Shown in pieces: positions 1 to 64,000 of a stretch of DNA of 64,000 nucleotides; within the stretch, counting starts at the first letter, position 1; each line of letters opens with the position of its first letter. The stretch covers positions 1,302,001 through 1,366,000 of the forward strand of contig NZ_QGDO01000001.1 in the NCBI RefSeq assembly GCF_003149185.1, given 5' to 3'. Below the pieces are notes generated by a model that was not told the DNA's origin, did no database searches, and saw nothing but the letters and a program-made list of their open reading frames with translations. The DNA comes from Sediminitomix flava. Lineage in GTDB: Bacteria > Bacteroidota > Bacteroidia > Cytophagales > Flammeovirgaceae. A program made the position numbers and the translations under genes.

Positions 1-1905
1 TGCGATACCTTGCATACGCAATTGCAATTCTGGATCAGTAGCTTCTTCACGTGCAATTTTGAAACCATCGATGTAGAAAACTCGAATGTTTTTATCGATG
101 ATTACTTTTTGGTAATGTCTCGGAATATTAGCCCAAACTGCTTCAGGAGTTTCTTTATCCGACTGGATAATAAATGCGCCTCCTTCTTTCAGACCTGCCA
201 ATGCATTGGTGTGCTTAAATACGTTAGGGTCTGGAGAAAGCACAACGTCTACGAAGAAGATTTCGCAGTTCATACGAATTGGTTCTGGAGCTGCTGCCAA
301 ATAATAGGTTGTTGGCTGTCCTTTTTTCTCAGAACCATATTTCGGATTGGCTTTTATATCATATCCTAACAAGTCGAATAGTGTCATTGCGAGGTTCTTA
401 CCTGTCGTAATTGCACCCCAACCACCCACAGAGTGGAAACGTACACTAATCGCATCTTTAGGCATAAGGTTAGGGTTTTCAGAACCTCTGATAGCTAACT
501 CTTTTACCTTCGGATAAGCATCTTGTATTGTCTCTTGATAAAGCTTTTGTTTAGGAGTGAAAGCTTTGTCTCTAATAAAATCAATTGAAAGGTAGAACAG
601 TTTCTTATTCTTACCATTTGGCAACATATTCTCAACTGCTCCAATAATTCCTTCTGCCTGTAAGTCACGGCTACCCATACCGAACGAACCCGAATAAACC
701 GAAGGCATATCCGATGCTGAGTAAGCAGGTAAATCAGCATGTGGAGGATTCTTCTTGTTCATGCCATTTTCGAGGCATTTGTTAAGAACCGTTCTGATTT
801 CTCTTGCGATTGGTAGATCGGCAGCTAACGGCTGATCCAACCTCTCCAATACCGTAATTCCTTTTTTCCCTTTCAAGAATTTACCGATCAAGTCGGCTGG
901 GAATGGACGGAACATAACAAGGTCAATAACCCCAACTTTTAGTCCTCTCGTTTCTCTAAGGTAATCTACCACAGCTTCAGCACTTGTCACAACACTACCC
1001 TGCCCTACGATAAGGTAATCTGCATCTGCTGCTTTATAACTCATGACTCTCTCGTACTTACGACCTGTAAGTGCAGCATAGTCTTTGAATGCCTGATCTG
1101 TAATTTCTTGGATATGGTCAAAGAAGTATGGACGTTGGGCTGCCACACTTTGCATATAAGAATCTTGGTTTTGTACCAACCCTGCCATTAGCGGATTATC
1201 TACATCCCAAATTTCTGGAATTCTTCTACGTTGCTCTCCATAAATAATTCTCTGAGCAGCCGTAGGCGTATCAATAATATCGTCTGGTCTACCCAAGTAC
1301 TCTTTAATCAAATCTCTCTCTGGAATTCTAAGTGATTCGATAAGGTGAGTTGTAAGGAAACCATCTTGTGCTATTGCACCTGGTGTGAGGGCTAATTCAG
1401 CAATTTTGTGGGTAATGATATTAAGGTCAGCTACATGTTGTGCATTTTTTGCAAACATCTGAAAAAATCCTGTATCATCAATTGCATGATAATCATCGTG
1501 TCCTGCATGTACATTTAGCGTAGCCTTGGTCATCGCTCTTGCCCCAATATTCAGCACATAAGTCAGACGCTTACCAACAGCAGCATATAAAGACTCATGC
1601 ATATAAGCAATTCCTTGCCCTGATGAGAAGTTGGCTGCTCTCTGTCCAGTCATTGAAAGACCTGCTGTTACAGCTGCTGCTGCATGCTCACCTTCTGGTT
1701 CAATAAAAATAAGTGGCTTATCAGAGATATTTAGGTGGCCTTTCGCGGCTTCTTCTGCCCAATATTCTCCCATCTGTGTAGAAGGAGTAATCGGGTAAGC
1801 TCCTGCAGCATCGGTAGACTCTCTTTCACACATTATTGCGGCAGTATTACCGTCCATTGCTACTCTAATACCAGGATACTTTACTTTTTGGTTTTCTTTG
1901 CTCAT
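1..1905 (-). CDS. nifJ: Pyruvate (2-oxoacid):ferredoxin/flavodoxin oxidoreductase, N-terminal 635 codons; 3' end beyond window
   Basis: Reading the minus strand from the ATG at 1905 gives an open frame with no stop to base 1, so the gene is cut by the left edge. The protein starts MSKENQKVKYPGIRVAMDGN and has the PFOR alpha-domain signature YPITPSTQMGEYW near residue 40, then FIEPEGEHAAAA and GLSMTGQRAANFSSGQGI. A second domain follows, and from about residue 485 the gamma-type domain begins (VRFHSVGGWGAITTGKNLA). The alpha-gamma order is that of single-chain PFOR/NifJ enzymes, which oxidise pyruvate to acetyl-CoA with CoA and reduce ferredoxin or flavodoxin in the cytoplasm. The missing C-terminal part should carry the ferredoxin-like and thiamine-diphosphate domains. 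No Shine-Dalgarno is visible. Family certain; substrate (pyruvate versus another 2-oxoacid) inferred. Confidence 0.88.
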   Translation of the reverse strand, partial: MSKENQKVKYPGIRVAMDGNTAAIMCERESTDAAGAYPITPSTQMGEYWAEEAAKGHLNISDKPLIFIEPEGEHAAAAVTAGLSMTGQRAANFSSGQGIAYMHESLYAAVGKRLTYVLNIGARAMTKATLNVHAGHDDYHAIDDTGFFQMFAKNAQHVADLNIITHKIAELALTPGAIAQDGFLTTHLIESLRIPERDLIKEYLGRPDDIIDTPTAAQRIIYGEQRRRIPEIWDVDNPLMAGLVQNQDSYMQSVAAQRPYFFDHIQEITDQAFKDYAALTGRKYERVMSYKAADADYLIVGQGSVVTSAEAVVDYLRETRGLKVGVIDLVMFRPFPADLIGKFLKGKKGITVLERLDQPLAADLPIAREIRTVLNKCLENGMNKKNPPHADLPAYSASDMPSVYSGSFGMGSRDLQAEGIIGAVENMLPNGKNKKLFYLSIDFIRDKAFTPKQKLYQETIQDAYPKVKELAIRGSENPNLMPKDAISVRFHSVGGWGAITTGKNLAMTLFDLLGYDIKANPKYGSEKKGQPTTYYLAAAPEPIRMNCEIFFVDVVLSPDPNVFKHTNALAGLKEGGAFIIQSDKETPEAVWANIPRHYQKVIIDKNIRVFYIDGFKIAREEATDPELQLRMQGIA

Positions 1906-2654
1906 AATAATTTTTCGCGTTCTTTATGGTTTTCTTTTACTATAAAGAGCATCCAAAAAGAAAAAGGTAAGTACTCCTCTCCAAACTATTATTCCACTAT
2001 TAAAATTAGACAATACACTTCTAGGCTCCTTTTTTAAAGGTGCTTTTACAGATGATCTTAACTCTTTTTTTAGTGGTCTAAAACCTTCCGTTCATCCCAT
2101 TATGATGAACCTTCTCACTTACATAATCTCTCGTGATCCCTTTATATTTTTCGTTTTCAGTTTTAAATCAACCACCCATGAATTTCATTTTCATTAGTGT
2201 TCATTCTCCCCCTCAAACCTATTTTAGACATACAACTCTTTGCTTTTTAGACTTCCGAGTTGCTTATAGAATTAGTCATCTTTTTCTGATGAATTAACTC
2301 TCAATTATATGTAAGATGAGATTGCTCTTTTTATGTTGTTTACTGGTTAAAGCTTTTCGGCAATCTCTTTAATCTTCAAAATTTAATTCCAAAAAATATT
2401 CAATACACAAAAGCATTGAAGTGTCCTAACAACACCTAATGTATAGGTAATCCTTTTTTTAACAGGTGACGAACGTCAATCTCTTCCTATGACTTCAGTC
2501 AGATTAAACGAGCTTGTCTAATTTTTACAGTAAATGAGAAGATTTTGATAGCTTTTTCAGACTATGCCAAGCTTATTTATAAATAGTCTGAATTGATTTT
2601 AAATGGTTCGATAAAAAGATTATAAGTTATTAACTAGTTGCATTCTAAAATAGA
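1906..2654. other. Long intergenic gap with inverted repeats, no gene recognised
   Basis: I see no convincing coding frame in either direction. It holds a perfect 8-bp inverted repeat, CAGACTAT...ATAGTCTG, at 2558-2590, a perfect palindrome TGACGAACGTCA at 2467-2478, and a TAGGTTTG box on the minus strand at 2214-2221 that matches the Bacteroidota -7 consensus but lacks a well-spaced TTG. It is the 5' region of the oxidoreductase gene, so promoter or operator elements for that gene are expected here. Confidence 0.4.
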
Positions 2655-2696
2655 AAAAGCACTTTCATTCTGCATATGCAAAACAAAAGTGCTTTT
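2655..2696 (-). terminator. Rho-independent terminator of subtilase 1
   Basis: An 11-bp stem, AAAAGCACTTT / AAAGTGCTTTT, has a 20-nt loop that itself contains GCATATGC. On the minus strand it is followed by a T-rich tract. It lies about 100 nt beyond the stop of the giant peptidase gene, at the same relative place as the terminator of the paralogous cassette at 11032-11071. Confidence 0.75.
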
Positions 2697-2793
2697 AGTG
2701 GATTTTGGTAAACTCACTTTGTCATTTATTCTTTGAATGTAAAATGAGTTTGAGCAGAAGTGGAGAGTGTAAAACACCCTCCTTTCTTATCGA
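2697..2793 (-). other. Conserved structured 3' UTR of subtilase 1
   Basis: The stretch between stop codon and terminator aligns closely with 11072-11166 of the second cassette. Two hairpins are preserved on the minus-strand RNA: GGAGGGTGT/ACACTCTCC (2762-2782, closed by one G-U pair) and AAACTCA/TGAGTTT around 2712-2754. In the other copy the first stem is fully Watson-Crick, so the pairing survives sequence change. Confidence 0.55.
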
Positions 2794-5700
2794 TTACTGC
2801 TTAATAAATGTTCGACTCAATTTAGACTCCTCCGATTCTACTTGTAAAATGTAGACTCCAGAATTTAGATTCGAAACAGGGATTGAAGTGTTCAATTTCC
2901 CTCCAAACTTGTTTACTTGAAGTTCTTTCACTTTAATACCCAACATATCAAAGATTGAAATTGTTATCAGACCACTTTCAGTGTTCATCAACTCAAGAGT
3001 TAGTTGATCTTGAGTTGGTACTGGGTACAACTTCAAGTTTGCTTCTTCCATATTATTTGATGAAAGAATTTCAGTTACTTGAATCATCACCTTAGACTCA
3101 ACACTCAAACCATCAGGATCTGTTGCCGTCACTAAGATTTCAGCTGAACCTAACCTGATTGGGCTAATCAATAGATCAGAAGATGAAGCATAAACGTTTA
3201 CGGTTGCTGTACCATCTAAGGTATATTCATAAGTAAGCTCATCTCCATCTAAATCTTCAATCAGATTAGCATACGAAAGTAATTCTTGTCCATTTTTAAG
3301 GAACATGTTCATCTCATACACATCAGAGATTGCTGTTGGAGCTCTATTGACATCCATCACCTTCACTGCAATAGTATATTCTGAACTATTTCCGTATTCA
3401 TCTTCTCCTTGAAGTACAAATTCATGATTTCCTGCAGCCTCATAGTTAGGTGCATACACCATAGAAATCATACCTTCTTGAGCAGTCATTTCAAGATTCT
3501 CATAGTCATCTGCGAATGTATAAGTGAAAGTATCGCCTTCCATATCCATCACATGAACATTGAACATAAGCGTATCATTTTCATTTACAGAAAGTGATTG
3601 CGCTCCTTCAACGACAAAAGTAGGACCTTGATTAATATTCATTGAAATTGCTCTTTCCAAATAAGGGTTTATTGGATCATTTGTATTCACCATTAAAGTT
3701 GCCTCATTTTTAGTTGCCTCTGCTGCAGATGCAGTGAAATTAAGGTTGAGAACAATAGAATCTCCTGGAGCAATTTTTCCTTCTACCTCATTTTCCAACG
3801 ATACCCAAAGCTGCTCACCTTGTGTTTTCTCCATTGCTTTCATCATCCAAGTTGTATTCTCTAGGTCTGGAATAGATGTTATATCCAACCAAGAACCATC
3901 ACCTGAAAGGAAATAGAAACGATCTGAAACAGGTGTGTCAACAGAAACAGAACCTTGAGGTCTACCTGCTCCTAGTGGATATGCAACTGTCACGAAGAAT
4001 TCTTCGTTAGGGAAGAATTGTTGTGGCTCGTCTAACTCTATTGTCAAGTAAGAACCAACCTCATCTGCTTCTTCTATATTATGTTCGTAACTCTGCTGTG
4101 TAAGTACAGTACCTGTAGCTATTGAATTACCAGTAATTACATATACCATGATATCAGAAGAGAGTTTTTCATCTGGTCTAAACCACGTTTTAATATGAGA
4201 CAGATTAAAACCTTCTTCAGGAGCTACAAAACGAGTTGCAACAGAAAGTGCTTGTTCTGCTCCATAACCAACATAACCTGTTGGTTCTTCTGCATTGTCA
4301 TACTCCAAAATAGCATTGTAAGATTCCTCTTCCTCATTCACTGCATATACACTTGCAGCTGTATTTGTAGCTGAAATCAACTCCAATTCATTAGCTGAAG
4401 AAATTGCATTTGGAGAAACTTGAGCAAATAATGTAGTAGCTACTTCTGTTCTTTGGTAATCTATGCTAAGATCATATCTAAGCGTATCTTGACCATCTTT
4501 ATTACTCAATACTAATTCTCTTGTCTCTTTGTGAGATTTCGTATTTGCCAAAATATTGATCTCTTCATCTTGAAGGACTGCTGCTGGCGCAAGACTTACT
4601 GTTGCTGTAATAGGAATTGAGACAGAACCTTCCGCGAATGATCCCATGATCACTAACTGATCACTAATTGCAGTTATTGTCTGATCCCAAGGCTCGATAC
4701 CAACTCTCATTTTTTGACTTTGTCCTGGCTCCAAGATAAATGGCCAAGGAGCACTTGGCGTCCACCCTAATTCTGGAGTTACACCAGGCATTGGTCTTCC
4801 ACCAGGAATCATCAAAGTATAATACTCTACTTCTGCACCCCAGTTCTCAACGTAAATACCATTGAAAACAAGAATGTCATTACCTGTATTTTTCAATTCG
4901 AATTCTTTATAATACCTCTTATAAGCAAATCCGAATGGATCATTTGGATCTAAGTAAGATACAATATTTCCTAAATCTAACGCTTCAGGAGCTTCAAGAA
5001 CAGCTTCTCCTGTCACGGTCAAATCTACAGGAATGCTAAAGTTTGGAGTATCTACTGTATTGTTTTGAATGATAAATTCACTCAAATTAAATCCAGCATT
5101 CAAATTCGAAGCATCTACAATCATTGGAATAGCCTTCGATTCTCCTGCTTCAATTCTGTGTCTGTTGCCTGGCGTAAAAGTAATGGCCATTTCATGCTCC
5201 AAATACTTTTGGAATCCAGAAATAAAGATACCGTCAGAACCGTCCTTATTTTCTAAACCAACAATACCCAAATCTAATCTTGGAGGAGACATCATCGGTT
5301 GTTGCTCTCCTTGGTATTGATACTTGATTACACCGTTGTTGTAAATAATCGTTTGGAAACTATAGTTTGTTGCCAATCCGAATTTATCAAAACACTCGTT
5401 CCAAGTAATCACAATACGATCATCAAAAATCTGATGGAAAATACCTGATAATTCAGGGTCAGAGAAGATTCCTTCATATTGGTGAATACCGAAGAATGGA
5501 GCAATCAAACTATTTGGCTCTGACATCTTAGGGAAGTCTTCAGGGTCCATGTAAGGAGGATTGATACGAGGCTTAACAGTCGTAACCACTCCTTGCCAAC
5601 TTACCCAAAGTGTATCTGTAGGCTCATCATACAAGCTTACTTCAAATGGTAGAGGAATTGCATTCCAGAACTGTCCGTTATTTGAATACCAACTTAAAGG

Positions 5701-8700
5701 CGTTCTTACTCCTGAAGCAATGATATCTTCCCACTCATAAATAGGTCCATTTTCTTCTTTAGAAGTACGGTATGAATATGAGAATTTAGGAAGTGAGTTC
5801 ATTGACATTGTAGTTGCTACTTCTTCACCTTCGTACAACCACTCTACTCCCGACGTAATGATATCTAATGCTGAAGCACCCGTATTTTCTACAGTCACCA
5901 TTACTGTGTCAATAGTACCTGCTTCCAATGTAAGTACCACATTCTCTACATCTACAGCCATCTTTGGAGCATCTACAACTTCTGCCAATAGTTCAACCTC
6001 TAAAGTTTGACCATCAGAAGTCGTTATCGTCAACATATCTGACAATGAAGCTACTGCCTCTGTGTTTACACCCACTGTGATGTAGTTTGCTGTTTTTGCT
6101 TTCAACAAACGTGTATAACTATCATCTACTACAAAGTTGTTTGTTCCTGCCGCTACTGAAGTAATTTCTACTGATTTGTTTCCTGTGTTATTTACTGCAA
6201 GAATCATTTCTTTGGTAGCACCTTGGAATAACTCTCCAAACTGAAGTGAAGATACATCTGTTGCCAACACAACTTCTCCACCACCGTTTACTTCTACTTC
6301 CAGTTTTACGTTTGTAACAGGATTGAATGGATCGTTACTGAAAATGACAAGGTTTTGATACAAATCACCTTCCAAAGCATTTTTTGTGTCAATTACGACT
6401 TCAATTACCTCAGACTCATTAACGTTCAAGTAACCTTCTGTTTGAGAAATACTCTGTATCAATCTAGTTCCAGGATGTTTTACTCTGAAAACAGTCTCAT
6501 TATGAGTCAGTACGTTAGTAATTCCTTCAATAAGGTATTTATCTCCATTTACGACAAATGCGTCTTCATAATTACGGTCACCGATACCAATCACACCAAG
6601 TTCACGCTCTGGTCCGTACATTCCTTCTACATCTTTATAACGGAATTCAATATCTCCATTATCAAACAATGCTACTTGGAATGTAGCCGCTTCTTCAGGT
6701 CCCCACGCATCTACACCATACACATCTGTATATTGAAGGATAAATTTACCTGGCTCTTTCTTATAGTGAATAGTTCCACCACTCTTACGAATATCAAGTT
6801 CCCAGCCAAACAGTGAAATAATTCCTTTTGGTGCACAAAGCGGATCTAGCGCAGGAGGAGCACAGTTTCCTAGCGGTCCGTCCTTGTCTATTGTCATCGC
6901 TCCGAACCTTGTAATATTCCAGTTATGTACAACCTCATTGTAGAATGGGAAGTCAAATCCTAAGTCGATTTCGTAGTAGGTATAGTTTGGATGCGTTTTC
7001 CAGAAGTATTCCGTAATATTCTCTCCTGTCTCTGTGATATCTTCCCAAATGAAGGCATCAATCGCACCACCCTCTTTATTACTTTCATAAGAGTAACCAA
7101 ACTTATGTATATGTCTGTCTTCCTCTGTTACTTCTTGTACATAAGAAGGGATTTTATACTGCAATGGATAAGCTCCTGTATTTGTAATCGTGAAGCTCGC
7201 TGTAGCTGTTTGGTTTACTTCCATAGCTTCCAAACGCTGGATAGCAGGATCAAGAGTAATTTGAGCAGGCTCTGTACCTACACCAAATAATCTTAATACA
7301 TGTGTATTTCCTTTGTTATCTACTAGTCTTAACTCTGTATTATCATTACCTACTTCTGCTGGCGTATAAGTCACGGTAATGTAACCATAGTCACGTGCTT
7401 TGATTCCCCATTGCCATCCTAAATAATGAACTTCGAACTGAGGATCATTTGTCGTTACTTGTGCACTAGAAAAGTTACCATAACCAAAGTTTGTTACAGG
7501 AATAATCAGCGTACGTTGCTCTCCAAAAAATACATTTCCGAAGTCTACGATATCAACACTTTTCAACTCAGGCTCTTGTCCAGAAACTTCAATAGATACT
7601 GGCAAACGTACCTCTGCCTCATCATTGTCATTTGATTGTACAAGAATATTTGCTTGATAAGAACCATTGATAAGCTCTGTTGCATCTACCTCCATCTGTA
7701 CTGTTCCTGTCTCTCCAGATGAAACTTTACCTTCAGTAGGCGTTAAAGTAATATACTCTCCTAGGTGATCATTTTTACTGAAAAGTTTAGTAGACCACAC
7801 TTTTTTATCATCATAGATATCATCTAATGCTTCCCAAGTTTCTCCTAAATCAAAACTCATGAATGCATTTGTAGAATTCTCTTCAGCAAGTTCATTAGAG
7901 ACACCTAAACAATAGCCATTGCCTGCCGGGATGTGGAACACAACCCAAATCGTTTCTCCATTTTCAAACTGAATTTGCTCTTCAAGAGTAATCGCTCTTG
8001 TAATAGGGTCTGCACTTGGGTTTACTACTTCTTGTGCATAATATAAGTTCTCTTTCTTAAGCTCCTCCCCTCTATAAATTTCCATGATAGCAGGACCTAT
8101 TTCAGGATTTGCTACCAAAGTCATTTCAACATCTGTAAGGTTAAAACCATTCTCTCTATCAATTACAAAACGTAATGCAGAAGAGTTGGTCATAGTCGTA
8201 TCCACATTACCAATAACTCCTAAACCATCGTCACCATATCTTAGCGTATCCTTGAAGTTATATAACTCTACCTTCTCAAGAAGTTCTCCTCCGATCTGAT
8301 TATTATATAATCTTGCACCTACACCACCTCTTACACTTGAAGCTGATGTAATTGTTTTCGGATAATTTAGAGAAACAGCATATTGTTGGTACTCCTGCGT
8401 TTTATGACGCATCATTGCTTTCCACTTCAATTCACCTTCATCAAGGTTTTCCATGGTAAACTGTCCCGTCGTACGGAAACCATTGCTTTCGTTTGCACTT
8501 AAGCTTACACTTTCGTCTACAAGATTAATATCTGGTCCACGGTTCGTTGTACCACTTACTGCATTCGAGAAACCTGAAACATTTGCCCAACGGTCAGCTG
8601 CAAGTACTACTACATGGTAAGTAGTTAATGAATTCAAGCCTTCCAATTCGAATTCAATCATTTCACCAGCTGGTACTTTGTTCACAAAGTTCACCATTGT

Positions 8701-10371
8701 TGCCTCTGAAAGATTAGCTTCTGTAATTTCTTCCGTGTGATAATACACTTGGAAACTTGATGGGAAATCATCATCCGAATCAGTTGGAACAGTCCATGTT
8801 AAATTAAAGAAGTCTTGAGCAGCTCCTTTCAATACAAGGTCTGTGATTTCTTCTGGATGTGCACCCTCATTTTTCTTCAAAGTAAGTGCAGCATCAATAT
8901 ACCCAACACCTAATTTACCTATAAAATCAGGGTTATACTGATCAATGTTATGTGTAGAACTTGTTAGGTATACTTCTAAGGCATCAGCAGTAAAACTTGG
9001 ACCTCCGTGTTGAGATACAGCCAAAGCAGCGATACCTGAAACGTGAGGACAAGCCATTGAAGTACCTTGACTAAAACCATAAGAGTTGTTCGGTAAAGTA
9101 CTCAATACACCTGAATTTTGACCTAAAGATTGGTCACCTCCTGGTGCTGAAATATCTACCCAATCACCAAAACAAGAGTAATAAGCAATACGGTTATCTG
9201 GTCCTAAAGCAGAAACTGTAAATACTTGAGGCCAGTAACCTGGATACATTTCATCATCGATCGCGTCATTACCAGAAGCAAAAATCACGATACCACCTTG
9301 CATTGGGCTACCTTCGTAATTACCAGCTTCAGCAATAAAGTAGTTGATCGCATCTAAAACACTGCTTTCATAATAACCTGGTTGTCTATATCCCCAAGAG
9401 TTTTGTGAAATAACAGCACCATTATCAGCTCCATACACAATTGCAGCTGCATGTCCACCACTTCCTCCGTTCGTAAATACTTGAGAAGATTGTAGTCTTA
9501 CACCATCACCATTTCCTGTACCACCTGCTACACCAGCTACACCAATACCGTTATTGTTTACAGCTCCTACTGTACCAGCTACGTGCGTACCGTGGCTATG
9601 AGCTGTAATATCACCCGCATTGTTTACAAAGTTAAAACCATGAATATCATCAATATACCCATTCCCATCATCGTCAACTCCTTCTTCTCCATTCAACTCT
9701 GCATGGTTTACCCAAAGGTTATCAACCAAATCTGAATGCTCAGGATCAATACCTCCATCAACAATACTCACGATTACGTTTGATTGCCCTGCCTGAGTTT
9801 TCCAAGCTTCAAACAAATTGACATCTGCCTCAGGAGAGCTTATTTCCAACTGTCCTGTGTTTTCATAATGCCATTGATCTCCTAGATAAGGGTCATTAAA
9901 TGGTAATTCTTCCTCTGATTGTAAAGCAACATTTGATGCTTCATAAGGAGTAATCTCTCCTTCAATCAACGTTTTTTCCAGTACAGGCTCTACAAGAGCT
10001 ACTTCATTACTAGAAGAATAAAAACTTACTGCTTTTGTAGGGGCAACATCTGCAGTGTAAGTTACTTCATACCAAAGGTGTAATCCGTGCTTACGATGTT
10101 TTGCATCATGTTTTTCAGAGTATGGAAATACCCTCTTCATCCCTGTTACAGCTAAAGTCTGGCTTGTTGCATCAAAGGTCTGAATACCTGTTTTTACAAG
10201 TCCGTTTGTTTTAGCTGTGTTCAAACTACTCAAAACCGGAGCAAGCTGCGGCTTGAACTTGACTCTAACGACACCTCTCATCATGCCGTCTTGATACTCT
10301 TGTGCCCAAGACACTCCCGATAGGAGGAGTAAGGACAAGAGTAGAGTCTTAAATTTACTTGTGAATAACAT
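2794..10371 (-). CDS. Giant secreted subtilisin-like (S8) peptidase with T9SS type A sorting domain, copy 1
   Basis: A 2,525-residue protein. Signal peptide (residues 1-23, ending SWAQ); I9-like propeptide with the conserved block RVFPYSEKHDAKHRKHGLHL (80-99); S8 catalytic domain at about 196-480. The triad is intact: Asp205 (IVDGG), His260 (HGTHVAG), Ser438 (GTSMACPHVSG), with oxyanion Asn368. A Ca-binding-like loop (VDDDGNGYIDD) lies between Asp and His. Then come an Fn3 domain (about 505-610), several HYDIN/choice-of-anchor-D-like beta domains, two nidogen-like sandwich modules, cadherin-like repeats near 2,240-2,430 and a C-terminal T9SS sorting domain (LKLYPVPTQDQ, ending FIKQ). Expected to leave through T9SS and act at the surface or outside on proteins. 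Preceded by a 44-codon gene and the leader AAACCAATTCAA; shares this layout with the paralogue at 11167. Typical S8 peptidases are under a third of this size. Confidence 0.95.
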   Translation of the reverse strand: MLFTSKFKTLLLSLLLLSGVSWAQEYQDGMMRGVVRVKFKPQLAPVLSSLNTAKTNGLVKTGIQTFDATSQTLAVTGMKRVFPYSEKHDAKHRKHGLHLWYEVTYTADVAPTKAVSFYSSSNEVALVEPVLEKTLIEGEITPYEASNVALQSEEELPFNDPYLGDQWHYENTGQLEISSPEADVNLFEAWKTQAGQSNVIVSIVDGGIDPEHSDLVDNLWVNHAELNGEEGVDDDGNGYIDDIHGFNFVNNAGDITAHSHGTHVAGTVGAVNNNGIGVAGVAGGTGNGDGVRLQSSQVFTNGGSGGHAAAIVYGADNGAVISQNSWGYRQPGYYESSVLDAINYFIAEAGNYEGSPMQGGIVIFASGNDAIDDEMYPGYWPQVFTVSALGPDNRIAYYSCFGDWVDISAPGGDQSLGQNSGVLSTLPNNSYGFSQGTSMACPHVSGIAALAVSQHGGPSFTADALEVYLTSSTHNIDQYNPDFIGKLGVGYIDAALTLKKNEGAHPEEITDLVLKGAAQDFFNLTWTVPTDSDDDFPSSFQVYYHTEEITEANLSEATMVNFVNKVPAGEMIEFELEGLNSLTTYHVVVLAADRWANVSGFSNAVSGTTNRGPDINLVDESVSLSANESNGFRTTGQFTMENLDEGELKWKAMMRHKTQEYQQYAVSLNYPKTITSASSVRGGVGARLYNNQIGGELLEKVELYNFKDTLRYGDDGLGVIGNVDTTMTNSSALRFVIDRENGFNLTDVEMTLVANPEIGPAIMEIYRGEELKKENLYYAQEVVNPSADPITRAITLEEQIQFENGETIWVVFHIPAGNGYCLGVSNELAEENSTNAFMSFDLGETWEALDDIYDDKKVWSTKLFSKNDHLGEYITLTPTEGKVSSGETGTVQMEVDATELINGSYQANILVQSNDNDEAEVRLPVSIEVSGQEPELKSVDIVDFGNVFFGEQRTLIIPVTNFGYGNFSSAQVTTNDPQFEVHYLGWQWGIKARDYGYITVTYTPAEVGNDNTELRLVDNKGNTHVLRLFGVGTEPAQITLDPAIQRLEAMEVNQTATASFTITNTGAYPLQYKIPSYVQEVTEEDRHIHKFGYSYESNKEGGAIDAFIWEDITETGENITEYFWKTHPNYTYYEIDLGFDFPFYNEVVHNWNITRFGAMTIDKDGPLGNCAPPALDPLCAPKGIISLFGWELDIRKSGGTIHYKKEPGKFILQYTDVYGVDAWGPEEAATFQVALFDNGDIEFRYKDVEGMYGPERELGVIGIGDRNYEDAFVVNGDKYLIEGITNVLTHNETVFRVKHPGTRLIQSISQTEGYLNVNESEVIEVVIDTKNALEGDLYQNLVIFSNDPFNPVTNVKLEVEVNGGGEVVLATDVSSLQFGELFQGATKEMILAVNNTGNKSVEITSVAAGTNNFVVDDSYTRLLKAKTANYITVGVNTEAVASLSDMLTITTSDGQTLEVELLAEVVDAPKMAVDVENVVLTLEAGTIDTVMVTVENTGASALDIITSGVEWLYEGEEVATTMSMNSLPKFSYSYRTSKEENGPIYEWEDIIASGVRTPLSWYSNNGQFWNAIPLPFEVSLYDEPTDTLWVSWQGVVTTVKPRINPPYMDPEDFPKMSEPNSLIAPFFGIHQYEGIFSDPELSGIFHQIFDDRIVITWNECFDKFGLATNYSFQTIIYNNGVIKYQYQGEQQPMMSPPRLDLGIVGLENKDGSDGIFISGFQKYLEHEMAITFTPGNRHRIEAGESKAIPMIVDASNLNAGFNLSEFIIQNNTVDTPNFSIPVDLTVTGEAVLEAPEALDLGNIVSYLDPNDPFGFAYKRYYKEFELKNTGNDILVFNGIYVENWGAEVEYYTLMIPGGRPMPGVTPELGWTPSAPWPFILEPGQSQKMRVGIEPWDQTITAISDQLVIMGSFAEGSVSIPITATVSLAPAAVLQDEEINILANTKSHKETRELVLSNKDGQDTLRYDLSIDYQRTEVATTLFAQVSPNAISSANELELISATNTAASVYAVNEEEESYNAILEYDNAEEPTGYVGYGAEQALSVATRFVAPEEGFNLSHIKTWFRPDEKLSSDIMVYVITGNSIATGTVLTQQSYEHNIEEADEVGSYLTIELDEPQQFFPNEEFFVTVAYPLGAGRPQGSVSVDTPVSDRFYFLSGDGSWLDITSIPDLENTTWMMKAMEKTQGEQLWVSLENEVEGKIAPGDSIVLNLNFTASAAEATKNEATLMVNTNDPINPYLERAISMNINQGPTFVVEGAQSLSVNENDTLMFNVHVMDMEGDTFTYTFADDYENLEMTAQEGMISMVYAPNYEAAGNHEFVLQGEDEYGNSSEYTIAVKVMDVNRAPTAISDVYEMNMFLKNGQELLSYANLIEDLDGDELTYEYTLDGTATVNVYASSSDLLISPIRLGSAEILVTATDPDGLSVESKVMIQVTEILSSNNMEEANLKLYPVPTQDQLTLELMNTESGLITISIFDMLGIKVKELQVNKFGGKLNTSIPVSNLNSGVYILQVESEESKLSRTFIKQ

Positions 10372-10377
10372 TTAAAA

Positions 10378-10389
10378 TTGAATTGGTTT
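10378..10389 (-). promoter_or_regulatory. Start-proximal leader motif AAACCAATTCAA
   Basis: On the minus strand the 12-mer ends 6 nt before the ATG of subtilase 1. The core AACCAATTCAA recurs at the same 6-nt distance before subtilase 2 (18724-18734), 2 nt before susC (51337-51348) and, as AACCAATACAA, 2 nt before the lipoprotein at 37456. The rest of the leaders is dissimilar, so the motif probably has a function in translation or RNA binding. Confidence 0.5.
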
Positions 10390-10556
10390 ATTAGTATTTA
10401 TCAAATGAGTATTCAACACCCATTTGAACTTTTAATACATGTACTTAAAATGAATTTTCAGTTTGGCATTTGGTTAGATACCACTGAATATTTAGCTTGA
10501 AATTGATCTAGTTTTTAATTGTGAATACCCATATCATTTGGGTGGGTTTACCTAGT

Positions 10557-10691
10557 TTAATTATTCTTAGGTTTGTGATACTTTACATCAGCATTTTCTT
10601 CCAATGCTTTTAATAATTTCCTTAAAGCTTTTCCTTCCTCTTTAATTTTTTCCAAGAGTTCTTTTATCCTCTTATCATCCTGATCGCCCAT
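10557..10691 (-). CDS. 44-residue helical micro-protein preceding subtilase 1
   Basis: A short minus-strand gene: ATG at 10691, TAA at 10557. An in-frame TGA directly precedes the ATG, which fixes the start. The protein begins MGDQDDKRIKELLEKIKEEG and continues KALRKLLKALEENADV. It is charged and strongly helix-forming with a leucine pattern like a short coiled coil or amphipathic helix; no signal peptide or membrane segment. The counterpart at 18899-19036 matches 18 of the first 30 residues without gaps. The shared stretch ALRKLLKAL is encoded with different synonymous codons in the two copies (TTA/TTG, AGG/CGT, TTA/CTA), which argues that the protein sequence is selected. Function unknown. 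It sits 185 nt upstream of the giant peptidase gene, between that gene and a conserved promoter array, so co-transcription is likely. Confidence 0.75.
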   Translation of the reverse strand: MGDQDDKRIKELLEKIKEEGKALRKLLKALEENADVKYHKPKNN

Positions 10692-10755
10692 TCACTTTTT
10701 AGCTTTTGATTTCTCACAAGGATAATAGTCTTAGATTATTAACACCCTATTTTAC

Positions 10756-10850
10756 CACACTCAAAAAGCTATTTTCACCCATATAATAACACTCATCGGT
10801 ATTTTCAAGACCACTCACAAGCACTACACCTCAATGTTACACGACTGATT
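10756..10850 (-). promoter_or_regulatory. Conserved promoter array with phased GAGTG repeats, cassette 1
   Basis: Read on the minus strand the blocks are AATCAGT, 14 nt, GTGTAGTG, then GAGTG at plus-strand positions 10812-10816, 10790-10794 and 10758-10762. Centre spacings are 22 and 32 bp, close to two and three helical turns. The same blocks with exactly the same spacings occur at 19099-19193 before the second cassette, while the bases between them differ. This looks like a multi-site activator region; the core promoter is not identified with confidence. Confidence 0.6.
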
Positions 10851-11031
10851 ACCAATTGTAATTACCCTTACAACTCACGAATACCTGAATTGCGCCTAAC
10901 TAAAGCTAATGTTAGTGAGAAACATTGAATACACTACTAAAATTGGGTATTTAGACATGCTATCACTTTAGCTTTGTTATTTAAAATCACTAAGAAAATC
11001 ACACTTAACTAACATTTTATCTGAAAGAAAA

Positions 11032-11071
11032 AAAGCATCCTTGTTCTCTTAAAAAAGAACAAAGATGCTTT
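11032..11071 (-). terminator. Rho-independent terminator of subtilase 2
   Basis: A 16-bp stem (AAAGCATCYTTGTTCT with its complement, one wobble on the RNA) with an 8-nt loop is followed on the minus strand by TTTTTTTC. It ends the second giant peptidase transcript about 100 nt after its stop, in the same position as the terminator of the first copy. Confidence 0.85.
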
Positions 11072-11166
11072 ATTGGATTTTGGTCAACTCACTTATAATT
11101 TCAATTTGAATATACGGTGAGTTTGAGTAGAAATGGAGAGTGCAATACACTCTCCTTTCAAATCAA
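11072..11166 (-). other. Conserved structured 3' UTR of subtilase 2
   Basis: It aligns with 2697-2793. A perfect 8-bp hairpin GGAGAGTG/CACTCTCC lies at 11135-11155, and a longer one pairs AAACTCAC with GTGAGTT around 11083-11125. Conservation outside the coding region suggests a role in RNA stability or regulation, or a retained part of the duplicated unit. Confidence 0.55.
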
Positions 11167-14100
11167 TTACTGCTTAATAAATGTTCGACTCAATTCAGTC
11201 TCTTCAGACTTCAATTGTATAATGTATACCCCTGAAGCTAATTCTGAAATAGGGATGATGGTGTCTAATGTATTATTCGCTTTATTCACCTGAAGTTCCT
11301 TTATCTTCTCACCTAAAGTATTACGAATCTCAATAGTGAAAATACCTCTTTCTGTATTCTCAAGAGCTACTGTTATTTCATCTTTAGCTGGAACTGGATA
11401 AAGTTTGAACACTGACTCCGAAAGTGAATTTGCAGAAAGAATTTCGGTTACTTGAATTGTAACTTTTGTTTCTACACTTAAGCCTAAAACATCTGTTGCT
11501 ATTACCATTACTTCAGCTGTACCAACCATCATTGGTTTTACTAATAAGTCGGCATTAGAAGCATAAACATCTGCAACATCTGATTCCTCTAGCATGTAAT
11601 AATCAAAAGTCAATTCATCTCCATCAGGATCTTCAAACAAGCTCATAAAGTTAAGAGCTGTATCTGCTCCTTTATGGAATAAAGCCATTTGGTAACCTTC
11701 TGTCAATGCTAAAGGAGCTCTATTTACATCCATCACCTCAGCTGTTACTACATATTCCGATGCATTCTGATACTCATCAGCACCTTGAATGACAAATGAA
11801 TGCGTACCTGCCGATTCATAATCTGGTGTATAAACAAACGTGATCGTGTCTCCTTCTACACTCATTGATACATTGTCATACTCTTCTGCAAATTCAAATG
11901 ATGTAGCATCGCCTTCCATATCTACAGTGTAAATTTCAAAAGAAAGCGTATCATTTTCATATACAGAAAGCTCTGTTTCAGCATCAATCATAAAGATAGG
12001 CCCCTGGTTCATATGCATAGTTAAAGAATGCATAACGCTAGGAGTAATAGGATCATTAGTATGCGCAATTAAGTTTGCTAAGTTATCTATATCACGTACT
12101 CTGCTTGCATCAAAACTTAATTCGACCTCTACAGAATCACCCGCTGCAATTTCTCCAGACATTTCACCTTCAATCGTCACCCAGGCAGCTCCACCACCTG
12201 CAGTTTCCTCCATTGCTTTCACCATCCAACCAACATTTGCCAATGATGCATCAGATGATAAATCAACCCATTCTCCTGCGTAGAAGAAGAATTTATTTTC
12301 AGAAGCCTCTTCATTAACCACCGAACCTTGAGGGAATGGTGCATCAAACGGATAAGCAAATACTACATAGAAGTCCTCATTAGGATAAATATATTGAGGT
12401 TCATTCAATTCTACTGTCAAGTAAGAACCCACTGAATCTGATTCAGAAATTGTATGATTGTACTCTTGTTCAGTCAATAATGAAGCGTCTTCTAGATTAT
12501 CTCCTGCAACGATATACACTACAATATCCGAAGACATTACATCTAATGGTTGATACCAAGTTTGTACATGTGATAATGTAAAACCTTCTTCTGGAGCAAC
12601 AAATCTAGTAGCAGTTACTAAAGATTGTCCTCCACCAAATCCCATATAGATATCTGGGACTGAAGCTGTATCATATTCAATAACAGCATTGTAATCTCCT
12701 TCACTATCCTCACTAGCACCAAACACCTGAATATACTCAGAGGCTTTAGACTGCAATTCAACAGCACTATGGAAAGCTACTTCGTTGGTTACAAGACTTG
12801 TTAGACTTGTTGTTGTACTTACACGCTCAAAATCTAGACTTAAATCATACTCTAAAATTCCTTCACCATTTACATTACTCAAGAAAACTGTTCTTGTCTC
12901 TGTATGTTCTGGTGTATTTGCCATTACATCAATTTCATCTCCTTGGAACTCGGCTATTGGTGCTTTTTGTGCCATTGCAGAAATTGGCATCATGTAAGCT
13001 TCCTCTCCAATACTTGATTCGATAACTAAAGTATCTGCTATAGCTTCTACTTCACCTGTCGGTTGGAAAGTCACTCTTAACGCTTGGGAAGTACCTGGCG
13101 CAATATCAACCCAACCCCAGATAGGTCTCCATCCATAAGTACCCCATACAGGGTTAATCAAACCATACATCTCTACCATCATCTCTGAACCATCTTTCAA
13201 TGCCACAGATGATAATTGTAAATTAGCATGACCTGTATTACTTACTTCAAACTCATGATAATAAGTTTTTGGCATAGGATATCCATAATCATCTTCGCCC
13301 ATATAAGCCATCACCTTACCAAAATCAATTGAGTCTTCTGAAACAGTCATCATTGGATCACCTGTTACCTCAAGACTTACTGGGATCGTCAATTGAGGAC
13401 TAGCTACAGAGTTATTATGAATCGTAAATACACCATCATACATGCCTGCATTAAGACTGCTAGCATCCATTTGCATCGTAATTGTATTAGAAGAATTAGC
13501 TGGAATTTGTTGTCTTACACCTGGTGTAAATACAAGTGCTAATTCATGCTCTAGGTATGGTTGATTTCCTGCTACTAAAATACCGTCAGTACCATCTTTA
13601 TTTTCAATACCAATCACTCCCAAATCAAGTCTCGCCCAAGCAGGAGCATTGTACTGGTATTTAATTGTACCGTTTGTATAAATAATAGCTTGGAAGCTAT
13701 AAAAACCTGCCATTCCGTATCTATCTAAACCTTCGTTCCAGCTGATCACGATATGGTCATCAAAACTTTCGAAGAACACCCCTGAAACATCTGCTGTATT
13801 TTCAAGAACTTCAAAGAAGTGAATTCCAAAATATGGGGCAATGATATTATTTGGCTCCGCTACACTAGGAATTACATCTGGTAAGAAGATATCAAGTGGG
13901 TTAATCTTTGGACTAGAAGTCGTAATTACACCTGCCCAACTTACCCAAAGTGTGTCTGTCTTCTCTTGATACAATTCCACTTCAAATGGTAAAGGTATTG
14001 CTCTCCAATATTGTTCTTCATTATAGAACCACTCCATTGGGATTTTCTCACCTGTCTTCGTAATATCTCTCCACTGATACTTCACACCATTGCTCTCCTT

Positions 14101-17100
14101 AGATGTAGTGAACGAATAGGCAAACTCAGGTAATGATATAGAACTAACTTCAGCTATTGCTTCTCCTTCATACAACCAATCTGTCCCTTCGGTAATGATA
14201 TCAAGAACACCATTTCCAGGATTTTCAATTGTAAGCTCTACAGACTTTTTAGTACCCGCTTCTACAGTCTCTGAGATAGAAGTAATATCCACGACTATCT
14301 CTGGCGCATCTAATACTTCAGCCATAAGCTGTATTTCGTAAGTATCTCCTTCTGAAGTCGTCACGGTCAATACATCGTCTAAAGTCTTAACTTCTTCTGT
14401 ATTTATATTTACAGTAATGTAGTTTGACGTTTTAGCTGCTAATGCAGTTGAATATGTTGCTTGCTCAATTTCGAAACTTGAAGTACCAACTGTAGCTGAA
14501 ATAATTTCTGCTGATTTTGTTCCGATATTACTCAATGTAAGTGTCATTGACTTTTCAGCCATTTGGAATAACTGGCCAAAATCAAGCGTTTCTGTATTCA
14601 ATTCAATATCTACAACTCCTCCACTGTTGATATCTACTTCAACTTTTACACTCGTCTTAGGGTTGAATGGGTCATTACTAAGAATTGAGATATTTTGGTA
14701 GATTTCTCCTTCAATAGCATCTTTTGAATCAATTGTCATCTCGATATCTCGAGACTCACCAACCTGTAATAATCCTTCTGGCTGCGATACATTAGCCACT
14801 ATTCTAGTACCCGGATGCTTTATTCTAAATGAAGTTTCATTATAATTCAACTTCGGCATTTCAGTACTTCCGAACTCGTATTCATTAATCATGAACTTGT
14901 CGTCGTAATTACGATCTCCAATTCCGATCATCGCTTCTTCACGGTCCAAGAAGTACATTCCCTCTACATCAAGGTAACGGTACTCGATATCTCCATTCGC
15001 GAATAAGACCATTTGGAAAGTAATTTTTTCATGATCTCCCCAAGCATTAACCACATAGTTACCTGTATACTGAACAATAAACTTACCAGCCATCTTTTGA
15101 TAGTGTACTGTCCCTCCACTTCCTAGAATATCTAATTCCCAACCAAGACCAGTAATTACGCCTCGAGGAGCACATGAGATATCCACTGAAGGTGGTAAAC
15201 AAACTCCTAATGGTCCTTCTTTATCTATTGTCATCAAACCAAAACGAGTCAAGTTCCAAGTTCTTACAACTTCATTATAGAACGGAAAATCGAAACCTAG
15301 ATCTACTTCATAATAGGTATAATCTGGATGTGTTACATGGAAAAACTCTGTGATTTCTGTACCTGTTTGTGAAATATCTTCCCATTCAAATACTAGCTCA
15401 GAACCTTCTATTGTACTATTTTCATACGAATACCCAAACTTATGAATTAAGTCGCCATTACTAGAAGTTGCATCACCTTCTGTGTAAGCTGGAATAGAAT
15501 ATTGGAGCGGATACTCTCCTGTATTCGTGATGGTAAAAGTAGTTGTAGCTTGATCTCCTATAGCCATTGGCTCCAAAGTCTGTACAGCAGGACTTACAGT
15601 TATTTCAGTTGGAGCAGTACCCACACCAAATAAAGGAATAGAATGAGAATTTCCGTTTCCATCCATAAGGTCTAGACTCGTATTATGACTTCCTACACCA
15701 TTTGGCTTGTATGTTACTGTGACATAACCGTAATCACGAGCTTCAATTCCCCAAGCCCATCCAAGATCGTGTACTTCAAACTGAGGATCGTTTGATATCA
15801 CTGTTGCATTTGAGAATTTACCATATCCGAAGTTGGTTACTGGAATGATAAGCGTACGCTCTTCGCCGTAAAATACATTACCAAATTCTACGACATCAAT
15901 ATTTCTCAAGTCAGGCTTCTGACCTTTTACATTTACAGTGGTAGCAATACGAGTTTCTTTTTCATCATCATCATTTGATTCGATCAAGATATTCGCATTG
16001 TATGTACCATTAATCAGCGTCGTGGCATCAACATTAAACTGAACCATTTCACTAGAATTAGCAGATACTTGACCTGAAGCAGGCGTCAATGTTACGTATT
16101 CTCCCAAATGAGGATTGTTACTAAAAGCTTTCGTTGCCCAAACTCTATCATCACGATAAACATCTGCTAAAGGCTCCCAACTTTCTCCCAAGTCAAAACT
16201 CATGTAACTCCCATCTGATCCTGAAGGCTCTACTTCTGGACTAATACCTAGTGGGTATTGGTTCCCTGCTGGGATATGGAATACTACCCAGAATGATTCT
16301 CCCTTGTTAAAATAAAGCTGTTCATTCAAGGCAAAAGTATATAGATAAACGTAATCTAAATATGTATTCACTTCTTGTGCCAATAGTAGTTCTGCATCTT
16401 CAATAGAGGCTCCAGAATAAACCTCTAGGATTACAGGACCTAGACTAGGGTCACTTCCCAAGCCCATATTTACGTGTGTCAAGTTAAATCCATTGTCTTG
16501 AGTAACGTTGAAGCGGATAGCTGAGGAGTTTGTAATTGTCAGATCCTCTTCACCAATAGAACCTATAAGTTGACCATTACCTGACTGTATTGTATCTAAG
16601 TAATGCAACTCAACCATATCCGATTGTTGTATTCTAGCTAGAGGGTTTCTGAAACCTCGCTCTTTGATGCTTAGACTACTTTTAGCTAACGGACTAGCTG
16701 TAGGATAAGCTAGTGTAGAATAGTAATCGTAAGTATGATTTCGATGACGAAGTGAAGCTTCCCATTTCAACTCACCTTCATCAAGGTTTGCAATTTCAAA
16801 TTCACCTTCTGCTAAAAAGCTACTCTCTTCATTTACATCTACATAAATATTCGTCTGAGTAATTTCTATATCTGGCCCTCTATTGGTTTCTGCAGATACC
16901 TCATTAGATAAATCTGATTTATTAGCCCAACGGTCCAAAGAACGTACTGCCACGTAATAAGTAGTAAGAGAAGAAAGCCCTGAAATTTCTAGTTCTTTTA
17001 GGGTTCCTGCTTCATCTCTGTTATTCAAACTAATGATACCTGCATCCTCTAGATTATCATCCGTAATAGGTGATGTATGATAAAAAACTTGGAAATTTGA

Positions 17101-18717
17101 TGGATATCCATCATCCTCATCTGCAGGAACAGTCCATGAAATTGTCATGAAATCTTGAGCAACTCCTGTTACTGCAAGATCACCAATTGTTGAAGGTTTA
17201 ATTCCTTCATTTTTTAACAATGTAAGAGCCGCATCAATATATCCAACTCCCAGTTTCCCTGCATAATCAGGGTTATATTGATCAACATCATGTGTTGAAC
17301 TTGTTAAGTATAGTTCTAATTCATCCGCTGTAAAGTTTGGTCCACCATGTTCTGCGATTGCTAAAGCTGCAATTCCCGATACGTGAGGACAGGCCATTGA
17401 GGTACCATGAATATACCCATAAGTATTATTTGGTAGTGTACTCAACACTCCATTGCTTTGTCCATAAGATTGATCTCCACCAGGAGCTGATATATCAACC
17501 CAGCTTCCATAATTAGAGTAAAATGCAATCTTGTTATCAGGTCCCAATGCAGAAACGGTGTAAACCTGTGGCCAATAACCTGGATACATTTCATCATCTA
17601 CGGCACTATTTCCTGAAGCAAAAATTACGATACCACCATTCATTGGGCTACCTTCATACTGCCCTGCTTCTGCAATAAAATAATTGATGGCATCTAATAC
17701 ACTTTGTTCATAATAACCCGGAGAAGTATACCCCCAAGAGTTTTGTGAAATAACAGCTCCATTATCAGCACCATAAACAATGGCAGCACCCATGCCATTA
17801 CTTTCACCTGATTCTAAGAAAATTTGAGATGAAATCAATCGTACACCATCACCATTACCTGTACCACCTGCTACACCTGCTACACCAATACCATTATTGT
17901 TTACAGCTGATACTGTACCCGCTACGTGTGTACCGTGAGAATGAGCTACTACATTTCCAGAATTATATACGAAGTTATAACCATGTATGTCATCCACATA
18001 ACCATTCCCATCATCATCAACACCTTCTTCACCTTCAAGCTCTAAAGTATTCACCCAAAGGTTATCCATCAAATCTTCATGATCTGTGTCTATACCTCCA
18101 TCAACAATACTGACTATGATATCTGAGCTACCCGCTTGTGTTTCCCATGCTTCGTATAAGTTGACATCTCCTTCAGGAATACTTGGTGTTACCTGTCCTG
18201 TATTATTATAATGCCATTGAGAAGAAAGGTAAGGATCATCAAATGGCTCTCCATCTTCTGATAACGTTCCTATCTCATTTGACTCCAAGTAAGAAACATC
18301 TCCTGTAATGAGGTATTTTTCTAATACAGGTTCTGCCATTGCAACTTCATTTGTTTTTGCATAAGCTGTAACTGCTTGCAAAGGACTTACATTCGAATTG
18401 TAAGTTACTTCATACCATAAATGAAGACCATGTTTACGGTGTTTCGCATCATGTTTAGCTGAATAGGGAAAAACCCTTTTCATACTTGACACTGACAATG
18501 TTGTACTTGCGGCATCAAAAGCTTGAATACCCGTTTGCACTTGACCGCCACTAACCGTGACTTTCATACTATTCAACATTGCCCCAATTTGAGGTTTGAA
18601 TTTGACTCGGACTACGCCTTGTTTAACGCCATTCTTGTACTCCTGTGCCCACACTGATCCCATAGAAAATAGGATCAGAGACAAGAGTAAGACTCTGACT
18701 TTTTTAGATAGTAACAT
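11167..18717 (-). CDS. Giant secreted subtilisin-like (S8) peptidase with T9SS type A sorting domain, copy 2
   Basis: A 2,516-residue paralogue of the preceding peptidase with the same domain order. Signal peptide ends SVWAQ (residue 25); propeptide block RVFPYSAKHDAKHRKHGLHL; triad Asp206, His261, Ser440 with oxyanion Asn370, all intact; Ca-binding-like loop VDDDGNGYVDD. The remainder comprises Fn3, repeated HYDIN/choice-of-anchor-D-like and nidogen-like beta modules, cadherin-like repeats and a T9SS type A domain (FKLYPVPAKDEITV, ending FIKQ). The catalytic regions of the copies are very similar while downstream modules have diverged, so this is an old tandem duplication rather than a recent one. 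It is preceded by its own 45-codon micro-protein gene, phased promoter array and AACCAATTCAA leader. Likely role: extracellular or surface protein degradation; substrates cannot be predicted. Confidence 0.95.
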   Translation of the reverse strand: MLLSKKVRVLLLSLILFSMGSVWAQEYKNGVKQGVVRVKFKPQIGAMLNSMKVTVSGGQVQTGIQAFDAASTTLSVSSMKRVFPYSAKHDAKHRKHGLHLWYEVTYNSNVSPLQAVTAYAKTNEVAMAEPVLEKYLITGDVSYLESNEIGTLSEDGEPFDDPYLSSQWHYNNTGQVTPSIPEGDVNLYEAWETQAGSSDIIVSIVDGGIDTDHEDLMDNLWVNTLELEGEEGVDDDGNGYVDDIHGYNFVYNSGNVVAHSHGTHVAGTVSAVNNNGIGVAGVAGGTGNGDGVRLISSQIFLESGESNGMGAAIVYGADNGAVISQNSWGYTSPGYYEQSVLDAINYFIAEAGQYEGSPMNGGIVIFASGNSAVDDEMYPGYWPQVYTVSALGPDNKIAFYSNYGSWVDISAPGGDQSYGQSNGVLSTLPNNTYGYIHGTSMACPHVSGIAALAIAEHGGPNFTADELELYLTSSTHDVDQYNPDYAGKLGVGYIDAALTLLKNEGIKPSTIGDLAVTGVAQDFMTISWTVPADEDDGYPSNFQVFYHTSPITDDNLEDAGIISLNNRDEAGTLKELEISGLSSLTTYYVAVRSLDRWANKSDLSNEVSAETNRGPDIEITQTNIYVDVNEESSFLAEGEFEIANLDEGELKWEASLRHRNHTYDYYSTLAYPTASPLAKSSLSIKERGFRNPLARIQQSDMVELHYLDTIQSGNGQLIGSIGEEDLTITNSSAIRFNVTQDNGFNLTHVNMGLGSDPSLGPVILEVYSGASIEDAELLLAQEVNTYLDYVYLYTFALNEQLYFNKGESFWVVFHIPAGNQYPLGISPEVEPSGSDGSYMSFDLGESWEPLADVYRDDRVWATKAFSNNPHLGEYVTLTPASGQVSANSSEMVQFNVDATTLINGTYNANILIESNDDDEKETRIATTVNVKGQKPDLRNIDVVEFGNVFYGEERTLIIPVTNFGYGKFSNATVISNDPQFEVHDLGWAWGIEARDYGYVTVTYKPNGVGSHNTSLDLMDGNGNSHSIPLFGVGTAPTEITVSPAVQTLEPMAIGDQATTTFTITNTGEYPLQYSIPAYTEGDATSSNGDLIHKFGYSYENSTIEGSELVFEWEDISQTGTEITEFFHVTHPDYTYYEVDLGFDFPFYNEVVRTWNLTRFGLMTIDKEGPLGVCLPPSVDISCAPRGVITGLGWELDILGSGGTVHYQKMAGKFIVQYTGNYVVNAWGDHEKITFQMVLFANGDIEYRYLDVEGMYFLDREEAMIGIGDRNYDDKFMINEYEFGSTEMPKLNYNETSFRIKHPGTRIVANVSQPEGLLQVGESRDIEMTIDSKDAIEGEIYQNISILSNDPFNPKTSVKVEVDINSGGVVDIELNTETLDFGQLFQMAEKSMTLTLSNIGTKSAEIISATVGTSSFEIEQATYSTALAAKTSNYITVNINTEEVKTLDDVLTVTTSEGDTYEIQLMAEVLDAPEIVVDITSISETVEAGTKKSVELTIENPGNGVLDIITEGTDWLYEGEAIAEVSSISLPEFAYSFTTSKESNGVKYQWRDITKTGEKIPMEWFYNEEQYWRAIPLPFEVELYQEKTDTLWVSWAGVITTSSPKINPLDIFLPDVIPSVAEPNNIIAPYFGIHFFEVLENTADVSGVFFESFDDHIVISWNEGLDRYGMAGFYSFQAIIYTNGTIKYQYNAPAWARLDLGVIGIENKDGTDGILVAGNQPYLEHELALVFTPGVRQQIPANSSNTITMQMDASSLNAGMYDGVFTIHNNSVASPQLTIPVSLEVTGDPMMTVSEDSIDFGKVMAYMGEDDYGYPMPKTYYHEFEVSNTGHANLQLSSVALKDGSEMMVEMYGLINPVWGTYGWRPIWGWVDIAPGTSQALRVTFQPTGEVEAIADTLVIESSIGEEAYMMPISAMAQKAPIAEFQGDEIDVMANTPEHTETRTVFLSNVNGEGILEYDLSLDFERVSTTTSLTSLVTNEVAFHSAVELQSKASEYIQVFGASEDSEGDYNAVIEYDTASVPDIYMGFGGGQSLVTATRFVAPEEGFTLSHVQTWYQPLDVMSSDIVVYIVAGDNLEDASLLTEQEYNHTISESDSVGSYLTVELNEPQYIYPNEDFYVVFAYPFDAPFPQGSVVNEEASENKFFFYAGEWVDLSSDASLANVGWMVKAMEETAGGGAAWVTIEGEMSGEIAAGDSVEVELSFDASRVRDIDNLANLIAHTNDPITPSVMHSLTMHMNQGPIFMIDAETELSVYENDTLSFEIYTVDMEGDATSFEFAEEYDNVSMSVEGDTITFVYTPDYESAGTHSFVIQGADEYQNASEYVVTAEVMDVNRAPLALTEGYQMALFHKGADTALNFMSLFEDPDGDELTFDYYMLEESDVADVYASNADLLVKPMMVGTAEVMVIATDVLGLSVETKVTIQVTEILSANSLSESVFKLYPVPAKDEITVALENTERGIFTIEIRNTLGEKIKELQVNKANNTLDTIIPISELASGVYIIQLKSEETELSRTFIKQ

Positions 18718-18723
18718 TTAGTT

Positions 18724-18734
18724 TTGAATTGGTT
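18724..18734 (-). promoter_or_regulatory. Start-proximal leader motif AACCAATTCAA
   Basis: It lies 6 nt before the ATG of subtilase 2 on the minus strand, the same offset as in copy 1, although the remainder of the 181-nt leader has little similarity to copy 1. See the matching sites at 10378, 37459 and 51337. Confidence 0.5.
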
Positions 18735-18807
18735 ATAAAAAATGTCATTGCAACTCCTGTAGTTCGGAATCTCAATGAACTTTAAATACAAATAATATAG
18801 AGTCGGT

Positions 18808-18827
18808 CTATTCTTAAGAAAGAATAG
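18808..18827 (-). other. Intercistronic hairpin between micro-protein and subtilase 2
   Basis: CTATTCT and AGAATAG form a 7-bp stem with a 6-nt loop in the gap between the 45-codon gene and the giant gene. Cassette 1 has a different hairpin, ACCCA/TGGGT at 10527-10543, in its equivalent gap. There is no strong T tail, so processing or translation-level decoupling is more plausible than termination. Confidence 0.35.
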
Positions 18828-18898
18828 CTCACCAGTTGAGGTTTGTATCGTTAGTTAGTTTAAAAACACCCAAAGTTGTAAGTGAGACAGTTAGTCAA

Positions 18899-19036
18899 TC
18901 ATTTCCCTTTAGATATATGAGATTTTTGATCTTGTTTCGTAGACTTCAGTGCTTTCAATAGTTTACGCAATGCCGTCTTTTCATCTTGAATTTTTTCAAA
19001 GAGTTCTTTTAGTTTTTGGTCATTTTTATCTCTCAT
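18899..19036 (-). CDS. 45-residue helical micro-protein preceding subtilase 2
   Basis: A minus-strand gene from ATG 19036 to TGA 18899, beginning MRDKNDQKLKELFEKIQDEK and continuing TALRKLLKALKST, with a basic tail. It is the paralogue of the 44-residue product at 10557-10691; the N-terminal 30 residues align without gaps and differ mainly conservatively (I/L, E/D, K/R, D/N), while the tails have diverged. A second in-frame ATG lies 12 nt upstream (19048), but the alignment supports 19036. Predicted to be a soluble, charged helix or coiled coil with no export signal. It precedes the second giant peptidase by 181 nt and follows the phased GAGTG array. Function unknown; possibilities include a cytoplasmic partner, a regulator, or a translated leader. 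Confidence 0.75.
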   Translation of the reverse strand: MRDKNDQKLKELFEKIQDEKTALRKLLKALKSTKQDQKSHISKGK

Positions 19037-19098
19037 ATTCCAGAGCATTTGATTTTACACAATGTTACAAATGCTCAATATTTTAACTTCATATTTAC

Positions 19099-19193
19099 GC
19101 CACTCAAAAACCTAAAAGCACCAATAAAAGACCACTCCGAGTAATTTATCAAACCACTCAAAAGCACTACACAAAAAATATAAAAAACTGATT
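19099..19193 (-). promoter_or_regulatory. Conserved promoter array with phased GAGTG repeats, cassette 2
   Basis: The blocks AATCAGT, 14 nt, GTGTAGTG and three GAGTG elements (plus-strand 19155-19159, 19133-19137, 19101-19105) repeat the order and exact 22- and 32-bp spacings of the array at 10756-10850. The last element is about 65 nt from the micro-protein ATG in both cassettes. The bases between blocks are not conserved, as expected for protein-binding sites. Confidence 0.6.
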
Positions 19194-19392
19194 TACAGAA
19201 TTATGAATAAATTATTAGGAGGAATTATTTCAAAACAATGGCTTGGGAGAATAGAAAAATGAAATGGTCTATTAGCACATTACATCTTTAATAACAGCTA
19301 TTATAAAATCAAGTATTTGGGTCTACATGACATAAAAATAAAGTTCTATCTGCTGGCTAACTTACTCATACAGATATACTTCTTTATAAAGA

Positions 19393-19425
19393 ATAAAACA
19401 AGGCTCAAGACTCACCTTGTTTTAT
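19393..19425 (-). terminator. Terminator of the TPR/LuxR-type gene
   Basis: An 11-bp stem ATAAAACAAGG/CCTTGTTTTAT with an 11-nt loop, followed on the minus strand by a T-rich stretch, about 60 nt beyond the stop at 19484. Confidence 0.65.
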
Positions 19426-19483
19426 CATTAATTTCTAAGGGCAAAGGTAATTATAAATATTTGATATTTACGAAATAAAATAA

Positions 19484-21115
19484 TTATAATTCCAATAGAT
19501 AAGTTACTAGGTTTACATTCTTATTTGTAAGATTCAATTTCTTACGAATTCGTGTTCTTGCCACCTCAATACTTTTTACACTCTGATGAGTAATTGCTGA
19601 AATTTCTTTGCTACTCATATTCAACTTCAAGAAAGTACATATCTTAATTTCACCAGGCGAAAGGTCGGGAGCACACTCTTTCAGTTTTAAATAATAGTCT
19701 TCGTGCACTTGTTGGAAACGAAGCTCAAATTCATTCCACACATCGTCATTCGTACCGTCTTGAAGATCAAATATGATTTTCTGAATCATCTTATGATTTT
19801 CAGGTTTCATCTTGTTTTTCAAATTCAACAAACGCTCAGACACATTGCTGAGTAATTCATTTTTCTTCAATAAAAACAACACAGACGAAGCTAACTCTTT
19901 ATTCTTCACATCTAGATCTTGCTTCTTCAACTCCAGATCTTTTTCTAAACTTTCTTTAGCGAGTTGAATACGCTTATTTCTACTTCGGGCAAGTCTGTAG
20001 TACAAAACAGAAATAATACACCCTAAAGTTAAGATGGAAATAATCAAACCATATCGTAACTCCTTTTTCTGAACTTCCGCTGCTTGAATTTCTCTCTCTT
20101 TTTCAAACTCATAAGTGATCTGTAGCTCTGTTTGCTTACGAATTGAGCTTTCATTGAGTAAAGTATCGCTTAAAGTCTTGTACTTTTTAAACGCATCCAA
20201 TGATTCTTTGTACAGCCCTTTCTTTTCATAAATTTTAGAAAGCTCTACTAATGCTTCTGCTTCAGTTGGCTCTGCTCCTGCTTTTTTAGCCAATGGAATG
20301 GCCTTCTCAATGCTTTCTAATGCTTTATTTAATGAATCTACCTGAAAATAATAGGATGCGAAATAATTGTAAGACTTCGCCATTCCATTCAGATCATTGA
20401 TTTTCTGACGATGAAAAAGTGATAATCTTAGGTATTCTCTAGCCTTTGCGGTGTCTTTTAATTTAAGAGAAAGATAGCCCAAATTATTATAGATACTTCC
20501 TAAATTCTGATGATCTTCAATCAACTCGGCTTCCTTTACTCCTTTCAAATAATATTCGAAAGCTTGCTCATTTTCATCTTTTACTTCATAAATATTCCCG
20601 ATACTATTGTACAAGGTATGCACTTTACCATGTCCTGTTGACTTTCCTTCTACTTCAGTATTATGGTGTAAATACAAAGCTTTATGGTAGTACTCTAATG
20701 CTTCATCCAATTCTTTCATCTGAAAAAATAAAACACCAAGATTATGATAAAGAGGGAATAAGCTATTCGGCTCATTTATCTCTTCTAAAATCTTAAGACT
20801 CTTCAAATAGCTACTTAAGGACTCATCCAGATTACCAATAAACAAAAGGGCATCTCCTAACTTCAAATAGCTTTTTCCTATCAAGTCTTGATCATTTGAT
20901 TTTTTTGCTAGTTCTAAAGCTTGAATAGAATAATCGTATGATTTCCTAAGGTCATCAGCCCAATAATAGCCCGAAATTTCCCACAAAGAACTTACTCTTT
21001 CCTGTACACTTTCGGCATGAGAAAGCTGTGCAAACAAACTATCTTTTTTGAGTTGGTCTTGACCAAATAATACTTGTGGTAATAAAGCTAATGTGAGTAA
21101 GAGTAATCGTGACAT
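19484..21115 (-). CDS. Membrane TPR protein with C-terminal LuxR/GerE-type helix-turn-helix
   Basis: A 543-residue protein: signal peptide or first membrane anchor (1-18), about seven tetratricopeptide repeats (40-330), a transmembrane helix (356-373), a long coiled coil (375-440) and a C-terminal LuxR/GerE-like DNA-binding domain (485-543; LSPGEIKICTFLKLNMSSKE and SVKSIEVARTRIRKKLNL). This is a common Bacteroidota one-piece regulator layout: TPRs outside the inner membrane, DNA-binding domain in the cytoplasm. It has no kinase or receiver domain. The gene is monocistronic with its own terminator and lies just upstream of the two micro-protein/subtilase cassettes, so it is a reasonable but untested candidate regulator of them. 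Family call firm; target unknown. Confidence 0.85.
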   Translation of the reverse strand: MSRLLLLTLALLPQVLFGQDQLKKDSLFAQLSHAESVQERVSSLWEISGYYWADDLRKSYDYSIQALELAKKSNDQDLIGKSYLKLGDALLFIGNLDESLSSYLKSLKILEEINEPNSLFPLYHNLGVLFFQMKELDEALEYYHKALYLHHNTEVEGKSTGHGKVHTLYNSIGNIYEVKDENEQAFEYYLKGVKEAELIEDHQNLGSIYNNLGYLSLKLKDTAKAREYLRLSLFHRQKINDLNGMAKSYNYFASYYFQVDSLNKALESIEKAIPLAKKAGAEPTEAEALVELSKIYEKKGLYKESLDAFKKYKTLSDTLLNESSIRKQTELQITYEFEKEREIQAAEVQKKELRYGLIISILTLGCIISVLYYRLARSRNKRIQLAKESLEKDLELKKQDLDVKNKELASSVLFLLKKNELLSNVSERLLNLKNKMKPENHKMIQKIIFDLQDGTNDDVWNEFELRFQQVHEDYYLKLKECAPDLSPGEIKICTFLKLNMSSKEISAITHQSVKSIEVARTRIRKKLNLTNKNVNLVTYLLEL

Positions 21116-21253
21116 GCGAAGCTATTTGAAAGTTTAATTATCAAAAATAGCAAATATTACTTAATTATTAATGTTTGTTTTTTCACTAAGTACCTTATTG
21201 AATTCCAATAATTCAACATTTGTAGTTAAACCAATATAACTACTGTACAAAAA

Positions 21254-21288
21254 AGAATAGCTCTCACCATTAAATTGTAAGAGCTATT
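21254..21288 (-). terminator. Terminator of the small lipoprotein gene
   Basis: A 10-bp perfect stem GAATAGCTCT/AGAGCTATTC with a 15-nt loop is followed on the minus strand by TTTTTT, 24 nt beyond the lipoprotein stop. Confidence 0.85.
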
Positions 21289-21311
21289 CCATTATTCAAT
21301 AAGAAAATGTG

Positions 21312-21701
21312 TTAGTAGCAAACATATACTTCAGTACAAATAGTCGCATAGAATTTATCTGCATTCAAAACGTAAGTCATTTCACCTATATCAAATAAGA
21401 TATAAGGATATTCTTCACTTTTTAAAGTATGAAATTCTTTGAGCTGATCTTCATTTAACGTAAACCCATCAGCGATAAAAGTTACCTCAGGATAATAGTC
21501 TTCAGACTTAGAAAGTGTACCGATACGAAGGCTTAGCACAGTTTCCTCCTCATGATTAAACTTAAATCCATTAACAGAAACACTTTTACCATCTAAAGAA
21601 GACACTACATACTCAGGACTACTTACCGTTGCATTGATTACATCTTCCTCAGTACATGAAAAAAGAACAAGCGACACTAAAACAAAAAATAACTTACGCA
21701 T
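21312..21701 (-). CDS. Small lipoprotein of unknown function
   Basis: 129 residues with a clear lipoprotein signal: MRKLFFVLVSLVLFSC, with lipidated Cys16 followed by Thr-Glu-Glu-Asp. The mature part is a mixed acidic beta-rich domain with no motif I recognise and two further Cys near the C-terminus (ATICTEVYVCY). It is flanked by its own terminator at 21254-21288 and lies between the porin and the TPR/LuxR-type gene, all on the same strand but with gaps too long for tight coupling. Probably anchored in the outer membrane or surface exposed. Function not predictable. Confidence 0.65.
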   Translation of the reverse strand: MRKLFFVLVSLVLFSCTEEDVINATVSSPEYVVSSLDGKSVSVNGFKFNHEEETVLSLRIGTLSKSEDYYPEVTFIADGFTLNEDQLKEFHTLKSEEYPYILFDIGEMTYVLNADKFYATICTEVYVCY

Positions 21702-21866
21702 TTCTATAAAAAATTAATCTTCTAAAAAAATATATTACCCTATTTCTGAAATAGCCTAATCAAACAATATTCAAGCATATTTTTATTAAAACTCATTCAG
21801 TGTTAGGAGGTCTAAAAATAATTATAAAAACTCATATTATTTATAATTACACTATTGAAATATAAC

Positions 21867-23153
21867 CTATAAAGTCACCCTTCCTCTAATCCCTAAATAC
21901 CACAATGAATTATCTGATGGATTGAATGTGGGTTGATTAATAAATTGAATACTTGGTGTCAGTTCTAAATGAGCTGTAAAATTGATTCGATAAAAGACTT
22001 CTGCTGTTATTTGATCTTTGGTACCAGAAATATTTGGTCTATTCCAACTGAAACTCGTTCCAAGAATATCATAATTCAAGAATCGGTATCCGTGTCCAAT
22101 CTGAATATCGGCATCATAAAATGCATTTTCCCCATTTCCATCTGAAATACCAAATCTGACATACGGAATGAAACGTTCCTTAAAAAACCAATGTGCACTA
22201 AGTGCTACGCCTTGTCCTGATTTTATCCTTGAGCCGCTATTATTTGTATAAGCATCAGAGTGCCAATAAGTCAACGCTACTTTCTTAAAAAAACGTTCTC
22301 CAAAAGAAGGCACAAAACCTACCTCAACGGCTTTCCAAAACTTCCCATTATCAATTTGATCTCCGAAGTTCAAGAATTCGCCATCTTCAAAAAGGTCGCC
22401 TCTCACATCTGATAAGCCTGCCATAATATAGATTTTTTCGGTAGGCCTATAACTAAGAACAAGACCTAATCCTTGATCTGGCCAATTCACTGTCCCACTC
22501 ACCGACGAACCATATCCTATAAAATGCTGCCAAGGAACAATCAAGCCGTGAAAGTTGAAGTAGTTCGTAACATCAACCTTTCCAATCACAAAATGAAATC
22601 GATTATCGAACAAAGCTTGTTGGTAGTTCAATTCAATCATTCGGATACTGTAATCTCGAAAACCTGTAGCTGGCAAACCATAATACCCCGATTCGTTCAA
22701 ACCATGAAACATTGGAGCAGCGTGATCTGAACCTCTATACGAATCCCGATGATTCATCTTGATAAATAACTTCCCTGTATTTTTGCCTTTCTTTCGATTT
22801 ACGACATTCCAACCAGCTTGAATGTCTAATATCCCACTAGCTGCGGTACTTGTATTTTCTGAAGAAATTGTCTCTGTGGCATAGATGAGAAGCGAAGTGT
22901 AATTTATTCCAAACTCAATGCCTGTTTGTTTCGCTAACCGTTCCTTGAAATCATACCAAAACTTTGTATGCTTTACAGGAATTCTATTCTCAAATCGTGG
23001 TGCATTATCTACTTCCAATTGAGCACCTACCGTCTTGGGTCCTCCAAAACCTTCATTATTGATGTAAGAATCTATAGAATCGTTTTGCCCTTGAACACTG
23101 AAATACTGGATGAGTAGAAAAAGCGTACATATACAACTAGGTAATCGTAGCAT
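21867..23153 (-). CDS. Carbohydrate-selective porin, OprB-like
   Basis: A 428-residue outer-membrane beta-barrel with a signal peptide ending SVQGQ (residue 23). The mature protein alternates aromatic and polar residues as in barrel strands. It carries features of the OprB porin family: the FHFVIGKVDVTNYFNFHG stretch near the middle, a strand with GLGLVLSYRPTEKIYIMAGL, and the ending ELTPSIQFINQPTFNPSD followed by a C-terminal strand (WYLGIRGRVTL). OprB-type porins pass sugars and other small polar solutes through the outer membrane. It is separated from the upstream amidohydrolase gene by that gene's terminator at 23199-23229. Substrate unknown; family moderately certain. Confidence 0.75.
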   Translation of the reverse strand: MLRLPSCICTLFLLIQYFSVQGQNDSIDSYINNEGFGGPKTVGAQLEVDNAPRFENRIPVKHTKFWYDFKERLAKQTGIEFGINYTSLLIYATETISSENTSTAASGILDIQAGWNVVNRKKGKNTGKLFIKMNHRDSYRGSDHAAPMFHGLNESGYYGLPATGFRDYSIRMIELNYQQALFDNRFHFVIGKVDVTNYFNFHGLIVPWQHFIGYGSSVSGTVNWPDQGLGLVLSYRPTEKIYIMAGLSDVRGDLFEDGEFLNFGDQIDNGKFWKAVEVGFVPSFGERFFKKVALTYWHSDAYTNNSGSRIKSGQGVALSAHWFFKERFIPYVRFGISDGNGENAFYDADIQIGHGYRFLNYDILGTSFSWNRPNISGTKDQITAEVFYRINFTAHLELTPSIQFINQPTFNPSDNSLWYLGIRGRVTL

Positions 23154-23198
23154 TTTGATGAAATCTAATGTCGTTTATGAATTGGGATCGTATGAAAA

Positions 23199-23229
23199 AG
23201 TCATTGCAACACTAGGTTTACAATGACTT
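23199..23229 (-). terminator. Terminator of the amidohydrolase gene
   Basis: AAGTCATTG/CAATGACTT, a 9-bp stem with a 13-nt loop, is followed on the minus strand by TTTTTC. It begins 11 nt after the amidohydrolase stop and separates that transcript from the porin gene. Confidence 0.8.
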
Positions 23230-23239
23230 CTTTAAATTT

Positions 23240-24592
23240 TTAGTACATATTCTTTAAGACCTTTCCATCTTGGATAAGTACTTTGATATTTTCATTGGGT
23301 ATCACATTTTCGATATCCTCTAAAGGGCTTTTTTCCCAAATGATTACATCGGCATAAGCTCCCTTTTCAATTACTCCTAATGGTCCTTCTCGATAAGGAT
23401 TTCTTGCAGGTCCAGACATTGCTAACACTTTACCAGCATTGTAAGTCACATGTTGCAAAATCTCCCAAGGTTTCCAACCAAAGTTCTTTTCTACCGTGAT
23501 ATTTTGTTTGGCATTTGGTGTATTTTCTGCAAACATATCAGAGCCACTCACAATGAAAACACCGTACTTTTTAGCCCACTCAATCATTTGCTTGGCTCCT
23601 TCATACACTTGTGTTGCCTTTCTCACCTGTTCTGGCGAAAACCAAGGAATTTGACTCGCTTCGGCAAACTGTACAGTGGATACATAACCTTGCAAACTCA
23701 AAACGATATTTTCATCAGCCATTCTTTTTACTGTCTTTTCTGACATTAAAAAACCATGCTCTACACATTTCACACCTGCATCTATCGCACGATTGATCGC
23801 ATCATCATGATAGGCATGTATGGTTGCATAGGTTCTGTTATCTTCTGAGATTTGAACAATCATTTTCATTTCATCAAAAGTATATTCTGTGATTTCTAAT
23901 GGGTCAAATTCACTCGCCACACCACCACTTGCCATTATTTTTGCATAAGCAGCTCCATGTCTGTAGTTCCATCTGGCATGTTTAATGATCTCGTCTATAC
24001 CATCGGCTGTTGCCAAATTCATTGTTCGATGAGGTTGATTTTTCTCTCCCGGAAGCTCATTCCACGGACCTGCATCGCCATGACCTCCTGTAGAACTAAA
24101 AGCTGGCCCAGAAGACCAAATACGAGGTCCTCTCATCACTTTATTTTTAACTGCTTTTGCTATACTTAATGAGTTTCCTGCAATATCTCTGATAGAGGTA
24201 AAGCCCATATCCAAAAGCATATTCATATCTTTATATGCCCATGCACCAATAGCAAACGCATCATAATCTTGAGAACCTGTATAAAAGGCTTTTGGCCCAT
24301 TGAGCATGATATGTGTGTGCATATCAATCAATCCTGGTGTAAGCGTACCTCCTTTTCCATCAATCACCTCAGCATTTTCGGGGGCTTTTAATCCTGTTCC
24401 AATCTCCTCAAACAGGTTATTTTTAATCAAAACATCTTGTTTGACTACTTTATCATCTGCACCACTCCAAACATTCACATTGGTGATGAGCACATAAGTA
24501 TCTTCCTTTTTCTTTTCTTGTGCCAAAAGGCTTGTTGCCATGACAAAACAACTCAGAAGTGTAAGTAATTGAACTTGTCTTAAAGCTTTCAT
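23240..24592 (-). CDS. Secreted metal-dependent amidohydrolase (imidazolonepropionase/Xaa-Pro dipeptidase-like)
   Basis: 450 residues with a signal peptide (ending SLLAQ, residue 25) and an amidohydrolase-superfamily TIM barrel. Visible metal ligands are His92 and His94 (LIDMHTHIM), a probable carbamylated Lys218 (AYAKIMASGG), His259 (TIHAYH), His279 (VEHG) and Asp352 (SGSDMF), the full set for a binuclear site. The flanking beta-sandwich is present at both ends (GGTLTPG near 82; ADVIIWEKSPLEDIENV near the C-terminus). This subgroup includes enzymes acting on N-acyl or Xaa-Pro/Lys/Arg dipeptides; the export signal suggests periplasmic or extracellular action. The AI-2E permease gene ends 40 nt upstream, so the two may be co-transcribed. 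Substrate not assignable from sequence. Confidence 0.88.
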   Translation of the reverse strand: MKALRQVQLLTLLSCFVMATSLLAQEKKKEDTYVLITNVNVWSGADDKVVKQDVLIKNNLFEEIGTGLKAPENAEVIDGKGGTLTPGLIDMHTHIMLNGPKAFYTGSQDYDAFAIGAWAYKDMNMLLDMGFTSIRDIAGNSLSIAKAVKNKVMRGPRIWSSGPAFSSTGGHGDAGPWNELPGEKNQPHRTMNLATADGIDEIIKHARWNYRHGAAYAKIMASGGVASEFDPLEITEYTFDEMKMIVQISEDNRTYATIHAYHDDAINRAIDAGVKCVEHGFLMSEKTVKRMADENIVLSLQGYVSTVQFAEASQIPWFSPEQVRKATQVYEGAKQMIEWAKKYGVFIVSGSDMFAENTPNAKQNITVEKNFGWKPWEILQHVTYNAGKVLAMSGPARNPYREGPLGVIEKGAYADVIIWEKSPLEDIENVIPNENIKVLIQDGKVLKNMY

Positions 24593-24632
24593 TTTATGGG
24601 TTAAAATTAAATATGTGTATTTGAGTTATGGT

Positions 24633-25712
24633 TTATTCTGTTTTCTGATTTGACTGCGCTTCACCTTCTATCCAAGCTATAAATAGTTTGAACCCTAAAG
24701 ACAATACAATTGCACCTGTAAATAGCCCCAAGAAACCTGATAATATAAAGCCCCCAATCGCTCCTAAGAAAATGATGAGCATGGGCACAGGAGCCCCTTT
24801 TCCTAAAAAGATAGGTTTTAAAACATTATCTGAAAGTGTGGCTATAAATATGATGACAGTCCAGATTGTAGCATAAGTAGCTGTTTGGGTAGAGAATAAA
24901 TAGATGATTACCCCTAAAGCGACCAATCCAGGACCAATTTGAATGATACTGAGAATAAGACAGACCAATGCCCAAAGCCCTGCAAAAGGAATTTTAGCAA
25001 ATAAGAAAATGACGCCGAGTAAGGTAGATTGAATAAACGCGACACCTATAATTCCTTTGGTGACATTTCCGATCGTAACTTCCGCTAGTCTAGTAAACTC
25101 TTCACTTTGCTTTTCCCCCACTAGCTTTCCAAAGAATTTTTGGGTAAAACTTTGCGTCCCTTTAGTAGCTAACAAACCTCCAGCTATCACAATAGAGATG
25201 ATAAAAAGCAATACACTTTTCCCTACTCCCAAAGCCTGATTCAGCATCCATTTCCCTAAAGCAGCCAATTGATCTTCGTACTTTTTAAGGACTGCATCTA
25301 AGTTTTCGTGTCCATCCAACCACAACTTATATAAGTCCTTTCCTACAAGAGGCCAATCTGCTATACTTTCTTGTGGAGGAGGCAAATGAAGTGATTTGTC
25401 TTGTAGTGCTTGCCCTAACACCTTAAAGCTTTCTACTAAAGAACTCACTAAAAAAAAGGACGGAATAATAAGTATCGCGATAAAAAAAAGGACCAACAGC
25501 GTCGCACTCAATTTATTACTTGCACCAAGCTTCTTCTGAAACAAGTGATAAATCGGAGCTATGGCCACCGCTATGATAATCCCCCAAATAACTGCCGTTG
25601 AAAAGGGAAGTAAAATAAGTAAGCACCATATCAATAACAGAAAGAGTACTCCTACTCTTAAACTAACCTCAATCGTAAGTTTTGTGATTTCATTGATCTT
25701 CTGATCCTCCAT
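24633..25712 (-). CDS. AI-2E family transporter (PerM/YdiK-like permease)
   Basis: 359 residues with about seven to eight hydrophobic helices. The pattern is typical of the AI-2E transporter family: an N-terminal helix pair (VGVLFLLLIWCLLILLPFST), a soluble segment near 95-150, then a helix-rich C-terminal half with IGPGLVALGVIIYLFST and LSDNVLKPIFLGKG, the latter being the family signature DnvlkP. The length is normal. Members are implicated in export of small molecules or Na+/H+ exchange; the autoinducer role applies to few. The protein should lie in the inner membrane. It is transcribed towards the amidohydrolase gene 40 nt downstream and diverges from the acyltransferase gene. Confidence 0.88.
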   Translation of the reverse strand: MEDQKINEITKLTIEVSLRVGVLFLLLIWCLLILLPFSTAVIWGIIIAVAIAPIYHLFQKKLGASNKLSATLLVLFFIAILIIPSFFLVSSLVESFKVLGQALQDKSLHLPPPQESIADWPLVGKDLYKLWLDGHENLDAVLKKYEDQLAALGKWMLNQALGVGKSVLLFIISIVIAGGLLATKGTQSFTQKFFGKLVGEKQSEEFTRLAEVTIGNVTKGIIGVAFIQSTLLGVIFLFAKIPFAGLWALVCLILSIIQIGPGLVALGVIIYLFSTQTATYATIWTVIIFIATLSDNVLKPIFLGKGAPVPMLIIFLGAIGGFILSGFLGLFTGAIVLSLGFKLFIAWIEGEAQSNQKTE

Positions 25713-25855
25713 AGCTGTAACCGTTTATCTCAGTATAAATTTTGAGATTCGTATTTAGCTTTCTGACTGAAATTTTCAATAATTCTTACACTCGAAATAA
25801 ATCAATAGAAATAGAGTGATTAAACACTATCCAAATAAGTCACTTACCTAAATAG

Positions 25856-25885
25856 TTGATAACTACACCTCCTTTGCTTACTTTG
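25856..25885 (+). promoter_or_regulatory. Predicted promoter of the acyltransferase gene
   Basis: TTG (25856-25858), 19 nt, TTACTTTG (25878-25885) resembles the Bacteroidota sigma-A consensus TTG-N19-TAnnTTTG with one mismatch in the -7 box. It sits 23 nt before the ATG. Confidence 0.45.
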
Positions 25886-25908
25886 GCGATACTTAAGGTA
25901 AATATGAA

Positions 25909-27027
25909 ATGAATAAATTAACAACACAGCACAATTACATCAGTGCTCTTACTCCTTTGAGAGGTATTGCGGCACTATGGGTCGTTATATTCCATATTGA
26001 TGTATCGATTTATTACCGAGACCTTGGAGCTTTGGTCTCTAGAGATGCTACAGGCATTTTATCAAAAGGTTATCTATGGGTTGATTTTTTCTTCCTTCTA
26101 AGCGGTTTTATCATTTGCCATGTTTATGGTCAGAAATTGATCGAGAATTGGAATTTCAAGACAATCAAATCCTTCTTATGGAGTCGATTTAGTCGGCTTT
26201 ATCCTCTCCACTTTTTCACCTTAGTCATCCTTATCATTGGTGTTTGGATAACGCCAAAGTACTTTCCTAATGTGATTGATGGGAGTTGGGTCACCTACTT
26301 TTCGCCTCAAGCCTTGCCTATCCAATTTAGTATGATCAATGCCATGAACCTTTATCATTTCCTTTCTTGGAATATGCCTTCGTGGTCTATTGGAGCAGAA
26401 TGGTGGACCTATACAATTGCGGTTTTCATCATCCCCTTGCTTTATCGAAAAAATACAAGAATCATTCTTCTATCGTCAATACTTGCGATTATAGCTCTTG
26501 GTAGTTTGGTCTATTTACATCCTAATCAGAATTTAGATATAACTTGGGATTATGGCTTTTTGAGATGTCTATTTGAATTTATCATTGGTATTAATATTTA
26601 TCAGTTTTATCAAAAGGAACTAGGAAAAGCTATTCTAAAACTAGACTTTATTATCCCTCTTCTTTTTGTACTGATCATACTTACTTTCCACTATCAATTA
26701 CCCGATCTGATCAACATTCCAATTTTCATCTTACTGATTTTAGCTGCGGCTTATAACCAGAGAAAAGTACGAGCTATATTGGAACGCCCTGTCTTTAGGT
26801 TCTTAGGAGATATCTCATACTCTATGTATCTGGTACATGGAATCTGGTTCTTTGTCTTTTGGTTTATTTTTCCACACTGGAAACAAGCGGAAAACATAAA
26901 TACCCTTTCGATACCTCAAAGGTTAATTTATACACTATTGTTTTTGAGTCTTACCATTCTTTCTTCAGCATTTACCTATTACTTCATTGAAATCAAAGCA
27001 AGAAAAAAATTGAGAAGAATGTATTGA
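25909..27027 (+). CDS. Membrane acyltransferase 3 family protein (OafA/YrhL-like)
   Basis: 372 residues with about ten membrane helices and the acyltransferase-3 hallmarks: an N-terminal LTPLRGIAALWVVIFHIDVS containing the essential His, the WVDFFFLLSGFI segment, an Arg-containing loop (SFLWSRFSRLYPLHF), and the central WSIGAEWWTY. These inner-membrane enzymes transfer acetyl or other acyl groups to sugars of surface polysaccharides, glycolipids or peptidoglycan. It is one of the few plus-strand genes here, diverging from the AI-2E gene and converging on the SPOR-like gene; the shared terminator is at 27036-27065. No glycan biosynthesis genes lie nearby, so the acceptor is unknown. Confidence 0.9.
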   Translation: MNKLTTQHNYISALTPLRGIAALWVVIFHIDVSIYYRDLGALVSRDATGILSKGYLWVDFFFLLSGFIICHVYGQKLIENWNFKTIKSFLWSRFSRLYPLHFFTLVILIIGVWITPKYFPNVIDGSWVTYFSPQALPIQFSMINAMNLYHFLSWNMPSWSIGAEWWTYTIAVFIIPLLYRKNTRIILLSSILAIIALGSLVYLHPNQNLDITWDYGFLRCLFEFIIGINIYQFYQKELGKAILKLDFIIPLLFVLIILTFHYQLPDLINIPIFILLILAAAYNQRKVRAILERPVFRFLGDISYSMYLVHGIWFFVFWFIFPHWKQAENINTLSIPQRLIYTLLFLSLTILSSAFTYYFIEIKARKKLRRMY

Positions 27028-27035
27028 TAAATAAA

Positions 27036-27065
27036 AAAGCGACCTCCTTTACGGGAAGTCGCTTT
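27036..27065. terminator. Bidirectional terminator between convergent genes
   Basis: AAAGCGAC/GTCGCTTT plus an inner CC/GG extension gives a stem of about 11 bp. Minus-strand output is followed by TTTTTT and plus-strand output by an A/T-rich tail. It lies between the acyltransferase and SPOR-like stop codons. Confidence 0.8.
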
Positions 27066-27087
27066 ATATATTTTATAGAAGTTATAA

Positions 27088-27714
27088 TTATCTTCTTTCT
27101 CTTTGCTTATCTTTTGCTTTCGTTGTCTTTAAAACATCTTTGATGTCTTTACGGATATTATCCTCATAAGCAACAATCCAAGCATCTTTCACCCCCATTT
27201 CTCTCATATACTTCTTGAAAGCATCTGCTTCTTCATAATCTCTGAAGTTAGCGATTGTGTATTTCTTTACACCATCTTTATCTTCAACCCAGAAACTTCC
27301 TTGATCTTGGTATTTTGAAAGGTTTTTATTTCTGAAAGCACCTACTTGCACTTTATAAACGATACCTGTATCCCAGTTATCTCCAGCAGAAACAGAAGCT
27401 TTTGCCTCATCTTGTGCCTTTGCTAACTTAGCTCTAAGATCAGATAAATCAGAATCTTTAGATTTAACTTGAGTCTCTAGTTGAGAGTTCTTTTTCTCAA
27501 GATTAGAAATCTCAGACTTTAAGCCAGAAACTTGTCCTTTCAAGCTGTTAAGCTCTTCAGTCATATCTCTCAACTTAAGTGGGTCCATTGATTTCAATTT
27601 CTTCTTCCACTTTTTAATTTCTGCTTTTTTCTCTTTTTTGGATTGAGAGTAAGCTGTCGTCGAAGTAAAAGCAACCCCAACAAATAGAGTCAAAACAATT
27701 AGTATATGTTTCAT
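27088..27714 (-). CDS. Exported coiled-coil protein with SPOR-like C-terminal domain
   Basis: 208 residues: signal peptide (about 1-23, ending TAYSQ), a long coiled coil (about 45-110, regular E/K/L heptads) and a C-terminal domain of about 80 residues (VYKVQVGAFRNKNLSKYQ ... YTIANFRDYEEADAFKKYM) that fits the SPOR fold, which binds denuded septal peptidoglycan in other bacteria. It lies downstream of the penicillin-binding protein 2 gene on the same strand with a 170-nt gap, consistent with a cell-envelope or division role. Convergent with the acyltransferase gene. The SPOR assignment rests on the YKVQVGAF and YTIANF pattern. Confidence 0.7.
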   Translation of the reverse strand: MKHILIVLTLFVGVAFTSTTAYSQSKKEKKAEIKKWKKKLKSMDPLKLRDMTEELNSLKGQVSGLKSEISNLEKKNSQLETQVKSKDSDLSDLRAKLAKAQDEAKASVSAGDNWDTGIVYKVQVGAFRNKNLSKYQDQGSFWVEDKDGVKKYTIANFRDYEEADAFKKYMREMGVKDAWIVAYEDNIRKDIKDVLKTTKAKDKQRERR

Positions 27715-27886
27715 GGTTCTAGTTATTTTCTAATTTTATAACTGAAAATATAGTGTATTCTTTATGAAAAATATAATTATTGAAATAATTATTCCTTGTC
27801 TTCCTTGACATAGCTAAAAAAATAACGAACAGACATCCATTATCATATCTAATAAGGTAAGTATTTCCAAAAAGGAAAAGGCCAGT

Positions 27887-29725
27887 TTATCTAGCCTTCT
27901 CAGCTTCCTTATCCTCTTCTTCCTTAATGAAATTACCTTTTAAGACATATTGTTCAAGCCATGAATTTGTAATCTCTCCCTTGATATATTTCTCAATCAT
28001 CAAACGAGCGATAGGCGCTGCCCAAGTACCTCCAAAACCTGCATTCTCAACATAAACTGCAATTGCAATCTTAGGGTTATCAGCAGGTGCAAAAGCCATA
28101 AAAATGGAATGGTCTTCTCCATGAGGGTTTTGTGCTGTACCTGTTTTACCAGCTACTTTTATATCTGACATATAAGCCAATCGAGCGGTACCAATTTCTG
28201 GTACTTTAGACATCGCTCTAGCGATATAATCTATATAATCTGATTGTACCGATACTTTTTTCTTTTCTTTAAAACGGTCTAATACCTCATTTTCCTCTCC
28301 AATTCCTTTGATCAAATGAGGAGTATAATAATAACCTCTATTGGCAATAATTGCCCCTAAATTGGCTAATTGTAAAGGGGCTGAAAGAATCTCTCCTTGC
28401 CCAATACTGATAGAATAGACATTACTAATTTTCCACAGGTCATGTTTATATGCTCTCGTATAGAAGTCAGGACCAGGTACTAAACCTGCCTTTTCATAAG
28501 GTAAGTCGATTCCCAATCGTGTTCCTAACCCGAATTCATTGACATAAGACTTCCATTTATCTAAACCAAAATGTAAGTCTTCTTTCCAACCTTCTTTTTC
28601 ATCTTGTAATACAATTTTACGCATGGCCTTGTAGTACCACGGATTACAAGAATGAATGATAGAACCTCCAACTGTAAGCGGTGATGGGTGATGGTGACAT
28701 CCTACTCTTTCTCCTGAACATGGTAACCTTGTGTAGACAGTATCAATTACACCTTCTTGCAAGCCCATCATTGCCATAATGGTCTTGAAAGTTGACCCAG
28801 GAGGATACATAGACTGCATCGATCTATCAAAAAGTGGCTTATTCGTATCTCTAAGCAGCTTTACATAATTTCTGGATACCTTCTTTCCCTTTCCTGTCAA
28901 AAGATTAGGGTCATAAGTCGGTGCAGAAATCATCGTTAAGACTTCTCCTGTAGCAGGTTCAATAGCCACAACAGCTCCTTTTTTGTTCTGCATCAGAAGT
29001 TCGCCATATTTCTGAAGGTCAAGGTCTATGGTTGAGGTAAGATTCTGCCCAACAACAGGAAGAGTATCTAAAGCACCATCCATGTACTTCCCTTTTTCAA
29101 GCCCTTTTACATTGGTAATGACGTGCTTCACTCCTCGCTGTCCTCTAAGGTATTCTTCGTAATATTTTTCAAGACCATTTTTACCAATCATATCTCCCGA
29201 ATGGTAATAGCCTGTTGTATCTTTATCTAAGAATGCTCTATCCACCTCTTTTACATAGCCCAGTACATTCGCCAAGTTCGTGTGAGGATACTCTCTGATG
29301 GTACGAGGTACTCCGTATAAACCTTTATAACGAAGAAGTTTATCCGCCATTAAAGCATATTCATCTTTGTTTAAGTGCGGAATAAATACGGTAGGTCTGT
29401 AATACGGACTAGCACTTTTGAGCATCTTACGAAGCTCTTCATTACTTTCAATATTGAGCAACTTACGGAATGCTAAAGTATCATCAATTTCCAACTGATT
29501 TCTAACCACCATTAGGTCAAAAACAGGCGTGTTATTGACCAATATCTGACCATTTCTGTCAAAAATAAGGCCTCTAGGCGGGTGGACTACTTTCTTTGCC
29601 ACCATGTTGGTTTCTGCTTTTGTCTTCCAACCAGCTTCAAAAACCTGGATGTTGAGCAATCGGATTGAAAATATCAAAACGATAATTCCAAAAGCAATAA
29701 TAATCTGTATCGATCTTGAATTCAT
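27887..29725 (-). CDS. mrdA: Penicillin-binding protein 2 (elongation-specific peptidoglycan transpeptidase)
   Basis: 612 residues: an N-terminal membrane anchor (8-27), a class B PBP dimerisation domain (about 45-230; HPPRGLIFDRNGQILVNN), and a transpeptidase domain with all active-site motifs: S311-T-F-K314 (YPPGSTFK), S359-C-N361, and K527-T-G529 (VAGKTGTAQNPHG). The overall pattern (VLGYVKEVD, GLEKYYEEYLRG, GVIGKNGLE-like segment) is PBP2/MrdA rather than FtsI. It cross-links peptidoglycan during side-wall growth at the periplasmic face. A TATCTTTG box at 29740-29747 on the minus strand could be its own -7 element. Unusually, no mreC, mreD or rodA gene adjoins; the upstream neighbour is the VWA/Bat group. 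Confidence 0.93.
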   Translation of the reverse strand: MNSRSIQIIIAFGIIVLIFSIRLLNIQVFEAGWKTKAETNMVAKKVVHPPRGLIFDRNGQILVNNTPVFDLMVVRNQLEIDDTLAFRKLLNIESNEELRKMLKSASPYYRPTVFIPHLNKDEYALMADKLLRYKGLYGVPRTIREYPHTNLANVLGYVKEVDRAFLDKDTTGYYHSGDMIGKNGLEKYYEEYLRGQRGVKHVITNVKGLEKGKYMDGALDTLPVVGQNLTSTIDLDLQKYGELLMQNKKGAVVAIEPATGEVLTMISAPTYDPNLLTGKGKKVSRNYVKLLRDTNKPLFDRSMQSMYPPGSTFKTIMAMMGLQEGVIDTVYTRLPCSGERVGCHHHPSPLTVGGSIIHSCNPWYYKAMRKIVLQDEKEGWKEDLHFGLDKWKSYVNEFGLGTRLGIDLPYEKAGLVPGPDFYTRAYKHDLWKISNVYSISIGQGEILSAPLQLANLGAIIANRGYYYTPHLIKGIGEENEVLDRFKEKKKVSVQSDYIDYIARAMSKVPEIGTARLAYMSDIKVAGKTGTAQNPHGEDHSIFMAFAPADNPKIAIAVYVENAGFGGTWAAPIARLMIEKYIKGEITNSWLEQYVLKGNFIKEEEDKEAEKAR

Positions 29726-29825
29726 GTACTAAAGTCTCCCAAAGATAATAGAGTGATTCCTCTTGATTTGCGTAGAACCTCTCTTAACAAAGTTTGTTTT
29801 TATGAATAACACTTTTAAGAAGAAA

Positions 29826-30869
29826 TTAATCTTCAAGAGCATTCGTTAGGAAGCTTCCCTTCGTTAATAACCAAAGAAGGAAAAACACGATTCCTGTAAT
29901 TAAATAATATTGATAGTAATCTTTTGTATTTACATACTTTCGCTCTTTGATCTCTGATTTTTCATACTCATCAATTCGAGCAAATACACGTTCTAGAGAG
30001 TTTTTACTTGTGGCACGGAAAAATTCTCCTTGACCAATTTGAGCCATTTCTCTGAGTGTAGATTCATCCAAACTAGACTCTACATAGCGAGTCTGCCCGA
30101 ACATATCCTTTCCGTAAGGCACTCGCCCTTCTTTACCCACTCCAATCGAATAGATTTTAATTCCATAGGCATAAGCCAATTCAGCTGCTGTGGTCGGGTT
30201 CAAGCTACCTGCCGTATTTTCTCCATCAGAAAGAAGAATAATCACTTTCGATTTTGCCGTAGACTCTCGCATACGGTTTGTAGCTACAGCCAAAGCACTT
30301 CCGATGGCAGTACCACTCTTCTCAATCATACTGAAATCAATATCATTGATCAGATTTTTCAACAATGAATAATCGGTAGTGAGCGGTGCATAAGAAACGG
30401 CTTCTCCTGAGAAAATCACGATACCAATGCGGTCTTGAAAACGTCCTTCGATAAACTCATTCGCTACTTCTTTTGCAGCTTCCATACGATTGGGACGGAA
30501 ATCCTCAATTTTCATGGAATGAGAAATATCTAGGGCAAGCATGATATCAATACCTTCTGTCCATCGATCTACATGCTCATCGGTCGTTTGTGGACGAGCC
30601 AAAGCAACAAGGAAAAACACAAAGGCTAAACCCAAAAATACAGGAGGCAAGTAGCGCAAAAGACTTACTTTACTAAACTCTACGGCTCCTTCGGGCAATG
30701 CAATATCTAAACGTTGTCTGAACTTGTAGAACAACAACCAACGCAATACAAATAGAAATGGAACAAGAGGAATAAGGAATAAAACCCATCCGAACTCCCA
30801 AGTGTAAGAAGATAACTGCGAAGGTGAAAGCCAGCCAAAATTAATTTCTGCTAATGTCAAATTATCCAT
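29826..30869 (-). CDS. VWA-domain membrane protein, BatA-like
   Basis: 347 residues: two N-terminal membrane helices (about 27-45 and 72-90), a von Willebrand A domain with an intact MIDAS (DISHSMK, about 113-120; the Thr and Asp ligands in TTDYSL and LSDGENTAG), and a C-terminal membrane helix (about 320-340). This is the BatA layout of the Bacteroidota Bat (aerotolerance) and MoxR-associated operons. It overlaps the upstream gene by 8 nt, showing translational coupling, and follows the DUF58 gene in the same three-gene unit. Likely role: an inner-membrane complex for envelope protein quality control or stress; the precise biochemical activity is unknown in the family. Confidence 0.88.
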   Translation of the reverse strand: MDNLTLAEINFGWLSPSQLSSYTWEFGWVLFLIPLVPFLFVLRWLLFYKFRQRLDIALPEGAVEFSKVSLLRYLPPVFLGLAFVFFLVALARPQTTDEHVDRWTEGIDIMLALDISHSMKIEDFRPNRMEAAKEVANEFIEGRFQDRIGIVIFSGEAVSYAPLTTDYSLLKNLINDIDFSMIEKSGTAIGSALAVATNRMRESTAKSKVIILLSDGENTAGSLNPTTAAELAYAYGIKIYSIGVGKEGRVPYGKDMFGQTRYVESSLDESTLREMAQIGQGEFFRATSKNSLERVFARIDEYEKSEIKERKYVNTKDYYQYYLITGIVFFLLWLLTKGSFLTNALED

Positions 30870-31761
30870 TTTTCACCTCCTCTATTTTCTTTTCATATGA
30901 TTTCTGTGCGTATTCTTTCAAGAATGAAATGTTTTGTTGCATCTGATCGTCTACCATGTTGGCATAAATGGCACGGTCAAATGTTTTCAAAGGCGTATCC
31001 AATTTTTCATTTGGCAATACCGCCTGAATCTCTTTCGTGGTGTAACTCTGTAATGGCAAGTCAATCATTTGCCCTGTGTAGGTTTTCCAAATACCTAATA
31101 AGTGCTCTAATTTTGGTGCATCATAAGGTGCAGTTGCATAATTCTCAAAACTAGAATTGAACTTGATATTTTGCTTCTTGAGTTTCTTAAGCTGTAACAC
31201 TCTTTTGATTTTGCCACCAAAGACAAATACCACAATCACCAACGCGATAAATACCAGTCCTAAGAAGATCAATAAATAAGGATAGTTAAATTCCTCATTT
31301 ACCTTAGCGAGATTAGTATTTTCCACCAATTGCGGTTGCTCTCCTTGTTGCAGATCAGAAGCTAAACTTTTGACTAAGAAGATGCCGTCTTTTTCAGGGA
31401 AAATTGGTTCTTTTTTCCCATTTTCCTGCATGACAAACACAGGAACAGTCAACTCTTGAATGGAATCCATTTCAAAAGTCATCAAAGTATAAACAACACT
31501 ATCCTTACTCGTTGTGCTATCTGACTGTGTAGGAAAATATTGTCTGCTGATATATTCAAAAGGTGCAAAGCTATGTTTTTCACCTGGGAAGATCACTTCT
31601 TCATCAGAAGGGTGTGTATATGTCAGTACATATTTTATTTCTTGACCTACACGTACTTCTTCTCCTAAAAATCGCCCATACGGATTTTCCGACTGTGCCA
31701 TCAATAGAGCGGGAAACAGAAAAAGAAAAGTCGCGATCAGTCCATTCACATATCTTCTCAT
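30862..31761 (-). CDS. BatD-like exported membrane protein in the Bat/DUF58 unit
   Basis: 299 residues: signal peptide (about 1-22, ending LLMAQ), an extracytoplasmic beta-rich domain (25-160; VRVGQEIKYVLTYTHPSDEE, resembling BatD/oxygen-tolerance beta domains), one membrane helix (about 165-185; LLIFLGLVFIALVIVVFVFG) and a basic cytoplasmic tail of about 110 residues that resembles the soluble part of DUF4381-type proteins. Its ATG overlaps the DUF58 stop (TAATG) and its end overlaps the VWA gene, so all three are translated as one unit. Recognition of the domains is by layout rather than strong motifs. Confidence 0.7.
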   Translation of the reverse strand: MRRYVNGLIATFLFLFPALLMAQSENPYGRFLGEEVRVGQEIKYVLTYTHPSDEEVIFPGEKHSFAPFEYISRQYFPTQSDSTTSKDSVVYTLMTFEMDSIQELTVPVFVMQENGKKEPIFPEKDGIFLVKSLASDLQQGEQPQLVENTNLAKVNEEFNYPYLLIFLGLVFIALVIVVFVFGGKIKRVLQLKKLKKQNIKFNSSFENYATAPYDAPKLEHLLGIWKTYTGQMIDLPLQSYTTKEIQAVLPNEKLDTPLKTFDRAIYANMVDDQMQQNISFLKEYAQKSYEKKIEEVKNG

Positions 31762-32633
31762 TACTTTCTGATTTTGTTTCTAAATTTAAATAAGCGAATG
31801 AGTTTGGGTACATAATCTTCTTGGGTGTTGATATGTACGTAACTACTGTTATTTCGAATACATAGGTTTTTCAATTCCGTGCGGTTGCCCTCATAGTATT
31901 TGTCAAGCACACCTTTGAACTCCGAAGAAGATGTATTTACCCAAATGGTACGTCCACTTTCTTTGTCGTACAATGGTACAATACCTACTTTCGGGAACTT
32001 GGTTTCACGCTCATCGGAAATATGTACCACGACAAGGTCATGCTTTCGAGCTATAGATTTAAGGTTTCTCTCATAGCCTTCATCAATGAAATCGGAAATA
32101 ACCACAATCAAACTTTTACGCTTGATCATAGACAATGCCATTCCCATCGCTTTGCTCAAGTTGGTCTTTGTAGAACTTGGTTCAAGCTTAAAAATATCAT
32201 TGATGATTTCATAGGCATGTTTAATTCCCTTGCCTGGTTTTATATATTTTTCTTTTTGGTCTGAGTAACAAACAACCCCTACCGAACTGTCTTCACGGAT
32301 TGCAGAAAGCGATAATACGCCACAGATTTCTTTGGCAATATCCAACTTCTGACTATTTGGCTTCCCGATCTTCTGAGAAGCACTGACATCAAGAATAAAA
32401 AATACGTTTTGTTCTTTCTCCTCCTTGAAAGTTTTAATATAAGCACCGTGTCCTTTGGCAGAAGCATGCCAATCAATATGTCTAATATCATCTCCATATT
32501 GATACAGGCGCACATCATCAAACTCCAAACCCGAACCCTTAAATACAGAGTGGTAATTTCCCTGCATTTGAGAATTGATCGCTTTTCGAATTCTGATTTC
32601 GTACTTTCTTAATTTACTGACAAGCTCTTTCAT
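31761..32633 (-). CDS. DUF58 family protein (MoxR/Bat-associated)
   Basis: 290 residues, cytoplasmic. The N-terminus carries the DUF58 signature: GNYHSVFKGSGLEFDDVRLY followed by GDDIRHIDWHASAKG, then a VWA-like fold (NVFFILDVSASQKIG, VVISDFIDEGYE). DUF58 proteins act with MoxR AAA ATPases and Bat proteins. First gene of a three-gene operon, with its stop overlapping the next ATG. No MoxR ATPase gene is present next to it, which is the usual partner, so the group is incomplete here or its ATPase lies elsewhere. A good promoter is visible at 32663-32691. Confidence 0.9.
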   Translation of the reverse strand: MKELVSKLRKYEIRIRKAINSQMQGNYHSVFKGSGLEFDDVRLYQYGDDIRHIDWHASAKGHGAYIKTFKEEKEQNVFFILDVSASQKIGKPNSQKLDIAKEICGVLSLSAIREDSSVGVVCYSDQKEKYIKPGKGIKHAYEIINDIFKLEPSSTKTNLSKAMGMALSMIKRKSLIVVISDFIDEGYERNLKSIARKHDLVVVHISDERETKFPKVGIVPLYDKESGRTIWVNTSSSEFKGVLDKYYEGNRTELKNLCIRNNSSYVHINTQEDYVPKLIRLFKFRNKIRK

Positions 32634-32662
32634 AGCAATTAAAATGGCCCTACTTATTCATT

Positions 32663-32691
32663 CAAATTTAACTTTCATGGACTATACTCAA
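32663..32691 (-). promoter_or_regulatory. Predicted promoter of the DUF58-Bat operon
   Basis: On the minus strand TTG, 18 nt, TAAATTTG: an exact match to the Bacteroidota -33/-7 consensus. The -7 box ends 29 nt before the DUF58 ATG. Confidence 0.65.
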
Positions 32692-32735
32692 CAGCGAACT
32701 TTTTGATTTAACACAATTTAACCGCAGGGAATAAA

Positions 32736-32764
32736 TTGTACTTCTGCTGTTATTTCTAACTTCG
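32736..32764 (+). promoter_or_regulatory. Predicted promoter of the DUF4296 lipoprotein gene
   Basis: TTG (32736-32738), 18 nt, TAACTTCG (32757-32764), one mismatch from TTG-N19-TAnnTTTG, 24 nt before the ATG. It is divergent from the DUF58 promoter within the same 155-nt gap. Confidence 0.5.
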
Positions 32765-32788
32765 GGACGGATTCGATAATTTTGTATT

Positions 32789-33154
32789 ATGAAAAGGATA
32801 TTGTTTGCTCTAAGTATAAGTTTCATGCTTACCGCTTGTGATTCAAAGCCTGAAGCTCCTGAAGATATTTTGCCAGAAGATAAAATGAAGGCAATTTTGA
32901 TAGATATGCACTTAGCTGAAGCTAGCGTATCTGTACAAAACCAAGCACCAGCAAAAGGAACTGCCCTTTATGAAAAACTGGAAAAAGAAATTTTTGTCAC
33001 TCACGCTGTAGACTCTGCTGTGTTTAACAAAAGTCAACAATACTATCTTGAGAATGACCTTGAGGCAATGCAAAGCATTTACAAGCAAGTGACCGATTCA
33101 TTGAAATCAAGACAAGAAGAAGCTGAAGCATTGAAAAGCAAAAAGAAAAAATAA
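32789..33154 (+). CDS. DUF4296 domain lipoprotein
   Basis: 121 residues. The lipoprotein signal MKRILFALSISFMLTAC places the lipidated Cys at 17. The mature part begins DSKPEAPEDILPEDKMKAIL, followed by IDMHLAEASV, the characteristic core of the DUF4296 family of Bacteroidota, and ends in a long charged helix with a poly-Lys tail. Small size and composition are normal for the family, whose function is unknown; it is usually a periplasmic-facing lipoprotein. Own promoter and strong terminator (33184-33213), so monocistronic. Confidence 0.85.
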   Translation: MKRILFALSISFMLTACDSKPEAPEDILPEDKMKAILIDMHLAEASVSVQNQAPAKGTALYEKLEKEIFVTHAVDSAVFNKSQQYYLENDLEAMQSIYKQVTDSLKSRQEEAEALKSKKKK

Positions 33155-33183
33155 TTTGCTATTTTTGCAGCAGGAAATACAAG

Positions 33184-33213
33184 AAAGCTCCACAATTACG
33201 GTGGAGCTTTTTT
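33184..33213 (+). terminator. Terminator of the DUF4296 lipoprotein gene
   Basis: AAAGCTCCAC/GTGGAGCTTT, a perfect 10-bp stem with a 7-nt loop, followed by a run of T, 29 nt after the stop. Confidence 0.9.
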
Positions 33214-33269
33214 GTTGGATGGGCTTTCATCCGAACCAGATTAAGACATCTACTGCTTTATAAAGATAA

Positions 33270-34664
33270 ATGGCTATGGACATCAAGTTACCTAAAAAGT
33301 TTGAAGAGCGATTGCGAGGACAATTGGGCGATGCTGATTTTGATAAATTTCAAGACGCATTTTCCAATTTGCCTGCGGTTTCATTACGTGTTAATCCACT
33401 GAAACCTACCGATCAGTTTGAGGAAGAAAAAGATGTACCTTGGTGTCCGGGAGGGAAATACCTTCCAAAACGACCATTGTTCGCAAAAGATCCGCTCATT
33501 TTTGCGGGTGGTTATTATGTGCAAGAGGCTTCTTCCATGTTCTTGTCAGAAGCACTTCGCCAACATGCTCCGCTAGATGAGGATATCAGAGTATTGGATC
33601 TTTGCGCTGCTCCTGGAGGAAAAAGTACGCTTATCGCTTCTTTGCTCTCAGAGAATAGTATGTTAGTTTCTAATGAGCTAATGCCAAAACGTCTCCCTGC
33701 CTTACAAGAAAATATCACACGTTGGGGAAATTCAAATAGCTTTATTACCCACAATGAAGCATCACATTTTCTTCCGCTTAAAGATTTCTTTGATGTGATT
33801 GTGGTGGATGCGCCATGCTCTGGAGAGGGAATGTTCCGTAAAGACCCGAAAGCCGTAGAAATGTGGTCTCCAGGTTTGATCAATACTTGTTCAAATATCC
33901 AAGAAGATATCTTAGGAGACATCATTCAATGTTTGAAACCTGGTGGTATTTTGGTTTACAGTACTTGTACTTTTGCTCCTCAAGAAAATGAGGAAAAACT
34001 ACAATGGTTAGCCGAAAGTGGTGCTGTTGAACCGCTTCGAATGGAATTACAAGAAGATTGGAATGTAACTGAACTGAAAGTAGACACTGTAGATAATGAC
34101 TACTTTGGTTACCGTTTTATCTTCCACAAAACAAGAGGCGAAGGCTTGTTCTTGAGTGTATTCAGAAAACACGGAAATCGACAAGCGGCTCAAAAGCCGA
34201 AGCTTTCGAAAAAGAGACTTAAAAATCTAAAAGCAGAAAACCGTAAATACATCGGGAAGTATGCAGATTGGGTAAAAGATCATGAGAAATACGAATACGT
34301 GATCGAAGATGATGCAGTATGGGCTGTTCCTGTAGAAGTATTTGATAGCTATAGAATGCTTCAGACTGCCGTAAATGTGAAGAACAAAGGGATTGAACTT
34401 GGTCGTATGATCAAGGATAAATTACAACCTGCTCATCACTTGGCGATGAGTAAAATCTTCTCCGATAAAATACCTGTCTTCGACCTCAATTACGAAGATG
34501 CAATTTTGTATTTGAGAAAACAGGAATTAAAAATTGATACCAACGGTAAAAAAGGTTGGGCTTTAGTTCGCTACGGTCAGCACATTCTAGGTTGGATCAA
34601 AATCCTTCCGAATCGTATCAATAACTACTACCCTTCAGAAATGCGATTACGAAAAGAATTTTAA
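33270..34664 (+). CDS. rRNA (cytosine-C5) methyltransferase, RsmF/NOL1-NOP2-Sun type
   Basis: 464 residues. The Rossmann methyltransferase domain shows the SAM-binding motif LDLCAAPGGKST (109-120), motif IV DAPCSGEGMFRKDP (180-193, with Cys183) and motif VI STCTFAPQENE (231-241, with catalytic Cys233), the two-cysteine arrangement of m5C methyltransferases. An N-terminal RNA-binding segment includes VSLRVNPLKP (38-46). The extra C-terminal region (about 300-464) matches the PUA-like extension of RsmF/YebU, which methylates 16S rRNA C1407 in E. coli. ATG codons at 33270 and 33276 are both possible starts. Its terminator is at 34681-34714. Exact target nucleotide inferred. Confidence 0.92.
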   Translation: MAMDIKLPKKFEERLRGQLGDADFDKFQDAFSNLPAVSLRVNPLKPTDQFEEEKDVPWCPGGKYLPKRPLFAKDPLIFAGGYYVQEASSMFLSEALRQHAPLDEDIRVLDLCAAPGGKSTLIASLLSENSMLVSNELMPKRLPALQENITRWGNSNSFITHNEASHFLPLKDFFDVIVVDAPCSGEGMFRKDPKAVEMWSPGLINTCSNIQEDILGDIIQCLKPGGILVYSTCTFAPQENEEKLQWLAESGAVEPLRMELQEDWNVTELKVDTVDNDYFGYRFIFHKTRGEGLFLSVFRKHGNRQAAQKPKLSKKRLKNLKAENRKYIGKYADWVKDHEKYEYVIEDDAVWAVPVEVFDSYRMLQTAVNVKNKGIELGRMIKDKLQPAHHLAMSKIFSDKIPVFDLNYEDAILYLRKQELKIDTNGKKGWALVRYGQHILGWIKILPNRINNYYPSEMRLRKEF

Positions 34665-34680
34665 TCGGAATCATCAGAAA

Positions 34681-34722
34681 AACCTCAGCTATTTTTATAA
34701 AAATGGCTGAGGTTATTTTTTT
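34681..34722 (+). terminator. Terminator of the rRNA methyltransferase gene
   Basis: AACCTCAGCTATTTTT pairs with AAAATGGCTGAGGTT (one T-G pair) over about 15 bp and is followed by ATTTTTTT. Confidence 0.9.
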
Positions 34723-34851
34723 AGAAATAAGAGACCTGCCCTTTAGCCCCTCCTAGTCTAGTCAGCTCAAATAGAATATAAAAACACAAAAAGTAGAATA
34801 TATTTTAAATTATGATTTGAATTTTGTAAAATTAAGATTCAAACTCAAAAC

Positions 34852-35412
34852 ATGCGTAACCTCGAATATTCAGATAGAGTAAGAATTGAAAAGTGCCTTA
34901 ACCTAGGTCTTTCGGTAAAACGGATTGCTAAAATCATTGGTTTTGCCCCTTCTTCTATATATCGAGAAATTAAACGAAATACCTTTAAAAATACGAGCTA
35001 TAAAGCCAAACGTGCACACCGACTTTACATAGCTAGGAAGAAGCGTGTAGGCAGTATGCGTAAACATTTGATCACTAAGACAAAAAGGAAATATCCGTTT
35101 GTTTTGATCAGAGACCGAAGAGAAATTCTTTGGTTTTCAGATACGCGATTAGGTAGAAATAAACAAAGAAGAAAATCAAGATTAAAAGGCATCCGTTTTC
35201 GTTCTTACCGCCCCCGACTTGGCTACAAAAAATACTTATACATGAGTGATTATGCTTTATATCTCTTTTTGGAAAAACATGAAGGAGTAAAGCTCAAAAA
35301 ACTCAAAGTTGATGTTGGTTTCTACTACTACTTCAAGCGAAACCCTATCTTGCCTCCTCATAAAACAATCCTCTTTAGAAACCCCAAGAAAATACGGACT
35401 TGGGTTGCCTAA
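34852..35412 (+). CDS. Orphan protein with IS30-type helix-turn-helix, no DDE domain
   Basis: 186 residues. The N-terminal 65 residues match the HTH of IS30-family transposases: SDRVRIEKCLNLGLSVKRIA, then IGFAPSSIYREIKRNTF and YKAKRAHRL. The remaining 120 residues are extremely rich in Arg/Lys and aromatic residues (RNKQRRKSRLKG, YKKYLYMSDYALYLFLEKHE) and contain no recognisable DDE catalytic core; IS30 transposases are usually over 300 residues. I saw no terminal inverted repeats or target duplications, and no remnant of a transposase in the other frames downstream. It is either a decayed transposase or a domesticated DNA-binding protein. Stand-alone plus-strand gene between the methyltransferase and the SusCD locus. 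Confidence 0.6.
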   Translation: MRNLEYSDRVRIEKCLNLGLSVKRIAKIIGFAPSSIYREIKRNTFKNTSYKAKRAHRLYIARKKRVGSMRKHLITKTKRKYPFVLIRDRREILWFSDTRLGRNKQRRKSRLKGIRFRSYRPRLGYKKYLYMSDYALYLFLEKHEGVKLKKLKVDVGFYYYFKRNPILPPHKTILFRNPKKIRTWVA

Positions 35413-35807
35413 CTATACCCCTTACTTTCTTAGCCAAAGGAGTTTAGCTACAATTTTCATTCAGAGTCTTTCTTTCCTAACTAATCAGTCTTATTCATCG
35501 CTTTCCTAAACCTAAAAATTCAGCTTAAAACTCCCATCCTCATTTCGAGTTGCATTTGCTCACGAAACAAGTGCTAAAGCAATAGAAATAAAAAAAGCCC
35601 CTTAAAAAGGAGCTTCTTTACAGTAAAATAAATTTTACCGATTCAATTATCTGATTAGAGTATTATGTACTATTGATGATGTGTTCTTTTTTTGATTGAT
35701 AAATAGGCTTAATCCACCTATATAGTTAGTAATTAATAGTTGTGATGTACCTGTAAATTCTATGAAGTCTAAACCTACTTATGTCGTGAAATTTGTAAAA
35801 ATGGGAA
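35413..35807. other. Intergenic gap with orphan minus-strand terminator-like hairpin and palindrome
   Basis: No coding frame stands out. A hairpin at 35591-35613 (GCCCCTT/AAGGAGC) pairs fully on the minus strand using one G-U pair and is followed there by six or more T, yet no minus-strand gene ends just before it. Beside it, 35623-35638 is a perfect palindrome, GTAAAATAAATTTTAC. The arrangement could terminate read-through from the SusCD operon or end a short RNA. Confidence 0.35.
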
Positions 35808-35841
35808 ACAAGCCTGCCCCTATAAATTGTAACAGGCTTGT
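35808..35841 (-). terminator. Terminator of the SusCD-subtilase operon
   Basis: ACAAGCCTG/CAGGCTTGT, a 9-bp stem with a 16-nt loop, lies 10 nt after the stop of the last lipoprotein gene and is followed on the minus strand by TTTCCCATTTTT. Confidence 0.7.
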
Positions 35842-35851
35842 ATCAGTCATT

Positions 35852-37456
35852 TTATTGACAAACAACTTCTCCTAAAGCTGCGGTATGATCCAAAGCAGTT
35901 GTAGGAACAGGGTATCCATCAATATATTCTACTGTCTCTGTGGCGAAATCAAATTCATCATATTGGAATACATATTCAGAATAAAATGCATCAGGAAGTG
36001 TAACATTCAAAAATGTATTAATCGAACACATATCTAAAGTTGGCTCTACTACATGCTTTGATAATTTCACGTGAACTGCAGCCGTTCCTTCTGTATATGG
36101 ATTAAAGTCTCCTGAAATTGAGGCCATATCTAATTTAGAGAATGCATCTGCATTTGAAAATGCTACTGAAGTATTCAATACGTCTATCCCCACAAATCCT
36201 TTCGTCCACTCACCAAATCCACCAATAGTCAAACTATAAGCGTTGTCAAAATCATTATTGTTGTATGTTTGCACGTAAAGATCACCTTCTTTCAAGCCTT
36301 CAAAAGCACTTAATACGGCTCCTGATTCAGCTAATGATCTAGGCTTCAATGTGATTTTTGCACCTTCTACATTATTAAAGCCTTCAAGTAGCTCTAATCC
36401 ATCAAAACCTTGTAAGGTAATATTTTTATACGTTACACTTGAACCGAATCCAATTCCAAAACCGCCACTCATTACCCCTACTGCCTCAAGTGACTCAAAA
36501 GCTAAAAGACTTGTTACAGATGGAAGCGTAATTGTAATATCTCCTCCAATAGTTGTTACATCATTGAAAGTTTCTAAAGCGGTAAGTTCACCTGTATAAC
36601 CTTCAAAAATAAAGTTGAATTCTTCTCCAACTGTTTTTAAAACATCAAATTCAACTGTAGTTAGAGAAGGATTATTATACAAAGTAAATGAACCACCTAC
36701 CTCTTCAAGAGCTGGAGCTAAAAGCTCTGTCATAGGTACTAAATGCTCAACCCAAAGGTCTCCTTTTACAGCATAGAGAGATGCTAAATTATATATACCA
36801 TCTTTGTCCGTAATTGCAGCATCTGGCTCATATCCCGCCATTTCATTTTTAAGTATTAATGATGCTTCAACCACTGTTAAGCTTGGGAGTTCTACACTCG
36901 CCAACAATGTATTGTCTTCCAACTCAAAGTTGTTTGACACCCCAATCAAGGAAGGTAGACTCAAAGAAGTCATGGCTGCATTCTCTTTAATAGAAAGCAT
37001 GCCTACTGTTTTCAAAGCAGCCAAGTCTAAAGCTTCCAAAGCTGTACCATTAACACTAAGACTTCCAGAAATCACCTCAATACTTTGAAGCTTTGCTAAA
37101 TCATCAGCATTTCTGATAACGACATTCCCCATTACAACAACATTCCCCTCTGTCATACTTTCATATGCAACATCTGAATTCAAGCTACCCCAATAAATAG
37201 CATTTTCTTCATTCTGCATTCTATCTGTCAGATCAGACAATTCACCTGTCAAATCTGAATTAGCACTTTCAAGATCTGCAATTTGCTGCTCCAAAGCGGC
37301 AATTGCGGCTGCCATAGCAGCTTCTTGAGACTCTTCCAACTCACCTACTTGCTCTTGCAAATCTTTTAGGTCAGCCTTTAGTGCATCCAACTCATCACTA
37401 TTACAGGCTACTAGACCAAGTAAAGCAGCTCCGATAACATAGTTTTTTAAGCGCAT
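35852..37456 (-). CDS. Lipoprotein with coiled-coil stalk and leucine-rich/receptor-L-like solenoid
   Basis: 534 residues. Lipoprotein signal MRLKNYVIGAALLGLVAC places lipidated Cys at 18. A coiled coil (about 22-85; LKADLKDLQEQVGELEESQE, then ALEQQIADLESANSDLTGEL) forms a stalk. The rest (90-500) is a repeat-rich beta-solenoid resembling receptor L / leucine-rich domains: recurring units such as LSLPSLIGVSNNFELEDNT and VELPSLTVVEASLIL, often ending in GGxLTxYNNPSL-like turns. Likely a surface-exposed adhesin or ligand-binding lipoprotein. Last gene of the SusCD operon, 87 nt after the giant peptidase with a hairpin between; the AACCAATACAA leader precedes its ATG. Ligand unknown. Confidence 0.8.
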   Translation of the reverse strand: MRLKNYVIGAALLGLVACNSDELDALKADLKDLQEQVGELEESQEAAMAAAIAALEQQIADLESANSDLTGELSDLTDRMQNEENAIYWGSLNSDVAYESMTEGNVVVMGNVVIRNADDLAKLQSIEVISGSLSVNGTALEALDLAALKTVGMLSIKENAAMTSLSLPSLIGVSNNFELEDNTLLASVELPSLTVVEASLILKNEMAGYEPDAAITDKDGIYNLASLYAVKGDLWVEHLVPMTELLAPALEEVGGSFTLYNNPSLTTVEFDVLKTVGEEFNFIFEGYTGELTALETFNDVTTIGGDITITLPSVTSLLAFESLEAVGVMSGGFGIGFGSSVTYKNITLQGFDGLELLEGFNNVEGAKITLKPRSLAESGAVLSAFEGLKEGDLYVQTYNNNDFDNAYSLTIGGFGEWTKGFVGIDVLNTSVAFSNADAFSKLDMASISGDFNPYTEGTAAVHVKLSKHVVEPTLDMCSINTFLNVTLPDAFYSEYVFQYDEFDFATETVEYIDGYPVPTTALDHTAALGEVVCQ

Positions 37457-37458
37457 AA

Positions 37459-37470
37459 TTGTATTGGTTT
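37459..37470 (-). promoter_or_regulatory. Start-proximal leader motif AAACCAATACAA
   Basis: It lies 2 nt before the ATG of the lipoprotein at 37456, differing by one base from the 12-mers before susC (also 2 nt) and subtilase 1 (6 nt). Confidence 0.45.
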
Positions 37471-37504
37471 ATAAGTAAAAAATGATTAAAAAATATATAA
37501 ATGA

Positions 37505-37526
37505 GAGAGGAGGTTTACCTCCTCTC
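37505..37526 (-). terminator. Perfect hairpin after subtilase 3 (terminator or processing site)
   Basis: GAGAGGAGG/CCTCCTCTC is a perfect 9-bp GC-rich stem with a TTTA loop, 17 nt after the peptidase stop. On the minus strand an A/T-rich stretch with TTTTTT follows about 10 nt later, so termination may be partial; alternatively it protects the upstream message end. Confidence 0.6.
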
Positions 37527-37543
37527 AGCATACTGTGCATTGT

Positions 37544-40500
37544 TTATTGGACTACAATTCTCTCAACACCAATAGGCCCTTCTGCTGTACTTACTCTCAC
37601 TAGGTAAATACCCGATGAAAGACCACTGATTTCATAGTCAAACCTTTGCTCATCTGTGTCTGTCAACACTTGTTCATAGCTTCTCAAAATCTGACCTTCA
37701 ATACTGATAATTTCTACCTTAGCAATACCTCTCGCTTCTGTATGGAAAGTCATTGTAACTTCACCGTCATCAATTAAAGTAGGTTCGACTACAAAGGATG
37801 AAGGGGATGCTGATGAGGTATCATCTGAACTCCCATCTGAGTAAACATAGACTACTAAATAAGTGTATGTAAAGCCATTTTCACTTCCATCATCTGCTAA
37901 GAAATACACGACTCCAACACCTGCACTTTTAGGAATAATTGCGACTTCCTCACCTCCATAAGCTACGTCTAGAATTTCTGGTGTATCATTTACAGCTCCA
38001 TACTGAAGTGCATCGCCATCTTCATCATAAAAAATATCAGCCACCTTTACAGTATAAGCAATAGGTTGCTCCAAGGTCATGTTAATCGCCCAAGGATCAA
38101 TCGTTAAAGGTGCTCTGTTTGCATTCCAGACCTTAACCTTGATCGGGTGAATGGTTTCATTTCCATGTACATCTTTGATACTTACTTTTACTTCTTGCTC
38201 TCCTTGGTCGTCATAACTTGGTTTTAAAGTAAGCTTTGCTTGATTAGAAGCACTTTGTTCAATTGTTGCAAAAGTAGAGTCTGCTAGTTCAAAGGTGATT
38301 TCATCTCCTTCTGGGTCTTCTGCCAAAAGGTGAACTACCTTTGTTTCATTTTCCTTGACGTTAACCGCTTCACCGTATTGGTCTGGTGAATAAGTAACTT
38401 CAGGTGCGCCATTCAGTGTCATTACATAATTTACCTGACTAGTCCCGTTTAATGGATCATCAGAAACGATGGTCGCATAACCTATATTCAAACCATTAGC
38501 CATTCTACTTCCTAAAAGACTAGCTGAAATCGTTTGACTATCACCTGGCTCTATCACACCTTCTACCGGATCAAGCTCCAACCAACTTGCTTGGAATGAC
38601 AAAGCTCTCATTTTCCACACAAAATCTATAGCCTCATCATATGCAGAATGTTCTGGATCTCCAGAGAACCAATCACTAGGTTCTCCCTCTACCATAGGTT
38701 GAATCGAAAGAAAATTTCTTGCGAGTACCTCTTCATCTGAAATATCATCATATGCGGCAGAAGCAAACTCTAGATGAGTGATTACCAAATAAAAATCTTC
38801 ATTACCTGCTATACTCACAGCTTCACTTAACTCCAAAGTCATCCAGTTCAAACTTCCTATGTTCAATTCTGAAGTAGAAGAATTAATATCTTCACGATAG
38901 ATTAAGTTTCCATCGTCTGGCCACTCTCCTGATGTATCATAAATTTCAACTCTGATAGGTGCATGCTCAGAATACCTCACCATTGCTTTTACATGACTTA
39001 TCGTAAAACCATATGATGGTGCAGTCATTCTTACAGCTGTTCGAATTGGGATACTACTCAAGTTTGAATAAGACAGATGCGATGTTTCAGCTACATCATA
39101 ATGTAATGAGTCGAAACTACTCTTTTGATCTACACTATCTTCTTCTGCCAATTGACTGACTGATGATCTTGCAGTGTTACTTTGCGTACTTGCATTACTT
39201 ACAAATTCATAACCAGCTCTTACCAAATAAGTAAGCGGGTATGCTCCATTATTTTCTATCACAAAATCATGACTCAATGTATCCTTTGTTGTCAAATGGT
39301 CTGTGTAATCTTCTGAAACCACATTCATTACAGGAGGAGAAACAACTGAGGCTTTAACAAATAATTCTACTTGACCATTATTTGAAGTCTCCAATACGAG
39401 TTTGTCAGCATAAGTCTTTACTTCTTCTGTTTTAAACTCTAGCTCAAAAGCGTGTTTTTCACCAAGGCCGATACTTATCGGTGATAGCAATTCGCCATTT
39501 GATCTAAAAGTAAGTCTAGTTTCATTTAAATATAGACGAGCATCTGGTAAGGCTGGTAAAACGATTTGATCTATCGTTACGACCTCAGTACCTTGATTTG
39601 ATACCTCAAAAGTCTGCTTATATCTCAACGATTGTCTCTCCAAGAAAAATACATCTCCATAGTTCAACGAATCTTCCGAGACCTCCATAGACGCTATTCC
39701 TGTTACATTGAAGGTCATTTCCTTTTCAATCTCAGGTACGAGTGTACTATTGGTTTTTACTAATAATGTATCCAAATAAGTTCCACTAGCTAAACGTTCT
39801 GCATCAAGTACAAAGTCGTGTGTATTAGACTGATTCCCTGCCAAAACAACATCAATTGCAGGAGTCAAAACAATCGCTTGATAGTCATTAAATGGAGTCT
39901 TAAACAGCTCAGACCAATCGTGTCCTGGTCTTCCTAAGTCTACGATATCTTTTCCATTGATGTGCTTCAGACCATACCAAGTTTCTCCATCATAATTGTC
40001 TACCAACTCATATTGGAATTTGATCTGACCATTTTTATGAAGAATAGCCTGAAATGTTGCATAACCTGGCATTCCTGGATACTGATTAACAACTCGTTTC
40101 CACTCTACAATTAGACGTTCTTCATCTGCTTGTAAATAAATACCTGACTCTGTATCTGCATCGTTATTTTTCCAGTAAGACCATAACGGTGCTACCACTC
40201 CTTTTGTACCATCGTCTTCACGGAACGGGCCGTATTGAGGGTCAGAAGAAACTTCTGGTTCTACGGTTGTCAAATATCCATTCTCACATACCCAAATTTC
40301 GTTTGTTTCTTGTCCGTAAAAGTTAAACGTGAAAGGAATTTCTACTTTCTTATAACCATCAGTTGGCACAGTCAGTAGATTTTCATTTTTAGCAATTTCT
40401 ATCCATTCATACCTAACTTGAGCATCTTCATGAGAATCACGGAAAGTGTACGTATTCACTCCCAAACCATCAGTACTAAAACGGGTCAATGGAGAAGGGT

Positions 40501-43500
40501 AAACGGTATATTCCATTTCCGTAGATGAAATATTTTCTACGGTCAATCGTCCAGTCTTTGTTTCAGCTGTTGTCAAATCAAAACTTGATGTTTCTAAGCT
40601 TACTACTGGCTCTGGTGTAGGAATTGACTTCGCTGTAATATCAATGCTTTGTTGGCCTACATCTGTTATAATTTGCCAGGTCTCAGTGAAATTTTCGACC
40701 GTGTTTGCGGCATAAATTACTTGAATGTATTTCTTCTCTTTTGCTTCTACAGTAAATGGTACTGCTACATTCACATCAAAGGCTGTAGGGTTTGCATGTA
40801 ACTGTGTAACTTCAAATGCCTTTGTTCCTGTATTTTCGATGAAGAAGAAGGCTGTATCTTGCTTTCCGATCATTACCGAATCAATCAGTAAGTCTTCTCC
40901 AACATCTACCAACTCTGCAAAACCATTTACTGTCAAATCAACCACTACTTGTTCAAAGCCTTTTTGAGTGTTTGTTTCCATAAAGATGAAATCTCTATGT
41001 TTCCCATCAAATAACTCATAAGTACTTGGGTCTAGCGTAGCTGTAATTGTTTTACTCTCGCTTGGTTGGAGAATAAATTCATCATCTGAAACTGCTGAGA
41101 CAAACGGTAAAGCTGTTTCACGTACAAAACGGTAAGATGTATGTGATGCTATCGAACGTCCGGCATCACGCTCTTGTAAGGTATAACCAACAGTCCCTTC
41201 CAAATTTTGGAAACCAACCAAAGCACTATCCGCTAATGAGTTTTCTTGCAGTTCATCATACCTAAACTCAATTGCTCCATCTTTGAACAATACGACCTGA
41301 GCGGTAACACGTCCTTCTTCTTCATCCCTTAAATTCCCCTTCACATTGTGATACTGTACAATAAATCGGTTACCCAAATTGGCACAATACGCATCTGCCT
41401 CACTCGGAATTTTCCAAAGGTAATCCTCTGTTAACTGCATAAAGTCTTCTAAGACTGAGATTGTTCCTAGTCCACCTCCTTCAGCAGGGTATCTATTTAT
41501 GTTTTCTCTTTCCCATTCATATCTTGGTTCTGTAAAAGCACTAAAATAAATACGTCCTCTTGAGTTAATATTCACATAAGAGAATATGTCATTGAAATAA
41601 GGGAAATCAAAACCCAAAGGCATTTCCTGTGTATAAGCATTCAGTACGGAGTCGCGAAGAGAAATACCAAAAGCAGAAATATCTTCAAAGGCACCCGCAT
41701 TACTGTGATCTTCAGTATAAGTGATTCGCTTATTTGTAGATGAATAATCCATTGGGAAACTCACATTCATCGGTATCGCCCCGTCATTTGAGATTGTGAA
41801 ATCAACTGTAGTCGTTTCATTCTCGTTTACACTTGCACTGATCATACTAGGTGCTAATGTCGCGATTGGAGGGTCTGTAACTGCGGCCTTAAAAAATACC
41901 ATTAAGTCCCCAACGTTCGTTTTAATGTAAGCCTCTTTATCAAAAACACCACTTTCAGAAGGAGTTATTGTCACTTCTAATTCAGTGTAAAGATTAGGCT
42001 CAACAACTGCCGTATCTCTATTAGCTACTGTTGATAATATTTCTGAGTGAACTGATTCTAGCCCATAAATTTCCAAGTCTGCTAGACCTGAATTTTCAAC
42101 TCTTACTTTTACTGTATTTGCTACAGCAGTATACAAAGAACCTACAGATTGATTCGGTTCATATTTAGCTTCGGCTACCTGTCCCGTCACATTGACATCG
42201 ACCATTACTGCCCCAATCGGAAAGTTAGCATCGTTGGTATAAATAGCTGCAGCTGTGGCATGTCCTCCGTCCTTTAAGTTTGTAGCATCTACCACCAAAC
42301 GAACATTTTCACTGCTTCCTCCTGCTACTTCACCCGAGATTGGATCTATATACAAATAAGTAGCATCTTCACCTGTACTTGCTACCCTTACTTTAGGAAT
42401 GAGGTAACCACCCAGCGGTAATTCAATACTTGAATATTGGTAAGTACGACCTCCATCATGCGAAGTATAGAAATTACCACCTGGAAAGGCCCCTGTTCGA
42501 ATGGTTGCCAAATATGTTTCTGGCTCTTTTGGATGGTGGATTTTTACCCAAATAATATCATTACTCTCTAGCTCTATCGGTTTTGCCAAAGACATTTTAT
42601 GCCAAGCCCATCCGTCAGTGAGTGCTGAACGAGGGTAATATGGCTGCGCATAAATTGTTTCTAAGTCTACTGGCTCATCTCCACCCTTACAAATTTCGAT
42701 GATGAAAGGATCTTTCATATCCTTCTCTACCCACATTACAGCTTCTACATGTGTCAGTGGAAAACGGTAATCCAATGGAATTTGGAAACGAGTAGCAGAA
42801 GAAAAACCTATATTTTTAGAACTCTCATAAACCGCAAAATCATAATAATTATTGTCGTATTCATTATCATGAAGCAAGCCTGCTACATATTCAGTTTGGT
42901 CAATTAATGTATCTGTTTTTATCTCCGAAGCTGAAACAGATATACCACCAACTGAACCTACTTCATTGGAAGTATTTGCATATCCGATCTGACCGTTGAC
43001 ATCAAACACCCCAGCAAAGTTTAGCTCTGAGTGTCCTACATTCAATGTTTTAAGTCGAGGACCATTTTCATAGAGACTTAATACTTCTTCTTCTGTTTCG
43101 TCCTCTTCTTCTTCCTCAATCAGTTCTTCAGCTATAATTTCACCTAAGTTTTCAACAGATGAAGCCCATTGTAAAGCTGCTTCTCCTGAGTTCGTAATGG
43201 TTACAAATTCTTCATGAATTTTCTGGCTTGTTACATCTATATCTAAAGTGATATTTTTAGGAGAAAATGAGAAATGTGGCTCATCTAAAGTCGTCGCATT
43301 TACATAAGAAATACTGTTTTTATTTCCCCAACGGTCAACGGCCTGAATGGCAAAATAGTATTCTGTTTGTTTTCTCAATCCACCAATAGACAAGATGGCT
43401 TCTTCTCCTGCTAAAATTGTATTCTGAATTTCATAAGGAGGTACAAGATCTAGGTATTCATCAATGATTTCCTCATTGCTCAACCATAAGTTGTAGTAAG

Positions 43501-45145
43501 AAGGACTCTCATCATCTTCATCCGTTGGTACTGTCCAAACTAAGTCTAATGATGTATGATAGATATTTTCAATCCTGAAATCTGTAAAGTCAGTTGGAGG
43601 AATTTTCGCATCATTTTGTAAAGCTGCTCTAGCATTCAAAATACCAACTCCCATCAAACCATTATAATAAGGATTCATATCTGAAGAGAATGGTGTAGCA
43701 CTCTCCATCAAACGATTCATCAGATCTTCTGGCGTAATATTATCTGCTGGATACTCACTCAAAATAAGCGCAGCAACCCCCGAAACATGCGGACAAGCCA
43801 TAGAAGTACCCTGCATATATGCGTACTCATTCCCTGGAACAGTACTCAATACCCCACCTATTTCAGCAAAATTTACTTGATCGCCACCAGGGGCTGCAAT
43901 CTCTGTCCAAGTACCATGATTGGAATATGGAGCTGGCAAATTACTAGGCCCTAATGAAGTTACAGCCATTACATTTTCAAATGCTGCTGGATAATGTAAT
44001 TCATTTTGGCCATTATTACCTGCCGCAAAAATGGCTAAACCGCCTACCATTGGAGAATTTGGAAAATCTTCTTCATTCCCTGCCTCAGCTCTAAAGTAAG
44101 CAATAGCATCTTGTACATCTTGCTCAAAATGACCTGGAGAGGTATATCCCCATGAACTTTGAGCTATTACAGCACCATTGTCCGCAGCATAAACATAAGC
44201 GGCTGCAGCTCCCCCACTACTTCCTGATTCTTCAAAAATCTGACAGGACATCAAACTAACACCAGAACTATCTGCTCCATTACCTCCTGCTACTCCTGCT
44301 ACTCCAATGCCATTATTATTTACTGCTCCTACGGTTCCAGCTACGTGTGTACCATGAGAAGCACCTGTTACCTGTCCATTCGATTTGAAATTGTAACCAT
44401 GGAAATCATCTACATAACCATTTCCATCATCATCAACACCTTCTTCACCGTTCAATTCTGCCTCATTCATCCAAAGGTTGTCTTTCAAATCTTCGTGGGC
44501 TACATCAATTCCTCCATCTACAATGGCTACAATTACTTTTGGTGAACCTGTTTGAATTTCCCAAGCAGCCTCCAAGTCAATATCTGCGTCATTTTCTCCC
44601 ACACGAAGTCCGTCATTTTCGTAATGCCACTGATCTGCAAGCATCGGGTCATTGAATGTTTCAGCAGTAAGAGTACTTGCTGTATTCAATGTTTTTGCTT
44701 TCACATAGGTAATAGCAGAAGTACTATTTGGTAATACTTTTTTATAGATTGGCTTGGCTACATCCACCCCACTCAAAGCACTATAAGCCTCTACAACTTC
44801 CATAGGGTCTTGCTCAGTACTAAACTGTACTTCGTACCAAAGGTGTAAACCATGTTTGCGGTGTTTGGCTTCGTGCTTTGCTGAAAATGGAAAAACACGT
44901 TTAAAAATAGTGATATTGAACTGTTGGCTAACCGACTCAAATGCCACATCATTTACTGACGCAAAAGATGACTCGGATGAAGTTCTTGCCGAACTCATCA
45001 CGGAGAGCTTTTCACTCTCAAATTCCTGCTTAAACTTGATGCGTACCTTTCCAAGTTCCACATCATCTAAGCTTTGGGCTTGTACTCCTGTAAAACTCAA
45101 GAGTAGAAATGCCACTAAACTATATATTTTTGTTTTTGCGTTCAT
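37544..45145 (-). CDS. Giant secreted subtilisin-like (S8) peptidase with T9SS sorting domain, copy 3 (SusCD-linked)
   Basis: 2,533 residues from the ATG at 45145. A longer frame from 45190 would overlap the upstream gene and bury the signal peptide; the chosen start gives MNAKTKIYSLVAFLLLSFTG with cleavage after VQAQ. The propeptide block RVFPFSAKHEAKHRKHGLHL is shared with the other two peptidases. The triad is intact: Asp210 (IVDGG), His264 (HGTHVAG), Ser448 (GTSMACPHVSG), oxyanion Asn377. Fn3, HYDIN/choice-of-anchor-D-like and nidogen-like beta modules follow, then cadherin-like repeats and a C-terminal T9SS type A-like domain (SSGIYLVRVSTAEGPIG). It is more diverged from copies 1 and 2 than they are from each other and lacks the micro-protein gene. 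Position in the SusCD operon, 22 nt after the lipoprotein gene, implies that it feeds peptides to SusCD. Confidence 0.95.
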   Translation of the reverse strand: MNAKTKIYSLVAFLLLSFTGVQAQSLDDVELGKVRIKFKQEFESEKLSVMSSARTSSESSFASVNDVAFESVSQQFNITIFKRVFPFSAKHEAKHRKHGLHLWYEVQFSTEQDPMEVVEAYSALSGVDVAKPIYKKVLPNSTSAITYVKAKTLNTASTLTAETFNDPMLADQWHYENDGLRVGENDADIDLEAAWEIQTGSPKVIVAIVDGGIDVAHEDLKDNLWMNEAELNGEEGVDDDGNGYVDDFHGYNFKSNGQVTGASHGTHVAGTVGAVNNNGIGVAGVAGGNGADSSGVSLMSCQIFEESGSSGGAAAAYVYAADNGAVIAQSSWGYTSPGHFEQDVQDAIAYFRAEAGNEEDFPNSPMVGGLAIFAAGNNGQNELHYPAAFENVMAVTSLGPSNLPAPYSNHGTWTEIAAPGGDQVNFAEIGGVLSTVPGNEYAYMQGTSMACPHVSGVAALILSEYPADNITPEDLMNRLMESATPFSSDMNPYYNGLMGVGILNARAALQNDAKIPPTDFTDFRIENIYHTSLDLVWTVPTDEDDESPSYYNLWLSNEEIIDEYLDLVPPYEIQNTILAGEEAILSIGGLRKQTEYYFAIQAVDRWGNKNSISYVNATTLDEPHFSFSPKNITLDIDVTSQKIHEEFVTITNSGEAALQWASSVENLGEIIAEELIEEEEEDETEEEVLSLYENGPRLKTLNVGHSELNFAGVFDVNGQIGYANTSNEVGSVGGISVSASEIKTDTLIDQTEYVAGLLHDNEYDNNYYDFAVYESSKNIGFSSATRFQIPLDYRFPLTHVEAVMWVEKDMKDPFIIEICKGGDEPVDLETIYAQPYYPRSALTDGWAWHKMSLAKPIELESNDIIWVKIHHPKEPETYLATIRTGAFPGGNFYTSHDGGRTYQYSSIELPLGGYLIPKVRVASTGEDATYLYIDPISGEVAGGSSENVRLVVDATNLKDGGHATAAAIYTNDANFPIGAVMVDVNVTGQVAEAKYEPNQSVGSLYTAVANTVKVRVENSGLADLEIYGLESVHSEILSTVANRDTAVVEPNLYTELEVTITPSESGVFDKEAYIKTNVGDLMVFFKAAVTDPPIATLAPSMISASVNENETTTVDFTISNDGAIPMNVSFPMDYSSTNKRITYTEDHSNAGAFEDISAFGISLRDSVLNAYTQEMPLGFDFPYFNDIFSYVNINSRGRIYFSAFTEPRYEWERENINRYPAEGGGLGTISVLEDFMQLTEDYLWKIPSEADAYCANLGNRFIVQYHNVKGNLRDEEEGRVTAQVVLFKDGAIEFRYDELQENSLADSALVGFQNLEGTVGYTLQERDAGRSIASHTSYRFVRETALPFVSAVSDDEFILQPSESKTITATLDPSTYELFDGKHRDFIFMETNTQKGFEQVVVDLTVNGFAELVDVGEDLLIDSVMIGKQDTAFFFIENTGTKAFEVTQLHANPTAFDVNVAVPFTVEAKEKKYIQVIYAANTVENFTETWQIITDVGQQSIDITAKSIPTPEPVVSLETSSFDLTTAETKTGRLTVENISSTEMEYTVYPSPLTRFSTDGLGVNTYTFRDSHEDAQVRYEWIEIAKNENLLTVPTDGYKKVEIPFTFNFYGQETNEIWVCENGYLTTVEPEVSSDPQYGPFREDDGTKGVVAPLWSYWKNNDADTESGIYLQADEERLIVEWKRVVNQYPGMPGYATFQAILHKNGQIKFQYELVDNYDGETWYGLKHINGKDIVDLGRPGHDWSELFKTPFNDYQAIVLTPAIDVVLAGNQSNTHDFVLDAERLASGTYLDTLLVKTNSTLVPEIEKEMTFNVTGIASMEVSEDSLNYGDVFFLERQSLRYKQTFEVSNQGTEVVTIDQIVLPALPDARLYLNETRLTFRSNGELLSPISIGLGEKHAFELEFKTEEVKTYADKLVLETSNNGQVELFVKASVVSPPVMNVVSEDYTDHLTTKDTLSHDFVIENNGAYPLTYLVRAGYEFVSNASTQSNTARSSVSQLAEEDSVDQKSSFDSLHYDVAETSHLSYSNLSSIPIRTAVRMTAPSYGFTISHVKAMVRYSEHAPIRVEIYDTSGEWPDDGNLIYREDINSSTSELNIGSLNWMTLELSEAVSIAGNEDFYLVITHLEFASAAYDDISDEEVLARNFLSIQPMVEGEPSDWFSGDPEHSAYDEAIDFVWKMRALSFQASWLELDPVEGVIEPGDSQTISASLLGSRMANGLNIGYATIVSDDPLNGTSQVNYVMTLNGAPEVTYSPDQYGEAVNVKENETKVVHLLAEDPEGDEITFELADSTFATIEQSASNQAKLTLKPSYDDQGEQEVKVSIKDVHGNETIHPIKVKVWNANRAPLTIDPWAINMTLEQPIAYTVKVADIFYDEDGDALQYGAVNDTPEILDVAYGGEEVAIIPKSAGVGVVYFLADDGSENGFTYTYLVVYVYSDGSSDDTSSASPSSFVVEPTLIDDGEVTMTFHTEARGIAKVEIISIEGQILRSYEQVLTDTDEQRFDYEISGLSSGIYLVRVSTAEGPIGVERIVVQ

Positions 45146-45167
45146 CTTCTGAGATTCGATTAAAATG

Positions 45168-46673
45168 CTACTCTTGAATATCTCTGACATACCTCACACT
45201 AGAAGCTACACCCCAAGTGAATACAGAATTGAAGACAGCTTCTGAACTTGCAGAAACAGTCATCACATTGATGTAGTCACTCAAAGGATCATCACCATCA
45301 TGTTGGTACCAGTAATATCCTGCTAGATTAAGATTGTAAAATGTAGTTGAGTTGGTATAAGAAACATACATTCCTCCAAACACTAAATCGATTCCTGTCC
45401 CCCCCCCTTCTTTCAATTCTGTTCCGGCATAAGTAGTACCACCATATTGGTTAAATAGCTCAAGCAGTTCATCCCCTGTTGGTAAACGCCATCCTTCAGG
45501 AGCCATTTCTTCAGCAGCGATGTAACTATAAAGACGCCCATAATATTTTCGATCTTCTGGAGACATTACTGGCTCCATGCTTATTGTGGAATCTGAATTC
45601 TCAATGATACCGTATTTGTCTACTCCAAAGTACCATGAATGAGGATATGAAGGATCACTAAATGGCACGACCATATTGTAGTTCTCGGCCATCCATTCCA
45701 AACCATTTACTTTAACTGTACGGTAAGTCTGTCCGTCTGTATCTGTCCAAAGATGATGTCTATTGAAAGCATACAAGATTGTATCTGCATCTGTTTGCCC
45801 ACCGTGAGATAGCTCAAAACGAAGCTTATAAACTGCGCCACCTTCTCCTTCAAAAAGAGAGTTTGCGTCTGTATCGTTATGCAATCTGCCACGTCCATTT
45901 TCAGGATTTTCCAAAATGCTCCATTTTACCGAAGCCCCTTCTTGATGATTTGGATATAACGTCCCGTATAACAGTCCATCGCCATAGGCAAGATTATATA
46001 ACTGATCGCCACCAGCATCGGCTCTTAAAGAATCAAATACAACATTAAAAGTTGTCGAATCTTCTTTGGAGCCATACGCTACTTTCCACTTAATTTCGTA
46101 AGCCGTATTAGGCATTCCTACAAACTTCGTGATACAGCTATCTTCTTCCACAAAGTAAGCGTCTTCAGCTACAAGATTGTCATCGCTCCTATCGGTCACT
46201 TGATAAGACCAATGTCCTTCTCCACCATATTTCGTTCCGTTAGCATCTAAGCTTAGTGTAAAGCTAGTTTTCAATGTATCAGCGATCATCTGGTTCGCTT
46301 CAGCTACTTCAAATGAAGGGTCTAAGGCTTTGAAGGAAACATCCATGATATCACTTTTGGAATGCGCTCCTTCAGAGATTGTCCATTGTAGCGTGTAGAT
46401 TTCTCCTGGCTCTCCACTAAACATTGACTCTGGATTATTGGCATCTTCAATAATGCCATTATCTCCTCTCAAAATTGACCATTGTCCAAGCTGTCCTTCT
46501 TTTGCAAGAGAAGCATCCAATTGAACTTCATAGCCAAAGTTTTCTATATCTAACATACTATCGCCCACCGATACATTCAATCGGGGGATAGTATCTTCCG
46601 TATCTGAACATGAGTTTCCCAATATCAAAACTGATACTGACAAAGCCCATAAGCATCTTTTTAATCTTTTCAT
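45168..46673 (-). CDS. Lipoprotein with PKD-like repeats and Fibrobacter-type major paralogous domain
   Basis: 501 residues. Lipoprotein signal with Cys22 (LSVSVLILGNSC). Three successive beta-sandwich units of about 90-100 residues resemble PKD-like domains (LDASLAKEGQLGQWSILRGD, LDANGTKYGGEGHWSY, LYPNHQEGASVKWSI). The C-terminal 190 residues match the TIGR02145 Fib_succ_major domain: DTDGQTYRTVKVNGLEWMAE, GRLYSYIAAEEMAPEGWRLP, and a final RYVRDIQE. Such domains occur on surface lipoproteins in SusCD loci and are thought to bind ligands. A run of nine C (nine G on the coding strand) at 45399-45407 lies in the Gly-rich turn KEGGGTG, a slippage-prone site. Located 67 nt after susD and 22 nt before the peptidase. 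Confidence 0.88.
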   Translation of the reverse strand: MKRLKRCLWALSVSVLILGNSCSDTEDTIPRLNVSVGDSMLDIENFGYEVQLDASLAKEGQLGQWSILRGDNGIIEDANNPESMFSGEPGEIYTLQWTISEGAHSKSDIMDVSFKALDPSFEVAEANQMIADTLKTSFTLSLDANGTKYGGEGHWSYQVTDRSDDNLVAEDAYFVEEDSCITKFVGMPNTAYEIKWKVAYGSKEDSTTFNVVFDSLRADAGGDQLYNLAYGDGLLYGTLYPNHQEGASVKWSILENPENGRGRLHNDTDANSLFEGEGGAVYKLRFELSHGGQTDADTILYAFNRHHLWTDTDGQTYRTVKVNGLEWMAENYNMVVPFSDPSYPHSWYFGVDKYGIIENSDSTISMEPVMSPEDRKYYGRLYSYIAAEEMAPEGWRLPTGDELLELFNQYGGTTYAGTELKEGGGTGIDLVFGGMYVSYTNSTTFYNLNLAGYYWYQHDGDDPLSDYINVMTVSASSEAVFNSVFTWGVASSVRYVRDIQE

Positions 46674-46740
46674 TTCTATTTTTCTCTTAAAAAATTAGAA
46701 TAGAAGGGAGATCAGATCTCCCCTCAAAAAGTGCTGTATA

Positions 46741-48201
46741 TTAGTATCCAATATTTTGGTCTGCCTCTGTTAATGCCGTGTTCGCATCAATCTCATATTG
46801 AGGAATTGGGAATGTCAGACGGTAGTAGTCTGCATCATTTGGTCCAAAATCAAATTTCACCCAATGGTCTCCTTCTCGCTTGTAAGGCTGAAGACGACGC
46901 TTAATATCGAACCAACGGAAACCTTCCCCGAATAACTCCCTACGTCTTTCATCCAAAATCAAGTTGATAAGTTCTTCTCCTTCTACACTTGGTCTATCCG
47001 CTAGCGAGTTAGAACGCTTGATTACGTTATCTACAAGACTTTGCGCTTGGTTATAATTGCCCAATTCAGCTTCTGCCTCAGCCCAAATCAAATACATTTC
47101 TGAAACTCTGATTTTTGTAGATTTGGCATTTCCTACTTGAGAATCATGGCCAAACTTTAAGATCATCCAATTTTTGTCTGGGTCAATTAAAGAACCATCA
47201 TCCCAAGTCAGATCATTTGCTAGAACATTTCTTCTATAATCAGCAGCATCAAACATCTCAACAAACTTGTCATTGGCTCTTACACTACTGTAACCAAATG
47301 CTGGATAATAGAAAGAAGGAATCGTTAAATAGACATTGTTATCTTCAATCTGATAATCAAGCACAAACATGCTTTCTGTTGTCTGATGAGCAAAGCCTGC
47401 TACCCACTCCTCTTTGATCATTAGTTCCATTTCTGAACCCTCTTCTCCACTTCCCAAAATTGCCATTTCAGCATATTGAGAAGCCTCTTCCCAATTTTCC
47501 ATGAGCAGATGTGTTCTTGCCATCAAGGCATGAACGGTTCTTTTATCTAAAAAGCCCTTGTAGAATTCGTCATAGTCAAGCAGTTTCTCTGCTTCTTCAA
47601 GGTCTTCTAAAATCAAATCATACGTTTCTTGTACTGTGCTTCTTCCCAAGTCCGGAGATTCCGAATCTGAAGGTGCTGTTCGTAAAATCAGACCTTGAGG
47701 AGCTAAAGGATCTGCGATGTAAGCTGGTGCATACATCTGCACCAATCTCAAATATGTATAAGCTCTAACAGCGTAAGCTTGTCCTGTTAAGTAATTGATT
47801 TGTTCCTCAGTAGCATCTGCTATTCCTCCTGCATAAGCAATCAAATTGTTTGCATTGTTGATTACCGCGTACCCTCTTCTCCAAGGATTATAAGCATCGT
47901 TATAATTTGCCAACACATTTAGCTGATAAGTACTTACAAACCAATTGTAATTTCCTTCCGAATTGATCAGCATGTCATCACCGATTACATCTGCACAGAT
48001 TACAGAACTTAAACCATCAAAATAATAATGGCTCAATGCATCGTAAGTTCCGACCAAAGCCGCATACGATTTATCATAAGATGAAAAAACATCTTCGGGT
48101 AATACTCCTCCAGCTCTTGAAGGGTCTTCCTCTAAAAACTCCTCACAAGAATTCAATGCGAAGAGCATCAGAATGCCAAATAAAATTCTATTTAGTTTCA
48201 T
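46741..48201 (-). CDS. SusD/RagB family nutrient-binding lipoprotein
   Basis: 486 residues. Lipoprotein signal (MKLNRILFGILMLFALNSC, Cys19) followed by EEFLEEDPS. SusD-family hallmarks: an N-terminal TPR-like helical region with YAVINNANNLIAYA and LTGQAYAVRAYTYLRLVQMY (the classic SusD helix), and the C-terminal ELFGEGFRWFDIKRRLQPY. It forms the outer lid of the SusCD pair and binds ligand at the cell surface. The gene starts 25 nt after susC. Here the partners suggest peptides rather than glycans as ligands, as for RagB, because no glycoside hydrolase is present and a T9SS peptidase is in the same operon. Confidence 0.95.
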   Translation of the reverse strand: MKLNRILFGILMLFALNSCEEFLEEDPSRAGGVLPEDVFSSYDKSYAALVGTYDALSHYYFDGLSSVICADVIGDDMLINSEGNYNWFVSTYQLNVLANYNDAYNPWRRGYAVINNANNLIAYAGGIADATEEQINYLTGQAYAVRAYTYLRLVQMYAPAYIADPLAPQGLILRTAPSDSESPDLGRSTVQETYDLILEDLEEAEKLLDYDEFYKGFLDKRTVHALMARTHLLMENWEEASQYAEMAILGSGEEGSEMELMIKEEWVAGFAHQTTESMFVLDYQIEDNNVYLTIPSFYYPAFGYSSVRANDKFVEMFDAADYRRNVLANDLTWDDGSLIDPDKNWMILKFGHDSQVGNAKSTKIRVSEMYLIWAEAEAELGNYNQAQSLVDNVIKRSNSLADRPSVEGEELINLILDERRRELFGEGFRWFDIKRRLQPYKREGDHWVKFDFGPNDADYYRLTFPIPQYEIDANTALTEADQNIGY

Positions 48202-48226
48202 CGTTTTATATTCTTTTGTGAGTGGA

Positions 48227-51200
48227 TTATAGACCTACGTTTACTCCAAATGTCAGTTTACTTACTCCTGGGATTGACTGACTTGTACCTCCCGAAATTC
48301 CTACTTCAGGATCGAAACCTTTGTATGCTGTCCAAGTCAAAAGATTTTCCCCAACCATATACACACGAAGGTTTTGCATACGCATCTTTTTAGAGATATG
48401 CAGCGGTAAAGTGTATCCAAGTGTGACATTCTGGAGTTTGAGGTATGAACCATCTTCTAGAAATCTAGTAGAAGTTTGATTTCCTAGATCAGTATTGTTT
48501 GTGATATAGCGAGGCACATCTGTATAGCGATTGCTCGGCGTCCATGCATCTAAAGCATCAGTGGCTAGATTTGCTCCAGGATTGGAACCATCATGCATGT
48601 TTTGCGCATAATCACTGTTATAGATTTTGTTCCCATAGTTGTAATACAACAGGAAGGAAAGGTCAAAATTCTTGTAGGTAAAACTATTGGTGATACCTCC
48701 ATAGAACTTAGGTAAAGCAGAACCCGACATTACTCTTTCAGCATCATTGTAATTACTTGTCACCTCACGTCCTGACCCTAACGGGTCTTCATATCCACTT
48801 TCCAATGAAGACTCCGAATTCGTGTACCACATTGGCTGACCTGTATCAGGATTTACCCCTGCCCATTCTCTCAAATAGAATTGGTAACGGTCTGAACCTG
48901 GCTTCATGATTTGAGTACCACCAATCACCTGATCTTGCCCATCAGCTAAAGCTGTTACTTCATTTCTGTTTCTTGTGATGTTGAAGTTGGTAGCCCAAGT
49001 AAAGTTTTGGGTTTGAATGTTTATGGTATTCAATTCAAACTCGAGACCTTGGTTTACAATCTCTCCTGCATTTTGGAATAGACTAGAGAAACCAGTAGTT
49101 GGTGATTTTGGTACTGAGTAAAGAAGGTCATCTGATTTGCGATAGTAATACCCAATAACCCCTGAGATATTTTTGAAAATGGTAAAATCTAATCCGACAT
49201 CTAAGGCTTCATTTTTTTCCCAACGCAAATCCTTATTCTCTAAACCCGCAGGTACCATTCCTGGCATACCGCCATAGTTTGCTCCTAGGCCATACATCGG
49301 TAAACTTGAGTACGCTCCAAATGACTGGTTTCCAGAAGTACCAAAACTTGTTCTGAGTTTTAAGAAATTAACCCATTCAACAGATGACATAAAATTCTCT
49401 TCTGAGATTCTCCATCCTAAACCTACAGAACCAAAAGTACCCCACTTATTTCCTTCTGAGAAGTTTGAACTACCATCTGAACGAACTGAAGCACTTACAT
49501 TATATTTCCCTTTGTATTCATAATTCACTCTTGAGAAGAATGAAACCATAGAACCCAAAGAAGCGCCTGTAGAAGTAGTCTGAGGATTGGCAGCACCAGA
49601 AAGTTCTGGGTTTCCATCAAAAGCATAATCTGTAGCAACAGCGGTTACAGACTTGGATTCCCACTTATTGGCTTCTTGCCCTGCCATTACATCTAAAAAG
49701 CCCTCTCCTATATTTTTATTCCAAGTGAATAGGTTGGTGGTGTTTAGTGTATATACACTTGAGGCTATTGAGGTTCCTCGCCCATTCACTGAAACGCCAT
49801 TTCCATGAAGCGGATTGGCATACTCTAAGTTATCTACATCTGTATAGTCAACTCCGTTTGTTGATCTGAATTTGATATTGGCTGGAAGTGAAATTTCTGC
49901 AAACCCGTTTACAATAGCTCTTTTTGACCAAGAACGATAAATATCTTTTTCTGCTAAACCAACAGGGTTAAAGTCTAAGCTAACTTGGTTTTCATAGTTG
50001 TAATCTCCATTTGGTAGTTTGATAGGAGTAGCTGGGTTAAATAACTCTGCTGAACGTACTGGGTTTGCAGCTTCTCCTCCTGAAGGTACTCCATTTCCAA
50101 TTGAATAGGTAAAAGACGTATTTACTCCCATATTAAGCCAAGAGTTCATTCTCTCATTCCCATTGAATCGGAAGGTGAATCGTTCAAAGTCAGTGCCGAT
50201 TACTACTCCTTTCTCATTGAAGTATCCGGCCGAAACTAGCATTGAACCACTAGCTGTACCTTTACTAATACTTAAGTTATAGTTTTGCGTAAGTCCAGTC
50301 TGATAGACTGCGTTTCTCCAATCTTCATCAACCAACAATTGTGCATTAGGATCTAATTCTGGTGACCAAGTTTCAGCATTGAAACCGATATATGGATTGT
50401 AAGGATCATCACTATAGGGTGCATATGGATTCCAACCTGATCGTGCTTCTACATTTAGATTCGCATAATCCATCGCTTCAGTATGCGTAACTGGTGTTGA
50501 TTCATCAAAAAAGGCACTGTTATATAAACCTACCCAAGTCTGTTTGTAGTACTGAGCCGAGTTCATCAAATCATATCCCGTGTTAGCAATTTGAGAAATA
50601 CCTGTTGCCGCATCGAAACTGATTTTCGTACTCCCTTCTGTTCCTTTCTTAGTGGTAATGATAATTACACCATTTGCTGCTCTAGAACCATAAAGTGCCG
50701 CAGCACTTGCATCTTTCAGTACCGTAGTTGAAGCAATATCATTTGGATTCAAATCTGATATTCCACCATTGAGCACAACCCCATCAACAACATAAAGCGG
50801 AGAACTTCCTGCTGACATTGATCCAATACCTCTAATTCTTACAGTCGGCTCCGCTCCTGGCTGTCCAGAACTACCTGTCACCTTCAAACCAGACATTGCT
50901 CCTTGGAGTGCTTGCGTAGCTGAAGCCAACGGACGTTTTTCTAAGGTTGCTCCATCAACAACCCCTGCAGAACCCGTAAATGATTCTTTCGTCGTTTCTC
51001 CATAAGCAACTACCATAACTTCATCCAGTTCTTGAGAGTCACTTTCGAGTGTTACATTAATAATCGTCTGATTACCTACACTAACTTCTTTTTCGAGCAT
51101 CCCGATAAAAGAATAGATCAGCACCGTATTTTCATCTTGTACTTCGATGGCATATTCTCCATCCAAATTGGTTGCTGTACCTGATGTTGTTCCTTTTATC

Positions 51201-51334
51201 AAGACATTTACACCTGGTAAACTTTCTTGAGTGGCAGCATCAGTTACTTTCCCTTTTACTATAAATGATTGGGCAGTGGCTGTAAATCCACTTCCGATCA
51301 AGCATAGGAATAAAAGTAGTTTTCTTAGTTGCAT
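48227..51334 (-). CDS. SusC/RagA family TonB-dependent outer-membrane receptor
   Basis: 1,035 residues. Signal peptide (ending TATAQ, residue 22), an N-terminal carboxypeptidase-regulatory-like domain (24-105; VKGKVTDAATQESLPGVNVL, GTATNLDGEYAIEV), a TonB-box-like stretch (LDEVMVVAYG), a plug (SFTGSAGVVDGATLEKRPLA; VRIRGIGSMSAGSSPLYVVD, ALYGSRAANGVIII) and a 22-strand beta-barrel to the C-terminal LTFGVNVGL. This is the full SusC layout. It imports ligand across the outer membrane using TonB energy with the SusD partner encoded next. First large gene of the operon, preceded by a 37-codon membrane protein gene and the AACCAATTCAA leader 2 nt before the ATG. Confidence 0.96.
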   Translation of the reverse strand: MQLRKLLLFLCLIGSGFTATAQSFIVKGKVTDAATQESLPGVNVLIKGTTSGTATNLDGEYAIEVQDENTVLIYSFIGMLEKEVSVGNQTIINVTLESDSQELDEVMVVAYGETTKESFTGSAGVVDGATLEKRPLASATQALQGAMSGLKVTGSSGQPGAEPTVRIRGIGSMSAGSSPLYVVDGVVLNGGISDLNPNDIASTTVLKDASAAALYGSRAANGVIIITTKKGTEGSTKISFDAATGISQIANTGYDLMNSAQYYKQTWVGLYNSAFFDESTPVTHTEAMDYANLNVEARSGWNPYAPYSDDPYNPYIGFNAETWSPELDPNAQLLVDEDWRNAVYQTGLTQNYNLSISKGTASGSMLVSAGYFNEKGVVIGTDFERFTFRFNGNERMNSWLNMGVNTSFTYSIGNGVPSGGEAANPVRSAELFNPATPIKLPNGDYNYENQVSLDFNPVGLAEKDIYRSWSKRAIVNGFAEISLPANIKFRSTNGVDYTDVDNLEYANPLHGNGVSVNGRGTSIASSVYTLNTTNLFTWNKNIGEGFLDVMAGQEANKWESKSVTAVATDYAFDGNPELSGAANPQTTSTGASLGSMVSFFSRVNYEYKGKYNVSASVRSDGSSNFSEGNKWGTFGSVGLGWRISEENFMSSVEWVNFLKLRTSFGTSGNQSFGAYSSLPMYGLGANYGGMPGMVPAGLENKDLRWEKNEALDVGLDFTIFKNISGVIGYYYRKSDDLLYSVPKSPTTGFSSLFQNAGEIVNQGLEFELNTINIQTQNFTWATNFNITRNRNEVTALADGQDQVIGGTQIMKPGSDRYQFYLREWAGVNPDTGQPMWYTNSESSLESGYEDPLGSGREVTSNYNDAERVMSGSALPKFYGGITNSFTYKNFDLSFLLYYNYGNKIYNSDYAQNMHDGSNPGANLATDALDAWTPSNRYTDVPRYITNNTDLGNQTSTRFLEDGSYLKLQNVTLGYTLPLHISKKMRMQNLRVYMVGENLLTWTAYKGFDPEVGISGGTSQSIPGVSKLTFGVNVGL

Positions 51335-51336
51335 GT

Positions 51337-51348
51337 TTGAATTGGTTT
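51337..51348 (-). promoter_or_regulatory. Start-proximal leader motif AAACCAATTCAA
   Basis: It ends 2 nt before the susC ATG on the minus strand and is identical to the 12-mer before subtilase 1. It lies in the 26-nt gap between the 37-codon gene and susC, so it is probably an RNA-level element rather than a promoter. Confidence 0.5.
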
Positions 51349-51360
51349 TCTCTTCGTGGT

Positions 51361-51474
51361 TTATTTTAAAAAGTCTATGAAAATCTTGATTACTGCGATC
51401 ACTAAAGACAGCAGCATTGCGATGTTTAACTTATGGTGAAGTGCTAACTTCTTCTTTTGCTTCATCTCTTCCAT
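51361..51474 (-). CDS. 37-residue small membrane protein upstream of susC
   Basis: ATG 51474 to TAA 51361. The product starts MEEMKQKKKLALHHKL and continues NIAMLLSLVIAVIKIFIDFL. A basic N-terminus precedes a single hydrophobic helix of about 20 residues, which fits a small inner-membrane protein. A Shine-Dalgarno-like GAAGG lies just before the ATG, unusual in this genome. The gene sits 26 nt upstream of susC and downstream of the AraC-type gene's terminator, so it would be the first gene of the SusCD operon. It is unrelated to the helical micro-proteins of the tandem peptidase cassettes. Function unknown; a regulator of, or accessory factor for, the operon is possible. It is below the usual annotation size limit. 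Confidence 0.55.
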   Translation of the reverse strand: MEEMKQKKKLALHHKLNIAMLLSLVIAVIKIFIDFLK

Positions 51475-51544
51475 ACCTTCAACTTTTTAAATTGATGTTA
51501 GGAAATTAGAGAGAATTAGAAAAAATCAAGACTTACGACACCTA

Positions 51545-51569
51545 AGACGTCTCACCGACACAATGAGAC
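51545..51569. promoter_or_regulatory. Overlapping palindromes upstream of the SusCD operon
   Basis: AGACGTCT (51545-51552) overlaps an inverted repeat GTCTCA/TGAGAC (51549-51569, 9-nt spacer). They lie 75-95 nt before the 37-codon gene, where an operator is expected. The adjacent AraC-type protein is the obvious candidate ligand, although AraC sites are often direct repeats. Confidence 0.4.
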
Positions 51570-51699
51570 ATTAATCACCACTGAAAACCAAACACTTAAA
51601 AGAATATGTTTTAAATCATAAATGAAGTACGTACACCTTCATATATCATAAATGAGCCAAACAATAAATAGATTCTACAATGTTATGGGTATAAAAAAA

Positions 51700-51729
51700 A
51701 GGTCAGAACCCTTTCGGATTCTGACCTTA
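51700..51729 (-). terminator. Terminator of the AraC-type regulator gene
   Basis: AAGGTCAGAA/TTCTGACCTT plus an inner CC/GG gives about 12 bp; on the minus strand it is followed by TTTTTTT. It separates the regulator from the SusCD operon. Confidence 0.9.
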
Positions 51730-51750
51730 TATTTCAAATTATTATATGCC

Positions 51751-52893
51751 TTAAGCCAATTGTAAATTTCTAAATTCACTTGGTGTCATCTCTGTTCTTA
51801 ATTTAAAAATTCTATTGAATGTTGCTTTAGAATTGAAGCCTGATGTTTGTGCGATATATTCAATTTTATATTCTTTATGCGCTTCATCTGCCAAAAGGCG
51901 TTTTGCTTCTTCTACCCTAAAATCATTAATGACATCGTAGAAGTTTTTACCAAAAGCATGATTTAATACAAAGGACATCCTATGGCGAGTTAAACCAAAC
52001 TCTTTAGCCAAATCAGGTAAAGTCAACTGATTATTTAAATAAGGCCTTTGGTCTATTAAATATGCTTTTAGCCTATTCGCTTCTTCTTCTAATTCATGAT
52101 CAACCTCTTCTTCCAAACGAACATTTTCGCTTGTCTCTATCAATGAATTATCACTAAGCTGAGTAAATATTTCTGGTTGCTTTAGTGCATAATACGTAAT
52201 GAAGTAGGTTACTCCAACTATCGATAAATACAAAATCTGATAAGATCTAAAATGATAATCTTCTTTGCCTAGTAAATCTAACAAAAACCCAGAACTCCCT
52301 AAAAGCCAAAGACCTACATTCAGTAGTATTAAATTCTTCAGCCATTTCAAGGTATGAGGTTCTGTATCTGATACTAGATTTTTTATACTCTTTTCGTAAC
52401 TCTTTAATAATTTAATACTCAATGCCGAGTAGATTAAACCTTGAACTGTCGGTAGTATATCTGAAAATAAACTCGTGAGTTCTAGGTATTCATACAACTC
52501 AATAGGAGATCTTTCAAATAGTAATAATCGTTTTTCTTCAGTAGATAAGATATAGTAAGGGATATTCAATATTACATAAATGAAAGACGGTAAATAATGT
52601 AATAATGAACGACTTTCAAATCCATTCCCATCTTTTGTAATCTGCTTTACATATAAATAAATAGAAGGGAAAAATGCTCCGACAAATACAGACCCAATTC
52701 TAAAAAAATGGGGATGATCATACCAGAACTGATTCGATTGAACAGCAAAAGTCAAACAACAAATCGACCATGATAACGTCATGACTGATAGTATTCTGTT
52801 AGGAGTTCTGTTGTTCTTACTTGCAAATAAAAAGCACGTCATCACAAGAGCTTGGAAAGCTCCCATCATGAGTAATGATTTATAATAATCCAT
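51751..52893 (-). CDS. Membrane-anchored AraC-family transcriptional regulator
   Basis: 380 residues. The N-terminal 240 residues hold about seven hydrophobic helices (for example LLMMGAFQALVMTCFLFA, LLHYLPSFIYVILNIPYYIL, ILYLSIVGVTYFITYYAL). A short linker leads to a C-terminal AraC domain with two HTHs (about 283-378: LTLPDLAKEFGLTRHRMSFV and IEYIAQTSGFNSKATFNRIF, ending TPSEFRN). This multi-helix plus AraC layout is common in Bacteroidota and implies that a membrane signal is sensed directly. Monocistronic with its own terminator. Its place 277 nt upstream of the SusCD operon's first gene, on the same strand, makes it the likely regulator of that operon. Confidence 0.88.
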   Translation of the reverse strand: MDYYKSLLMMGAFQALVMTCFLFASKNNRTPNRILSVMTLSWSICCLTFAVQSNQFWYDHPHFFRIGSVFVGAFFPSIYLYVKQITKDGNGFESRSLLHYLPSFIYVILNIPYYILSTEEKRLLLFERSPIELYEYLELTSLFSDILPTVQGLIYSALSIKLLKSYEKSIKNLVSDTEPHTLKWLKNLILLNVGLWLLGSSGFLLDLLGKEDYHFRSYQILYLSIVGVTYFITYYALKQPEIFTQLSDNSLIETSENVRLEEEVDHELEEEANRLKAYLIDQRPYLNNQLTLPDLAKEFGLTRHRMSFVLNHAFGKNFYDVINDFRVEEAKRLLADEAHKEYKIEYIAQTSGFNSKATFNRIFKLRTEMTPSEFRNLQLA

Positions 52894-53420
52894 AACTTAA
52901 TCAGATAAAGTGGATTTTGATAATTTGTAATTAACCCTAATTGATGGTTGTCATAGGGATGGTTAATAAAGGTTGTAATTAATATCTCAAGTTAGTTGAT
53001 AGTTACACTGTAAACACTTACAAGACTGGTTGGTGTGAGCTTGTTATCACACAAAAACCAATAATATTTGTCAAAAGGAAAACTCGAAATAGAATAGTCA
53101 CAAATATTAAAAATAAATTACAAAATACATATCTGTACCGAAAATAGCTTTCACAAAAGTTATCATCTTATTTGGAGAACGGAATAAAATAAGCACTAGG
53201 ACATATAATTTCGGAATAAAAATTTACTGTTCTTAGAGTTGCTCTAAGAACTCATAAATGAAGTAGAGAGGCGGACGCAGTTCTTCAGACTCGACTTTAT
53301 GTGCATTTTTTGAGTCTAAAGACTCTTACTCCCATCAATCAAATTAAATAGCTTCGCAAACTCTAAGGATAGTATTACTCGTCTTATTTTGTCTTAGTAC
53401 TTAACTACTCTTGAATATAA
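52894..53420. other. Intergenic region with strong hairpins, no gene recognised
   Basis: No convincing small gene in either strand. It contains a perfect 10-bp hairpin GTTCTTAGAG/CTCTAAGAAC with a 3-nt loop (53229-53251) and a set of mutually exclusive pairings: AGACTC at 53287-53292 and at 53320-53325 can each pair with GAGTCT at 53312-53317. No T tail follows, so these are not simple terminators. The region is the 5' side of the AraC-type gene. Confidence 0.4.
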
Positions 53421-53449
53421 AAAAGGGAAGCCTGCAAGACTTCCCTTTT
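53421..53449 (-). terminator. Terminator of the radA operon
   Basis: AAAAGGGAAG/CTTCCCTTTT, a perfect 10-bp stem with a 9-nt loop, followed on the minus strand by TTTTTT, 7 nt beyond the stop at 53456. Confidence 0.9.
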
Positions 53450-53455
53450 CTAAAA

Positions 53456-53788
53456 CTACCTTCTCCAATGCGGTAAATTCTTTCGTTCTTCATCAAAGCT
53501 TTTCCACCTTTGCTTCACTAAAACGTGAAGCAAAAGTACAAGTGCCATTCCTACCACAAAGACAGGCATTGTAGCATAGCCTAAAGTTTGGTTAAAAAAC
53601 ACGATAAATGAACCGTAAACTAGACCAAATAGCATGTCTATCGCTAATTTCTTCTTTGCGGAAAATTCTAGTTTTTTATTGCAAAAAGGGCAGGTTTGTG
53701 CCACACGAAATGCATAAAACAGAATATTCCAAAACCACCTTTTTGATCCTCTCTGATCTGCTTTACAGTCTACTTGTTGTTTAGCCAT
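53456..53788 (-). CDS. Small membrane protein with a CPFC motif, downstream of radA
   Basis: 110 residues. A basic, Trp-rich N-terminus precedes Cys33-Pro-Phe-Cys36 (CPFCNKKLEF), which looks like half of a zinc ribbon or a redox motif. Two membrane helices follow (about 48-66 and 72-92) and then a charged tail (KSFDEERKNLPHWRR). One further Cys is at position 8. The gene starts 15 nt after radA and shares its terminator, so it is co-transcribed. It may resemble small Bacteroidota and Firmicutes CxxC membrane proteins, but I cannot name a family. Function unknown. Confidence 0.65.
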   Translation of the reverse strand: MAKQQVDCKADQRGSKRWFWNILFYAFRVAQTCPFCNKKLEFSAKKKLAIDMLFGLVYGSFIVFFNQTLGYATMPVFVVGMALVLLLHVLVKQRWKSFDEERKNLPHWRR

Positions 53789-53803
53789 TTGGTATATGTT
53801 TTT

Positions 53804-55192
53804 TTAGATAAATAACAGATCTCCTAATTCATTCAATTTCCCGATCTCAGTCACACGTATATCAAACTGATCTAGCTTTAAGCCTTTTGTTGCGTACTTA
53901 GAAACATAGATTTCTCTATATCCCAAACGTGCTGCTTCTGAAATCCTTTTCTCAATATGGTTTACGGCTCTTACTTCCCCCCCCAAACCTACTTCTGCAG
54001 CAAAACAGATTTGAGAAGAAACAGGATAATCTTCACTTGAAGAAATTATGGAAGCACAAACGGCTAAATCTATGGCAGGGTCTTCTACTTTTAATCCTCC
54101 CGTGATATTAAAAAAGACATCTGAGAAATTGATTTTATAGCCAGATCTCTTTTCCAATACAGCCAAAAGCATATTCAGACGTTTGCTATCGAAACCATTG
54201 CTACTACGTTGAGGGTTTCCATATACCGAAGGTGTTACGAGTGACTGTGCTTCTGCCAATAGCGGTCTATTTCCTTCTATGATCACGCCAATTGCAATAC
54301 CACTTAGGGTGTCATCTCTTTGTGAAATCAGAATTTCTGAAGGGTTACTAACTTGGCGAAGTCCGTTGTTTACCATTTCATAAATTCCAATCTCAGAGGT
54401 AGAACCAAAACGGTTTTTCACTGTACGTAAAATACGGTAACTCATATGTCGATCCCCTTCAAACTGAAGTACCGTATCTACCATATGTTCCAATACTTTC
54501 GGGCCCGCAAGATTTCCATCTTTGGTAATATGCCCAATCATAAATACAGGTGTATTCGTTTCTTTTGCATATCGGATCAACTCAGCGGTACACTCTTTTA
54601 CTTGAGAAACACTTCCTGCTGCGGCTTCCAATAGTGAAGAAGACAGTGTTTGAATAGAATCTATAATTAGTAAATCTGGCTTTTCTTCTTCAACCTGTGT
54701 AAATATCTGCTGCGTATTCGTTTCGGTAAGAATAAGGCAACTTCCACCTTCTTTATCAATTCGCTCCCCTCGAAGTTTTATCTGATGAGCACTCTCCTCT
54801 CCCGACACATAAAGAACTTTCTTAGTAGGTAAACTTAGGGCAATCTGAAGCATGAGTGTAGATTTACCGATACCCGGCTCACCACCAATTAGTACAACCG
54901 AACCCGGCATAATACCTCCACCCAAAACACGGTTAAGTTCGTCATCAATTGTAGCTACACGTTCCTCTTCTTCAATTGCGATGTCTTTAATCAGAACAGG
55001 CTTTCCAACTTTTTTTGTATCACTTACAAACGCAGGACTTTTCCAGTCTCCTTTTTTTTGAGTACTGATGTCTTCTATTACTTCTTCTACAAAACTGTTC
55101 CATGCTCCGCAAGAAGGGCATTTCCCCTGCCACTTAGCTGACTCTGTTCCGCATTCTTGACAGAAAAATGCTTTTTTTACTTTCTTCGCCAT
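53804..55192 (-). CDS. radA: DNA repair protein RadA (Sms)
   Basis: 462 residues with the complete RadA layout: N-terminal C4 zinc finger (Cys11, Cys14, Cys25, Cys28; CQECGTESAKWQGKCPSCGA), RecA-like ATPase with Walker A GEPGIGKST (104-112) and Walker B LLIIDS (about 174-179), the RadA-specific KNRFGS motif (259-264), and a Lon-like C-terminal domain. RadA is a DnaB-type helicase that promotes branch migration and processing of recombination intermediates. A run of eight C at 53977-53984 encodes GlyGlyGlu in the C-terminal domain. A TAAATTTG box at 55239-55246 may be its -7 element. Normal length. Confidence 0.96.
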   Translation of the reverse strand: MAKKVKKAFFCQECGTESAKWQGKCPSCGAWNSFVEEVIEDISTQKKGDWKSPAFVSDTKKVGKPVLIKDIAIEEEERVATIDDELNRVLGGGIMPGSVVLIGGEPGIGKSTLMLQIALSLPTKKVLYVSGEESAHQIKLRGERIDKEGGSCLILTETNTQQIFTQVEEEKPDLLIIDSIQTLSSSLLEAAAGSVSQVKECTAELIRYAKETNTPVFMIGHITKDGNLAGPKVLEHMVDTVLQFEGDRHMSYRILRTVKNRFGSTSEIGIYEMVNNGLRQVSNPSEILISQRDDTLSGIAIGVIIEGNRPLLAEAQSLVTPSVYGNPQRSSNGFDSKRLNMLLAVLEKRSGYKINFSDVFFNITGGLKVEDPAIDLAVCASIISSSEDYPVSSQICFAAEVGLGGEVRAVNHIEKRISEAARLGYREIYVSKYATKGLKLDQFDIRVTEIGKLNELGDLLFI

Positions 55193-55213
55193 AAAATCTA
55201 CCTAAATCAAGAA

Positions 55214-55238
55214 AAGCAAGACAAACTGCCTTGCTTTC
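55214..55238 (-). terminator. Terminator-like hairpin between the SpoIIE protein 1 gene and radA
   Basis: AAAGCAAG/CTTGCTTT with further inner pairing on the minus strand (one G-U), followed by TTTTCTT. It most simply ends the sensor-phosphatase transcript about 50 nt after its stop; the start codon of radA lies 22 nt further on. Confidence 0.55.
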
Positions 55239-55288
55239 CAAATTTACATATATCTCAGAAAATATTCTATCAAAAATACAAAAGCTGA

Positions 55289-58200
55289 TCAAGCTAACTT
55301 CAAGCCGATCACAGTCATATCATCCCGTTGCTTTTCTGTTTTCATAAAATCTTTCATTTCCTTTTCCAATTCTTCATGTATCTCACTCATCAATTTATCT
55401 GAATTCATCTCCAAGAAATTTTCAAAACGTTTACGTCCGTACTTCTTACCATTTGCGTTATTCTGATCTAATACGCCATCTGTCAGTAGAAATATAGAAT
55501 CGCCTTTCTTTAAATCTAAAGTAGAAGAAGTAAATTCTTTTGTCGTCTGAACATGCCCTCCCACTCCTTTTCGTTCTCCTTTCAAACGTTCTAGAACATT
55601 CTTTTCAGAGTTATATACATACAAATCAGATTTAGCGCCTGCATATTTCACTTCAAACTGTTCGCCTTCTTTTTCCTCAATACGAATCAGTACCATATCC
55701 ATCCCATCAGAATTATTACTTTCTCTTTGCTTTAATCCCGATCGCACTTTTTGATCTAAAAGTTTAAGAATTTCATTAGGCTCATAAGAAAGTTTCTTAT
55801 CTAAAACCTCTTGAAGATAAGCGTAGCCCATCATCGACATAAAAGCACCCGGAACACCATGCCCAGTACAATCTACCGCAGCTAAAAAGGTATATTCTTT
55901 ATCCTTGACTTCAACTTTTTGGTACCAATAAAAATCGCCAGATACGATATCTCTAGGCTGATAATACACAAAGTATTCTTGAAAAGACTGTCGGAGATCT
56001 TTAGCCATCGGGAGAATAGAATTTTGCAGCGTCTGTGCATATTCTAAACTATCTATAATTTGCTTTTTTTGGTATTTTACTTCTCCGTAAGCCATATCCA
56101 AACGAGCATTCATTTCTTGAAGTGAAGACTTCTGCTTACGCACACGCTTCCAAAGAATTGACATGGTCATAAAAGCTGAAAACATCACCAAAAATGAGAG
56201 TAAATAAGTATAGCCTTTCCTTCTTGCAGACTCAACCTCAGCTTCTTTATCATGCAATTTATTCTCCATTACTTCTACAATTCGCCTCAGAGAAGAAATC
56301 ATATGGTTAAGAGATTCATTATTCTTGTCGTTTCTATTTTTGATATGGACTAACTCTTCATTGAGCGTACTCAGCTCTCCTTTATATTCCTCAATTGTTG
56401 CTTCACTATCCAAAGAGGCTACCTTCAAATTTGCCCACAACTTGAAAATATCTTTCTCTACATCTAGTACATCCTGATTTTCTTGTTCTAGTTTAGAAAC
56501 ATCGAATACCGATTTATACAACTGACCATCTAGATAATCCCTTTCTATGAAAACGGTATCTGGCGTACTTACCTCTATTGTCTGTTGAGCTAGCTGCTCC
56601 TCTTGCTTTTCAACGGTTATAATCAATCGATCTAAAATTTCCTCGTAGTCTACATTTTTGATGGTATAACCACTCACATCTATCATTTCAGTAGAAGCAT
56701 AAAAACTTCCTTTCAATGGTTTTTCAACTTTGATATTTCCTTTTGAGGAAGACAAAAAGTACTCCCCATCAAACAAGGTAAACACATCAGAAATAGCCTG
56801 ACCGCCTTCATCTATTAAAGCTAGATTAACAGCATATTTCTGCTTTTCTTCAGAGACACTTATTTTAAAATCAGAATGTAATCGATCCTGTTTGAGTGTA
56901 AAGCTTTGCAACTCTTTTCCAGGCACCCCAATCTCCCAATAAGTTTCTTGATTATGATTGGCATCAATGATAGTATCAAAAACACCGAAACCATTAGTAG
57001 TCATATGATGCCTATTTCCATCTGCACTTATGGCTTCAACTTTCTGATAGATGTAAGGTTTCACTCCATCAATTAACACGGTTCCACTTAGCCTGAAATC
57101 TGATTTAGACTCAAGTTGGATACGCATTACATTATTGTAGATTGACCATGTTTTAACGTCTAAAGACTTATCATCAGACGCTACAACTCCAGGCAACATC
57201 ATCCCTTCTCCTTTATGGAAAATGAAACGCCCTTCTTTATCTGCTTCTAAAGTTTTACCATCTATCAAAATCTTTGCATCAGACTGTAATTTATTTTTAT
57301 GATAAACCTCAACTAATAACTCATCTGATTGCATGCTAATTAATTCACTTTCTTGATGGTCTTCTATCACACCTTCTTCCCCTACTATCAGACTACTTTT
57401 CTCATATTCTGAATTAAAAAGTCTTACGGCTATTCTTTCAATATTTCGTGAATGAAGCTTATCATTTATGTTTACCGCATGAAAATTGGTTTCTTCATCT
57501 TTCACTGTCGTAAATGAAAGCTCAACACTACAAAGTTCTTGGTAAATGATTTTATTGTTCTTCTCAATGGTAAAAGTAAAACCCGTATCAATCGGTACTA
57601 CTGCTTCATATTTCCCATTATGATCTGTTCTTGTTTCAAACACTTTTCCATCACCTTGTATTCTGATGACTGCATCTGCAATATTCTTTTGGTACTTATC
57701 TGTTACTTCTCCTTGTATTTTTACCCTTTTAAAGAAAAAGCAATGGTATAAATCTAACAGACCAAAGCCTCCAACTCTATTGGAAGAAAAATAAGCCATA
57801 TGCCCGAAGTAGTTGAAATAAATATCATCAGCAACAGAGTTTATCGGGAATCCCAAGTTTACAGGTTTATTCCAAGTGTCTTCTTTCTTATTATATGTTG
57901 CTTTAAAAATATCAAAACCGCCGAATGAGTTATGCCCTTTTGAACTGAAATAGATTGTTCCATCCTTGGTCACGAAAGGTGCATCTTCATCTAGTTCTGT
58001 ATTTAAAAGAGCCAAAGAAATAGGCTCAGACCATTCATTATTTTCATCTTTCTCGATATAGAAAAGGTCAAGATCATTATTTTCACCGCCATTCAACCTT
58101 GAAGCATAAAAAATTCGATTGCCATCTTCTGTGATAAAACAATGGGTCTCATGTGCTGGTGTATTTATTTCTTTTAAAGGCAAAGGTGATCGCCATTCAT

Positions 58201-58951
58201 TTTTATAAAACCTTCTCCGATACAAATCACCATCGTTATATAAAATCAGGTCTGTATCATTGTGTTGCATCTGAACAGTAGCACTATTTCCATCAGACTT
58301 TAAACCTTTCATCAACTCTGGCGTATTCCACTGCCCATGCTCATTTTGAGAAGTTGTATAAATATTTTCTTGATACCCTGAATTTTCATCTTTTGACTGA
58401 ACAGTGTAATAAATTGTTTGATGGTCATTACTAATAATGACACTATGATCGTTTGCTTCACTATTAATCTTTTCTCCTAAATTCCGAATGACAGTTTTAT
58501 GCTCTGAATCAGACTCTTTTTGAACAGCTTTCAACTTCATATCTAAAAGACTGAAATCACTTTTCAGTTCATCAGAAACATTACTTGCGATTATATTTAA
58601 TACATCTCTAGAAGCCTTAAAATCTTCAATTAGGAACAGGGCAGAAGCTTTATACAAATAAAAGTGCTCCGTTAACCTCGAACCACTTTTTTCTAATGCT
58701 GCTAAATGCATTAAAGCTTTCTTTGCTTGGTTGGTATTTGTATAGCACGAGATCAGCGCATATTTATACTCAATATTGTTGGGATACCGTTCTGTGAGGA
58801 TTTCTAGATAAAAAGAAGCTTGAAGATAATGCCCGTCTATAATCTCTCTTTCAAATTTCTTCTTTAGTTCTTTATCTGACAATTTTTGAGATCGCGCAAG
58901 AAAGGGTAAACACGTTAATAAAATTAGACAGATTAGGGTATGCTTTTTCAT
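55289..58951 (-). CDS. PorE-like periplasmic sensor fused to SpoIIE-type PP2C phosphatase, copy 1
   Basis: 1,220 residues. Signal peptide (1-21), TPR-like helices (about 25-135), a PD40/WD40-type propeller (about 160-400; HSVIISNDHQTIYYTVQSKD, IYFSSKGHNSFGGFDIFKA, MAYFSSNRVGGFGLLDLY), a carboxypeptidase-regulatory-like domain (about 405-480; VKIQGEVTDKYQKNIADAVI), further beta domains, a coiled coil (about 850-905), a membrane helix (about 912-933), a second coiled coil and a SpoIIE phosphatase (about 985-1220). Metal-site Asp residues are present: Asp996 (SGDF), Asp1027 (DCTGHGVPGAFMSMMGY), Asp1158 (LLTDGVLDQ), Asp1210/1211 (QRDDMT). The extracytoplasmic part matches the TPR-propeller-CRD order of the T9SS protein PorE, with PorE's OmpA end replaced by the phosphatase. 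Predicted role: a transmembrane receptor controlling a cytoplasmic phosphoprotein. Confidence 0.88.
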   Translation of the reverse strand: MKKHTLICLILLTCLPFLARSQKLSDKELKKKFEREIIDGHYLQASFYLEILTERYPNNIEYKYALISCYTNTNQAKKALMHLAALEKSGSRLTEHFYLYKASALFLIEDFKASRDVLNIIASNVSDELKSDFSLLDMKLKAVQKESDSEHKTVIRNLGEKINSEANDHSVIISNDHQTIYYTVQSKDENSGYQENIYTTSQNEHGQWNTPELMKGLKSDGNSATVQMQHNDTDLILYNDGDLYRRRFYKNEWRSPLPLKEINTPAHETHCFITEDGNRIFYASRLNGGENNDLDLFYIEKDENNEWSEPISLALLNTELDEDAPFVTKDGTIYFSSKGHNSFGGFDIFKATYNKKEDTWNKPVNLGFPINSVADDIYFNYFGHMAYFSSNRVGGFGLLDLYHCFFFKRVKIQGEVTDKYQKNIADAVIRIQGDGKVFETRTDHNGKYEAVVPIDTGFTFTIEKNNKIIYQELCSVELSFTTVKDEETNFHAVNINDKLHSRNIERIAVRLFNSEYEKSSLIVGEEGVIEDHQESELISMQSDELLVEVYHKNKLQSDAKILIDGKTLEADKEGRFIFHKGEGMMLPGVVASDDKSLDVKTWSIYNNVMRIQLESKSDFRLSGTVLIDGVKPYIYQKVEAISADGNRHHMTTNGFGVFDTIIDANHNQETYWEIGVPGKELQSFTLKQDRLHSDFKISVSEEKQKYAVNLALIDEGGQAISDVFTLFDGEYFLSSSKGNIKVEKPLKGSFYASTEMIDVSGYTIKNVDYEEILDRLIITVEKQEEQLAQQTIEVSTPDTVFIERDYLDGQLYKSVFDVSKLEQENQDVLDVEKDIFKLWANLKVASLDSEATIEEYKGELSTLNEELVHIKNRNDKNNESLNHMISSLRRIVEVMENKLHDKEAEVESARRKGYTYLLSFLVMFSAFMTMSILWKRVRKQKSSLQEMNARLDMAYGEVKYQKKQIIDSLEYAQTLQNSILPMAKDLRQSFQEYFVYYQPRDIVSGDFYWYQKVEVKDKEYTFLAAVDCTGHGVPGAFMSMMGYAYLQEVLDKKLSYEPNEILKLLDQKVRSGLKQRESNNSDGMDMVLIRIEEKEGEQFEVKYAGAKSDLYVYNSEKNVLERLKGERKGVGGHVQTTKEFTSSTLDLKKGDSIFLLTDGVLDQNNANGKKYGRKRFENFLEMNSDKLMSEIHEELEKEMKDFMKTEKQRDDMTVIGLKLA

Positions 58952-59098
58952 AACAGTTGATGAAGTGTAGGTACAGTTTCAGTCAACCGCAATTTATTTT
59001 AGTAAGAATTGAGAAAAGGTTGATAGTTATTCAAAAAAACAGGTAAGTAATAAATGGTCAATAAAGTTATGAAAAGGAAAAAATAGAACGAGATGAAA

Positions 59099-62000
59099 TT
59101 ACATCATCTTGAATCCGATCATTGTCATATCATCTCTTTGCTCTTCTCCCTCCATATATCTATCTACTTCTCGATTTAGAAGGAAATGAATTTCCTTCAT
59201 CGATTTTTTTGCATGCTTTGTCAAGAATGCTTCCATACGTCTTCGACCATATTTTCTACCCGATTTTCCATTCTGGTCTAAAATACCATCTGTAAGTAAG
59301 AAGATTCTATTTTCCGTAGTTATTTCGAAAGTATTTGAACTAAATTCTTTTTCTTGTTGCTCATGTCCGCCAACTCCTTTTCGATCACTCTTATACTTTA
59401 ATAAGCTTTCAAAAATTGGGTCATAAACATAGAAATCTGTCTTTGCGCCAGCATATTTTACTTCATAATGGTCATCATCTAACTTCGAAAGTCGAAGTAG
59501 AATCATGTCCATTCCATCTGTATTTTTACTTTCCTTTTGACGAAGTCCTTCTCTTACCTTAAGATCAAGGTTTTTCAGAATCACATCTGGTTCATAAGAG
59601 ATTTTCTTATCTAATATTTCTTGAAGATAAGCATAGCCCATCATGGACATGAAGGCTCCTGGAACTCCATGACCAGTACAATCAACTACAGCGATAAAAG
59701 TATACTCAACAAGATTCAATTTTACTCTTGCATGCCAATAGAAATCACCTGATACAAAATCTCTAGGCTTATAATACACAAAGCTATCTTTAAAACTCTC
59801 CTTCATATTCTCTCCCATTGGAAGGATAGAACTTTGGAGTGTTTGAGCATATTTTAAACTATCTGTAATTTGTTTTTTCTGATTCTGAACCTCTCCGTAA
59901 GCTTCATCTAGCTCATCATTGATTGTTGCTAAAGAAGACTTTTGTTTTCTAACTCGTCTCCATAAAACAGACATCGTAACAAAGGCCGTAAGCATGATTA
60001 AAGATGCAATAAGGTAATTATAACCTTCTCTTCTGATGGCTTCAACTTCATCTTCTTTACTCACAAGCTCTCCTTCCATGTCATCAATGACCTTCTTCAA
60101 AGATGAATTCATTGACTCAAAAGTCACTTGGTCTTGAGCCATTTCACCTTTAATTCGAGATAACTCACTTTTGTACTCTTGAATTGCACTCATATCAGGC
60201 ATGGAATCCTTCTTCATTTGAGTCCAAAGTTCAAATATTTTAGCCTCTACTGCTGCTTCATTTTGAACTAGAAGCATTGAATCCAAAGCTTGTTGAGACA
60301 TTTCTGGGGCTTCAGCTACTTCTTGAGGTTTTTCAACACTAATGGTATCATAAACAACAAGTCGGTCTATAATAACTTCTTTCTCATGAGCTTTAGCAAC
60401 AACGACAACTCTATTGAGTAATTCTTCATAGAATACTTTTTTGATATCATAATCATGAAGAACGATTAGATTTCTAGAAGCATAGAAATTCCCTTTCAGT
60501 TCTTTTTCTACTTTGATCGTTCCATCTTGAGGAGTACGATAATATTCACCATCAAAAAGCGTAAAAACATCTTGGATTGGATATCCAGCAGAATCGACAA
60601 CTGTGAGGTTGAATGGGAACAATTGTTCAATTTCTGATACACTGATTTTAAATTCAGAATGAAGTTGATCTTGTCTTACAGAAAGACTTTGAATTTCTCT
60701 TCCCGGTACTCCTATTTCCCATTGAGGTACTTGTTGATCGTCATTCGCATCTATAATTGTATCAAAAACGCCAAAAGTATTTGTTTTAATTTGATGTAAG
60801 CTTCCATCAGGCCCCTTCAATTCAATTGAATTATAGACATAAGGTACTTTCCCATCTACTAATATTGTCCCGCTCAATCTAAAATCGCGTCTTTCTTGGA
60901 GCTTAATAGTTATAACATTGTCATGGATATACCATGTTTCTAACTCCAAAAACTCATCTCGTACTTCGACCGTTCTAGGAATTGAAATCCCTTTACCAAG
61001 ATAAAAATCAAACTTTCCTTCATTATCAACATCAAAAGGTCGTCCATCTACATATATCGTCATTGCTTTAGATGGCTCTCCTTTTACAAATACTTCTGCA
61101 CTGATTTGATTTACTTCCTCTTCCTTTGGAGCAACTTTAAGGTCTAATACATTTTTTTGTGTAAAAGCTTCTGGAATTGAACGCTTACCAACAATAAAAT
61201 CACTGCTTTCTTCCTCAGAATTAAAAAGCTTGACGTGCATCATTCCCTTATCTTCCACAAGAGTGGCGGTATCATCTTCACCTGCTACATTTACGACATA
61301 AAAGCTCTTTTCTAATTTTTTAGAATCAGTAAAAGATACTTTAATCGCATATTCTCCTCTATGGAAAATGGTATTATTTTTTTCAATAGTGATTTCAAAA
61401 TCATTGTCAATCGGAACCACTAGCTCATAGTCTCCATTTTTATCTGCTAGAGTTTCATAAAATTTCTCTTCACTTTCTAACCTTACTTTAGCAAAAGGAA
61501 TCGCTTTTTTAAGTCTATTCTGTACTTTACCCTTTACTTTTACTCGACTGAAAAAGAAACAACGATAGAGATCTAACAGCCCTAATCCGCCATTTCTGTT
61601 TGAAGAAAAATAGGCAAGTTTTCCATGAAAATTGAAATAAATATCGTCTGCTACAGAATTGACAGGGTAACCCAAATTGACAGGCTCATTCCATTGCTTT
61701 AAAGAATCATTATACGTTGCTTTGAAAATATCGTAACCACCAATTGAATTATGCCCTTTTGAACTGAAGTAAATGTTACCTTCCTCATCAATGAATGGGG
61801 AATCTTCATCAAAATCGGTGTTTAGAGTTGTAATTGGGATAGGCTCACTCCATTCATCTTTTTCATCCTTTTCGATATAATATAAGTCTAAATCATCTGT
61901 CAACTTATTATTCAATCGAGTAGCATAATAGATTCTGTTTCCATCATCAGTGATAAAACAATGCGTATCGTGAGCAGGGCTATTTACTTCTTCAAGAGGA

Positions 62001-62764
62001 ATAGGTTCTCTCCATCGTCCTTTATAAAATCTTCTTTTATATAGATCACCATCGTTGTATAAGATAATTTCTGTATCATTATTTCTGGCCTGTACAGTAG
62101 CATTATTCCCATCAGACTTCAAGCCTTTCATATTAATAGGCTCAAGCCATTCGCCATCTTTTGTCTGAGTTGTCGAATAAATTTTCTCAGTATAACCATC
62201 AATAAAGTCTTTCGATTGAACGGTATAATAAATCGTTTGATGGTCGGTACTCATGATCACACTATGATCATTGGCCTCACTATTTATATCTTCCCCCATA
62301 TTTCTTAACACTACTGTTTGGGGATGTTTATATTCTAGCTGAGCTCTGAGGATTTGTTCTTTTAGTTTTTGCTTATTTTTTACACCAGGTACTTTTGTAT
62401 TTTTCTCTGCGTGTTCAATATATTTTAATGCTTGCTCAAATGCTTCCATTTGATGAGCGGCTAAAGCTCTATAGTAGTAAAAGTCTCCATTTGAAGAATA
62501 GGACGTTCTTTCAAGCTCATCTAATAATGGGATAGCTTTTTCGGCTTGGGATGTTTCTAGGTAAGATAAAATCAGAGAATATTTATAACCGTTATTCTTA
62601 GGAAATCTTTTCACCAACGTCTCTAGATAGAAAGCAGCCTGAAGAAAATGTCCATCTGAAAATTCAGCATGGGACTTTTTAATCAATTGCTTACTAGATA
62701 TTTGTTGACTAAAAACTACCGAAGGAAGAAGCCAGAACGATATGATGAATATAATTTTCTTCAT
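59099..62764 (-). CDS. PorE-like periplasmic sensor fused to SpoIIE-type PP2C phosphatase, copy 2
   Basis: 1,221 residues, a tandem paralogue of the protein encoded at 55289-58951 and collinear over its whole length. Signal peptide (1-19), TPR-like helices (25-135), propeller with IYFSSKGHNSIGGYDIFKA and LAYFSSNRNGGLGLLDLY, carboxypeptidase-regulatory-like domain (VKVKGKVQNRLKKAIPFAKV), coiled coil, membrane helix near 915-935, and a SpoIIE phosphatase with all metal ligands (SGDFYW, VDCTGHGVPGAFMSMMGYAY, LLTDGILDQ, QRDDMTMIG). The sensor regions diverge more than the phosphatase, suggesting different inputs and a shared output. The genes are 147 nt apart with no obvious terminator between them and may be co-transcribed. 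No partner kinase or anti-sigma gene is visible here. Confidence 0.88.
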   Translation of the reverse strand: MKKIIFIISFWLLPSVVFSQQISSKQLIKKSHAEFSDGHFLQAAFYLETLVKRFPKNNGYKYSLILSYLETSQAEKAIPLLDELERTSYSSNGDFYYYRALAAHQMEAFEQALKYIEHAEKNTKVPGVKNKQKLKEQILRAQLEYKHPQTVVLRNMGEDINSEANDHSVIMSTDHQTIYYTVQSKDFIDGYTEKIYSTTQTKDGEWLEPINMKGLKSDGNNATVQARNNDTEIILYNDGDLYKRRFYKGRWREPIPLEEVNSPAHDTHCFITDDGNRIYYATRLNNKLTDDLDLYYIEKDEKDEWSEPIPITTLNTDFDEDSPFIDEEGNIYFSSKGHNSIGGYDIFKATYNDSLKQWNEPVNLGYPVNSVADDIYFNFHGKLAYFSSNRNGGLGLLDLYRCFFFSRVKVKGKVQNRLKKAIPFAKVRLESEEKFYETLADKNGDYELVVPIDNDFEITIEKNNTIFHRGEYAIKVSFTDSKKLEKSFYVVNVAGEDDTATLVEDKGMMHVKLFNSEEESSDFIVGKRSIPEAFTQKNVLDLKVAPKEEEVNQISAEVFVKGEPSKAMTIYVDGRPFDVDNEGKFDFYLGKGISIPRTVEVRDEFLELETWYIHDNVITIKLQERRDFRLSGTILVDGKVPYVYNSIELKGPDGSLHQIKTNTFGVFDTIIDANDDQQVPQWEIGVPGREIQSLSVRQDQLHSEFKISVSEIEQLFPFNLTVVDSAGYPIQDVFTLFDGEYYRTPQDGTIKVEKELKGNFYASRNLIVLHDYDIKKVFYEELLNRVVVVAKAHEKEVIIDRLVVYDTISVEKPQEVAEAPEMSQQALDSMLLVQNEAAVEAKIFELWTQMKKDSMPDMSAIQEYKSELSRIKGEMAQDQVTFESMNSSLKKVIDDMEGELVSKEDEVEAIRREGYNYLIASLIMLTAFVTMSVLWRRVRKQKSSLATINDELDEAYGEVQNQKKQITDSLKYAQTLQSSILPMGENMKESFKDSFVYYKPRDFVSGDFYWHARVKLNLVEYTFIAVVDCTGHGVPGAFMSMMGYAYLQEILDKKISYEPDVILKNLDLKVREGLRQKESKNTDGMDMILLRLSKLDDDHYEVKYAGAKTDFYVYDPIFESLLKYKSDRKGVGGHEQQEKEFSSNTFEITTENRIFLLTDGILDQNGKSGRKYGRRRMEAFLTKHAKKSMKEIHFLLNREVDRYMEGEEQRDDMTMIGFKMM

Positions 62765-62997
62765 GTATTCAAGCCTAAAAAAAGGCGTTGATAACTTGGG
62801 TTACCTTAAAAAAATCGATAAAAAAGCAACTATTAAGTTAATTGAAACATTTACAAACACAATTACAAGAAGTCGTTTCAAACTACGTTATAGCCAATTG
62901 TAGTAATAATAGGTAAATAGATTTTCACTGCTTGACTACAGGTTTTTAAATATAAAAAAAACACGACACTTGTTAACTATTGTAAAGTTAAAAAGTC

Positions 62998-63999
62998 TTA
63001 CGCGTAAAAAAAATCTCGTATTAAATTTATTACTTTTTCTGTACTATTGCCAACATAAATTGGATCAATTTCTGAAAATTCAGTTTCTATAAATAGATAA
63101 TACTCAAAATCCGAAATATTATATTGCAAACTCAATTCTTTATCTAAATGACTGATATTGTATCGTATAAAACCTTCTTCTAACGATTTGTCATATTTCT
63201 TTACAATATCAAAATGAAGTTTTGAGAATACCGCCTCTAATTTTTCACTTACCAAAACTTCTTCTTTCAGAATATGACTATTTTTTGTCAATAAATAATT
63301 CAATACATCTTCAGCTAAATCGAAATATTGAATTCGTTCAATTAATTCATCAAATGCTACCCAAAAGACTTTTTTATAATGATCATAACCAATAGCATAT
63401 ACATGAGGGCAGTTTCCTATTTCTACTTTTAGGTAAAACAAGAAAGGAAGCGATATTACATGCTCTGATTTATTAATGAGATAATCATAAAAGAAACGAC
63501 CATTAAAGTGTGGATGGATATTCGAAAATTTTTGAAATAGTAAATCTTTCAACTCTAATAATTTCTCTCGAATAACTTCTCCTAAAGTTTGAGTAAGATC
63601 AATTTCGCCCCAATTAAACCATTTATCTTCTTTCCATAAATAACCTTTTACCCCCGTAAAATTCAATTTATAATCAAATAAAGAAGGACGATCAAATACA
63701 TAGCCGATATAATAGTATTTAAGCCCATTTTTTTGAGCATACTCTATTTCCTTCAACATCGTATAAATCCCTAAACTATCCCTATGATATGACTGATCAT
63801 AAAGCCCTAGAATACTATACATAGATGTCAGACCTTTATCAAAAAAACTACAGGCAATCAATTCCTTGTCTTCATTTAACAAAACAAGTTCCTGTGTATC
63901 AATTGGTAGTTTAAACCCATCTATAGGTGACTCAAAAAACCATAAGATAGAATCGGACTGGAAATCCTTAAACCTAACCTTGTGCTGTTGGTATAAAGC
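62998..63999 (-). CDS. Arginyl-tRNA-protein transferase-like protein (ATE/Bpt type), 5' end beyond window
   Basis: The minus-strand frame is open from the right edge (63999) to the stop at 62998, 333 codons, so the start lies outside the window; a TTG near 63882 is inside the gene, not its start. The readable N-terminal part includes LYQQHKVRFKDFQSDSILWF, then ELIACSFFDKGLTSMYSILG, SLGIYTMLKEIEYAQKNGLK and YYYIGYVF. This is the ATE C-terminal catalytic pattern (SLG-Y-L--I--A---GL-Y-YLGY). Such enzymes add Arg or Leu to protein N-termini for N-end-rule degradation. The C-terminal 150 residues look like an extra domain with no recognised motif. Neighbouring SpoIIE genes start 233 nt downstream. 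Confidence 0.72.
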   Translation of the reverse strand, partial: ALYQQHKVRFKDFQSDSILWFFESPIDGFKLPIDTQELVLLNEDKELIACSFFDKGLTSMYSILGLYDQSYHRDSLGIYTMLKEIEYAQKNGLKYYYIGYVFDRPSLFDYKLNFTGVKGYLWKEDKWFNWGEIDLTQTLGEVIREKLLELKDLLFQKFSNIHPHFNGRFFYDYLINKSEHVISLPFLFYLKVEIGNCPHVYAIGYDHYKKVFWVAFDELIERIQYFDLAEDVLNYLLTKNSHILKEEVLVSEKLEAVFSKLHFDIVKKYDKSLEEGFIRYNISHLDKELSLQYNISDFEYYLFIETEFSEIDPIYVGNSTEKVINLIRDFFYA

Positions 64000-64000
64000 C

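Follow-up and report, generated by a model that had tools for sequence, protein, structure and literature searches.

The two short frames ahead of the tandem giant type IX secretion system (T9SS) subtilases in the 64-kb window, the whole stretch of Sediminitomix flava DNA analysed here, are real protein-coding genes of an unnamed family, and the microprotein-subtilase pair duplicates and is inherited together. Because the microprotein has been kept with one protease group through duplications, it probably does a specific job for these subtilases or for their switch.

Two microprotein genes and their neighbours in the window

A sequence-only reading of the window had reported 44- and 45-codon genes ahead of both giant subtilases, and both frames, with the gaps it gave, were found at the positions listed in Table 1. 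On the minus strand, the order of transcription is TPR-LuxR gene, microprotein 2, subtilase 2, microprotein 1 and subtilase 1. Each of the two subtilases carries Peptidase_S8_N, Peptidase_S8, Ig-like segments and a Por_Secre_tail sorting domain. The regulator has TPR repeats and, by eye, a membrane segment, and its GerE/LuxR match lies below the cut-off for that domain. The two units look like duplication products, with the upstream noncoding DNA conserved as well, and a single TPR-LuxR gene adjoins them. Since two terminator-like hairpins were found 3' of subtilase 2, where 0.2 were expected, unit 1 is probably transcribed separately from unit 2; a similar scan between the regulator gene and microprotein 2 found none. 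No Rfam family reached the gathering score within the window.

Table 1. Coordinates of the two microprotein-subtilase units and associated elements, in window positions
Feature	Position	Strand	Remarks
Microprotein gene 1	10557..10691	-	44 aa; family members and purifying selection
Microprotein gene 2	18899..19036	-	45 aa; 54% identity to copy 1 over query residues 1-41
Giant T9SS subtilase 1	2794..10371	-	2525 aa; start 185 nt 3' of microprotein 1
Giant T9SS subtilase 2	11167..18717	-	2516 aa; start 181 nt 3' of microprotein 2
TPR-LuxR regulator gene	19484..21115	-	543 aa; 5' of microprotein 2
AGTG-box array, operator-like	10758..10830	-	5' of microprotein 1; gapless conservation between both units
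AGTG-box array, operator-like	19101..19173	-	5' of microprotein 2; same conserved array as unit 1
Two terminator-like hairpins	11032..11155	-	3' of subtilase 2, between subtilase 2 and unit 1

The first 30 residues of microproteins 1 and 2 align without gaps, as the earlier reading held, but its count of 18 identities has to be corrected to 19, including Met. Two of its further details were confirmed: ALRKLLKAL is common to both copies and is encoded by synonymous codons that differ at six of the nine positions, and in copy 1 the ATG comes right after a TGA. The start of microprotein 2 is less certain, because a further in-frame ATG lies four codons upstream at 19048 (frame 18899-19048); the family alignment agrees with the start at 19036.

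A second short frame, with a GTG start, lies upstream in both copies (10747-10824 and 19075-19167), and the two versions can be aligned. It was rejected as a gene and read as the repeat array, because its AGTG boxes do not keep to one frame between the copies and the similarity already sets in ahead of the start codon.

A basic, predicted helical protein family

The members of the family are 41-58 aa long and mostly basic (predicted pI at least 8.0 in 25 of 26), with the core LIxxRKxExxALxKLLxAL. In alignment numbering, the conserved positions among the 26 sequences include I30 (23), R33 (21), K34 (23), E36 (24), L40 (22), K42 (24) and L43 (23). Two families of bacteria share the conserved residues of the central helix, and conservation is lowest in the tail. 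A structure prediction for one member, made with a three-sequence alignment, gave a helix spanning residues 2-37 at a mean pLDDT of 83.3, and the helical moment was 0.318 compared with 0.207 for shuffled sequences (0/500 shuffles as high). The microprotein is thus predicted to be a single amphipathic helix, in agreement with the helical product proposed from the window alone. It also looks cytosolic, as had been proposed, no signal-peptide-like start being seen by eye.

The two window members had no Pfam or NCBIfam match at the cut-off, and a scan of 16 of the 26 members at E 0.1 returned only scattered weak matches, the best being to DUF2508 (E 0.0044, three members) and an ISH6 transposase (E 0.00045, one member), for which the cut-offs were not shown. 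In a PDB sequence search, the best match had an E of 0.035 over 12 positions, and no stretch passed alone. Two candidate identities were rejected. Ribosomal protein uL29 had been raised by two chance matches; PF00831 finds one uL29 gene in each of eight genomes, none at the place of a microprotein, and the hhalign probability against the uL29 of those eight genomes was 0.7 (a value of 63.7 came from two uL29 sequences picked for likeness). For the coiled part of the regulator, the hhalign probability was 0.1. No published description of the microprotein was found in the part of the literature that was searched.

The microprotein marks one group of S8 subtilases

Six sequences from two genomes were made into a profile (A4), which was searched against a 390-genome sample of the order and gave 38 matches. 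Among these, 20 short-frame loci were inspected, and 17 have an S8 subtilase directly 3' (three of the 17 are in the query profile and 14 are not); homologues therefore do lie upstream of T9SS S8 peptidases in other genomes. A 16-sequence profile matched 28 places in 18 of the 390 genomes (E at most 0.02); 16 of the sequences at these places are themselves in the profile. The places comprise 24 before an S8 gene, one orphan and three unrelated matches (two to ribosomal uL29 and one in a frame of more than 850 aa), and all 24 S8-adjacent copies found by this six-frame search are on the S8 strand. The true members belong to family f1 (genera g1, g3 and g4) and family f19 (g26, g92 and g100), and we infer that g3 is Flammeovirga, so that the microprotein would occur in this genus and some related bacteria. 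A 395-genome sample of the phylum added two matches, in frames of 234 and 1183 aa, neither of them a true member. Outside the profile, Cytophagales bacterium Alg240-R148 shows the order TPR-LuxR, microprotein, S8; it is the one carrier among the 46 checked of the best 80 named loci fetched by S8 similarity, a sampling that undercounts named relatives.

We then read, on the S8 strand only, the 1 kb 5' of every S8 match with an E of at most 1e-60, 62 in total from 15 of the 18 genomes. Only microprotein-linked sequences went into the S8 profile (A7), so that the choice of relatives found is biased, whereas the state of those read is not. A microprotein lies directly 5' of 26 of the 62, with a gap of -4 to +185 nt, and these 26 units span 15 genomes and six genera with a similar protein length throughout. 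In five of them, the microprotein overlaps the S8 frame (ATGA or TAATG), and in both ATGA cases a second ATG in the S8 frame stands next to the first. The microproteins at L198 and L204 are weak matches (E 0.0004 and 0.04) of the right size and in the right place.

In a maximum-likelihood tree of the first 700 S8 residues (midpoint-rooted for drawing only), a single supported group of 30 (95/93) contains all 26 microprotein-linked subtilases, and none of the 32 subtilases outside it has a microprotein. The distribution takes four changes on the tree compared with a mean of 20.1 after shuffling (0/500 shuffles as low); long branches were flagged for L228 inside the group and L229-L231 outside it. 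The four group members that lack the microprotein are L200, L202, L203 and L228; among them, one is 598 aa long with a long branch, and one has, by eye, an insertion-element-like gene upstream. The link to giant T9SS subtilases that had been proposed therefore holds in other genomes but not for such subtilases in general, being restricted to one group. Even in the window genome, five of the nine giant S8 paralogues (about 2500 aa or more) are without a microprotein: the microprotein stands directly ahead of four, one of these copies sharing 4 nt with the subtilase start, a different gene (about 480 aa) takes that place in three, and the remaining two have neither. The one such upstream gene that was tested encodes a FISUMP-domain protein.

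Several other arrangements were seen. In the segment 37544-46673, the third giant T9SS subtilase of the window (2548 aa) has no microprotein and is overlapped at its start, over 23 nt, by a FISUMP-domain gene (TIGR02145, 45168-46673). This subtilase belongs to a tree group of 13, nine of which show, by eye, an upstream frame with a similar ending in a look that did not parse all 13; on the strength of these frames, distinct giant-subtilase groups may have distinct 5' partner genes. ACCAATT occurs within 80 nt 5' of the S8 start codon in 21 of the 62 S8 loci, with or without a microprotein, and ACCAATTC in 20 of these 21; in the window, ACCAATT stands at 10387, 18733 and 51346 (minus strand). 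The subtilases L200 and L202 (genomes G008 and G014) form a pair inside the microprotein group without a microprotein, clear repeats or an adjacent regulator. The orphan microprotein (L238:4536-4730, genome G003) follows a TPR-LuxR gene and well-formed repeats and has no adjacent subtilase in the stretch read; a transposase-like frame (by eye) and other frames lie 3' of it, and the next microprotein-subtilase unit is about 9 kb on.

Purifying selection and joint inheritance

That selection acts on the protein sequence, as the earlier reading had argued from the differing synonymous codons, is supported by seven pairs other than the window pair, for which no dN/dS is given because dS is saturated. 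Pooled, the seven (two of them distant, with dS 1.33 or saturated) gave dN 0.105, dS 0.444 and dN/dS about 0.24, and the nonsynonymous fraction was 0.544 versus 0.753 under neutrality (0/2000 simulations as low). Over 11 non-overlapping pairs, pN/pS was 0.31. The weakest single pair, L176-L177, is outside the seven and gave 0.240/0.472.

Distances between microproteins correlate with those between their subtilases (r 0.855; 0/5000 permutations as high), also among the 305 pairs with an S8 distance above 0.25 (r 0.63). Each duplicated subtilase keeps its own microprotein, both in the window and in genome G003 (L183 and L192). Along the S8 protein, the correlation stays at 0.72-0.91 throughout; it shows no sharp peak and is broadly highest for windows that start between residues 1020 and 1300. 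Of the 15 units that have a TPR-LuxR gene nearby, 14 were used to evaluate covariation with the regulator, the incomplete L199 being left out. Here r was 0.726 for microprotein and S8, 0.734 for microprotein and LuxR, and 0.950 for S8 and LuxR; the partial correlations were 0.137 for microprotein and S8 (295/3000 permutations as high) and 0.206 for microprotein and LuxR (76/3000). Covariation cannot separate the subtilase from the regulator as the partner, and leans slightly to the regulator.

A regulator gene and phased repeats accompany many units

The TPR-LuxR gene and the repeat arrays were absent from the earlier reading. Recognised by a motif pattern, TPR-LuxR genes lie within 1.4 kb of 15 of the 26 microprotein units (14 on the same strand), compared with 4 of the other 36 S8 genes. 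In the 300 nt 5' of the microprotein, direct repeats are raised at offsets of 11, 22 and 33 nt (z 7.5, 3.8 and 7.3), with z of 3-4 at the neighbouring offsets 12, 21, 32 and 34, in 19 dereplicated units (7 of the 26 were dropped as near-duplicates). Before 26 microprotein-free S8 genes (10 of 36 dropped), the 11-, 22- and 33-nt repeats are not raised (z 0.5, 0.8 and 1.9). An example of the repeats ahead of a microprotein is TGTAGCA N4 TGTAGCA N15 TGTAGCA in L193, about 115 nt 5' of the start.

The 11-nt repeat is not clear in L178, L184 and L198 (6 of 8 positions) and is absent from Alg240-R148 (L096; 5 of 8), and the two window units lack its strict form (best scores 5 and 6 of 8). These have instead AGTG boxes at 0, 10, 32 and 64 nt that are conserved between both; GTAGTGCTTNTGAGTGG with up to two mismatches finds only the two window arrays in the genome, and a reversed control occurs once. 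In the 600 nt upstream of L200, L202, L203 and L228, the best 11-nt matches are 6, 6, 7 and 6 of 8, with one 8-of-8 match at offset 22 in L228, and the motif pattern found no TPR-LuxR gene at these four loci.

Across 11 genomes, TGTAGYR-N4-TGTAGYR occurs in 28 places, half of them (14) microprotein units, compared with 11 for the reversed pattern. In L239 and L258, the pair precedes genes with a TonB-dependent-receptor-like start (by eye), and the repeat may therefore serve a wider regulon. The microprotein and its subtilase most likely belong to a single regulated operon, and we infer that the TPR-LuxR protein binds these repeats.

Discussion

The explanation that we tentatively prefer, while rating its chance as somewhat below even, is that the microprotein is a cytosolic partner of the subtilase before export, within the operon anatomy described above. 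As that anatomy suggests, the TPR-LuxR sensor would bind the phased repeats 5' of the microprotein and switch on one transcript carrying both genes, whose translation would be coupled where the frames overlap. In the least certain step, the microprotein would stay in the cytosol as the dedicated pre-export partner of its own subtilase: the amphipathic helix would bind the newly made prepro-subtilase, and the bound 2500-residue protease would stay soluble and inactive until export by Sec and then by the type IX system. The more specific idea of a cytosolic factor dedicated to a type IX cargo is rather doubtful; each subtilase of the group would then have a small helical guard of its own, which would be made ahead of it from their shared transcript and would co-evolve with it.

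Small cytosolic proteins co-encoded with a secreted protease, and thought to protect the cell before export, are known in the staphostatins and the streptopain inhibitor Spi, which are larger, beta-barrel or propeptide-like, and stand beside cysteine proteases. The microprotein resembles them in being encoded on the same strand with its protease, yet it would differ in fold, as a single short predicted helix, and its neighbour is unlike theirs in being an S8 subtilase, which already possesses an N-terminal domain (PF16361). Some T9SS cargo proteins have dedicated partners, described as cargo-specific shuttle proteins (PMC12618676) and PorP-like proteins (PMC9143113), and the partners named in the parts of the T9SS literature surveyed are envelope ones. 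The shuttles reportedly engage cargo after outer-membrane translocation; the microprotein, in contrast, shows by eye no signal-peptide-like start and has only 41-58 aa.

The microprotein could instead be a feedback regulator that binds the cytosolic coiled part of the TPR-LuxR protein, its DNA-binding domain or the operator, and so tunes expression of the unit, which we consider unlikely. The regulator gene is near more than half of the units, and the high pI recurs in nearly all members. This explanation is also favoured by the orphan that follows a regulator gene, the joint absences in four group members and the partial correlation, and the joint absence of microprotein, TPR-LuxR gene and clear repeats means that the microprotein may belong to regulation and not to cargo. 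The adjacent regulator itself shares TPR architecture and a DNA-binding end with SusR and BT3442-type regulators, its matches to NF058541 and NF053779 being far below cut-off; in the sections of the SusR literature searched, no regulator of this kind was described with a neighbouring microprotein. Against a feedback regulator, the motif pattern detects no adjacent TPR-LuxR gene in 11 of the 26 units, such a gene does lie near L206, L208, L229 and L231, four G003 subtilases from outside the group that are without a microprotein, profile similarity to the regulator is lacking, and a regulator acting in trans would not need a separate copy for each tandem subtilase. The tandem copies, each with its own microprotein, and the units without an adjacent regulator gene favour the pre-export partner. 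The 32 related subtilases outside the group that do without a microprotein count against such a partner, as does the dN/dS of L176-L177, which is not low. A TPR-LuxR gene and repeat arrays form part of many of the conserved units, and the microprotein may therefore have a regulatory role.

Quite unlikely, in our estimate, is a cis-acting leader, a frame that would be translated in order to open the subtilase start, to couple to it or to act as a sensor of translation, with little role for the peptide itself. The frame is short, close and directly 5', with stop/start overlap in some units, like the upstream ORFs that are described as controlling a downstream gene in other bacteria (PMC8092293, PMC12121999). 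Unlike these, the peptide sequence itself is under selection, with the central-helix amino acids conserved across two families, and the gap to the subtilase varies by nearly 190 nt. Stalling and attenuation leader peptides offer a further comparison: the microprotein conserves its central helix and varies in its tail, and no single-amino-acid run or stalling-type C terminus is seen by eye. That the frame was passively carried along with tandem subtilase duplication is extremely improbable. The window units are duplication-like down to their upstream noncoding DNA, but purifying selection on the protein and its persistence at similar length in 26 units of 15 genomes and six genera argue otherwise; on the basis of profile matches before S8 genes, linkage and selection, both chance and a duplication by-product were rejected.

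To our knowledge, the silencing and export competence of very large secreted proteases in type IX secretion are poorly understood. With repeats on its promoter side, the conserved 45-residue protein that accompanies a single group of 2500-residue subtilases offers a small, directly testable handle on this problem, and the microprotein family shows what size cut-offs in genome annotation can miss.
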